The notes under the pieces were generated by a model. That model worked only from the letters and a program-made list of their open reading frames with translations. It was not told the DNA's origin and did not search any database. From contig NZ_JH591189.1 of assembly GCF_000242435.1 (NCBI RefSeq), forward strand, positions 241,849 through 282,263: a stretch of DNA of 40,415 nt, written 5' to 3'. Every line of letters starts with the position of its first letter. Position 1 is the first letter of the stretch. The position numbers were made by a program, and so were the translations under genes. Of this stretch, positions 1-40,415 are shown piece by piece. This DNA is from Dialister succinatiphilus YIT 11850. GTDB taxonomy: Bacteria; Bacillota; Negativicutes; Veillonellales; Dialisteraceae.

Positions 1-2
1 TG

Positions 3-134
3 CAGGAGTTTGCGGAGCAGCTTCGGGCAGAATATCCGTCAGAAGTCTTGCTGGTCGAATCGCTCTTGGAACGATTCCTGAACGATCTGCCCGCTCTTTG
101 GATGAGTCGTCTGCGTGCACAGAAGTGTGCGTGA
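3..134 (+). CDS. 3' end of an unrecognised protein (partial)
   Basis: An open frame enters from the left edge and ends at a TGA at 132-134, giving 43 residues. It is rich in Leu, Glu and Arg, as expected of an amphipathic helical C-terminus. No motif identifies the family. The frame lies upstream of tyrS on the same strand with about 200 bp between them. It is preferred over the longer 98-283 frame because its composition looks more protein-like, but this is a weak basis and it may not be a real gene end. Confidence 0.3.
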   Translation, partial: QEFAEQLRAEYPSEVLLVESLLERFLNDLPALWMSRLRAQKCA

Positions 135-276
135 ATGGCTTTCGACATTCAGTTCAAGCTGATTTATCAAGGCATACGGGATGTTTTCCGTGTGCGAAGT
201 TTGAGATGGAAACTTTCCTGTCATCCCATACTGATATAGGAAACTATGTTCTCCATATCTATCCATTAAAAATTGT

Positions 277-285
277 GTTATAGTT
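277..285 (+). promoter_or_regulatory. Candidate extended -10 promoter of tyrS
   Basis: A TGT-TATAGT sequence fits the extended -10 form (TGnTATAAT). No good -35 hexamer is visible at 17 bp. It would place the transcript start about 45-50 bp before the tyrS start codon. No T-box signature is seen in the short leader. Confidence 0.35.
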
Positions 286-338
286 GTTACATATTGAATC
301 TAATCAGACAGATATTGAATGAAGAAAGGCGGAGTTCG

Positions 339-1586
339 ATGAATATTATTGATGAACTGAAATGGCGTGGCGCTGTCAATCAGCAGACCGATGAGGAAGG
401 ACTGTACAAGCTGGTAGGGGAAAAATCCATTTCCCTTTACTGCGGCATTGATCCCACCGGCGACAGCATGCATATCGGTCATCTGATTCCATTCATGATT
501 CTGAAGCGTTTCCAGCTGGCCGGTCATCATCCGGTCATTGTTATTGGCGGCGGCACCGGTTCCATCGGCGATCCTTCGGGCCGGAAGACAGAAAGGGTGC
601 TCCAGTCCCAGGAGACCATCCAGCATAATGCAGAATGTCTCACAGCCCAGATGAAGAAACTTTTCGGCGAAGATGGTTTCACCATGGTGAACAATTATGA
701 CTGGCTTTCCAAAATTTCCCTTCTGGAATTCCTTCGTGACTATGGCAAGCTGTTCAATATCAATACCATGCTGGCCAAGGAAGTGGTGGCTTCCCGTCTG
801 GAAACAGGGATTTCCTTCACCGAATTCTCCTACCAGATTCTCCAGTCCATTGATTTCAAAATGCTCTATGACAAGTACAATGTACAGCTCCAGATCGGCG
901 GCGCTGACCAGTGGGGCAACATTACCAACGGCGTAGAACTTCTCAGAAAGACGGAAGATGTGCATGATGCCTTCGGCCTCACCATCCCCCTCATGCTGAA
1001 GGCAGACGGTACCAAGTTCGGTAAAACCGCCGGCGGTGCGGTATGGCTGGATCCGAAGAAGACGTCCCCCTATGAATTCTATCAGTTCTGGTTCAACCAG
1101 GATGACCGGGATGTGGTGAAGTATCTGAAGTATTTCACCTTCCTTTCCCATGAGGAAATCGACGTACTGGAAAAAGAAGTGGCAGAACATCCGGAACACA
1201 GAAGCGCTCAGCGGAAGCTGGCTGAAGAAGTGACCCGCTTCGTTCACGGCGAAGAAGGACTGGCCCAGGCAGAAAAGGTGACCCAGGCTCTCTTCTCCGG
1301 CAACATCCAGGAGCTCTCGGGCGATGAAATCGAAGGGGCTTTCCGCAACACCAAGGGCGGCGAAGTCCATGAAGCACCGATTAATATCGTGGAAGCTCTG
1401 GTGCAGGGCGGCGTGGAAAAATCCAAGCGCCAGGCAAGGGAAGATGTGAAGAACGGCGCCATCCGGGTGAACGGGGAACAGATTCGCGATATCGAAGCTG
1501 ATGTCACCGCTCATCCAAACACCGATGGCAAATTCATCATCATTAGAAAAGGCAAGAAGAATTACTTTTCCATCGAAGTGAAATAA
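339..1586 (+). CDS. tyrS: Tyrosine--tRNA ligase
   Basis: Class I aminoacyl-tRNA synthetase that charges tRNA-Tyr with tyrosine in the cytoplasm. The product is 415 aa, usual for bacterial TyrRS. The HIGH signature is at residues 45-48, following the CGIDPT strand typical of the family. The second signature (KMSKS-equivalent) is KFGKT at 226-230. The C-terminal ~70 residues form an S4 RNA-binding domain (VEKSKRQAREDVKNGAIRVNG region). The ATG at 339 is chosen over an in-frame upstream start at 273 because it has a purine-rich ribosome site (AAGGCGGAG) and gives the family's normal N-terminus. It is monocistronic, ending in a strong terminator, and no T-box is visible upstream. Confidence 0.97.
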   Translation: MNIIDELKWRGAVNQQTDEEGLYKLVGEKSISLYCGIDPTGDSMHIGHLIPFMILKRFQLAGHHPVIVIGGGTGSIGDPSGRKTERVLQSQETIQHNAECLTAQMKKLFGEDGFTMVNNYDWLSKISLLEFLRDYGKLFNINTMLAKEVVASRLETGISFTEFSYQILQSIDFKMLYDKYNVQLQIGGADQWGNITNGVELLRKTEDVHDAFGLTIPLMLKADGTKFGKTAGGAVWLDPKKTSPYEFYQFWFNQDDRDVVKYLKYFTFLSHEEIDVLEKEVAEHPEHRSAQRKLAEEVTRFVHGEEGLAQAEKVTQALFSGNIQELSGDEIEGAFRNTKGGEVHEAPINIVEALVQGGVEKSKRQAREDVKNGAIRVNGEQIRDIEADVTAHPNTDGKFIIIRKGKKNYFSIEVK

Positions 1587-1601
1587 AACATGCCGGTCAA
1601 A

Positions 1602-1628
1602 AGCTCTCCTCCAGGAGGGCTTTTTATT
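1602..1628 (+). terminator. Intrinsic terminator of tyrS
   Basis: A G/C-rich stem (AGCTCTCC / GGAGGGCT) with a very small loop is followed by TTTTTATTTTT. It lies 15 bp after the tyrS stop. Confidence 0.85.
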
Positions 1629-1709
1629 TTTGGGAAAATCATAATTTTATTGTGCTGCTGCCAGCTCTAAACCCGCCGAACCTTTCATACCTGACGGGCA
1701 CAGAACTCT

Positions 1710-1737
1710 TTGAACTAGTCCTGTCATGTGATATACT
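1710..1737 (+). promoter_or_regulatory. Promoter of the VOC-tcdA pair
   Basis: TTGAAC at 1710-1715, a 16-bp spacer, then TATACT at 1732-1737, about 40 bp before the start of the VOC gene. Confidence 0.6.
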
Positions 1738-1777
1738 GTAATGTATTGAAGTTTCTATATTTGAAAAGGAGAGAAAT

Positions 1778-2149
1778 ATGAAATTTTCGTTTAACCACAA
1801 CAATTTCAACGTGCTCGATTTGAAGAAGAGTATCGCTTTTTATGAAGAAGCCCTGGGACTCAAGGTAACAGGTGAGTACAAGGCTCCGGACGGCTCCTTT
1901 ATTCTGGCTTACCTGGGGGATGGCGCAACGAAGCACCGGCTGGAACTGACCTGGCTTCGGGACCGGAAGGAACCCTACAATCTGGGGGATAACGAATTCC
2001 ATCTGGCTTTTGATGTGGATGACATGAAGGCGGCTCACGAAAAGCATAAGGCCATGGGATGCATCTGCTTTGAAAATCCGGCCATGGGCATTTATTTCAT
2101 TAATGACCCCGACGGATACTGGATTGAAATTATTCCGGAGGATATGTGA
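1778..2149 (+). CDS. VOC-family metalloenzyme, glyoxalase I-like
   Basis: A 123-aa single-chain member of the vicinal oxygen chelate superfamily, closest in layout to lactoylglutathione lyase (GloA), which isomerises methylglyoxal hemithioacetals. Two betaalphabetabetabeta modules are visible. The four expected metal ligands can be placed at His7, Glu56, His75 and Glu117, with the C-terminal DPDGYWIEII strand typical of glyoxalase I. A good ribosome site (AAAGGAGAG) precedes ATG 1778. Its stop overlaps the tcdA start, so the two are probably co-transcribed. Substrate is inferred from the family; the thiol cofactor in this organism is unknown. Confidence 0.85.
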   Translation: MKFSFNHNNFNVLDLKKSIAFYEEALGLKVTGEYKAPDGSFILAYLGDGATKHRLELTWLRDRKEPYNLGDNEFHLAFDVDDMKAAHEKHKAMGCICFENPAMGIYFINDPDGYWIEIIPEDM

Positions 2150-2850
2150 TGGACCCTATTTTTGTACGTACCGCCCGCATTATCGGTGAAAAGGGCGTTG
2201 ATTTTCTTTCCACAAAGACTGTGGCCGTTTTCGGCATCGGCGGCGTCGGTTCCTATGCGGCAGAAGCACTGGTCCGCGCCGGTGTGGGCCATCTGATTTT
2301 TATTGATAAGGATGCGGTGGAAGATTCCAACCTGAACCGCCAGCTGGTGGCAGACCGCACCACATTGGGCCGCAACAAGGCGGATATCATGGTGGAAAGA
2401 GCGCACCGGGTGAATCCTGCCTGCGATGCCAGAGCGCTGGCTGTGTATTACCGGCCGGGAGATGAGGATTTCATCAAAAATCTCCATGCTGATTTCATTA
2501 TCGATGCCATTGATGATGTGCCGGCTAAAGTGTCCATTGCAGAAATCTGCTACAAACTGAAAATACCGGAAATTTCCTCCATGGGTACCGGCAACCGGCT
2601 CCGCCCGGAAATGCTGCAGATTGCAGATATTAATAAGACCTCTGTGTGCCATCTGGCAAGGAAAATGCGCAAAGAGCTGAAGGAGCGCCGGGTACGTCAT
2701 CTGACCGTGGTATACTCCAAGGAACTGCCTCATAAGCCCATCGGTGAAGGCCATGCACCGGGCTCCACTTCCTTTGTGCCGCCGGTGTCGGGCATGATGA
2801 TGGCAGGCTATGTGATTAGAAATCTTTTGAAAGAAGTAAACATTACCTGA
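2149..2850 (+). CDS. tcdA: tRNA threonylcarbamoyladenosine dehydratase (TcdA/CsdL, ThiF/MoeB-like)
   Basis: An E1-like adenylating enzyme of 233 aa that cyclises t6A37 in tRNA to ct6A in the family's characterised members. The N-terminal Rossmann fold has the nucleotide-binding glycine loop GIGGVGSYAAEALVRAG near residue 30, followed by the acidic DKD and the NLNRQL motif of ThiF-type enzymes. The GTG at 2146 is also in frame, but ATG 2149 overlaps the upstream TGA (2147-2149) in the usual coupled arrangement. The C-terminal STSFVPPVSGMMMAGYV segment matches the TcdA subgroup rather than MoeB or ThiF. Other E1-like dehydratases cannot be fully excluded. Confidence 0.88.
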   Translation: MDPIFVRTARIIGEKGVDFLSTKTVAVFGIGGVGSYAAEALVRAGVGHLIFIDKDAVEDSNLNRQLVADRTTLGRNKADIMVERAHRVNPACDARALAVYYRPGDEDFIKNLHADFIIDAIDDVPAKVSIAEICYKLKIPEISSMGTGNRLRPEMLQIADINKTSVCHLARKMRKELKERRVRHLTVVYSKELPHKPIGEGHAPGSTSFVPPVSGMMMAGYVIRNLLKEVNIT

Positions 2851-2954
2851 GGAAGCACCGATACATGCATGGGCTGCTTTCCTATGGCTTGTAGGGACTG
2901 CAGGAATCAAAGAGTGCACTGTTTCGTGGCGCTTCCCTGAGAAAGGAAAACAAT

Positions 2955-3563
2955 ATGGTTGAAATCCGTCATCCCGACTGGGTGACTATTCAGGAAAATG
3001 GAAAAGATGTGCTGGGGTACAACCAGGAATGGTATCCGGAAAAAAGGCAGAAGCTGGCAGGCTGCGGCCCCACGGCCGGCAGTATGATGGCTGCCTATAT
3101 TGAACGGAGGCAGCAGGGCAGAAAAGTGGAAACCAGAAAAGAGGCCCTGGCCATTATGCTGGATATCTGGAAATATGCGACGCCCCGCATGCACGGCCTC
3201 TATAAGACCCGCTGGCTGAAGGAGGGCCTGACCGCCTACATGCAGGAAAGGGGACTCAAGGGAAAGGTGGAAGCCCTGCCTATTCCCTCCATCCGTCTTC
3301 TGGCACCCAAGCTTCCCAAAGTGGCAGCCTTCATCAGGGAAGGACTGGAAGCAGACTGCCCCATCGGTTTCCTGAATCTCCACAGCGGCGGAGAGCCTAT
3401 TCCCTACCACTGGCACTGGATGCCTCTGGTGAAAATGGAAGAAAGGGACGACGGCATTTACTGCACCCTCTGGGATGAGGGGACAGCCCATGTGTTCAAT
3501 CTGGGGAACTGGCTGAAACACACCAAATTCGGCGGCGGATTTGTAAGAATCACGAATTCCTGA
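2955..3563 (+). CDS. C39-like cysteine-protease-fold protein, function unknown
   Basis: A 202-aa cytoplasmic-looking protein with no signal peptide. Near the N-terminus AGCGPTAGSMM (Cys37) resembles the nucleophile helix start of C39/papain-like folds. A His-rich YHWHWMPLV segment in the second half could supply the catalytic His, followed by an Asp/Glu-rich strand (LWDEG). The ribosome site GAAAGGA precedes ATG 2955. It stands alone, 104 bp after tcdA, with no peptide or ABC exporter partner nearby, so a role in bacteriocin processing is not supported. The fold assignment is inference; the activity is unknown. Confidence 0.6.
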   Translation: MVEIRHPDWVTIQENGKDVLGYNQEWYPEKRQKLAGCGPTAGSMMAAYIERRQQGRKVETRKEALAIMLDIWKYATPRMHGLYKTRWLKEGLTAYMQERGLKGKVEALPIPSIRLLAPKLPKVAAFIREGLEADCPIGFLNLHSGGEPIPYHWHWMPLVKMEERDDGIYCTLWDEGTAHVFNLGNWLKHTKFGGGFVRITNS

Positions 3564-3668
3564 AAGAAAAGGGACTGTGAGGAAATGATGGAGCTCCGGT
3601 CAGATGGGTAGACAATGGGACAGCAGATTTAGTTTACAAGGCACGAATTGACAAGTACTCTGCCCCGT

Positions 3669-3732
3669 CCCGTCATTTCGACGGTCGGAGCGGAGAAATC
3701 TCACGCCGAAGGGAGGAGGCTCCATGGTGGCA
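3669..3732 (-). repeat. Partial inverted copy of the 6121/6333 dispersed repeat
   Basis: The stretch CCCGTCATTTCGACGGTCGG and what follows is the reverse complement of the right part of the repeat at 6190-6260, with a short deletion and several substitutions. A half copy of the terminator-like hairpin (GGGACTGTGAGGAAATGAT, 3571-3589) lies upstream, and a complete hairpin follows at 3764. The whole 3564-3913 interval carries no convincing gene. Confidence 0.75.
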
Positions 3733-3763
3733 GGTCGTATATTATGATAGGGATGTAATAAGA

Positions 3764-3808
3764 AGGGACTGTGAAGAAATGATTCCCATTTTTTCACAGC
3801 CCTTTTTT
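3764..3808 (+). terminator. Hairpin of the CTGTGAA...TTCACAG terminator family
   Basis: GGGACTGTGAAGAAATG pairs with CATTTTTTCACAGCCC with one bulged A, followed by TTTTTT. It is nearly identical to the hairpins at 6028 and similar to those at 11920 and 35313. It lies 200 bp after the C39-like gene, so it may act on read-through from it. Confidence 0.7.
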
Positions 3809-3913
3809 GATGACAGCCGGTCTTTTTCGTAAAGGTGCATTTCCTTTGGCACAGGCGCTCCATCAGCAGAGGGAGTATAATCAAAGAGGAGAGATGATGT
3901 AGAGGTGAGACCG

Positions 3914-4561
3914 ATGAAGAAAAAGTGGATGGCAGTGATTCTGGCGGCATTTCTGGCCCTTCCTCCGGGAGCGGAGGCAAAGGCCTTTGATGGCGCTTCT
4001 ATTCTGGGGCGTATCCTTTCCAGCGGCATTTCCCATTCCACTACGGTGAAAACAAAGCCGGCCGTGGTGAAACGTTCTTCCGGAAAGAAGAACCGTTATA
4101 AAAATGCCATGGGAGCCCTGGAGAACCTGCAGTGGGTAGGCGTGGCGAAAAGCTCCGGCGGCAGTATCTATTTCGACCAGGACACCATGAAGGATACCAC
4201 CCGTAAGGGCGAGCGGCGGGTGACGGCTACGGTGAAAAATGAATTTACCAAAGCCGGCGCCAGAGCCGTGGAAGAAAGCAGCCATGGCGAGGTGGACCGG
4301 GATGAGGCAGCCTATTCCCTTTTCCTGGTCGATTTCGGCGAAAAGGACTGCTTCATCGCCAGCCCTGTGATTTATTATGACCGGAATGGAAAAGAGCTGA
4401 CAAGGAAAAAGGCTTCTTTAGCCTATGCCGATGTGACCGGTATGAACTACGGAAAACCCTATAGCCCGGGCAGCATGGAGCTTAAAATCAAAGAGAAGGT
4501 TTTCGCCTATGCAGACCGGGTGAAGGAAGAGGAAAAGGAAAGAACAGCGGAAAACCGGTAG
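3914..4561 (+). CDS. Secreted/exported protein, surface-adhesin-E-like, unknown function
   Basis: A 215-aa product with a clear signal peptide: Lys-rich start (MKKKW), a hydrophobic core and an AEA-K type cleavage site near residue 23. The mature part contains WVGVAKSSGGSIYFDQDTM and later YADVTGMNYG, a pattern like small periplasmic or surface proteins of Negativicutes that describe a stress-response or surface-adhesin-E-like fold. That assignment is tentative. ATG 3914 is preferred to the in-frame GTG 3905 because it starts exactly at the signal peptide and has AGAGGTGAG upstream. The C-terminus is highly charged (KEEEKERTAE). A TATAAT at 3876-3881 could be its -10. Confidence 0.65.
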   Translation: MKKKWMAVILAAFLALPPGAEAKAFDGASILGRILSSGISHSTTVKTKPAVVKRSSGKKNRYKNAMGALENLQWVGVAKSSGGSIYFDQDTMKDTTRKGERRVTATVKNEFTKAGARAVEESSHGEVDRDEAAYSLFLVDFGEKDCFIASPVIYYDRNGKELTRKKASLAYADVTGMNYGKPYSPGSMELKIKEKVFAYADRVKEEEKERTAENR

Positions 4562-4570
4562 GAAAGAAAA

Positions 4571-4597
4571 AAGACCTCGCAGAAGCGGGGTCTTTTT
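4571..4597. terminator. Bidirectional terminator between the secreted-protein gene and rubredoxin
   Basis: AAGACCTCGC-AGAA-GCGGGGTCTTTTT forms a stem of about 9 bp with T runs on one side and A runs on the other. It can serve the two converging genes. Confidence 0.85.
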
Positions 4598-4607
4598 ATT
4601 TCAACAA

Positions 4608-4772
4608 TCAGCCTTCATATTCTTCAAATTCATCTTTTCCGGCGCCGCACATGGGGCAGATGTAATCAGCCGGAAGATCTTCGAACTTGGTGCCCGGCGC
4701 AATTCCGTTATCCGGATCACCCTGGGCTTCATCATAAATCCATCCGCAGATCTTGCAAATGTACTTCTTCAT
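4608..4772 (-). CDS. Rubredoxin
   Basis: A 54-aa one-iron electron carrier of the cytoplasm. Two CxxC knuckles bind Fe: [11 protein letters not shown] near residues 5-8 and [13 protein letters not shown] near 38-41. The spacing and the [11 protein letters not shown] loop are textbook for class I rubredoxin. The start is the internal ATG at 4772, preceded on the minus strand by GGAGG; a longer frame from 4826 would add 18 uncharacteristic residues. It is a single gene, and its redox partners are not in the window. In anaerobes it usually serves oxygen or peroxide reduction. Confidence 0.95.
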
Positions 4773-4914
4773 AGTATCCTCCGTTCTCCTGCACGCTGCA
4801 GGACACACATATGGCAGAGCCATCAATCTGTATGTATTATACCATAGCTTTTATAGGGAAGGGAGAGGCCGGATCATCTTGTAAATTTTTTCACGGGGAA
4901 GATTGATTTTCCTG

Positions 4915-4944
4915 TTGACTTTTAAATAAGTCTTATGATATATT
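4915..4944 (+). promoter_or_regulatory. Promoter of the 2-hydroxyacid dehydrogenase gene
   Basis: TTGACT at 4915-4920, an 18-bp spacer, then TATATT at 4939-4944. AAGGAGG at 4981-4987 provides the ribosome site before ATG 4995. Confidence 0.6.
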
Positions 4945-4994
4945 TTCAGCAATACTATCTATCTTTTGGATAGGGTTTTAAAGGAGGTTTTCAT

Positions 4995-5945
4995 ATGGCT
5001 AAGAAAAGAATAGTAGGTGTGGCAGGCCTTGGGCATGTAGGTGCCCATGCGGCATTCTGCCTGGGTATGATGGGGATTGCTGATGAAATCCTTCTTTGCG
5101 ATGTGAAGGAGCAGAAGGCCATCAGTGAATGTCAGGACCTGAATGATGCGGTCATGTACATGCCCAATCATGTGGTGTATCGGGTGACTGACTATGCAGG
5201 ATTGAAGGACTGTGATGTGATTGTAAATGCAGTGGGAGATGTGAGCCTCTGTGCTACAGGGAACCGGGATGATGAGCTGGAAAACAGTGTGCGCCAGGTG
5301 GCGGATTATGTGCCGAAGGTGATGGAGGCCGGATTCGACGGGATTTTCGTTACCATTACCAATCCCTGTGACGTGATCGCCCACCTGATTGCCAAGCTTT
5401 CCGGACTTCCCCGGGGACGGGTGGTAGGTACGGGAACTCTTCTTGATTCCTCCCGCCTGATTCATGCTATTTCGGACCAGACAGGTCTGGATGCCCGGGG
5501 TTTCTTTGCCTTTATGATGGGGGAACATGGCAGTGCCCAGATGGTTCCCTGGTCCCAGGTCAATTTCTACGGCCAGACGCTGGAGCAGATGGAGGAAGAT
5601 CCCCGCTTCCTCTTTGATAAGGACAAGGTGCAGGAAAAGGCCATTAAAGGCGGCTGGGTGACTTACCAGGGCAAGCAGTGTACGGAGTACGGCATCGCAT
5701 CGGCGGCAGCTACGCTGGTGAGGACGATTTTCCATGATGAAAAACGGATTCTTCCCTGTTCTGTAGAACTTCGGGGTGAATACGGGGAACAGGATGTGTT
5801 CTGCGGTGTGCCGGCAGTCATCGGTATCCATGGGGTGGAGGAAGTATTGGAGTATGATCTTCCGGACAATGAGATGAAGCGGCTCAAAGAATGCATCGAT
5901 ACGATTCATCGGAATATTGAGAGAGGAAACCGCTTCCTGCCCTGA
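4995..5945 (+). CDS. L-2-hydroxyacid dehydrogenase of the LDH/MDH family (L-2-hydroxyisocaproate dehydrogenase-like)
   Basis: An NAD-dependent dehydrogenase of 316 aa that reduces a 2-oxoacid to an L-2-hydroxyacid. The Rossmann glycine loop is GLGHVG (11-16). Catalytic residues can be placed at Arg91 (GNRDDEL loop), Asn123 (TNPCDV), Arg154 (DSSRL) and His178 (GEHGS). The substrate loop before Arg91 does not match the QKPGETR loop of lactate dehydrogenase or the RKPGMSR loop of malate dehydrogenase. It is longer and resembles the loop of L-HicDH from lactobacilli, which accepts branched 2-oxoacids. It is monocistronic with its own promoter and terminator. A lactate role remains possible. Confidence 0.85.
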   Translation: MAKKRIVGVAGLGHVGAHAAFCLGMMGIADEILLCDVKEQKAISECQDLNDAVMYMPNHVVYRVTDYAGLKDCDVIVNAVGDVSLCATGNRDDELENSVRQVADYVPKVMEAGFDGIFVTITNPCDVIAHLIAKLSGLPRGRVVGTGTLLDSSRLIHAISDQTGLDARGFFAFMMGEHGSAQMVPWSQVNFYGQTLEQMEEDPRFLFDKDKVQEKAIKGGWVTYQGKQCTEYGIASAAATLVRTIFHDEKRILPCSVELRGEYGEQDVFCGVPAVIGIHGVEEVLEYDLPDNEMKRLKECIDTIHRNIERGNRFLP

Positions 5946-6027
5946 TAAGGGGACGACCCTTCCGTGGTGAAATGGGAATTTCCAGGTCTTTGATTTTGGC
6001 GGACTTGGCCGGGCATGAAGCTTTCTC

Positions 6028-6074
6028 AAAAGGGGCTGTGAAGAAATGATTACCATTTTTTCACAGCCCCTTTT
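6028..6074. terminator. Terminator hairpin after the dehydrogenase gene
   Basis: A stem of about 20 bp: AAAAGGGGCTGTGAAGAAATG pairs with CATTTTTTCACAGCCCCTTTT across a short loop. It is near-symmetric and flanked by A and T runs. Its core is almost the same as at 3764. Confidence 0.8.
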
Positions 6075-6120
6075 GGCTTATCACATATGATGATAGGCTG
6101 CCTGATGCTATCGTCATCTC

Positions 6121-6271
6121 GAGCGGGGGACCTGCCGATATGGGGGGGAAGGCTTTGGAGTTTATTGAAACGCTGAGCCGAGAAATCTTCTGCCACCATG
6201 GGGCTCGCCCTGCTTCGGTGTGAGATTTCTCCACTCCGCTCCGACCGTCGAAATGACGGGGTGAGGGGCAG
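6121..6271 (+). repeat. Dispersed repeat, direct copy 1 (~150 bp)
   Basis: It begins GAGCGGGGGACCTGCCGATA and ends in AAATGACGGGGTGAGG. About 90 percent of it recurs at 6333-6484, and its right part recurs inverted at 3669-3732. Internal sequence GAGATTTCTCCACTCCGCT...GTCGAAATGACGG resembles short non-coding repeats common between genes of Firmicutes. The open frames across it are not protein-like. Confidence 0.85.
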
Positions 6272-6332
6272 CATTTTGATCAGTTGATCCCCCTGAAAAT
6301 GACTGGATGCTGCTCATCGACATCCTTATCCC

Positions 6333-6484
6333 GAGCGGGGGACCTGCCGATATGGGGGGGAAGGCTTTGGAGTTTATTGAAACGCTGAGCCGAGAGATCT
6401 CCTGCCATCATGGGGTACGCCCTGCTTCGGTGTGAGATTTCTCCACTCCGCTTCGCTTCGGTCGAAATGACGGGGTGAGGACAG
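6333..6484 (+). repeat. Dispersed repeat, direct copy 2 (~150 bp)
   Basis: Second copy of the block at 6121-6271 in the same orientation, separated by about 60 bp of unrelated sequence. Differences cluster in the right half (for example CTTCGCTTCGGTCGAAATG against CTCCGACCGTCGAAATG). Confidence 0.85.
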
Positions 6485-6779
6485 TCCTTTTATTATGAAA
6501 CTCGGGATTCATGAGGAAGAGGAGGGGAGACTTTTTCTCGTCTATTTCTTCTGCTATCCATTGACTAGAGATGCAGCGCCTGCAAACTAATAGATATGTA
6601 GATATAAAAGCAGATATTTTTGGGATTTTACGTCTTAAAATAATTACATATAGGTTATTAAGAGTGGAAATCATAGATAAAAATATGGATAAAACCATCA
6701 ATTCATATTTATTTTAAATCTATAAACTTATTTGTTTCATGAATCGATAGGTAAATCGATACCAATTTATAGAGGGCTA
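6485..6779. other. AT-rich intergenic DNA, no gene seen
   Basis: Between the second repeat and the pyc promoter the base composition drops sharply toward A/T. Neither strand has an open frame with a plausible ribosome site and protein-like composition. Possible older insertion or regulatory DNA; nothing specific recognised. Confidence 0.5.
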
Positions 6780-6808
6780 TTGATTTTAGAAAAGCCCCTT
6801 AGTACAAT
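6780..6808 (+). promoter_or_regulatory. Promoter of pyc
   Basis: TTGATT (6780-6785), an exact 17-bp spacer and TACAAT (6803-6808). This leaves an untranslated leader of about 100 nt before ATG 6913. Confidence 0.7.
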
Positions 6809-6912
6809 GTTACATATAACCCAAAGGGAAAGCCCTGTTTATGGTTGAAGGGCCTTCCTGCTGACAGCTTTACGGTTCCCTGAAGGAAACCGATTTTAAA
6901 GGAGAGGATTGT

Positions 6913-9900
6913 ATGAGACATATTCGTAAGGTCCTGGTGGCCAACAGAGGCGAAATCGCCATCCGCGTATTCCGCGCCTGCAGCGAACTGGGAATCCGCA
7001 CAGTAGCCATTTATTCCAAAGAAGATATTCTGTCCCTGCACCGCAACCGGGCTGATGAAGCATACCTGGTAGGGGAAGGGGATAAACCGATTGATGCCTA
7101 TCTGGATATTGAAGATATTATCCGTATCTGCAAGGAACATGATGTGGATGCCATTCATCCGGGCTATGGCTTCCTGGCTGAAAATGCCAAGCTGGCCAAA
7201 AGGTGCGAAGAGGAAGGCATTATTTTCATCGGGCCGCGGGTAGAACATCTGATGATGTTCGGTGATAAGGTAAATTCCCGTATCCAGGCTGAAAAAGCAG
7301 ATATTCCCATGATCCCCGGCTCTAAGGGAGCGGTGAAGAGCTTTGAGGAAGTGAAGGAGTTTGCAGAAAAGAACGGCTTCCCCATTATGATCAAGGCTGT
7401 TAACGGCGGCGGCGGCCGCGGTATCCGCAACGTGGACCGCATGGAGGATCTGGAAGAGGCTTACAACCGGGCCAAGTCCGAAGCCAAAATGGCTTTCGGT
7501 GATGATGATGTATATGTAGAAAAATGCATTATGAACCCGAAGCATATCGAGGTACAGATTCTGGGTGATGAACAGGGCAATGTGGTTCATCTTTTCGAAA
7601 GAGACTGCTCTATCCAGCGCCGTCATCAGAAGGTCATCGAAATGGCACCGGCCTGGTCCCTGCCTGTGGAACTTCGCCAGAAGATCTGCAATGCGGCAGT
7701 GAAGCTCATGAAACATGTACACTATCTCAATGCAGGTACTGTGGAATTCCTGGTAGACCAGGATGAAAAGCATTTCTATTTCATCGAAGTCAATCCCCGA
7801 GTCCAGGTAGAACATACGGTAACGGAAATGATTACCGATGTGGATATCGTGAAGACCCAGATTCTGATTGCCGAAGGGTACTCCATCGACAGTCCGGAAA
7901 TCGCTATTGGCCAGCAGCAGGATATCTGGTACAAAGGCGTGGCTATCCAGTGCCGTATTACCACCGAGGATCCGCAGAATAATTTCATGCCTGATACAGG
8001 CAAAATCATTGCCTACCGCTCCGGCGGCGGCCCCGGTATCCGTCTGGATGCAGGCACTGCCTATGCAGGGGCTGTCATTACCCCTTACTATGATTCTCTT
8101 CTCGTTAAGGTTACAGCCCATGCCCTCCATCCGAAGGATACCATCCACAAAATGCTCCGCTGCCTGGATGAATTTCGGATTTCCGGCGTAAAGACCAACA
8201 TTTACTTCCTGCAGAATATGCTCCGTACCCGGGATTTCCAGGAAGGGAAATGCGATGTCAACTATATTGACCGGAACCCCTGGCTCCTGCAGGAGCCGGA
8301 CCTGATTTCCGACCGGGGCACCAAGCTTCTTTCCTACATCGGCGATATCACGGTGAACGGCTATGCCGGCGCCGGCCATAAGGAAAAACCGGACTTTGCT
8401 CCCCTTCCGGTGCTGGATGCTTCCAAGGAAGAAGCACCGAAGGGAACCAGACAGCTTCTGGATGAACTGGGACCGGAGAAGTTTGCCAAGTGGGTACTGG
8501 ATCGCAAGGAAGTCATGTTCATGGATACCACGTACCGTGATGCCCATCAGTCCCTGCTGGCTACCCGCGTGAGGACCCATGATATTATGAAGGCCATCCA
8601 TTATACGGCTGTCCATGTGCCTGAGCTTTTCTCCTTTGAAAACTGGGGCGGCGCTACCTTCGACGTGGCTTACCGTTTCCTGGATGAAAGCCCCTGGGAC
8701 AGACTCCGCCAGATGAGGAAGGCCGCACCGAATATTCTTTTCCAGATGCTGACCCGCGGCGCCAATACCGTAGGATATACCAACTATCCGGAAAATGTGG
8801 TCCGTCATTTCATCGACCAGGCTGCCGATAATGGCATTGATGTATTCCGTATCTTCGACTGCCTGAACCAGCTGAACCATATGACCGTATCCATTGATGA
8901 GGTACGGAAGAAGAATAAGATTGCAGAAGCCTGCTTCTGCTACACCGGCGACATTATGGACCCCAGCCGTCAGAAATACTCTCTGAAGTACTATACGGAC
9001 CTGGCAAAGGAAATGAAGAATGCCGGTGCCAACATTATCGCCATTAAGGATATGGCAGGCCTTCTGAAACCGGAAGCAGCCTATGCCCTGATTTCCGCTC
9101 TGAAGGATGCAGTGGATCTGCCTATCCACCTCCACAGCCATGAAGGCGGCGGCTGCACCCTCTACTCCTATGCTAAAGCCGTAGATGCAGGGGTAGATAT
9201 TGTGGATGTGGCTACCGGCGCTCTTTCCAACGGCACCAGCCAGCCTTCCATGACCGCCATGTACTATGCGCTGCAGAACCATCCCCGTCAGCCGAAGCTG
9301 GATATCGATGCGCTGGAAACCATCGACCGCTACTGGCAGGGCGTACGTCCCTACTATGCCGGCGTAGATTCCCGCATGGCCAGCCCGAACACCACCGTAT
9401 TCCAGCATGAAATGCCGGGAGGACAGTATTCCAACCTGCGCCAGCAGGCAACGGCCGTAGGCCTTGGGCAGGAGTGGCCGGAAGTATGCCGCATGTATGC
9501 CAAAGTGAATATGATGTTCGGCGATATCATCAAAGTCACCCCGTCTTCTAAAGTAGTAGGGGATATGACCCTCTTCATGGTACAGAACCATCTGACAGAA
9601 AAAGATATTTATGAAAAAGGGGAAACCCTGGACTTCCCGCAGTCCGTGGTCGATTTCTTCGATGGCAAACTGGGCATCCCCTACGGCGGTTTCCCGGAGA
9701 AGCTGCAGAAAATCATCCTTCGCGGACAGAAGCCGCATCTGGAAAGTCATCCTGCCGATGTGGACTTTGACAAAGTGAAGATGGAAATGAAGGAGAAACA
9801 TATTCCCACCAGGGAAGAAGATGTATCGTCCTACTGCATTTATCCGAAGGTATTCAGTGACTATATGGAACGGTACCATAAGTACGGTGACCTTTCCATT

Positions 9901-10341
9901 CTGGATACACCGACCTATTTCTTCGGCATGAAGCCGGGTGAAGAAATCCGGGTGAACATTGATGAAGGCAAGATGCTGCTTGTGAAACTGGACAATATTA
10001 CCAAACCTGACGGCGAAGGCAATCGGGAAATCCAGTTCGAGCTGAACGGCATGCCCCGGGAAATCAAGATTCATGACAAACATGTGGCAGAAAGTGCCGT
10101 CAGTGCCAGAAAAGCGGACAAGGATATTGCCGGTGAAGTGGGTGCTACCCTTTCCGGCTCCGTGGTGAAGCTTCTGGTAGACAAAGGCGCTTCTGTGAAG
10201 AAGGGCGAACCGGTCATCGTGACGGAAGCCATGAAGATGGAAACCACCATTACCGCTCCGGTGGACGGTATCGTTTCCGAAATTCATGTGAAGGCAGGAC
10301 AGAGAATCGAATCGGGAGACCTGCTCATGGTCATTGAATAA
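6913..10341 (+). CDS. pyc: Pyruvate carboxylase
   Basis: A biotin enzyme of 1142 aa, the full single-chain length for this family, that carboxylates pyruvate to oxaloacetate with ATP and bicarbonate. N-terminal biotin carboxylase domain (about 1-450): VANRGEIAIRVFRAC start, glycine-rich ATP loop KAVNGGGGRGIR and the EVNPRVQVEHTVTE signature. Central carboxyltransferase domain (about 510-800): MDTTYRDAHQSLLATR start and the HLHSHEGGG metal site. C-terminal carrier domain with biotinyl Lys1108 in EAMKMET. ATG 6913 follows AAAGGAGAGG. It has its own promoter and terminator, and supplies oxaloacetate from pyruvate. Confidence 0.98.
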   Translation: MRHIRKVLVANRGEIAIRVFRACSELGIRTVAIYSKEDILSLHRNRADEAYLVGEGDKPIDAYLDIEDIIRICKEHDVDAIHPGYGFLAENAKLAKRCEEEGIIFIGPRVEHLMMFGDKVNSRIQAEKADIPMIPGSKGAVKSFEEVKEFAEKNGFPIMIKAVNGGGGRGIRNVDRMEDLEEAYNRAKSEAKMAFGDDDVYVEKCIMNPKHIEVQILGDEQGNVVHLFERDCSIQRRHQKVIEMAPAWSLPVELRQKICNAAVKLMKHVHYLNAGTVEFLVDQDEKHFYFIEVNPRVQVEHTVTEMITDVDIVKTQILIAEGYSIDSPEIAIGQQQDIWYKGVAIQCRITTEDPQNNFMPDTGKIIAYRSGGGPGIRLDAGTAYAGAVITPYYDSLLVKVTAHALHPKDTIHKMLRCLDEFRISGVKTNIYFLQNMLRTRDFQEGKCDVNYIDRNPWLLQEPDLISDRGTKLLSYIGDITVNGYAGAGHKEKPDFAPLPVLDASKEEAPKGTRQLLDELGPEKFAKWVLDRKEVMFMDTTYRDAHQSLLATRVRTHDIMKAIHYTAVHVPELFSFENWGGATFDVAYRFLDESPWDRLRQMRKAAPNILFQMLTRGANTVGYTNYPENVVRHFIDQAADNGIDVFRIFDCLNQLNHMTVSIDEVRKKNKIAEACFCYTGDIMDPSRQKYSLKYYTDLAKEMKNAGANIIAIKDMAGLLKPEAAYALISALKDAVDLPIHLHSHEGGGCTLYSYAKAVDAGVDIVDVATGALSNGTSQPSMTAMYYALQNHPRQPKLDIDALETIDRYWQGVRPYYAGVDSRMASPNTTVFQHEMPGGQYSNLRQQATAVGLGQEWPEVCRMYAKVNMMFGDIIKVTPSSKVVGDMTLFMVQNHLTEKDIYEKGETLDFPQSVVDFFDGKLGIPYGGFPEKLQKIILRGQKPHLESHPADVDFDKVKMEMKEKHIPTREEDVSSYCIYPKVFSDYMERYHKYGDLSILDTPTYFFGMKPGEEIRVNIDEGKMLLVKLDNITKPDGEGNREIQFELNGMPREIKIHDKHVAESAVSARKADKDIAGEVGATLSGSVVKLLVDKGASVKKGEPVIVTEAMKMETTITAPVDGIVSEIHVKAGQRIESGDLLMVIE

Positions 10342-10354
10342 CTGATTTTTCTGA

Positions 10355-10392
10355 TAAAAAGCCCTGGCTCATAATGAGTACAGGGCTTTTTC
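10355..10392 (+). terminator. Intrinsic terminator of pyc
   Basis: AAAAAGCCCTG and CAGGGCTTTTT pair around a 14-nt loop, ending in a T run, 14 bp after the pyc stop. Confidence 0.85.
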
Positions 10393-10470
10393 AGATATTT
10401 GCCGCATGCAGAAATCATAAGGCGGCATAGCATGAACTAAATGGTGTACCTTTTAATCATATATGGTTTT

Positions 10471-10504
10471 CGCACTTGCCATGGCAGGTGCGGCAGGGTA
10501 TACT
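10471..10504 (+). promoter_or_regulatory. sstT promoter overlapped by a 22-bp palindrome
   Basis: TTGCCA (10476-10481), a 17-bp spacer and TATACT (10499-10504) form a good sigma-A promoter. The -35 lies inside a near-perfect dyad at 10471-10492 (arms CGCACTTGCCA and TGGCAGGTGCG, one mismatched pair). This suggests a repressor site. The rest of 10393-10649 shows no gene; the leader to GTG 10650 is about 140 nt. Confidence 0.55.
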
Positions 10505-10649
10505 ATTTAGAATACATGGGGAATAAACTGGGAGTATGGAAATCACGGTTTGACTCAGGTTTTATTTAGGAGTGGAATCTGAGGTGTTTCGACCGGTGTT
10601 TCCAAATGGGAGTAAATGGGATTTTATTTCATTGGAGGAGGAGTTTATC

Positions 10650-11909
10650 GTGTTAAGCCAGATTAAGAGCATCCTTGGCAAGGTGTCTCTCATCAAGCAG
10701 ATAGCCGTAGGTCTTGTGATTGGTATCTGCATTGCCGTCTTTTTCCCGCCGGCTATTCCGGTGGTCAAGATTTTTGGTGACCTTTTTGTTAAAGCCCTGA
10801 AAGGTGTAGCGCCGATCCTGGTATTCTTCCTGGTCATGAATGCCATGGCCCAGAGGAAGGAAGGCTCCAGCGGCAGCATGAAGCCTATTATTGAACTGTA
10901 TGTGATTGGTACGTTCCTGGCTTCCCTGGTGGGCGTAACCATGTCTTTCCTGTTTCCTACGTTCCTGTCTCTCCAGGTGGCACCGGATACGAAACTGGCA
11001 CCGCCAAGCGGCATTGTGCAGGTTCTTCACAACCTGATCTTAAGCATTGTAGATAACCCGGTAGCAGCCCTGATGAACGCCAACTACATCGGTATCCTGG
11101 GCTGGGCTATTATCCTGGGCATTGCGCTGAAGACCTGTGCCGGAGACACCACCAAGGCCTGCCTCAATGATATTGCCGCCGGTATTACCAAGGTAGTCAC
11201 CTGGGTCATCCATTTCGCACCTCTTGGTATTATGGGTCTGGTAGCTGATTCCGTAGGTACCGCAGGTCTGGGTGCTCTTCTGGGCTATGTACAGCTGCTG
11301 GGCGTCCTCATCGGCTCCTACTTCCTGGTAGCCCTGGTGATGAATCCCCTTATCGTATTTGCCAAAGTACGCAGGAACCCCTATCCCCTGGTATGGACCA
11401 CCATCCGTGAAAGCGGTGTCTATGCTTTCTTCACCAGAAGCTCTGCTGCCAACATTCCGGTGAACCTGTCCCTCTGCAAGAGACTGGGACTGAATCCGGA
11501 TACCTTCACCATTTCCATCCCGCTGGGTGCCACCATCAACATGGCCGGCGCATCCATTACCATTTCCGTGCTGGCTCTGGCTGCTGCCCATACCCTGGGT
11601 ATTGAAGTAGATATGGCTACGGCCCTTCTGCTCTGCATCGTTTCTACCGTTGGTGCCTGCGGTGCATCCGGCGTAGCCGGCGGCTCCCTGCTCCTCATTC
11701 CGGTTGCCTGCGCATCCTTCGGCATCGGCAATGATATTTCCATGCAGGTGGTAGGTGTAGGTTTCATTATCTCCGTACTGGAAGATGCCTGCGAAACCGC
11801 CCTCAACAGTTCCAGCGACGTGCTCTTCACTGCCACTGCAGAATTTGCAGAACGCAGAAAGAATGGTACCCTGAAAGCATCTGACATGGTTCCAAAGGAC
11901 GAACATTGA
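10650..11909 (+). CDS. sstT: Serine/threonine:sodium symporter SstT
   Basis: A membrane transporter of 419 aa in the dicarboxylate/amino acid:cation symporter family, which imports serine and threonine with Na+. It is mostly hydrophobic with about eight to nine helices. Two re-entrant-loop signatures are visible: a serine-rich [13 protein letters not shown] motif and the [13 protein letters not shown] motif that binds substrate and sodium. Both read as in E. coli SstT (414 aa). GTG 10650 is preferred because TGGAGGAGGAG sits 7-10 bp upstream; the in-frame start at 10572 would add 26 residues ahead of the first helix. It is monocistronic. Confidence 0.93.
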
Positions 11910-11919
11910 TTGATCCATA

Positions 11920-11964
11920 AAAAAGCTGTGAAAAAATGTAAATCATTTTTTCACAGCTTTTTTT
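11920..11964 (+). terminator. Intrinsic terminator of sstT
   Basis: AAAAAGCTGTGAAAAAATG pairs with CATTTTTTCACAGCTTTTT, followed by more T. It belongs to the same hairpin family as 3764, 6028 and 35313, with outer base pairs changed. Confidence 0.85.
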
Positions 11965-11975
11965 ATCCACTGCAA

Positions 11976-12076
11976 AAACTCCTGAATCATTTTCTGCCCT
12001 TTTCCGGCAGGACTTCTTCCTTCTTCCGGCAGCGGGACGGAAGAAAGGGAAATGGCAGGTTTTGATTCAGGAGTTT
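11976..12076. repeat. Long imperfect hairpin in the sstT-lpxI gap
   Basis: AAACTCCTGAATCA (11976-11989) is exactly complementary to TGATTCAGGAGTTT (12063-12076). The arms continue with partial pairing (TCTGCC with GGCAG, CTTCTTCC with GGAAGAAA). As RNA it would be a stem-loop of about 100 nt. No function is recognised. Confidence 0.6.
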
Positions 12077-12403
12077 CTGTATTCAGTACCTTGAGAGTTC
12101 CGATTCATATGAGGAAGTTTTCCCCTTTCCTTCACCTGTCCCTTACAGGGTGTGTGCACAACAGGCAGGGAGAGGGGAGACCCTTCCGGGCCCTTTCGGC
12201 TCTCCATTCCTATAGTCAGTAAAGGGACATGGATTTCTCCTTTGGGAAATGGGCTTGCCATTCCCTGATAAATATCATAAAATAGACAGGATTCTATATA
12301 CATATTTCCTTCTGCCTGTTTTATCATCGTATTTTTACAGCTTCCATAGTGCACGGTTTCTCTGGAAATGATAAAATAAAAAGAGTTGACGCAGGAGGTT
12401 TTT
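12077..12403. other. Gap before lpxI, no gene seen
   Basis: No frame here has a believable start and composition. No canonical -35/-10 pair was found, although the envelope operon should begin transcription in or near this stretch. A strong ribosome site, GCAGGAGG, lies at 12391-12398. Confidence 0.45.
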
Positions 12404-13228
12404 ATGGAAACAATCGGTCTCTTGGCAGGTATCGGCACCCTTCCCGTGGAATTTACGGAGGCGGTGAAATCCCAGGGTTATCGGGTGGTATGCATTGCGG
12501 TGATTCCGGGCATTGATCCCCGTCTCAAAGATTTGGCAGACGCCTATTATGAAATCAGCGCATTCAAGCTGAATAAGGTGATTAAGACCCTGGTGAACGA
12601 AGGGGTGAAGGAAGTCACCATGATTGGCAAGGTGACGAAGGAGTGGCTTTTTAAAAACCATCCTTTCCCTGATCTTCGGGCCATCAAAGTATTGAACCGT
12701 TTAAGAAAAATGAATTTCAAGGACGACACAGTGACCCTGGCCATTGTGGAGGAACTGGCAAAGGACGGCATTTCCGTTCTTGACCAGACGAAGTATTTAA
12801 AGCCTCTTATGCCGGGGCCCCAGGTGTTTACGAAAAAGAAACCCACTGAGGCACAGATGGCTGATGTGGCTTTCGGCTTCAAGGCAGCCAAGGCCATCGG
12901 CGCCATGGATCTGGGACAGACAGTGGTGGTGAAAAACCAGGCTGTCATGGCAGTGGAAGCTATCGAAGGCACCGATGCCTGCATCCGCCGGGGCGGAAGT
13001 CTGGCCAGAGGCGGCGCGGTGGTGGTAAAGACGGCAAAGCCTTCCCAGGATACCCGGTTTGACATGCCTGCCGTGGGACTGACCACCCTTCATTCCATGG
13101 AAGAATCAGACTGCGCCGTACTGGCTATCGAGGCCTGGCACACCCTTTTTGCAGAAAAGGAAGCGGTCCTTGCAGAAGCGGACCGGAAGGGAATCGTGAT
13201 TCTTGCGGTAGAACAGGATAAGATATGA
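12404..13228 (+). CDS. lpxI: UDP-2,3-diacylglucosamine diphosphatase LpxI
   Basis: Hydrolyses UDP-2,3-diacylglucosamine to lipid X and UMP, the fourth step of lipid A synthesis, at the inner face of the cytoplasmic membrane. At 274 aa it has the DUF1009 layout: N-terminal GLLAGIGTLPVEF, middle VTMIGKVTKEWLF, and a C-terminal catalytic part with GQTVVVKNQAVMAVEAIEGTDACIRRGG. It is unrelated to the LpxH metallophosphoesterase. The ATG at 12404 follows GCAGGAGG; an upstream in-frame start at 12386 has none. It opens the envelope cluster and overlaps lpxB by ATGA. The usual earlier neighbours lpxC, fabZ and lpxA are not upstream here. Confidence 0.93.
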   Translation: METIGLLAGIGTLPVEFTEAVKSQGYRVVCIAVIPGIDPRLKDLADAYYEISAFKLNKVIKTLVNEGVKEVTMIGKVTKEWLFKNHPFPDLRAIKVLNRLRKMNFKDDTVTLAIVEELAKDGISVLDQTKYLKPLMPGPQVFTKKKPTEAQMADVAFGFKAAKAIGAMDLGQTVVVKNQAVMAVEAIEGTDACIRRGGSLARGGAVVVKTAKPSQDTRFDMPAVGLTTLHSMEESDCAVLAIEAWHTLFAEKEAVLAEADRKGIVILAVEQDKI

Positions 13229-14364
13229 AAATAATGATGTCTGCCGGAGAGGCTTCCGGCGATATGCATGCTGCTGCTGTGGCGGCAGAGCTGAAACGGA
13301 TCATGCCGGAAGCGGACATATTCGGCATGGGCGGCGCCGACATGAGAAAGAGCGGTGTCCGTATTATATATGATATAGAAAATCTGGGCATTATCGGCGT
13401 GGTGGAAGTGATCCGCCATATCCCCTTCTTCTTCCGTCTCCGTGCTTTTCTGAAGAAAGCCATGGTGGAAGAGAAGCCGGATGTGCTGGTGTGCGTGGAC
13501 TATCCGGGATTCAACATGAAACTGGCCCATGTGGCAAAGGAGCTGGGAATCCCGGTGATTTACTACATTGCGCCCACCATCTGGGCCTGGAATAAGGGCA
13601 GGGCCAAAAACATTGTGCGGGATGTGGAGCAGGTGGCTTCCATATTTCCTTTTGAGGCAGAGGCCTATCGGAAAGCAGGGGCCCGCGTCACTTTTGTGGG
13701 CCATCCCCTGGCGGATACGGTGAAGCCCTCCATGTCCTTCGACGAGGCCATGAAATATTTCCATGGAGATCCCTCCAGGAAGCGAGTGCTCCTCATGCCG
13801 GGCAGCCGGAAAAATGAGGTAGCCGGCCTTCTTCCCATGATGCTGGAGGCGGCGAAAAGGCTGGAGGAAAAGGAAAGGTGCCAGTTTTTTATTCCCCGGG
13901 CCTCCACCATTCCCAAAGACATGCTTTTGGGAATCATAGGAAACACCTCCCTTTCCATTGAAATCACCGAGGGTCATCAATATGATCTCATGCATATCTG
14001 CACCGTCTGCGTGGCATCCTCCGGCACAGCCACTCTGGAAACGGCTCTTATGGAGCTTCCTACGGTGCTGGTATACAGACTGGCGCCGATTACCTGGTTT
14101 TTGGCCAATCTTCTGGTTCATGTAAAATATGCAGGCCTTCCCAACCTTCTCCTGAACCGGGAGGTGACGCCGGAGCTTCTCCAGGACAGGGCCAATGCGG
14201 AAAACATCGTATCCATCCTCCTTCCCTGGCTGGAAGATGAAAAGAAAAGGGAAGAGAATGTGGAAGAAATCCGGGAAGTGCGGAAAGCCCTTGGATCCGG
14301 CGGAGCTGTCCATCGGGTGGCCGAGCTTATTATAAAGACTGCAGGAGCGGTTCATGGCAAATAA
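13225..14364 (+). CDS. lpxB: Lipid-A-disaccharide synthase
   Basis: A GT19 glycosyltransferase of 379 aa that joins lipid X to UDP-2,3-diacylglucosamine to give the tetraacyl disaccharide-1-phosphate. N-terminal SAGEASGDMHAA is the family signature. YIAPTIWAWNKGRAK, FVGHPLAD and LMPGSRKNEV follow in family order, and ASSGTATLETALMELPTVLVYR marks the nucleotide-sugar site. It is peripheral to the membrane. It starts within the lpxI stop (ATGA) and its 3' end overlaps msbA by 11 bp. Confidence 0.97.
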   Translation: MKIMMSAGEASGDMHAAAVAAELKRIMPEADIFGMGGADMRKSGVRIIYDIENLGIIGVVEVIRHIPFFFRLRAFLKKAMVEEKPDVLVCVDYPGFNMKLAHVAKELGIPVIYYIAPTIWAWNKGRAKNIVRDVEQVASIFPFEAEAYRKAGARVTFVGHPLADTVKPSMSFDEAMKYFHGDPSRKRVLLMPGSRKNEVAGLLPMMLEAAKRLEEKERCQFFIPRASTIPKDMLLGIIGNTSLSIEITEGHQYDLMHICTVCVASSGTATLETALMELPTVLVYRLAPITWFLANLLVHVKYAGLPNLLLNREVTPELLQDRANAENIVSILLPWLEDEKKREENVEEIREVRKALGSGGAVHRVAELIIKTAGAVHGK

Positions 14365-16138
14365 ACGAAGCAAATTAAACAGTTATAAAAGGCTTCTCAA
14401 ATTTCTGAAGCCCTATATCAAGCTGCTGATTATATCCATCATCTGTATGGTGGCTGTATCGGCATCCAATCTTTATGTTCCCTGGATTATCAAGGACGTC
14501 ATCGATAAGGTATTGGAAGACAAAGACCTCACCATGCTTTATCTGATTATTATTTCCATTATTGTAGTGTTCTTCATCCGCGGCTCCACCACCTTTGCCC
14601 ACCGCTACCTCATGGGGTACATCGGGCAGTCGGTGATCCGGGATTTACGAAACAAGCTCTACGAGCACCTGCAGAAGCTGCCCATTGCCTACTTTGATAA
14701 AAGGCGTACCGGTGAAATCATGAGTAACCTCACCAACGACATTGGCGCCCTGCAGACGGCCATGACCACCGATTTCATCATGCTGGTACAGGAAGGAGCC
14801 ATTTTCATCGGTTCCTTTGCCGCCATGATTTACCTCCAGTGGAAGCTCACCATTCTCTGCCTTATCATCGTGCCACTGGTGTCGGTGACCATCAAATTCT
14901 TCGGCAGGAAACTCCATTCCTCCGGCCGGAGCGTGCAGGAAAGACTGGCTGATGTGACGGCCATGCTGCAGGAAACCATTTCCGGCGTCCGCATCATCCG
15001 AAGCTTCAACCGCTGCGACTATGAAACGAAACGGTTCAGACAGGTGAATCAGAACAATTTCAAGGCCACTGTGAAATCTATTCGCCAGCAGAGCCAGCTT
15101 ACGCCGGTGGTGGAATTCCTGGCTGCCCTGGCCATTACTGTAATTATCTGGTACGGCGGCGTGTCTGTCATTGACGGCATTATGACGGCCGGCGAGCTGA
15201 TAGCCTTCCTGATTTATGCCATCAATCTGGCAAACCCCATCAAGCGTATTGCCGACAGCTATGGCAATATCCAGAAGTCTCTGGCAGCAGCGGACAGGGT
15301 CTTTGCCATTCTTGATGAAAAGGAAGAAGACCAGAACCATGAAGATGAAAAGCCGCTGGTGGTGAAGGAAGGCCTGGTGGAGGCAAAGCATGTACAGTTT
15401 GCCTATGAAAAAGGCCATCCGGTTCTCACGGATTTGAATTTCAAGGCCAACCCCGGTGAAACCATTGCCATTGTAGGTCCCTCGGGGGCCGGCAAATCTA
15501 CCATTGCCAACCTGCTTCCAAGGTTCTATGAAATCACCGGCGGTGAAATCGATATTGACGGCATGGATATCCGCAAAGCGGAGCTGGGGTCCCTGCGCGA
15601 CCAGATCGGCCTGGTGCCCCAGGATACTCTTCTTTTCAATACGTCCATCAAGGACAATGTGCTCTATGGCCGTCTGGATGCCACCGATGAAGAAGTATGG
15701 GCGGCTGTCCGCTCTGCCAACGCGGAGAAATTTATCAGAGAACTGCCTGACGGCATTGATACCAGGGTGGGGGATCGGGGACTGATCCTCTCCGGCGGCC
15801 AGCGCCAGCGTATCGCCATTGCCCGGGCCATCCTGAAAAATCCAAAAATCCTTATCCTCGATGAAGCGACTTCCGCTCTGGATACGGAAAGTGAAAAAGT
15901 GGTGCAGGATGCTCTGGATAAACTGATGGTAGGCCGTACGGCTTTCGTCATCGCCCACCGGCTTTCCACCATTAAGAATGCAGACCAGATTCTGGTGCTG
16001 AATGACGGCGTCATTGCCGAACGGGGCACCCATGACGAACTGATGGCAAAGGGCGGTCTCTACTACGACCTCTACACCATGAGTGCCAAAGTGACAGAAG
16101 CAGAGGATTCGGTGGAAGACAAAAAGAAAGAGGGATAG
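14354..16138 (+). CDS. msbA: Lipid A flippase, MsbA-type ABC exporter
   Basis: A half-transporter of 594 aa that works as a homodimer and flips core-lipid A across the inner membrane. About six N-terminal helices (residues 20-310) are followed by a nucleotide-binding domain: Walker A GPSGAGKS near 374, Q-loop LVPQDT, signature LSGGQRQRIAIARAIL near 478, and Walker B ILILDEATSALD near 500 with the H-loop VIAHRLST. Generic multidrug exporters share this architecture. The position between lpxB and waaA supports the lipid A role. The last residues are charged (VEDKKKEG). Confidence 0.9.
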   Translation: MANKRSKLNSYKRLLKFLKPYIKLLIISIICMVAVSASNLYVPWIIKDVIDKVLEDKDLTMLYLIIISIIVVFFIRGSTTFAHRYLMGYIGQSVIRDLRNKLYEHLQKLPIAYFDKRRTGEIMSNLTNDIGALQTAMTTDFIMLVQEGAIFIGSFAAMIYLQWKLTILCLIIVPLVSVTIKFFGRKLHSSGRSVQERLADVTAMLQETISGVRIIRSFNRCDYETKRFRQVNQNNFKATVKSIRQQSQLTPVVEFLAALAITVIIWYGGVSVIDGIMTAGELIAFLIYAINLANPIKRIADSYGNIQKSLAAADRVFAILDEKEEDQNHEDEKPLVVKEGLVEAKHVQFAYEKGHPVLTDLNFKANPGETIAIVGPSGAGKSTIANLLPRFYEITGGEIDIDGMDIRKAELGSLRDQIGLVPQDTLLFNTSIKDNVLYGRLDATDEEVWAAVRSANAEKFIRELPDGIDTRVGDRGLILSGGQRQRIAIARAILKNPKILILDEATSALDTESEKVVQDALDKLMVGRTAFVIAHRLSTIKNADQILVLNDGVIAERGTHDELMAKGGLYYDLYTMSAKVTEAEDSVEDKKKEG

Positions 16139-16150
16139 TGAGCTGGTGAG
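16136..16150 (+). repeat. 15-bp repeat at the msbA stop
   Basis: TAGTGAGCTGGTGAG begins within the msbA stop codon and recurs exactly at 20274-20288 just after kdsA. Here it is followed by CCAG, making a small CTGG-TGAG-CCAG hairpin before a TTTTTT run at 16163-16168. Confidence 0.6.
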
Positions 16151-16275
16151 CCAGTTTCCCGGTTTTTTCAAGACATTGGCAGCTGGACATAAGAAACAAG
16201 AACTACCCTCAGCCCTCAAATCTCAAATCCCAAATCTCTTCTCCCCCTGATTGTTCCGACAAAGGAGATATCCCA

Positions 16276-17598
16276 TTGTATTGGTTTTATAACATCTGCC
16301 TGGTGGCTTACTGGATTCTCCAGATTCCCCTTCTGATTTACCGTCTTGTATTTGAAGAAGGTTTTTATGACAGACTGAAGCAGAGTGCCGGCATCATGCC
16401 TACGCCTACGCTGCTGCAGATTGCAGACCACAATGCCATCTGGGTTCATGCCGCTTCCGTAGGGGAAGTGGTAGCAGCCAGCCCCATTGTGCGGGAGCTG
16501 AAGAAGAAATATCCCCAGGAAATGGTGGTGGTGTCCGTGGTTACCGCCACAGGCCACCGCATGGCCCAGCGCATTATCCCGGAAGCAGACGGGCATATAT
16601 TCTTTCCCTTTGACCTGCCGGTCATTACGGAACGGATTGTAAATATCGTAAACCCCAAGGCCATTATCCTTATTGAAACGGAACTGTGGCCCAATTTCCT
16701 CCGCCTGGCCTGGAGAAAGAAGATACCGGTGATGATGATGAACGGCAGAATCAGCGGCCGCTCCATGCGCCGCTATTCCCTCATCAAGCGGTTTACCACC
16801 AGAATGCTCCTGCAGATCCGGAAATTCTGCATGCAGTCTAAAATCGACAGGGAACGCATTATTTCCATGGGAGCCATTCCCAAAAGGGTGGTTATTACAG
16901 GAAATACGAAGTATGACCAGACCTATGCGGAAGTGTCGGAAGAGGAACGGGCCAAGCTCAGAAGGGAATTCCGCTTTGAAGGGAAGGGCCCCATCATTGT
17001 GGCCGGCTCCACCCATGGCGGAGAAGAGGAGATCGTGGTACGCACCTTCGGAAAGGTTCTGGAAAAATATCCGGATGCCCGCCTTCTTCTGGCAGTCCGC
17101 GAAATTACCCGTGCCGCCTCGGTGCGGTTCATGATCAAACACCAGGGCTACACCGTGCTTCGCCGCTCTAAAATGGGAACGGATGAGGATGACGGCAAGG
17201 GCGCTCAAATCGTGATTCTGGACACCATCGGTGAACTGGGCCGGCTCTACAGCCTGGCAGATGTGGTGTTTGTGGGAGGCAGCTTTGTCAAAGTAGGGGG
17301 CCATAATATCCTGGAACCGGCAGCCCATGGAAAACCGGTGCTTGTAGGTCCCTATATGTTCAATTTCCAGGAAATCTTTGAGCTCCTTTCCCAGCGGGGC
17401 GTATGCATCATGACCCCCGATGAGAAATCCTTTGAAACCACGCTTCTTGACCTTCTGGGAAATCCGGAGAAAATGAAGAAAATGGGAGAAGCGGCATTGG
17501 AAGTGGTTCATGAAAATCAGGGGGCCACAGAAAGAAATATTGCTTCCTTTGAAGAACTGGTGAAGGAATATGGTATCAAACTGAGGGAAAACGCATGA
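16276..17598 (+). CDS. waaA: 3-deoxy-D-manno-octulosonic acid transferase (Kdo transferase)
   Basis: A membrane-anchored GT30 glycosyltransferase of 440 aa that adds Kdo from CMP-Kdo to lipid IVA. An N-terminal membrane segment (WFYNICLVAYWILQIPLLIY) is followed by IWVHAASVGEVVAASP with the conserved catalytic Glu region, then ETELWPNFL and, in the C-terminal half, FVGGSFVKVGGHNILEPAAHGKPV. The start codon is TTG 16276, chosen because AAAGGAGAT sits 7 bp upstream and the next ATG would remove the membrane anchor. It overlaps lpxK by ATGA. Confidence 0.94.
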   Translation: MYWFYNICLVAYWILQIPLLIYRLVFEEGFYDRLKQSAGIMPTPTLLQIADHNAIWVHAASVGEVVAASPIVRELKKKYPQEMVVVSVVTATGHRMAQRIIPEADGHIFFPFDLPVITERIVNIVNPKAIILIETELWPNFLRLAWRKKIPVMMMNGRISGRSMRRYSLIKRFTTRMLLQIRKFCMQSKIDRERIISMGAIPKRVVITGNTKYDQTYAEVSEEERAKLRREFRFEGKGPIIVAGSTHGGEEEIVVRTFGKVLEKYPDARLLLAVREITRAASVRFMIKHQGYTVLRRSKMGTDEDDGKGAQIVILDTIGELGRLYSLADVVFVGGSFVKVGGHNILEPAAHGKPVLVGPYMFNFQEIFELLSQRGVCIMTPDEKSFETTLLDLLGNPEKMKKMGEAALEVVHENQGATERNIASFEELVKEYGIKLRENA

Positions 17599-18704
17599 GT
17601 CTTGAAAATTACGTCACCGGCCTGATGAAGAATCCTTCTCCGGACCTGAAAGGGAGGCTCATGCTCTCTCTTCTGGACAAGCTGGAAAAGCTGTACCTGT
17701 CCCAGGTGGTGAAGCGCCGGGAGGCGGAAGAAAAATCAGCAGAAGACTGCGGGATTCCTGTCATTTCCGTAGGCAATGTGACTGCCGGCGGCACAGGGAA
17801 GACACCCTGTATCATCAAAATGGCGGACATGCTGGAAAAGGAAGGCTTCCATCCTGCCATTATCAGCCGGGGCTACCGGAGCGGCCTTGAAAAAGAGGGC
17901 GGCCTTGTTTCCGACGGAAAACGTATCCTCGTTTCCCAGGCCATGGCAGGGGATGAGCCTTATATGATGGCCCTGAAACTGCCTCATGTACCGGTACTGG
18001 TGGGGAAAGACCGGCTGCGGTCGGTGGAAAAGGCAAAGAAGCTGAAAGCGGATATTCTTCTCATGGATGACGGTTTCCAGTATTGGAAACTGAAAAGGGA
18101 CAGGGACCTGGTGCTTCTTGACTGTACCAATCCCTTCGGCTATGAACATGCCCTCCCCCGTGGGCTTCTCCGGGAGCCCCTGGATGCATTACGAAGGGCC
18201 AGCCTTTTCATTCTCACCAAGAGCGACCAGGTGAATGAGGAACAGGTGGAGGAAATCAGAAACCGGCTGGAAAAGCTGGCGCCGGGCATTCCTGTTATCT
18301 GTGCCTGCCACCGACCTTCCAGGGCCGTGGCCTTCGCGAAATGGATGGAAAGGAACCATGAAGGCCCCCTTTCGCAGGTGAAAGGGAAAAGGGCTTACCT
18401 GGTTTCGGGCATAGGGAATCCGGCGGCCTTTGCCAGAACAGCCGGGGAGGCAGGCCTTTTCCTCACCGGTGAAATGGCCTATGATGACCATCATCATTAC
18501 AGCGATGAGGATTTGAGAAACGTCATATCGGAAGCGTTGAAGTATGGCGCAGATATGATTGTGACCACTGAAAAAGATGCAGTGAAGATGATGAATCTGA
18601 AAGAAATCAAAAGAGCGGCCGTTCCCCTGTATGTACTGGAAATTGAAATGGCCTTTCCGGAGGGGGAAGCGGTTTTAAGGAAGCAATGGGAGGATTTGAA
18701 ATGA
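17595..18704 (+). CDS. lpxK: Tetraacyldisaccharide 4'-kinase
   Basis: Phosphorylates the 4' position of the lipid A disaccharide with ATP, giving lipid IVA. It is 369 aa. The P-loop is GNVTAGGTGKT (60-70); the second lobe has VGKDRL, LLMDDGFQYWKLKRD and GLLREPLDALRRA, all in family order. DDHHHYSDEDL late in the chain is also conserved. It is peripheral to the inner membrane. It is coupled to waaA and to kdsB through ATGA overlaps, so Kdo transfer and 4' phosphorylation are made from the same transcript. Confidence 0.95.
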   Translation: MSLENYVTGLMKNPSPDLKGRLMLSLLDKLEKLYLSQVVKRREAEEKSAEDCGIPVISVGNVTAGGTGKTPCIIKMADMLEKEGFHPAIISRGYRSGLEKEGGLVSDGKRILVSQAMAGDEPYMMALKLPHVPVLVGKDRLRSVEKAKKLKADILLMDDGFQYWKLKRDRDLVLLDCTNPFGYEHALPRGLLREPLDALRRASLFILTKSDQVNEEQVEEIRNRLEKLAPGIPVICACHRPSRAVAFAKWMERNHEGPLSQVKGKRAYLVSGIGNPAAFARTAGEAGLFLTGEMAYDDHHHYSDEDLRNVISEALKYGADMIVTTEKDAVKMMNLKEIKRAAVPLYVLEIEMAFPEGEAVLRKQWEDLK

Positions 18705-19432
18705 AAGCTGTATGTATTATTCCGTCAAGGTACGCCTCTACCCGGCTTCCGGGCAAGCCCCTTCGCATGATTGCCGGCGAAACGCTGGTGCATCGGGTGT
18801 ATGAAAGAGCCCTTCTGGCCAAGGTGCCGGAACAGGTCATCGTGGCCACAGACCATGAAGACATTGAAAAAGAAGTAAAAGCCTTTGGCGGCCACGTGGT
18901 GATGACTTCCGTAAACCATCCCACCGGCACCGACAGGCTGGCAGAAGTGGCGGCAAAGTTTCCGCAGTATGATATTATTGTGAATGTACAGGGCGATGAG
19001 CCGCTGATCGACCCCGACGTGATTGACGGGCTGGCCAAGGACCTGATGGATCATGAAGATCTGGACATGGCTACCGTGGCTACCCCTCTCAGAAAAGAGG
19101 AGTATGATGATCCGTCGGCGGTGAAAGTGGTGGTTAACCGGAAAGGAGAAGCCCTTTATTTCTCCCGCTCCCTGATTCCCTATCCCCGCCATGATTTTGC
19201 AGAACCGCCGCTGAAGCATGTGGGCATTTATGCCTACCGCCGGGATTTCCTTCTGGCCTATGCCAAAATGGAACAGACTCCGCTGGAAAAGACGGAATCC
19301 CTGGAACAGCTGCGGGCCCTGGAAATGGGCTATAAAATCGGCGTTATTTCCGTCAAAACCGAAGATATCGGTATTGATACAGAAGCAGACCTGAAGAAAG
19401 CCAATGAGTATTTTGAAAGGAATCACTTATGA
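18701..19432 (+). CDS. kdsB: 3-deoxy-manno-octulosonate cytidylyltransferase (CMP-Kdo synthetase)
   Basis: Activates Kdo with CTP to CMP-Kdo in the cytoplasm, supplying WaaA. At 243 aa it is of normal length. N-terminal IIPSRYASTRLPGKPL (6-21) is the nucleotide-binding signature, followed by VATDHEDI, HPTGTDRLAE, NVQGDEPLI and the C-terminal KTESLEQLRALEMGYKIG. The ATG at 18701 overlaps the lpxK stop as ATGA; an in-frame ATG at 18686 would add five residues and lacks the coupling. Confidence 0.97.
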   Translation: MKAVCIIPSRYASTRLPGKPLRMIAGETLVHRVYERALLAKVPEQVIVATDHEDIEKEVKAFGGHVVMTSVNHPTGTDRLAEVAAKFPQYDIIVNVQGDEPLIDPDVIDGLAKDLMDHEDLDMATVATPLRKEEYDDPSAVKVVVNRKGEALYFSRSLIPYPRHDFAEPPLKHVGIYAYRRDFLLAYAKMEQTPLEKTESLEQLRALEMGYKIGVISVKTEDIGIDTEADLKKANEYFERNHL

Positions 19433-20271
19433 AAACAATCCATGTAGGAAATCTGACACTGGATGGGGAAAAGCTTTTCCTCATCGCCGGCCCCTGCGTT
19501 ATTGAAGGTTATGACCGCACGCTCATGATCGGCCGGGAAATCAAGAAAATCTGTGAACGGCTGGGGGTACAGTATATTTTCAAAGCATCCTACGATAAAG
19601 CCAACCGCTCCTCCTTCCATTCTTTCCGCGGGCCGGGACTGGAAAAGGGCCTGGAAATCCTGGCGGATATTAAAAAGGAGCTGCAGGTGCCGGTACTGTC
19701 TGACGTCCATGATGTGACCCAGCTGGCTCCGGCATCCAAAGTGCTGGATATGCTGCAGATTCCTGCCTTCCTCTGCCGCCAGACAGACCTGGTTTACGGC
19801 GCTGCCATGACAGGCAAACCGGTGAATGTGAAAAAGGGCCAGTTCATGGCACCGGAAGACATGAAAAATGTGATTGAAAAGATGGAAGAAGCCCATAATC
19901 CGAACCTGGCAGTGACAGAACGGGGAGCATCCTTCGGCTACCATAACCTGGTGGTGGATATGCGCTCTTTCCCTATTATGCGTCAGTTCGGCTACCCCGT
20001 TATTTTTGATGCCACCCACAGCGTACAGCTCCCCGGCGGCATGGGAAGCTCCACCGGCGGACAGCGGGAATTCATTCCCTACCTGGCCCGGGCAGCGGCA
20101 GCTTCCGGCGTAGACGGCTTCTTCATGGAAGTCCATGATAATCCGCCGGAAGGCCTCTCTGATTCTACCAACATGCTTTACCTTTCTTCCCTGGAGGATC
20201 TTTTGAAAGATCTCATCGCCATTAACCAGGTGGTCAGGAAGGATAAGGAAAAGGGACTGGGCGGTCAGTGA
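19429..20271 (+). CDS. kdsA: 3-deoxy-8-phosphooctulonate synthase (Kdo-8-phosphate synthase)
   Basis: Condenses phosphoenolpyruvate with arabinose-5-phosphate. It is 280 aa, a TIM barrel with FLIAGPCVIEGYDRT, FKASYDKANRSS, LSDVHDVTQ, VKKGQFMAP and FDATHSVQLPGG. The Cys in AGPC is the position that binds metal in metal-dependent members. The C-terminal EVHDNPPEGLSD is conserved. It starts inside the kdsB stop (ATGA). Confidence 0.97.
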   Translation: MKTIHVGNLTLDGEKLFLIAGPCVIEGYDRTLMIGREIKKICERLGVQYIFKASYDKANRSSFHSFRGPGLEKGLEILADIKKELQVPVLSDVHDVTQLAPASKVLDMLQIPAFLCRQTDLVYGAAMTGKPVNVKKGQFMAPEDMKNVIEKMEEAHNPNLAVTERGASFGYHNLVVDMRSFPIMRQFGYPVIFDATHSVQLPGGMGSSTGGQREFIPYLARAAAASGVDGFFMEVHDNPPEGLSDSTNMLYLSSLEDLLKDLIAINQVVRKDKEKGLGGQ

Positions 20272-20273
20272 AT

Positions 20274-20288
20274 TAGTGAGCTGGTGAG
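20274..20288 (+). repeat. 15-bp repeat after kdsA
   Basis: TAGTGAGCTGGTGAG, identical to 16136-16150. It starts two bases after the kdsA stop. A CTGACG/CGTCAG inverted pair follows a few bases later. Confidence 0.6.
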
Positions 20289-20349
20289 TCTCTGACGATG
20301 AAGACCGGGGCCGGGACCGTCAGCCTTTCTCCCTCTTAACCTGCTTCAT

Positions 20350-20382
20350 TTGATATATTTCAAAGAAAAAGTATTGTATAAT
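20350..20382 (+). promoter_or_regulatory. Candidate internal promoter before kdsD
   Basis: TATAAT at 20377-20382 sits in an AT-rich patch about 55 bp before kdsD. TTGATA at 20350-20355 is 21 bp away, too far for that -10 but 16 bp from an alternative TATTGT (20372-20377). The 166-bp gap after kdsA makes a second start site plausible. Confidence 0.45.
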
Positions 20383-20437
20383 AATAAGATACGAAGATTC
20401 TTTTTCCTGTTTTCTTTTACAGCATTGTGGAGGCAGT

Positions 20438-21409
20438 ATGTCAGTCATTGAAACAGCTTCGCGAGTGCTCCGCGATGAGGCGGACGCAGTCATTTCCCTG
20501 GTGGATAAGCTGGACGGCCAGTTTGAAGAGGCAGTCCATCTCATTGAAAATGCCAAAGGCCGGGTGGTGCTGACGGGCATGGGCAAATCAGGACATATAG
20601 CCAGGAAGGTGGCAGCCACCATGGCCAGCACCGGCACGCCAGCCTTTTTCCTTCATCCGGCAGAGGGCATTCACGGCGATCTGGGCATGGTGACTGCCGA
20701 TGACGTGGTGATTGCCTATTCCAACAGCGGTGAAACGGCAGAAGTACTGAACATTCTTCCTTCCCTGAAACGCATTGGCGCCAAACTGGTGGCAGTTGTC
20801 GGAAATCCCCGCTCCACCCTTGCCAGAAATGCGGATGCCGTGCTGGATGCAGGAGTGAAAAAGGAAGCAGACTCCCTGGGACTGGCGCCTACCAGCTCCA
20901 CCACTGCTGCCCTGGCTCTGGGAGATGCGCTGGCCGTATGCCTGATGGAAAGGCACCATTTCACTGCTGATAATTTTGCTATTTTCCATCCCGGCGGTTC
21001 TCTGGGGAAAAAGCTCCTTCTGACGGTGGAAATGGTGATGCACAAAGGCGAAGAAAATCCGCTGATTCAGGAAACCGCTTCCGTGAAAGATGCCCTTTTC
21101 GTCATGACTGATAAGGGTCTGGGCGCCGTGTCCGTGGTGGACAAAAAAGGATGCCTGAAAGGGCTCATGACCGACGGCGACGTACGGCGGGGCCTGGAGA
21201 AGGGAGTGGATTTCCTGTCCCTTCCGGTGGATGCGGTGATGACCGTGAACCCCCAGGTGATTCACAAGGAAAAGCTGGCAGCCGAAGGGCTCCACAAGAT
21301 GGAAGAGCACCGGCCTCATCCCATTACGGTGCTTCCTGTGACAGATGATGAGGGAAAGGCCATCGGCATGATCCACATTACAGATCTCCTCAAGCAGGGG
21401 GTTATGTGA
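20438..21409 (+). CDS. kdsD: Arabinose-5-phosphate isomerase
   Basis: Interconverts ribulose-5-phosphate and arabinose-5-phosphate, the first committed step to Kdo. It is 323 aa: an N-terminal SIS sugar-isomerase domain (GRVVLTGMGKSGHIARKVAATMASTGTPAFFLHPAEGIHGDLGM, cited here as a region at 46-90) and two C-terminal CBS domains (about 205-320). The order is the same as in E. coli KdsD. GTGGAGG precedes ATG 20438. It ends overlapping kdsC by one base (TGATG). Confidence 0.95.
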   Translation: MSVIETASRVLRDEADAVISLVDKLDGQFEEAVHLIENAKGRVVLTGMGKSGHIARKVAATMASTGTPAFFLHPAEGIHGDLGMVTADDVVIAYSNSGETAEVLNILPSLKRIGAKLVAVVGNPRSTLARNADAVLDAGVKKEADSLGLAPTSSTTAALALGDALAVCLMERHHFTADNFAIFHPGGSLGKKLLLTVEMVMHKGEENPLIQETASVKDALFVMTDKGLGAVSVVDKKGCLKGLMTDGDVRRGLEKGVDFLSLPVDAVMTVNPQVIHKEKLAAEGLHKMEEHRPHPITVLPVTDDEGKAIGMIHITDLLKQGVM

Positions 21410-21942
21410 TGAAGAAGGCGGAAAGAATCAAGCTCATTGCTTTTGATGTGGATGGCACTCTGACGCCGGGGTACCTGGTCATGGGAGAAAAGGGAGAAAT
21501 TTCCAAGATTTTCCACGCCAGGGACGGCCTGGCCATTGCCCTGGCCCATCGCATGGGCTATATCACCGGTTTCATTACCGGAAGGAAGAGTCCCATTGTG
21601 GAAAACCGGGGGAAAGAGCTGGCTGTGGATTTCGTCCTCATGGGTGTTGCAGACAAAGTGAAGGCCATGGAAGGCCTTTTGAAAACCTGTGGACTTTCCT
21701 GGGACGAAGCCGCTTACATGGGAGATGACCTGAATGATCTGCCTCTCATGGAAAAGGCCGGCTTTTCCGCCTGCCCCAAAGACGGAGTGAAGGAAGTGCA
21801 AAAGGCGGCAGATTTTATTTCCTCCTGCCAGGGAGGAAAAGGCGCAGCCCGGGAGTTTATTGAAAAAGTGATGAAAACCCAGGGGCGCTGGAAGGAAGCC
21901 GTGGATTCCTATAGAAAGAAGCAGGATACTGTTTCACAGTAG
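21409..21942 (+). CDS. kdsC: 3-deoxy-manno-octulosonate-8-phosphate phosphatase
   Basis: Dephosphorylates Kdo-8-phosphate. It is a compact 177-aa HAD phosphatase without a cap domain, as usual for the tetrameric KdsC class. The catalytic Asp13 and Asp15 are in AFDVDGTLTPG. Motif II is ITGRKS, and motifs III-IV are the downstream Lys and GDDLNDLPLM. ATG 21409 overlaps the kdsD stop; the in-frame GTG at 21406 is an alternative three bases earlier. The C-terminal DSYRKKQDTVSQ looks like a species-specific tail. Confidence 0.95.
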   Translation: MKKAERIKLIAFDVDGTLTPGYLVMGEKGEISKIFHARDGLAIALAHRMGYITGFITGRKSPIVENRGKELAVDFVLMGVADKVKAMEGLLKTCGLSWDEAAYMGDDLNDLPLMEKAGFSACPKDGVKEVQKAADFISSCQGGKGAAREFIEKVMKTQGRWKEAVDSYRKKQDTVSQ

Positions 21943-21988
21943 TATCCTCAGGATATAATGATTAAGTTTTCCGGAAAGAAGTGAAGCC

Positions 21989-22975
21989 ATGTTATTCAAT
22001 GTACGTTACGGGATATTGAAGGGAATCAGCAGTCTTCTCTGCTCCATGTCCTACGACCGTATCCTGGCCATCGGGCGCTTTTTGGGGCCCTGCATTATGA
22101 ACCGCATAGCAAAACAGAAGAAACGCGGAATCCGGCAGATCATGATTGGACTTGGCGTCTCTCGTCCGGAAGCGGAAAAACTGCTGCAGAAGGTGTATGA
22201 GCATATCGGCATGTCGGCCATGGAAATGCTCTACATGCCCCGTTTATGCCGGGAGAAGGACCATATCGACGATTATGTGAAAATCGACCATCCTGAATAT
22301 CTGGAAGCGGCCTACGCGGAAGGAAAGGGCATTGTCGGTCTTACGGCCCACATGGGGAACTGGGAGTGGCTGGGCGCAGGTCTGGCCCTTCACGGCTATG
22401 ATACGTCGGCCATCGGTAAAAAGCAGTCCGACGATGCACTGATGAAGATGATCAACAGCTATCGGGCCATGGCGGGACAGCACATTTACCTCACCGGCAC
22501 GGGAGGCTATGAAATGATTGCCGCAGCCCGGTCCATGAAAAAGAACCATATTCTGGGATTCCTTTCCGATAAGGATGGAAATAAGGTGGGGGTACCGGTG
22601 CTTTTTATGAACCGCGTATTCTCCTTCCCCCAGGGACCGGCGGTATTTGCCAAAAAATTCAAAGCCCCCATTGTTCCTATTTTCATCATAAGAAATCCGG
22701 GCGGGAGGGGCCATACCATCTGTGTAGGAAAACATTTCTACTACGAAGACACGGGAGACAGGAAGGGGGATCTCCTCCGGAATTCCCAGAAAATGGCTTC
22801 CATCATGGAGTCCTTCATCAAAGAACATCCTGAAGACTGGCTGTGGTTCCAGCACCTGTTCTGGACAAGGCCGGGAAAGATTAAAATGTATAATGAACTG
22901 GCTCCGGAAGACAAGAAAAAATTTGCATCCGGCATGGCTGAAGACTGGAACGAAACCAAAGGAGGAAAGGAATGA
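21989..22975 (+). CDS. Late acyltransferase of lipid A, LpxL/HtrB family
   Basis: A 328-aa membrane-bound acyltransferase that would add a secondary acyl chain to Kdo-lipid A. The HX4E catalytic motif is HMGNWE with His121 and Glu126. An N-terminal hydrophobic region (1-40) anchors it. LSDKDGNKVGVPVLFM and the late EDWLWFQHLFWTRP block (usually WxxxHxRW or similar) are family features. Whether it uses laurate, myristate or another chain cannot be read from the sequence. It overlaps lptC by ATGA and starts 46 bp after kdsC. Confidence 0.9.
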   Translation: MLFNVRYGILKGISSLLCSMSYDRILAIGRFLGPCIMNRIAKQKKRGIRQIMIGLGVSRPEAEKLLQKVYEHIGMSAMEMLYMPRLCREKDHIDDYVKIDHPEYLEAAYAEGKGIVGLTAHMGNWEWLGAGLALHGYDTSAIGKKQSDDALMKMINSYRAMAGQHIYLTGTGGYEMIAAARSMKKNHILGFLSDKDGNKVGVPVLFMNRVFSFPQGPAVFAKKFKAPIVPIFIIRNPGGRGHTICVGKHFYYEDTGDRKGDLLRNSQKMASIMESFIKEHPEDWLWFQHLFWTRPGKIKMYNELAPEDKKKFASGMAEDWNETKGGKE

Positions 22976-23517
22976 AAAAGAACCGGAATCTGATTCTGAT
23001 TGTGGTAATCATACTCCTGCTCGCAGCAGGCATTTATTTCCTCTTTAAAGATGATAACAAGGGTATGAACACTGCTTCTTCCTCCGCTCCGTCCATTGAA
23101 TTTCATAATTCCGACGTGAAGGAAACAAAGGATGGCAAGATTGTATGGCGTTTCAAGGCAGGCCATGCAACGGTGAGCAAGGACCAGAATTTTATTGATA
23201 TGGAGCAGGTGGAAGGCGATTTTATGAAAGATGGCGATGAACTCCACCTGAAGGCTGATAAGGGCCGGATTGACCGCGGTGCCAAAACCGTTTATATTGA
23301 AGGAAATGTAGAAGGGTATGGCAGGGATGGCGAAGAGCTTTATGCCGAAAACCTGACCTACGATGGAAATAAGGATATCCTTTCCACAGATAAGGCTTTC
23401 GTGGTCAAGAAGGATGGAAAGGTACTGACTGCTGATGAGTTTGATGCGGATCGGGTCCTTCAGAAAATTACCGCCAGAGGACATGCAAAACTGGCAGAAG
23501 AGGAGGGGGCAAAGTGA
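22972..23517 (+). CDS. lptC: LPS export protein LptC
   Basis: Inner-membrane-anchored periplasmic protein that takes LPS from the LptB-permease complex and passes it to LptA. It is 181 aa with an N-terminal membrane helix (about 6-26) and then a beta-rich region of LptC/YrbK type: SDVKETKDGKIVWRFKAG, LKADKGRIDRGAKTVYIEGNVEG and the EELYAENLTYD repeat. Overlaps on both sides (ATGA and GTGA) tie it to the acyltransferase and lptA. Confidence 0.88.
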   Translation: MKKNRNLILIVVIILLLAAGIYFLFKDDNKGMNTASSSAPSIEFHNSDVKETKDGKIVWRFKAGHATVSKDQNFIDMEQVEGDFMKDGDELHLKADKGRIDRGAKTVYIEGNVEGYGRDGEELYAENLTYDGNKDILSTDKAFVVKKDGKVLTADEFDADRVLQKITARGHAKLAEEEGAK

Positions 23518-24365
23518 GATTCTTATATACGGCGCTGGCAGCGCTGGCTATTTCTGCAGGCGCTTTTGGAAGCGTTATGGCCGACGATATTACGGCAGAT
23601 GTGCTGACCTATGATGGAAAAACAAAGGTGGTTACCGCCAAAGGCGACGTGGTGATCCATGCCAACCAGGGTGCCACCATTACCGGCGCCCAGGGCGAAT
23701 ACCATTTTGAAGACAGGAGCGCTTACCTGGAAGGAGGCGTCCGTTATGTAAAAGAGGCCACCACCCTTTCTGCAGACCGCATGTATCTCTATCAGGATAA
23801 GACGGCCCGGGGCATGGGAAGCGTTGATTTCCATGACGGGGCGGAAAACCGTACCCTGAAGGGAGACGACGTCATGTATAACCCGGATACGGGATTTGGA
23901 AAAATCGAGGGGAATGGCTATCTTTCCTCTCCCGATGGCACTCTGGAAGCTCCTCATATCGAGGGCAACCTGAAACAGGTCAAGGTCGTAGCCACCGGCG
24001 GGGTAAACCTGACCAGCAGCCTTCATAATGCTGTAGGCTATGGTGATGAGGCCGTCTATACAAGAACCGGCAGAGAAGGTACTGATGGCAAACTGGTGCT
24101 TTCCGGCAATGCCTGGGTGAACCAGAACGGCAATTCCTTCACCGGACCGGAACTGGTGCTCCGGGATGAGGATAAGGTGGTTGAAACGACAGGAAGAAGC
24201 ACCATCGTTATTACCAATACAGGAAGCACGGAAGGCACCTCCGGTACCAGCGGCTCTTCCTCTAACACGGGAAGTGTGCCTCAGGGACCGGTAACGGCAG
24301 CCACTCCTATTGCAGGACGGCCTGAAGAAGCCGGGGCTCCTCTGGAGACCAGGGACAGCAAATGA
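23514..24365 (+). CDS. lptA: Periplasmic LPS-bridge protein LptA
   Basis: A soluble periplasmic beta-jellyroll protein that polymerises into the LPS bridge. The signal peptide runs over residues 1-23 (MRFLYTALAALAISAGA...VMA-DD). The mature OstA-type repeats are visible: ITADVLTYDGKTKVVTAKGD, TITGAQGEYHFED and LSADRMYLYQDKTARGMG. At 283 aa it is about 100 residues longer than E. coli LptA. The extra C-terminus is rich in Gly, Ser, Thr and Pro (about residues 240-283). The GTG start is coupled to the lptC stop. Confidence 0.88.
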   Translation: MRFLYTALAALAISAGAFGSVMADDITADVLTYDGKTKVVTAKGDVVIHANQGATITGAQGEYHFEDRSAYLEGGVRYVKEATTLSADRMYLYQDKTARGMGSVDFHDGAENRTLKGDDVMYNPDTGFGKIEGNGYLSSPDGTLEAPHIEGNLKQVKVVATGGVNLTSSLHNAVGYGDEAVYTRTGREGTDGKLVLSGNAWVNQNGNSFTGPELVLRDEDKVVETTGRSTIVITNTGSTEGTSGTSGSSSNTGSVPQGPVTAATPIAGRPEEAGAPLETRDSK

Positions 24366-25084
24366 AGATAGAAACACATAATCTCATCAAACGATATGGG
24401 GAAAGAACTGTGGTGGACCATGTGAATGTGGAAGTGGAGCAGGGAACCATCGTGGGCCTTCTGGGCCCTAATGGCGCAGGCAAGACCACCACTTTCTACA
24501 TGATCGTAGGCATTATCCAGCCCGACGAAGGAGACGTTACCGTAGACGGTACCTCCCTGGTGGGCATGCCCATCTACAAGCGCCATCAGTTCGGCATCGG
24601 CTACCTGCCGCAGGAAGCCTCGGTGTTCCGGAAGATGACCGTATGGGAAAACCTCATGTCCCTTCTGGAAACGAGAAAAGAACTGACCCCGGCCCAGAGG
24701 AAAGAAAAGGCAGAAGCCCTTCTGGACGAATTCCATATCGGCCATGTGAAAGACACCCAGGGGAATGCCCTCTCCGGCGGCGAACGGCGCCGCGTAGAAA
24801 TCGCCAGGGCCCTGACCATGGACCCCGCCTTTATCCTTCTGGATGAACCTTTCGCAGGGGTGGATCCCCTGGCCGTGGAAGATATCCAGAGCGTAGTGAT
24901 GCATTTGAAAACCAGGGGCATCGGCATTCTGATTACCGACCATAACGTGCGGGAAACTCTGCGCATTGTGGATAATGCCTATATCCTTTCGGAAGGAAAG
25001 ATCCTTCTTCAAGGAAAGGCTGATGAAATTGCCGTCAATCCGGTGGCGAAGAAATTCTACTTGGGGGAAAATTTCAGCTTATGA
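24362..25084 (+). CDS. lptB: LPS export ATPase LptB
   Basis: Cytoplasmic ATPase of the LPS extractor. It is 240 aa with Walker A GPNGAGKT (35-42), Q-loop YLPQEASVFRKMT (the family-specific sequence that contacts LptF/G), signature LSGGERRRVEIARAL, Walker B FILLDEPFAGVDP and H-loop ILITDHNVRETL. The last residues (KFYLGENFSL) match the LptB-specific C-terminus. It starts in the lptA stop (ATGA). Confidence 0.97.
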   Translation: MKIETHNLIKRYGERTVVDHVNVEVEQGTIVGLLGPNGAGKTTTFYMIVGIIQPDEGDVTVDGTSLVGMPIYKRHQFGIGYLPQEASVFRKMTVWENLMSLLETRKELTPAQRKEKAEALLDEFHIGHVKDTQGNALSGGERRRVEIARALTMDPAFILLDEPFAGVDPLAVEDIQSVVMHLKTRGIGILITDHNVRETLRIVDNAYILSEGKILLQGKADEIAVNPVAKKFYLGENFSL

Positions 25085-25115
25085 CAGATTCAACCAATCA
25101 GGGAGGGAAATTCTG

Positions 25116-26201
25116 ATGAGACTTTTGGACAAATACACATTAAAAGAATTTCTCGGGCCCTTTCTTTTCGGCGTTGCAGCTTTTACAGCCATCTTTCTGG
25201 GGGCGGACACCCTTTTAAAGATTGCAAGCTACGTAACAAAATACGGCGCATCCCCTGTCTCCGCCCTTAAAATCTTTATCCTCGCACTGCCCCGGATCGT
25301 GGTATACACCTTCCCCATGGCAGTCCTTCTGGGCGCGCTTATGTGCTTCTCCCGACTGTCCGGCTCCAGCGAACTTATCGTCATGCGCTCCTCCGGCCAG
25401 AGCTTCCTTCGGCTGGCAGCGCCGGTATTCATTCTTTCCCTCTTCATCAGCCTCTGTGCCGTGGCATTCAATGAATATGTGGTGCCCTGGACGAATCGGG
25501 AATATGAATATGTGCTGAACACGGAAATCAAGAAGAACTTCAATCCCGGCGTCACGGACCATGTGGTGGTGCGGGATGTGCAGAATGGGAAAATCGTTCA
25601 CCTGCTCTATGCAAGACGGTACAATCCGGCTACAAAGGAACTGGAAAATATTACGGTCCAGGAATTCCAGAATGAAGAAGTGACCCGGGTGGAAAATGCC
25701 CCCAAGGCCATCTGGAAAAACGGCGTATGGATTATGAACGACGGCATCATCTATGACCTCACCGGCGACGGTGTGGACCGCATGATGCACTTTGACCGTC
25801 AGGAAATCCCCTATGCCCAGGCACCGGAAGATATTCCGAAGGAAAAGAAAAACTATGATGAAATGACCATCCGCGAACTGCTCCTGACCAAGAAGGCCTA
25901 TGCTGCAGCCCATGCGGATACGACTCCCATTATGATGGAAGTGCACCGCCGCTTCTCCCTCCCCATGGCCAGCTTCGTTTTCGCCATCGTAGGAGCTCCC
26001 CTGGGCGTACAGAAGCAGAGATCCTCCTCCTCCATCGGCTTTGGCCTTTCCGTAGTCATCATCTTCCTCTACTACGCCATTATGACCTTCCTGGAAGCTC
26101 TGGGAAAAGGCCACGTCATGCCGGCCACCCTGGCCGTATGGCTGCCGAACCTTATTGCCCTCTTCACAGGCTGCTGGCTTATTCATCGAGTAGATAAATA
26201 A
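25116..26201 (+). CDS. LptF/LptG-family LPS export permease
   Basis: Inner-membrane permease of 361 aa that extracts LPS with LptB. Three N-terminal helices (LLDKYTLKEFLGPFLFGVAAF...), a periplasmic beta-jellyroll region (about 130-260) and three C-terminal helices (PMASFVFAIVGAPLG, SVVIIFLYYAIMTF, ATLAVWLPNLIALF) are visible. ATG 25116 is preferred to the in-frame start at 24966, because GGGAGGG precedes it and the first 50 residues of the longer frame lie inside lptB. Only one such permease is in the cluster, so it may act as a homodimer or pair with one elsewhere. Confidence 0.9.
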   Translation: MRLLDKYTLKEFLGPFLFGVAAFTAIFLGADTLLKIASYVTKYGASPVSALKIFILALPRIVVYTFPMAVLLGALMCFSRLSGSSELIVMRSSGQSFLRLAAPVFILSLFISLCAVAFNEYVVPWTNREYEYVLNTEIKKNFNPGVTDHVVVRDVQNGKIVHLLYARRYNPATKELENITVQEFQNEEVTRVENAPKAIWKNGVWIMNDGIIYDLTGDGVDRMMHFDRQEIPYAQAPEDIPKEKKNYDEMTIRELLLTKKAYAAAHADTTPIMMEVHRRFSLPMASFVFAIVGAPLGVQKQRSSSSIGFGLSVVIIFLYYAIMTFLEALGKGHVMPATLAVWLPNLIALFTGCWLIHRVDK

Positions 26202-26204
26202 AAG

Positions 26205-26237
26205 AAAGAGTCGTGGGAACACCTGCGGCTCTTTTTT
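26205..26237 (+). terminator. Terminator of the envelope operon
   Basis: AAAGAGTCG pairs with CGGCTCTTT (one G-T pair), loop TGGGAACACCTG, then TTTTTT. It begins four bases after the permease stop. Confidence 0.8.
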
Positions 26238-26243
26238 CATGGA

Positions 26244-26310
26244 AGGAAACCATTCGCAGCCAGTTTCCTGTCCGGCATGGGGATACTGCGAATCGCCTCC
26301 ATAGGAAACC
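26244..26310 (+). repeat. Lone unit of the 59-bp repeat
   Basis: AGGAAACCATTCGCAGCCAG with GTTTCCTGTCC following is a diverged relative of the units at 28089-28442. The next AGGAAACC begins at 26303, exactly 59 bp later, though the sequence after it diverges. Confidence 0.75.
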
Positions 26311-26340
26311 ACGATTCCCCTTACCTTTTGCATACCGGTA

Positions 26341-26369
26341 TTTCATAAAAGCAGAAAAAACGGTATAAT
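26341..26369 (+). promoter_or_regulatory. Candidate promoter of the DUF3084 gene
   Basis: TATAAT at 26364-26369 with a weak TTTCAT -35 at 26341-26346, spacer 17 bp. It lies 60 bp before the start codon. Confidence 0.5.
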
Positions 26370-26428
26370 AAAATAAGATTCTGCTGAGATATAAGTTTCA
26401 GATCAAATGAAAGGGAAGGAGGAGTTTC

Positions 26429-27628
26429 ATGTTTATAGGGGCCGCCATATTTCTTGTCCTCATTGTCATGGGCGGGGTGATTGCCTTCCTGGGAGACCGT
26501 ATCGGCTCCAAGGTAGGCAAAAAAAGGATGACTCTTTTCGGACTCCGGCCTAAATATACATCAGTCATCGTTACCATTATTTCGGGCGTACTCATTTCCT
26601 TTTCCACCGTGGCTGTCATGGCCGTGGTGAATGAAAATGTGAGGGTGGCTCTTTTTGGCCTGTCCAAACTGCAGACCCGGATGAATGATCTGAACCAGGA
26701 AATCAAGGTGAAGAACCGGGAACTGGAAAAGGGAAAGCTCCAGCTGGAAGCCCGGAATAAAGAATATGAAGATGTGACAAAGAAATCGGAAGAAACGTCG
26801 AAGGAACTGGATCGGGTGGAAAGCCAGCGCATTTATATGGAACAGGAACTCTCTTCTGTGCAGGATGCCTATGATGAAGCTAAGGCCGGTGTGGAACGGT
26901 CTGCTGCGGAAATCCGGGATCTGGAGAAAACAAAGGAAGATCTGAGCAGCAACATTCATACCCTGAACCAGGAAAAGAAAACCCTTCTGGAAAATATTTA
27001 TGCCCTCCGCGAAGGACAGGTGGTCATGCAGGCAGGCCAGGTGCTTACCAGTGTTACGGTGGACGAAAACATGACAAGGGATCAGGCAGCCCATGTGCTG
27101 GAAAGTGTGCTGAACGATATTAACAACATGCTGAAGCAGCAGATGAACATTACCGATGAAAATGCCAACCTGGTCCGTATCAGCCAGGCCGATTTTGACA
27201 GCGCCGTCCAGGAAATCACCGGAGCAAAGAACAAGAAACTGGTCCGGATTGTGGCAGCCCAGAATCTGATCCGCGGTGAAAGACTGATTGTAGACTTTGA
27301 TATCCATGACAACCGCCTTATCTTCAGCAGAGGGGAAACGATTTATCGCGGAAACCTGGATGCTTACCAGAATATTAAAAACTATGAACTCCAGGTGCTT
27401 CGTTTCCTGAAGGATCTGAACCGCTATGCCCAGTCCAAAGGCGTGCTGCCGGACCCCATTACCGGCAATGTAGGCGTGCTGGAAGGACAGGAGCTGATTG
27501 ACGTGATCCAGAAGGTGAAGGAATACGGCGGTCAGTGCGTACTTACCGTCACCGCCAGAAGGGATATCTACTCCCAGGGGCCCCTCCTCATTGACGTACG
27601 GGTGGACAGGAAGGATGGAAATCCATGA
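26429..27628 (+). CDS. DUF3084 membrane protein with long coiled coil
   Basis: A 399-aa protein of unknown function. Two N-terminal membrane helices (about 2-22 and 45-68) flank a basic loop GSKVGKKRMTLFGLRPKYT. Residues 75-200 are a heptad-rich coiled coil with very many Glu, Lys and Gln residues. The C-terminal part (about 205-399) is the DUF3084 domain (REGQVVMQAGQVLTSVTVDEN and the later FDIHDNRLIFSRGETI). GAAGGAGG precedes ATG 26429. It overlaps the next gene by ATGA. DUF3084 proteins are also known in cyanobacteria. The place after the lpt genes suggests an envelope role, by inference only. Confidence 0.85.
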   Translation: MFIGAAIFLVLIVMGGVIAFLGDRIGSKVGKKRMTLFGLRPKYTSVIVTIISGVLISFSTVAVMAVVNENVRVALFGLSKLQTRMNDLNQEIKVKNRELEKGKLQLEARNKEYEDVTKKSEETSKELDRVESQRIYMEQELSSVQDAYDEAKAGVERSAAEIRDLEKTKEDLSSNIHTLNQEKKTLLENIYALREGQVVMQAGQVLTSVTVDENMTRDQAAHVLESVLNDINNMLKQQMNITDENANLVRISQADFDSAVQEITGAKNKKLVRIVAAQNLIRGERLIVDFDIHDNRLIFSRGETIYRGNLDAYQNIKNYELQVLRFLKDLNRYAQSKGVLPDPITGNVGVLEGQELIDVIQKVKEYGGQCVLTVTARRDIYSQGPLLIDVRVDRKDGNP

Positions 27629-28059
27629 TACTCTCAGTTGATCCGGGCAGGGATAAGACGGGCTGCGCCGTGGTAGAGGAAGATGGCAGCCTGGTGGTGA
27701 AGAAAGTGATTCCCACAAAAAACTATGAAAAAGAAATAGCAAAGCTCCTCTCTTCCTTCACCCCCCGGGCCCTCATCATGGGTAACGGCACCCGCCACCG
27801 GGAAATGAAGGAACGGAGTGAGAAACTGCTCCAGGCTATGGATAGGGATATCCCTGTGATTCTGGTGGATGAAAAATATACCACCGAAATGGGAGAGCAG
27901 TGGTATCGAAAAGACCATCCCCCCAAAGGCCTGGCTCGTCTCATTCCCGAGGGCATGCGCACCATTCCCGTGCCGGTGGATGACTATGTGGCCTGGATTA
28001 TTGGGAATATCTACCTGGGTCATGTGAAAGCGGAAGATGTGGGGCACAGAAAGGTGTAG
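27625..28059 (+). CDS. YqgF/RuvX-like RNase H-fold protein
   Basis: A 144-aa protein with an RNase H-like core. N-terminal ILSVDPGRDKTGCAVV carries the first acidic residue (Asp6), a middle strand reads ALIMGNG, and the later VDEKYTTEMGE and a C-terminal VDDYVAWI helix give further acidic positions. This is the order found in YqgF/RuvX and RuvC-like nucleases. It is more diverged than standard RuvX (pre-16S rRNA processing), so a second paralogue may perform that task elsewhere. It is translationally coupled to the DUF3084 gene; the pairing implies a linked job, which is unknown. Confidence 0.75.
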   Translation: MILSVDPGRDKTGCAVVEEDGSLVVKKVIPTKNYEKEIAKLLSSFTPRALIMGNGTRHREMKERSEKLLQAMDRDIPVILVDEKYTTEMGEQWYRKDHPPKGLARLIPEGMRTIPVPVDDYVAWIIGNIYLGHVKAEDVGHRKV

Positions 28060-28088
28060 ACGGGGGGGAACAGGGCTATTATTACAAC

Positions 28089-28442
28089 AGGAAACCCTTT
28101 GCGAACAGTTTCCTGCCTGCCGTGGGAACACGGCGAATCATTGCCATAGGAAACCTTTCGCGAATAGTTTCCCATCTGCCGTGGGAACTTTGGCAATCAT
28201 CACCATAGGAAACTTTTCGCCACCAGTTTCCAGCCCGGCATGAGGGCATTGTGAATCATTGCCATAGGAAACCCTTTGCGAACAGTTTCCTGTCCGCCGT
28301 GGGAACACGGCGAATCATTGCCATAGGAAACCTTTCGCGAATAGTTTCCCATCCGCCGTGGGAACTTTGGCAATCATCACCATAGGAAACCCTTTGCGAG
28401 CAGTTTCCCATCCGTCATAGGAGCAGGGCAAGTCAACTTGTC
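28089..28442. repeat. Tandem array, six units of exactly 59 bp
   Basis: AGGAAAC starts at 28089, 28148, 28207, 28266, 28325, 28384 and (partial seventh) 28443, with no exception to the 59-bp step. Unit 1 matches unit 4 at 57/59 positions and unit 2 matches unit 5 at 58/59, so the array is a duplicated 177-bp trimer. Unit 6 is diverged in its second half. Most units hold GGAAAC-12 nt-GTTTCC; units 1 and 4 also hold GCCGTG-GGAA-CACGGC. The period is not a multiple of three. It fills the 28060-28519 gap up to the tRNA promoter. Confidence 0.9.
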
Positions 28443-28478
28443 AGGAAACGGGTTCACCCATATTTCTCATTTTTCCTC

Positions 28479-28507
28479 TTGACGAAATGGGAGAGATGTA
28501 ATAAAAT
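28479..28507 (+). promoter_or_regulatory. Promoter of the tRNA pair
   Basis: TTGACG (28479-28484), 17-bp spacer, TAAAAT (28502-28507); the -10 ends 12 bp before tRNA-Pro. It begins right after the 59-bp array. Confidence 0.75.
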
Positions 28508-28519
28508 ATCTAAGTGTCA

Positions 28520-28595
28520 CGGGGCATAGCGCAGTTGGTAGCGCACCTGCTTTGGGAGCAGGGGGTCGCCAGTTCGAGTCCGGCTGCCCCGACCA
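28520..28595 (+). tRNA. tRNA-Pro (anticodon TGG)
   Basis: Cloverleaf of 76 nt with acceptor CGGGGCA/TGCCCCG, anticodon stem CCTGC/GCAGG around TTTGGGA, T-arm GCCAG-TTCGAGT-CCGGC, and an encoded CCA end. The TGG anticodon reads CCA and, by wobble, other proline codons. Confidence 0.96.
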
Positions 28596-28602
28596 TACAT
28601 AT

Positions 28603-28679
<77 letters not shown>

Positions 28680-28683
28680 GCAG

Positions 28684-28712
28684 AAAAGCATTCCGGAAGG
28701 AATGCTTTTTTC
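28684..28712 (+). terminator. Terminator of the tRNA pair
   Basis: AAAAGCATTCC-GGAA-GGAATGCTTTTTT: a perfect 11-bp arm with a GGAA tetraloop and a T run, four bases after the tRNA-Arg CCA. Confidence 0.93.
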
Positions 28713-28787
28713 ATGAAGGGAAGAGGGCAGGCTTTTTGAAAATGCCTGCGCCTCCTTTCTATTGTTATGGGGAATATATTTTCTCTA

Positions 28788-28816
28788 TTGATTTTTTTCT
28801 ATTAGTAGAGTATCAT
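28788..28816 (+). promoter_or_regulatory. Promoter of rpoD
   Basis: TTGATT (28788-28793), 17-bp spacer, TATCAT (28811-28816). The leader to the TTG start is about 130 nt with no recognised motif. Confidence 0.65.
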
Positions 28817-28952
28817 TGTAGTCTAACTTAAGAAAAACAGGGCGGGCTATTTCATAAAAGGCTTCCGAGGAAGCAGGAAACAATCATATAGAAGCTCCCT
28901 GACAGATGTATATTGTAAAACATATTGGAATGTTTGAGGAGGTGTCCCTAAT

Positions 28953-30155
28953 TTGGCAGCTAAGGCAGCACAGCTTGCACAGTGGCTAAAGGAACTGCAG
29001 GAACGGGTCAATGCGGATGGTAATCTTCCATATAATGAAATCATCCGTTTCACAAAAGAAAAATCATTGACACAGAAACAGTTGGATGGGATTTTTAATC
29101 TTCTTCATGAACACAATATCGATCTCGTTTATGATGAAGATGAAGACGCAGGAGAGCCGGATGAGGCTGATTTCAACGGAGATGATGATGATCTCTCCGA
29201 AGAAATGATTCTTGAAAACGAAGAAGACGGTCTGGAAGGCGATAAGGACTGGAACTCTTCCGATACAGCAGAAACGGAAGAGGCTGATTATGGAGCTGCC
29301 GGCGGTGTCAGCGACCCGGTACGGCTTTATCTTCGCGAATGTGGTGCCAATCCCCTGCTCAGTGCAGAACAGGAAATGAACCTGGCAAAGATTATCGAAA
29401 AGGGCAAGAAGAAGGATGCCACTCCGGAGGAGAAAGAAGCAGCAAGGGCTGCCAAGAAGGAAATGGCCAATGCCAATCTTCGTCTGGTGGTGTCCATTGC
29501 CAAGAAATATCCGGGCCGCGGCATGCCTTTCTTGGATCTGATTCAGGAAGGGAATATCGGTCTTCTGAAGGCAGTGGACAAGTTTGACTACACCAAGGGT
29601 TATAAATTCTCTACTTATGCCACCTGGTGGATTCGTCAGGCCATTACCCGCTCCATTGCTGATCAGGCCCGCACCATCCGCGTGCCGGTACATATGGTGG
29701 AAACCATTAATAAGATGAACCGTGTAGGCCGCCGGTTCCTGCAGGAACATGGGCGGGAAGCCACCAATGAGGAACTGTCCAAGGAAATGGGCATCAGTGT
29801 GGAAAAAATCCGGGAAGCCAAGAAAGCAGCCCAGGATCCCATTTCCCTGGAAACGCCAATCGGTGAAAAGGAAGATTCCCATTTAGGCGATTTCATCGAA
29901 GACCAGAAGACGGCGTCTCCGGAAGATGAAGCAGCAGCTACCATGAGAAGAGAACAGGTCTACAAGATGCTGGATACCCTGACAGAAAGGGAAAAAGGCG
30001 TCCTGGCACTCCGCTTCGGCATGGATGATGGTACGCCCCGTACGCTGGAGGAAGTAGGCAAGCACTTTGGCGTCACCCGCGAACGTATCCGCCAGATCGA
30101 AGGAAAAGCGCTGAAAAAATTGAAAAAACAGGCCATGCCCATGGCAGGACTGTAA
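28953..30155 (+). CDS. rpoD: RNA polymerase primary sigma factor (RpoD/SigA)
   Basis: Main sigma factor of 400 aa. Region 1.1 (1-60) is followed by a strongly acidic linker (about 65-110), region 1.2 [21 protein letters not shown], regions 2.1-2.4 with [26 protein letters not shown] and the [19 protein letters not shown] -10 reader, region 3, and region 4 with the [21 protein letters not shown] helix-turn-helix for the -35. The start is TTG 28953, with GAGGAGGTG 7 bp upstream. dnaG, its common upstream partner, is absent here. Confidence 0.97.
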
Positions 30156-30160
30156 GGGAG

Positions 30161-30195
30161 AAGAGCTGTGCCGGAAAGGGCACGGCTCTTTTTTT
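30161..30195 (+). terminator. Terminator of rpoD
   Basis: AAGAGCTGTGCC-GGAAA-GGGCACGGCTCTTTTTTT: about 11 bp with one wobble pair, then a long T run. Confidence 0.9.
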
Positions 30196-30364
30196 CAGCG
30201 GGTGCGTATGGCATTCCCGAAGAGTCATCGGCATAAAGCTCCTGGCAGGTCGGGCCGCAGAGTGTCTTCATGAATCCGGTTTCTGAAATGATTTTCCACT
30301 GGCTTTTCTGTGTTTCCTGTAGTATAATATTCAAGCATTCAGCATCAAAGTACCTGCTTTTTCA
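30196..30364. other. Gap before the rplS promoter, no gene seen
   Basis: No protein-like frame and no recognised RNA motif. The 30156-30466 interval is otherwise filled by the rpoD terminator and the rplS promoter and leader. Confidence 0.5.
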
Positions 30365-30393
30365 TTGCAATGGAAGAAAAAGTATGATACAAT
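30365..30393 (+). promoter_or_regulatory. Promoter of rplS
   Basis: TTGCAA (30365-30370), exact 17-bp spacer, TACAAT (30388-30393). The leader of about 65 nt may hold an autoregulatory fold, but I could not identify one with confidence. Confidence 0.7.
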
Positions 30394-30466
30394 GCTACTG
30401 TTAGTCTGGACAGTCCTCTGCCAAAAGCGATCGGCATGAATGTCTTGTGAGAAGGAGGAAAAGATC

Positions 30467-30808
30467 GTGAACATTATTGAAACACTGGAAAATGAACAGC
30501 TCAGAAATGACATTCCTGAATTCCGCCCGGGGGACACCGTCAGAGTTCATGTAAAGGTCGTCGAAGGAAAGACTGAACGTGTACAGGTATTTGAAGGCAT
30601 CGTGATTGCCCGTAAAAATGCCGGCGTAAGAGAAACTTTCACCGTTCGTCGTATTTCTTACGGCGTAGGCGTTGAAAGAACATTCCTGGTTCATTCTCCC
30701 CGTCTGGAAAAGATTGAAGTGAAGCGCCGCGGCATTGTTCGTCGTGCTAAACTGTTCTATCTGCGCGGCCTGTCCGGTAAAGCAGCTAGAATCAAGGAAA
30801 GAAAATAA
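30467..30808 (+). CDS. rplS: 50S ribosomal protein L19
   Basis: A 113-aa ribosomal protein at the 30S-50S interface. Family signatures: [30 protein letters not shown] at the N-terminus (a region, not a single motif), [14 protein letters not shown], the [18 protein letters not shown] core and the basic [23 protein letters not shown] tail. GTG 30467 is chosen because GAAGGAGG lies 8-15 bp upstream and MNIIE is the family N-terminus; the frame open from 30440 would add nine residues. It is a lone gene, away from rpsP, rimM and trmD. Confidence 0.97.
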
Positions 30809-30812
30809 TGGT

Positions 30813-30844
30813 AAAAAAACTGCAGCGCTGCTGCAGTTTTTTTA
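30813..30844 (+). terminator. Terminator of rplS
   Basis: AAAAACTGCAG-CGCTG-CTGCAGTTTTTTT, a perfect stem with a T run starting five bases after the stop. Confidence 0.93.
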
Positions 30845-30897
30845 TTGGAAAAAATAGACTCTATTCATGGACCTCTGTTTTTCTCATTGCCCGGATG

Positions 30898-30906
30898 TGA
30901 TAGAAT
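30898..30906 (+). promoter_or_regulatory. Extended -10 promoter of the 30960 gene
   Basis: TGATAGAAT matches the extended -10 pattern TGnTATAAT at all but one base. No clear -35 is seen at the usual distance. Confidence 0.5.
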
Positions 30907-30959
30907 AGTAAAAGTGCAGGGAGGGCACAGGGTTTTGGTATTTTATAAGTGAGGAACCT

Positions 30960-31361
30960 ATGAAATATAAATATGTCATTCCGGCAGTCTTATTATCTTT
31001 AGGAATGGTACTGCCTGTTTCTGCTAATAAAATAAAGAATGTATTCGTGGTGGATGAGCTGACGGTGGAAGTGGAAATGGCGGATCCTCTGACGAAGGAG
31101 GAGCTTGATCCCGCCCGTTTCCTGGCAAAGGACTATGAGCCGGCGTTTACTTTTAATGAGGGGGTAGAGGCTGTAGGCCTTCCGGTTCCCCAGAAGAGCG
31201 ATGGATTCCATTACAACATTTACCGCATTGCGGTGAATGGACTGGATGTGGGCCCCATTTATCAGATTTCCTACCGCAAACAGAAACCGAAAACATTCAA
31301 ATTTTATGGCGGAAGAGAGCAGGTGGACAAGTATCGCGATCGATATGGAAGCTATTTCTGA
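30960..31361 (+). CDS. Small exported protein, unknown function
   Basis: A 133-aa product with a signal peptide (MKYKYVIPAVLLSLGMVLPVSA-N, cleavage near 22). The mature part is about 110 residues, beta-rich by appearance: VFVVDELTVEVEMADPLTKEELD, then a Tyr-, Lys- and Arg-rich end (YRKQKPKTFKFYGGREQVDKYRDRYGSYF). No family is recognised. It lies 18 bp upstream of trmL with no terminator between them, so the two are likely co-transcribed, probably from the extended -10 at 30898. Confidence 0.7.
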   Translation: MKYKYVIPAVLLSLGMVLPVSANKIKNVFVVDELTVEVEMADPLTKEELDPARFLAKDYEPAFTFNEGVEAVGLPVPQKSDGFHYNIYRIAVNGLDVGPIYQISYRKQKPKTFKFYGGREQVDKYRDRYGSYF

Positions 31362-31379
31362 TTTCATGAAAGGATATCT

Positions 31380-31889
31380 ATGCATATTGTGTTAGTGGAG
31401 CCGGAAATTCCGGGCAATACAGGAAATATTTCCCGCCTCTGCGCAGCGGAGCATCTGACTCTTCATCTGGTGGAACCCCTTGGATTTTCCATTGATGACA
31501 AGCATCTGAAAAGGGCGGGCCTGGATTACTGGGACCTTCTGGAGGTTCATGTGCATCCCGATTTTTCATCGGTGGAACGGATGCTGAAGGGCCATCATTT
31601 TTATTACAATACCACCAAGGCCGTGAAGGCCTACACCCAGGTATCCTTCAGGGAAGATGATGTGCTGGTATTCGGCAAGGAAACCAAAGGGCTTCCGGAG
31701 GATATGCTCCTGGCCCACCGGGAGGACTGTATCCGGATTCCCATGATTGAAGAAGCCCGTTCTCTCAATTTATCCAACGCGGTGGCCATTGTGGCACTGG
31801 AAGCACTGAGGCAGACCGGTTTCCCCCATCTTTTGAAGGAAAGCGGCCGGTTGTTTAAAGGAGGCAGGGACACCCATGAATACGTATGA
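31380..31889 (+). CDS. trmL: tRNA (cytidine(34)-2'-O)-methyltransferase TrmL
   Basis: A 169-aa SPOUT-class methyltransferase that methylates the wobble base of certain leucine tRNAs using S-adenosylmethionine. The start IVLVEPEIPGNTGNISRLCA and the knot-forming VFGKETKGLPEDML and IRIPMIEEARSLNLSNAVAIVALEA segments are diagnostic. AAAGGATAT precedes ATG 31380. Its end overlaps the next gene by 14 bp. Confidence 0.95.
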   Translation: MHIVLVEPEIPGNTGNISRLCAAEHLTLHLVEPLGFSIDDKHLKRAGLDYWDLLEVHVHPDFSSVERMLKGHHFYYNTTKAVKAYTQVSFREDDVLVFGKETKGLPEDMLLAHREDCIRIPMIEEARSLNLSNAVAIVALEALRQTGFPHLLKESGRLFKGGRDTHEYV

Positions 31890-32232
31890 TGCAGCTTATG
31901 ATCTGGCAAGGGCCATCAAGGAAAGCGATGAAATGAAACGTTTGACTGCGGCAGCTGAAAAGATCAAGGGTGATGAGGAAGCCAGGAAAATGGTGAAGGA
32001 ATATATCATGGCCCAGATGAAAGCTGATTATGCCAAACTGGCAGGACAGAAGGAAGACGAGGACAGCTACCAGCATCTGCAGGAGCTGGCTGTTCTGGTA
32101 AGCAACAACAGCAATGCCCAGGAATATCTCCAGGCATTTATCCGTTGGAATCAGGTAGCTGCGGATTTGCAGAAGATTGTATCCGATGCAATGGCGCAGG
32201 GTATGGATGTATTGGAACTGAATAAACAATGA
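31876..32232 (+). CDS. YlbF/YmcA family protein
   Basis: A 118-aa all-helical protein. The middle and end (ARKMVKEYIMAQMKADYAKLAG and LQAFIRWNQVAADLQKIVSDAM) match the YlbF/YmcA (Com_YlbF) domain. In Bacillus these are parts of the Y-complex that guides RNase Y; no RNase Y or YaaT partner is near here. The start ATG lies inside trmL, with AAAGGAGGC upstream. It is coupled to murB through ATGA. Confidence 0.85.
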   Translation: MNTYDAAYDLARAIKESDEMKRLTAAAEKIKGDEEARKMVKEYIMAQMKADYAKLAGQKEDEDSYQHLQELAVLVSNNSNAQEYLQAFIRWNQVAADLQKIVSDAMAQGMDVLELNKQ

Positions 32233-33155
32233 CAGATTGGAAAGCATTTCTTGATGGAATTTTAACTGAACGGCAGTACAAGCTGGATGAACCTATGAAC
32301 CGCCACACCACTTATGGCATCGGCGGACCGGCAGACTGCTTTGTCATGCCCCAGACCACGGAGGAACTGAAGAAGGTCCTTTCTAAAGCTCATGAGGAGG
32401 GCATTCCCGTCACTTTTATCGGCGGCGGCTCCAACCTTCTGGTGTCGGATCTGGGCATCCGGGGGATTACGGTGTGCACCAGCCGTCTGAAGCAGGACAT
32501 GACCTGTCATGAAACCTGGATTACTGCCATGGGCGGCGTAGGCACCGGCACCATTTCCCGCTTTGCGGAAAAGAACAGCCTCAAAGGTTTTGAATGGGCT
32601 GTGGGTATTCCTGGCACCCTCTGCGGCGCTGTATTCATGAATGCCAACGGCTACGGCAGTCAGATGAAGAACGTGGTGGAGGAAGTGTATACCATTTCCA
32701 GTGACGGCACGGAAGACCGTACCTATGGATGGGATGATCTCCATTATGGCGACAGTGACAGCGTTTTCATGCATAACGGTGATATCATTGTGGGGGCCAA
32801 GCTCCATCTGGCACCGGGCAATGCTGATGAAATCAAGAGGAACATGACGGAACACCAGATTTCCAGAAGAACCAAGCAGCCTCTGGAAAAGAGGAGCGCC
32901 GGCACCATGTACCTCCGTCCGCCGGGATACCATGTGGGACCCATGATTAAGGACTGCGGTCTTATCGGCTTCTCCGTCGGAGATGCCCAGGTGTCTACCA
33001 AGCATCCGGATTTTGTGGTGAATAACGGCCACGCTTCCTGCAAGGATGTACTGGCAGTGCTCCATGAAGTGCAGAAGCGGATTATGGACAATTACCATAT
33101 CCACGTACCCCTGGATGTGCGGATCCTTGGTGAAGGGGTCAAACAGGAAAGATAA
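32229..33155 (+). CDS. murB: UDP-N-acetylmuramate dehydrogenase (UDP-N-acetylenolpyruvoylglucosamine reductase)
   Basis: Flavoprotein that reduces UDP-GlcNAc-enolpyruvate to UDP-MurNAc with NADPH, in peptidoglycan synthesis. It is 308 aa. FAD-binding motifs are NRHTTYGIGGPADCFV, FIGGGSNLLVSDLGIRG and EWAVGIPGTLCGAVFMNANGYG. The C-terminal part has SAGTMYLRPPGYHVGPMIKDCGLIGF and AQVSTKHPDFVVN. Position 226 is Thr where the family normally has the proton-donating Ser (SAGS). The Tyr-loop typical of type I MurB is absent, so it is type II. Confidence 0.94.
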   Translation: MTDWKAFLDGILTERQYKLDEPMNRHTTYGIGGPADCFVMPQTTEELKKVLSKAHEEGIPVTFIGGGSNLLVSDLGIRGITVCTSRLKQDMTCHETWITAMGGVGTGTISRFAEKNSLKGFEWAVGIPGTLCGAVFMNANGYGSQMKNVVEEVYTISSDGTEDRTYGWDDLHYGDSDSVFMHNGDIIVGAKLHLAPGNADEIKRNMTEHQISRRTKQPLEKRSAGTMYLRPPGYHVGPMIKDCGLIGFSVGDAQVSTKHPDFVVNNGHASCKDVLAVLHEVQKRIMDNYHIHVPLDVRILGEGVKQER

Positions 33156-33190
33156 GGAGTCACTGGTTCCTTTATGGAATCAGGGGCCAC

Positions 33191-33231
33191 ATACAAAAAG
33201 AACCGGCTTTGTGAGCCGGTTCTTTTTGTAT
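33191..33231. terminator. Strong terminator after murB
   Basis: ATACAAAAAGAACCGGCT pairs perfectly over 18 bp with AGCCGGTTCTTTTTGTAT around TTGTG. Being flanked by A and T runs, it can work in both directions. Confidence 0.93.
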
Positions 33232-33267
33232 GTCTCTTTTGGCTATGATTTTTTTTTAATAAAGGAC

Positions 33268-33296
33268 TTGCATTTTTGAGAAAAGTTATGTATTAT
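33268..33296 (+). promoter_or_regulatory. Promoter of groESL
   Basis: TTGCAT (33268-33273), 17-bp spacer, TATTAT (33291-33296), ending 12 bp before the CIRCE operator. Confidence 0.8.
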
Positions 33297-33307
33297 AGAA
33301 AAGTAAG

Positions 33308-33334
33308 TTAGCACTCGATGCTAGTGAGTGCTAA
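33308..33334 (+). promoter_or_regulatory. CIRCE operator (HrcA binding site)
   Basis: TTAGCACTC-N9-GAGTGCTAA, matching the CIRCE consensus at every arm position. It lies between the -10 and the groES ribosome site (GGAGGAA), so HrcA would block transcription in the absence of heat stress. hrcA itself is not in the window. Confidence 0.97.
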
Positions 33335-33354
33335 TAGTCAAAGGAGGAATAAAC

Positions 33355-33636
33355 ATGTTAAAACCATTGGCAGATCGTGTTCTCGTTAAAGTTGATGAAG
33401 AAGAAACTAAGACCAAAGGCGGAATCCTGATTCCGGATACAGCTCAGAAAAAATCCCAGAAAGGTACAGTGATGGCTATCGGTTCCGGCAAAGTGCTGGA
33501 CAATGGTACCCGTCTTCCTTTTGAAGTCAAAGTAGGAGACCATGTGCTCTTTGCTAAATATTCCGGTGTAGATATTGATGAAGACGGTGAAAAATACCTG
33601 CTTCTTGCTGAAAGAGATATCCTCGCTATTCTTTAA
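33355..33636 (+). CDS. groES: Co-chaperonin GroES
   Basis: The 93-aa lid of the GroEL chamber. [29 protein letters not shown] carries the mobile loop, and [35 protein letters not shown] closes the chain. GGAGGAAT precedes ATG 33355; an in-frame ATG inside CIRCE (33328) is ruled out. It is separated from groEL by 32 bp and shares its promoter. Confidence 0.98.
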
Positions 33637-33668
33637 TTTTTAGTTTTCAAATCTTAGGAGTGATATAA

Positions 33669-35282
<1,614 letters not shown>

Positions 35283-35312
35283 TCTGATTCATCATCAGAC
35301 CATGTAGTATGT

Positions 35313-35358
35313 AAAAAAGACTGTGAAATCATGAACCTATGGTTTCACAGTCTTTTTG
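35313..35358. terminator. Terminator of groESL
   Basis: AAAAAGACTGTGAAATCAT pairs with ATGGTTTCACAGTCTTTTT around GAACCT; one G-T pair. Related in its core (CTGTGAAA/TTTCACAG) to the hairpins at 3764, 6028 and 11920. Confidence 0.92.
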
Positions 35359-35453
35359 TAACCGGATTTTCCGGAAAAACGAAAATTTTGCGGCCGTCAC
35401 ATTTTCCTTTTATAAACCATGATACAATAGGAGCATGAAAGGAAGTCTTGACT

Positions 35454-35816
35454 ATGGACATACAGTTGAAACGGGTATATGAAAGTCCGGAAGAATCGGA
35501 TGGATACAGGATTCTGACGGACCGGCTGTGGCCGAGGGGCATTTCCAGGGAAAAAGCGGCACTGGACCTTTGGGCCAAAGACATGGCTCCCTCTTCGGAG
35601 CTTCGGAAATGGTTCGGCCATGATCCGGAAAAATACGAAACATTCAGGAAAAAGTATCTGCAGGAGCTGGATCATAATCCGGGAAAGGAGGATTTTCTTT
35701 CCCTGGTGAAAAGCCATCTTAAGGAGGGCAGGGTGACTCTTCTCTATGGAGCCAGGGACAGAGAACATAACCAGGCCGTGGTGCTGCAGCATTTTCTGGA
35801 ACAAGCTCTTTCGTAA
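35454..35816 (+). CDS. DUF488 (YeaO-like) protein
   Basis: A 120-aa cytoplasmic protein. IQLKRVYESPEESDGYRILTDRLWPRGISREKAALDLWAKDMAPSSELRKWFGHDPEKYETFRKKY follows the whole DUF488 pattern (a region of about 60 residues), and the C-terminal VTLLYGARDREHNQAVVL is conserved. The family has no agreed function. ATG 35454 is chosen; TTG 35448 is in frame but closer to the purine-rich stretch. It is 21 bp upstream of the LysR gene, so it may be co-transcribed. Confidence 0.88.
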   Translation: MDIQLKRVYESPEESDGYRILTDRLWPRGISREKAALDLWAKDMAPSSELRKWFGHDPEKYETFRKKYLQELDHNPGKEDFLSLVKSHLKEGRVTLLYGARDREHNQAVVLQHFLEQALS

Positions 35817-35837
35817 AACACAGGATGAGGAGATACC

Positions 35838-36719
35838 ATGGAATTAAGGGTTATGAAGTACTTCCTGGCAGTGGCGGAGGAAGGAAATATTACAAAGGCC
35901 GCAGACCGGCTGCATCTGACCCAGCCCACCCTTTCCCGGCAGCTGCGGGAGCTGGAGGAGGAACTGGGGGCACCCCTTTTTGTACGGGGGAAGAGAAGGA
36001 TTGCACTGACCGAGGCGGGCGTTCTTTTTAAAGCCAGAGCTGAGGAAATCATGGCGCTGGAAAAACGGACGGTCTATGAGTTTTCCCATCTGGGGGAAAC
36101 CATAGCCGGCGATGTGTATGTGGGAAGCGGCGAAACGGAAGCGGTGAGTGATGTCATATCGGCTCTGGCGCCGGTACTTCAGCAGTACAGGGATATCCAT
36201 CTGCATCTTTTAAGTGGAAACGGTGAACAGTCACTGGATTATCTGGAAAGGGGACTCCTGGATTTTGCCCTTCTCTGCCGCAGTCAGCCTCCGGAAGATT
36301 ATAACTATATCCAGCTGCCTCATCGGGATACATGGGGCCTGATTATGAGGAAAGATAATCCGCTGGCAGCCAAACCGGGCATCCGGGCAGTGGATCTCAA
36401 GAAGGAACCGCTGATTGTGTCAGCCCAGCTTACCTCTCGAAATGAGATCCAGCGGTGGATGGGGGATTACAGCGCCCTCACCGTGGCAGCTACTTACAAT
36501 CTGGCTTATAATGCGTCGTTTCTCGTGGAGCAGGGGCTGGGAAGCATGATTACTTTTGAAGGGCTCGTCCCCTGTGGTACCGATTTCCGTCCGAACCTTG
36601 TATTCCGCCCCTTTATTCCCGCTTTATTCAGTGGTAACTTCATCATATGGAAAAAAGGACGCCTTCTTTCCAAAGCAGCGGAATTGCTGAAAGAGAGGAT
36701 GGAGAGCTGCTTTTCATAA
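35838..36719 (+). CDS. LysR-family transcriptional regulator
   Basis: A 293-aa regulator. The N-terminal winged helix-turn-helix (about 1-60) reads MKYFLAVAEEGNITKAADRLHLTQPTLSRQLRELEEELGAPLFVRG-type, and the effector domain (about 90-290) has two periplasmic-binding-like lobes. The ligand is unknown. It lies on the same strand as the broken flavoprotein gene and alpha/beta hydrolase; such neighbours are often its targets, by inference. Confidence 0.93.
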   Translation: MELRVMKYFLAVAEEGNITKAADRLHLTQPTLSRQLRELEEELGAPLFVRGKRRIALTEAGVLFKARAEEIMALEKRTVYEFSHLGETIAGDVYVGSGETEAVSDVISALAPVLQQYRDIHLHLLSGNGEQSLDYLERGLLDFALLCRSQPPEDYNYIQLPHRDTWGLIMRKDNPLAAKPGIRAVDLKKEPLIVSAQLTSRNEIQRWMGDYSALTVAATYNLAYNASFLVEQGLGSMITFEGLVPCGTDFRPNLVFRPFIPALFSGNFIIWKKGRLLSKAAELLKERMESCFS

Positions 36720-36767
36720 TGCTTTATGGGCATGGTCAACTGAAATAAACAGGCATTAGCTATTGAA

Positions 36768-36830
36768 AAACCTCCTGCTTATAATGAAATCGTAGAAAGT
36801 CTATAGATTTCATGATAAGGCAGGAGGTAT
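36768..36830 (+). promoter_or_regulatory. Hairpin that covers the flavoprotein ribosome site
   Basis: ACCTCCTGC-TTAT (from 36769) is complementary to ATAA-GGCAGGAGGT (ending 36829) with one bulge, and inside it AATGAAATC pairs with GATTTCAT. The right arm contains the Shine-Dalgarno AGGAGG (36822-36827), 7 bp before GTG 36835. ATTTTT follows the stem, so it can read as a terminator of the LysR unit or as a translation switch. Confidence 0.7.
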
Positions 36831-36834
36831 TTTT

Positions 36835-36898
36835 GTGGGTAAAAAGGTAATCATTATATCATCCAGTCTGCGAAGGAACAGCAATTCAGAAAGGCTGG
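36835..36898 (+). pseudogene. 5' part of a flavodoxin-fold NAD(P)H-dependent oxidoreductase, cut by an insertion sequence
   Basis: GTG 36835 follows AGGAGG and encodes 21 residues, beginning GKKVIIISSSLRRNSNSERL, the first strand and FMN phosphate-binding loop of NADPH-dependent FMN reductases. After codon 21 the frame runs into the insertion sequence, adds 14 foreign residues and stops. The rest lies at 38564-39042. Deleting the element plus one target copy gives a continuous 180-codon frame. Confidence 0.9.
36890..36898 (+). repeat. Left 9-bp target site duplication
   Basis: AAAGGCTGG directly outside the left end of the element; the same 9 bp recur at 38555-38563. Confidence 0.85.
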
Positions 36899-38554
36899 GT
36901 AAGTGTCAAGTTTTCCTCGGTAATTCATTTGACTGTCGATGATTACTATCTCCGTGGCTTCGGTTTTATCAGTATTTCTGTATAGCTCTGGCCAGTCTCC
37001 CCATTGGTGAAGAAGAAGCTCCATAAACGCCTATACGCCCCTCCAGGCATCCTGGCCTATAGTTTCTCATTTTACGCTTCTGCGCCTCACTCCGGACATT
37101 CTGGGCGATTTTACGCTCTGTCTGCACCGCAGCCTTGTGCATGGCTCTATCCATCTTTTTGTAGCTTTTCCCATTAGCATGGTACAGGAGAGCTGCTGTA
37201 AGTGTTTTATTCTTCCGGGCGGTCAATACCCAAACCATACACTCCATTCCCTCGCTGGACCAGCTCCGTCCCTGCCGCTTCATGCGATAGCTGTAGAACC
37301 GGTGATTTGTTTCTGCAGTCCCCAGGTGAATCTCTGTATGGATGCCGCGCTGACTCAGGCTGGAGATATAGGGAGCATTTCTCTCCAGATAGCTCTGCAG
37401 CTTGTCTACCTCCTCCAAATCCGCCTCTGTTCGGGCGCAGCTCCGGGCAGTGTCCATCCATACCGGAATCCGTTTCATAATATTGTCGGTCCGGTGAAGC
37501 TCTCGGATAATGTGGTCTACCAGTTCCTTGTTGCAGAAGCTGAGCCGGTTCCGGATCTTTTCATGCACATGATAGCAGTCGCGGAAGTGCTGGTGATCCA
37601 GGCAGCCTTCTACCATTCGCTCAAAGTCCTGAAACTGGTATCCGGACCCTCCATCCCCATTCGACAACACTGTGGTCTTAGACAGGTCATAGTGCCCAAG
37701 CAGATAGCTTCTTACCATTGCAAAAAGTTCTTTCCTGCTGGTAGATGCAAAGCAGCGAAGTCCTACCAGTTCTGTCCTGTTGCCATTTTCCCTGACTCCC
37801 TCATATACCTGGAGGCGGTGCACTTCCGAAACGCCGCCTTTCTCCTTGTTCTTGAGTACAATTCCATCTCCTTCAATCGCTATAATTTCCGGCTGTGTCG
37901 GCTTTTCAACCTTTTCCTCTTCTGCCAATGCTTTTTCGTAAGCCTTTGCCTTCTTACCGGCATAATTCTTGAGTGAGATAACGGACTGATGGGAGATGGT
38001 AATCCCTGCCAGGCTTTGCAGGAGTTCGCTGGCACTGCGAGATGTGGTAATTGCGACAGCCTCGACAATCCGCTCAATCATTCCCATGCTGTAGTGTTTT
38101 CTGGGCTCAAAGCCCATTTTGCGGTCCAGGGGATAGAAGCTCTTCCCATCTTTCTGCAGAAGTCTTCGGGTATAGGTCAGCTCTCCATAGCGACAGTAAA
38201 TCGTCCGGGAGTCCCGGCGCGCCACACGCCACCCCTGTGACCTGTAAATCTGATACAGCTCCGCGTCAATACGCTCCAGAGCCATAGCTATAAGCTGACA
38301 GTTCATTTCTTCGAGCCAATGAGATAACTTCCTTTCAGACTCAATAGAATCATCAGATTCCTTGATGATAGAAATGACTGCTCCTATTGCATTTTCACTC
38401 CAAATTTCTCCAGTTTTTGTTATAATATCCATGAGGAAAGCCCTTTCTTTGTTTTATTTGTGCACGGAAATTATAACATTTCCACTCAAGGGGAGGCTTT
38501 CCTCTTTTATTGTTTCTGGAAAAATTCCCCTACCGAGTAAAATTTTACACTAAG
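36899..38554 (-). mobile_element. ISLre2-family insertion sequence, complete (1656 bp)
   Basis: The element has imperfect terminal inverted repeats of about 24 bp: left GTAAGTGTCAAGTTTTCCTC and right, read inward, CTTAGTGTAAAATTTTACTC, both followed by GGTA. One transposase gene fills most of it. It is bounded by identical 9-bp direct repeats (36890-36898 and 38555-38563), consistent with a simple insertion without later rearrangement. Confidence 0.92.
36969..38432 (-). CDS. ISLre2-family transposase (UPF0236)
   Basis: A 487-aa transposase, intact from ATG 38432 to its stop. The N-terminus is helical, with the zinc-like or DNA-binding region GWRVARRDSRTIYCRYGELTYTRR. The catalytic part has the acidic residues in IIAIEGDGIV, VLSNGDGGSGY and, near the C-terminal third, the LGTAETNHRFYSYRMK block with its Glu. 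This is the order of UPF0236/ISLre2 enzymes. An extended -10 (TGTTATAAT on its own strand) sits about 40 bp upstream. The start of an identical gene lies at 40369. Confidence 0.93.
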   Translation of the reverse strand: MDIITKTGEIWSENAIGAVISIIKESDDSIESERKLSHWLEEMNCQLIAMALERIDAELYQIYRSQGWRVARRDSRTIYCRYGELTYTRRLLQKDGKSFYPLDRKMGFEPRKHYSMGMIERIVEAVAITTSRSASELLQSLAGITISHQSVISLKNYAGKKAKAYEKALAEEEKVEKPTQPEIIAIEGDGIVLKNKEKGGVSEVHRLQVYEGVRENGNRTELVGLRCFASTSRKELFAMVRSYLLGHYDLSKTTVLSNGDGGSGYQFQDFERMVEGCLDHQHFRDCYHVHEKIRNRLSFCNKELVDHIIRELHRTDNIMKRIPVWMDTARSCARTEADLEEVDKLQSYLERNAPYISSLSQRGIHTEIHLGTAETNHRFYSYRMKRQGRSWSSEGMECMVWVLTARKNKTLTAALLYHANGKSYKKMDRAMHKAAVQTERKIAQNVRSEAQKRKMRNYRPGCLEGRIGVYGASSSPMGRLARAIQKY

Positions 38555-38563
38555 AAAGGCTGG
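38555..38563 (+). repeat. Right 9-bp target site duplication
   Basis: AAAGGCTGG, the second copy of the target, directly outside the right end. Confidence 0.85.
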
Positions 38564-39042
38564 CAGCTGCTTTTGCACAGGGAGCAGAAAAGGCAGGAAA
38601 TGAAACGGAATTGATTTCCCTGGCAGGCAGGAAGCTGGGATTCTGCACCGGATGTCTGTCCTGCCAGAAAACATTTCGCTGTTACCAGAAGGATGACGGG
38701 GCGGTTCTCTGCGAAAAAATAGGGAATGCCGATGTGGTGGTATTTGCTACGCCCATCTATTACTACGGAATCAGCGGACAGCTGAAGACTCTGCTGGATC
38801 GGTGCAATCCCCTGTTTCCGCAGGAATACCATTTCCGGGATGTATACCTTCTGATGGCTGCAGCTGATGACAACCCCCATACACCGGAAAGAGCCATTTC
38901 CGGATTGACCGGCTGGATTGACTGTTTCCCCAAGTCCCGCCTGGCAGGTGTGGTATTTGCCGGCGGCGTGACGGAGGCAGGAGATATTGAAAATCATAAA
39001 GAGCTTCATGAAGCCTTCGTAGCTGGCATGCATGTGCAATAA
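38564..39042 (+). pseudogene. 3' part of the interrupted flavodoxin-fold oxidoreductase
   Basis: Continues the frame of 36835-36898. It reads AAFAQGAEKAGNETELISLAG, then the cysteine motif FCTGCLSCQKTFRCYQKDD (C-x2-C-x2-C then a fourth Cys), found in iron-sulfur flavoproteins and NAD(P)H-dependent FMN reductases, and IGNADVVVFATPIYYYGISGQLKTLLDR, the second FMN-binding segment. An internal ATG at 38611 could start a shortened product, but it lacks the first betaalpha unit and flavin phosphate loop. Function is presumed lost. Confidence 0.9.
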
Positions 39043-39060
39043 ATCAAGGGAGAAAACAGA

Positions 39061-40197
39061 ATGAAAAATGTAAAGAAGATAAAATGGATGATTCTTGCCC
39101 TGGCCGGTCTTGCTCTGGCAGGCTCTGTAATGACGGCGGAGGCTGCCGATGTGAACAGCCAGGGAGAAAAGGGAAACGGGGTGCGCCGGATTTCTACGAC
39201 TCCCTGGCAGGGAGAGGAACCGCTGAAGCTCACTGATACCTGGGACAAAACCTTTCCCAAAAGTGACAAGGTAGACCATTCCAAGGTCACCTTCCATAAC
39301 CGCTATGGCATAACCCTGGCAGCAGACCTGTACATGCCGAAAAACAGGAAAGGGAAAATGGCGGCCCTGGCTGTGGCAGGCCCCTTCGGTGCCGTCAAGG
39401 AACAGGCGGCAGGTCTCTATGCCCAGAAGCTGGCGGAAATGGGATTTTTAACCATGGCTTTTGACCCATCCTTTATCGGCGAAAGCGGCGGCAGAATCAG
39501 AAATGTGGCCAGTCCGGACATCAATACGGAAGATTTCTCGGCAGCGGTGGATTATCTCTCCAGCCGCGACGATGTGAATCCGGATAAAATCGGTATTGCA
39601 GGCATCTGCGGCTGGGGCGGCATGGCATTGAATGCCGCGGCTATGGATACAAGAATCAAAGCCACCGTTACATCCACCATGTACGATATGAGCCGGGTGA
39701 TTGCCAATGGCTATTTCGACTATGAAAAGAACCAGAGTCTTTTAAAGAAGGAAAGAATGGAAAGACGGAAGGTCCTTAATGAAGAGAGAACCCTGGATTA
39801 TAGAAATGGAAACTACAAGAGAGACGGCGGTGTGGTAGATCCTCTTCCGGCAGATGCGCCTCAGTTTGTGAAGGATTACTATGACTATTACAAAACAAAG
39901 AGAGGCTATCATCCCCGGTCTCCTAACTCCAATGACGGATGGAACCTGACCAGTGCCCTGTCCTTCATGAATATGCCTCTTCTGACCTATGCGGACGAAA
40001 TCGAAAGCCCTGTCCTCATGATTCATGGTGAAAAAGCCCATTCCCGTTATTTTTCGGAAGATGCGTTCAAGAAACTGAAAGGAAACAACAAGGAACTCCT
40101 TATCGTTCCCGGTGCCAGCCACACAGACCTTTATGACAACATGGACAAGATTCCCTTTGACAAAATCGCCGCCTTCTTCCACAAGTACCTGGGGTGA
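39061..40197 (+). CDS. Exported alpha/beta hydrolase
   Basis: A 378-aa protein with a signal peptide (Lys-rich start, hydrophobic core, cleavage near AEA-A at residue 28). The mature domain has the alpha/beta hydrolase order: oxyanion strand AALAVAGPFGAVKEQAAG, nucleophile elbow GICGWGG with Cys183 in the place usually held by Ser, the acid region MIHGEKAHS, and His354 in PGASHTDLYD. Proteins of this kind are dienelactone-hydrolase-like or YcjY-like; the substrate is unknown. It lies 18 bp after the broken flavoprotein gene, so it was probably its operon partner and may now depend on another promoter. Confidence 0.87.
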   Translation: MKNVKKIKWMILALAGLALAGSVMTAEAADVNSQGEKGNGVRRISTTPWQGEEPLKLTDTWDKTFPKSDKVDHSKVTFHNRYGITLAADLYMPKNRKGKMAALAVAGPFGAVKEQAAGLYAQKLAEMGFLTMAFDPSFIGESGGRIRNVASPDINTEDFSAAVDYLSSRDDVNPDKIGIAGICGWGGMALNAAAMDTRIKATVTSTMYDMSRVIANGYFDYEKNQSLLKKERMERRKVLNEERTLDYRNGNYKRDGGVVDPLPADAPQFVKDYYDYYKTKRGYHPRSPNSNDGWNLTSALSFMNMPLLTYADEIESPVLMIHGEKAHSRYFSEDAFKKLKGNNKELLIVPGASHTDLYDNMDKIPFDKIAAFFHKYLG

Positions 40198-40238
40198 TGA
40201 AGAGCGCAGAGAAATCAGGGGGAGGGAAGCAGCCATTT

Positions 40239-40247
40239 TTCTCTTTC
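40239..40247 (+). repeat. Predicted left target duplication of the second element
   Basis: TTCTCTTTC directly outside the second element. Its partner lies beyond the window, so the duplication is predicted, not seen. Confidence 0.35.
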
Positions 40248-40415
40248 CTTAGTGTAAAATTTTACTCGGTAGGGGAATTTTCCAGAAACAATAAAAGAGG
40301 AAAGCCTCCCCTTGAGTGGAAATGTTATAATTTCCGTGCACAAATAAAACAAAGAAAGGGCTTTCCTCATGGATATTATAACAAAAACTGGAGAAATTTG
40401 GAGTGAAAATGCAAT
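40248..40415 (+). mobile_element. Second copy of the ISLre2-family element (partial)
   Basis: From CTTAGTGTAAAATTTTACTC on, the sequence is the reverse complement of the right end of the first copy. One visible difference is a homopolymer of four T in GGAATTTTCC against five in the first copy. It is opposite in orientation and cut by the window edge. Confidence 0.93.
40369..40415 (+). CDS. Start of a second ISLre2-family transposase (partial)
   Basis: The first 15 codons are MDIITKTGEIWSENA plus a partial codon, identical to the transposase at 38432 downward. An extended -10 (TGTTATAAT, TATAAT at 40326-40331) is upstream. Whether the full gene is intact cannot be seen. Confidence 0.9.
   Translation, partial: MDIITKTGEIWSENA

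Follow-up and report, generated by a model that had tools for sequence, protein, structure and literature searches.

A tandem array downstream of ruvX belongs to a dispersed, lineage-specific family of intergenic repeats in gut Dialister

The window analyzed here, a stretch of 40,415 nucleotides from Dialister succinatiphilus YIT 11850, carries a tandem array between a RuvX/YqgF-like gene and the promoter-like sequence of a tRNA-Pro/tRNA-Arg pair (table 1). An earlier note on this DNA had described six units with an exact period of 59 bp and no indels, followed by a tRNA promoter, and both observations hold (unit starts at 28089, 28148, 28207, 28266, 28325, and 28384). Its reading of the array as a duplicated 177-bp trimer is likewise borne out by pairwise identities of 57/59 between units 1 and 4, 58/59 between units 2 and 5, and 35/59 between units 3 and 6, and every reading frame is interrupted within the array, in line with its view that no repeated peptide is encoded. 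The window contains seven copies of the spaced palindrome GGAAAC-N10..14-GTTTCC, where shuffles lead one to expect 0.01. The seventh copy is real and forms a separate junction outside the array, at a second locus of the family, with an LptF/LptG-family permease gene on one side and a DUF3084 gene on the other; Dialister sp. UBA1703 carries the repeat in this intergenic gap too.

Table 1. Coordinates within the window of the array downstream of ruvX, its neighbors, and the second locus of the family
Feature	Position	Strand
RuvX/YqgF-like gene, upstream of array, 144 aa	27625-28059	+
Tandem array: six complete 47-bp elements plus left-end GGAAAC (last 6 bp of a diverged element)	28090-28449	+
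Element 1, GTTTCC-N35-GGAAAC	28108-28154	+
Element 2	28167-28213	+
Element 3	28226-28272	+
Element 4, near copy of element 1	28285-28331	+
Element 5, near copy of element 2	28344-28390	+
Element 6, diverged, right end of array	28403-28449	+
First of six junction palindromes, GGAAAC-N12-GTTTCC	28090-28113	.
Starts of the six junction palindromes	28090, 28149, 28208, 28267, 28326, 28385	
Promoter-like TTGACG-17-TAAAAT of the downstream tRNA-Pro/tRNA-Arg pair	28479-28507	+
Second family locus: junction palindrome 26245-26268 plus complete element 26263-26309	26245-26309	+

The hairpin GGAAAC-N12-GTTTCC, from which the earlier note built its units, does occur as claimed but is the junction between two neighbors rather than the repeat unit. 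On our reading of 146 candidate stretches (which include a few chance matches inside genes), the natural unit is a directional element of 47/48 bp, GTTTCC-N35/36-GGAAAC, with inverted ends of 6-8 bp (GTTTCCTG...CAGGAAAC) and the core consensus GTTTCCTGTCCGGCATGGNACCANTGNGNTTCATNNCGACAGGAAAC; with units oriented iteratively, the directional consensus is GTTTCCTGTCCGGCATGG...TTCAT..CGACAGGAAAC. Adjacent elements within arrays are joined by a palindromic 12-bp linker (YNTTYGCRAANR), giving a period of 59/60 bp, and this spacing is kept at nearly all junctions in both species, as the earlier note had supposed for the single array. Arrays reach about nine elements, placed head-to-tail, and direction is uniform in 21 of the 21 arrays that hold two or more units. 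Solo 47-bp elements also exist (loci L013, L024, L025, and L027). Beyond the outermost units about four linker bases persist (AANR adjoining GTTTCC), and the central YGCR is common to junctions only, the outer flanks being devoid of it. It is these solo elements, together with the restriction of the YGCR center to junctions, that identify the hairpin as a product of adjacency. The second hairpin noted earlier, GCCGTG-GGAA-CACGGC, does occur in units 1 and 4, as stated, without being characteristic of the family.

Conservation varies along the element: the junction arms are near-invariant across arrays and across both species (with the caveat that the arms served as the search seed), while the 35-bp core drifts. 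This combination of invariant arms and drifting core suggests selection beyond plain duplication.

The array is one locus of a dispersed, lineage-specific family of intergenic repeats in gut Dialister. In the 2.5-Mb genome of D. succinatiphilus the family occupies about 30-31 intergenic loci on the chromosome, with 1-9 units each. A sequence-only profile of 55 positions, built from 69 oriented units of D. succinatiphilus and UBA1703 and then run against these same genomes, finds at E<=0.001 at least 81 units in D. succinatiphilus and at least 119 in UBA1703 (lower bounds, with 150 candidates scored per genome), and zero units in ten other genomes of the same bacterial family. UBA1703, a 94% complete draft genome, is the nearest named relative compared (RuvX 85% identical). 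Exact matches to GGAAAC-N12-GTTTCC number 43 in D. succinatiphilus and 58 in UBA1703, against 1-2 for a reversed control, and fall to chance level in four other genomes of the genus; carriers are thus two of six genus genomes, and a longer junction palindrome pattern is present in 2 of 380 Negativicutes genomes. The literature searches made brought up no Dialister repeat family. What the finding adds to a common gut genus is an apparently undescribed family of intergenic repeats. The array has no match in phage or plasmid collections, and an origin from either was rejected. The sole match in IMG/VR (L065:644-667) consists of one isolated perfect hairpin plus a second hairpin, with no array, and is probably a chance occurrence or a terminator.

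Other repeats accompany the family. A second dispersed repeat, approximately CGTCATTTCGAG...GAGTCGAGAAATCTCC, replaces an element end and part of the linker inside arrays; it lies beside elements at six loci (L033, L041, L050, L016, L049, and L051), occurs in the window near 3672, 6113, 6247, and 6461, and has no match in the plasmid collection. The composite of element and second repeat has itself been duplicated, three times at L041 and twice at L033. Many places on C1 carry copies of yet another dispersed repeat, about 200-400 bp long (L033:1-504, L045:2804-3200).

Comparison of the two carriers indicates how the arrays change. The ruvX array has six units in D. succinatiphilus and four at the same site in UBA1703, both with a period of exactly 59 bp; in G001, a genome of the genus that does not carry the family, no more than a short gap separates ruvX from the tRNA promoter. 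The two species have a dozen or more loci in common, with flanks 80-98% identical; these shared loci are ancient, and others among them vary as well (L028 with about four elements, L041 with seven plus the second repeat). Units have been duplicated one to three at a time in fixed register, and the N35 block is more alike within arrays (identity 0.69) than between them (0.55), a difference that points to local duplication and homogenization. The earlier suggestion of a recombination product is accordingly upheld on three counts: the duplicated trimer, the same-site difference in copy number, and the greater likeness within arrays. No site was seen that was cleanly empty and bore a target duplication; the counterparts in the other species contain decayed or shorter copies. 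Identity between the species is 97-99% at some shared loci and 80-85% at others (L010/L039, L014/L038, L016/L049, and L018/L048), and this unevenness suggests recent exchange between them. For the carrier clade, the family would offer a natural VNTR typing system.

We consider it likely that the family is a lineage-specific repeat similar to REP, MIRU, or NIME elements, one that has multiplied through tandem duplication and is constrained at the level of DNA rather than of a transcript. Arrays would lengthen and shorten when identical units recombine unequally or slip during replication, with homogenization of the units inside each locus, and spread to new sites would have needed a trans-acting enzyme, possibly since lost; the one candidate tested, the Y1/RAYT transposase (PF01797), is absent from both carriers. 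The constraint would act on element ends and junction as a sequence for recombination, transposition, or protein recognition. Simple independent insertion leaves unexplained why the YGCR center is conserved only at junctions. Two arrays of UBA1703 have between them a gene for an AAA_14/DUF4143 ATPase (L034:891-2093), at a place where D. succinatiphilus has an intergenic array only; the gene does not encode a transposase and is possibly cargo gained by recombination between repeats. A replication-strand bias was also rejected, two arrays of opposite orientation lying 6 kb apart (C1:239 and 245 kb).

A protein-binding array, as the earlier note had proposed among its options, is a possible, unproven reading of the ruvX repeats. 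A genome-wide version would make the arrays clusters of binding sites for a chromosome-organizing protein, the putative site being the 24-bp junction palindrome GGAAAC-YN-TTYGCRAA-NR-GTTTCC, and their absence around the terminus a spatial or timing signal, as for Noc or SlmA sites; we regard this as unlikely, although several features fit. The near-invariant junction arms beside a drifting core, the YGCR center that junctions have and outer flanks lack, and the independence of site orientation from genes all agree with it, as does the chromosomal distribution. The dnaA gene lies at C1:1.214 Mb, with three perfect parS sites at 1.218-1.238 Mb, and the switch in GC skew on C1 falls near 640 kb; around it, C1 245-1036 kb contains zero units at E<1e-4. 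Adding UBA1703 positions (from 20 stretches read, those mapping to read parts of C1) narrows the gap to 245-960 kb, all mapped stretches falling outside it and one set lying at the counterpart of 960 kb, so that the repeat-free zone spans roughly 715-790 kb. There is room for repeats in this gap, since another intergenic repeat (GTCATTTCGAG) is present there, and the Noc (NBS) and SlmA (SBS) sites are depleted near ter (PMC4726725).

The statistics of the gap depend on how clusters are counted and where its edge is set: the chance probability is 0.0001-0.005 for the larger gap with merging of loci within 0-15 kb, and 0.02-0.06 with wider merging or the smaller gap, so that the gap, which was noticed post hoc, loses significance once neighboring loci are merged widely. 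With the origin at 1.214 Mb and the skew switch at about 640 kb, the two replichores would measure roughly 0.57 and 1.9 Mb, unless the assembly contains a misjoin; given replichores so unequal, the position of ter is itself uncertain, and a search for dif gave no convincing site. Against the binding reading also stand the presence of only one ParB_N-domain protein, near parS, with no Noc paralogue; the occurrence of the family in two of six genus genomes, which would be odd for a core cell-cycle system; and the 59-bp spacing, which is a non-integer number of helical turns. The repeat-free zone around the skew switch therefore hints at a role like nucleoid occlusion, on weak post hoc statistics, and is a lead rather than a result. 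Its boldest form is in our judgment very improbable: the junction palindromes would be clustered sites at which a putative DNA-binding protein labels the chromosome away from the terminus, a third answer to the problem of nucleoid occlusion or chromosome organization, unrelated to the other two and spread as a tandem repeat in one Dialister clade. Should terminus avoidance hold, a new chromosome-organizing protein would be implied.

It is also rather doubtful that the repeats are REP/BIME elements proper, spread by a REP-associated tyrosine transposase (RAYT) that has since been lost. REP/BIME sequences are extragenic, present in about 100 copies, and made of imperfect palindromes in regular clusters (PMC2817692). 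The Dialister family matches this description in location, copy number, imperfect palindrome, and regular spacing, and it too forms mosaics with a second repeat. However, no Y1 transposase was found in either carrier (UBA1703 being a 94% complete draft), the consensus AANAGTTTCC...GGAAACTNTT has neither a GTAG nor a CGTC tag at the foot of the palindrome, and all 21 multi-unit arrays run directly head-to-tail instead of alternating as BIMEs do. The family is thereby a good example for examining how REP-like arrays can arise without a RAYT.

The earlier note had further raised a structured RNA, and a transcript-level role between ruvX and the tRNAs, whether as a structured RNA or as a transcription-coupled element (a 3' UTR stabilizer or attenuator), now appears highly improbable. 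Its one attraction, that a single-sequence fold of the array beats shuffles (z -5.5), is expected by construction of tandem inverted repeats. RNAalifold over 69 units predicts zero pairs and hence no shared structure, and in a set of 87 junctions outer pairs never vary and inner positions pair no better, often worse, than permuted columns, with no sign of covariation; a nested 47-bp hairpin gave zero or negative covariation, which was the first sign that two orientations were mixed among the units. Orientation is random with respect to genes: the arrays lie in 26 tandem, 5 convergent, and 4 divergent contexts, and among those between co-directional genes (n = 26), 12 are sense and 14 antisense. 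Arrays thus occur in divergent promoter regions too, and the array has no terminator and no match to an Rfam family. Conservation is free of orientation and operates at the level of DNA. A CRISPR-like array, with the 24-bp palindrome as repeat and 35/36-bp spacers, has compatible lengths but is practically out of the question, refuted as it is by spacers that share a genome-wide consensus (identity 0.55 from one array to another, 0.69 inside an array), and contradicted by the spread over about 30 loci, the solo 47-bp elements, and arrays that end inside the "repeat". Integron attC sites (59-base elements) were rejected because the ends are GTTTCC/GGAAAC, not GTTRRRY/RYYYAAC, with no cassette genes between units.

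The earlier note had called the array of no recognized type; this stands for the sequence, which matches no described family, but not for the organization, which is that of known dispersed intergenic repeats. Of the two outcomes which that note had named as counting against it, a match to a described repeat family and a period varying freely without covariation in the stems, the first did not occur and the second did so only in part, the stems showing no covariation and the period being kept.

The organization of the family is closest to that of MIRU and the neisserial NIMEs. MIRU are tandem units of 46-101 bp at about 40 scattered loci with variable copy number (PMC3914561). The Dialister family similarly comprises 59/60-bp tandem units at about 31 loci with 1-9 units, and copy number differs between the two species (6 versus 4 at ruvX); its sequence is unrelated, however, its units are marked by inverted ends and meet in a palindromic junction, and the orientation of its arrays is untied to neighboring genes. 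In NIMEs, the dRS3 palindrome ATTCCC-N8-GGGAAT alternates with RS blocks of 30-160 bp (PMC3898611). The likeness to Dialister lies in a short intergenic palindrome, variable at its center between inverted ends of 6 bp, that alternates with a short, less conserved block, and in the formation of mosaics with other repeats; unlike NIMEs, the Dialister junction is GGAAAC-N12-GTTTCC, the block is fixed at 35/36 bp, and the dRS3 pattern is absent. The Noc and SlmA sites are dispersed palindromes kept away from the terminus region (PMC4726725); the Dialister family resembles them in being dispersed and palindromic and perhaps in sparing the terminus, and it differs from them in its sequence, in the lack of a Noc paralogue among the proteins found, and in its arrangement as tandem arrays.
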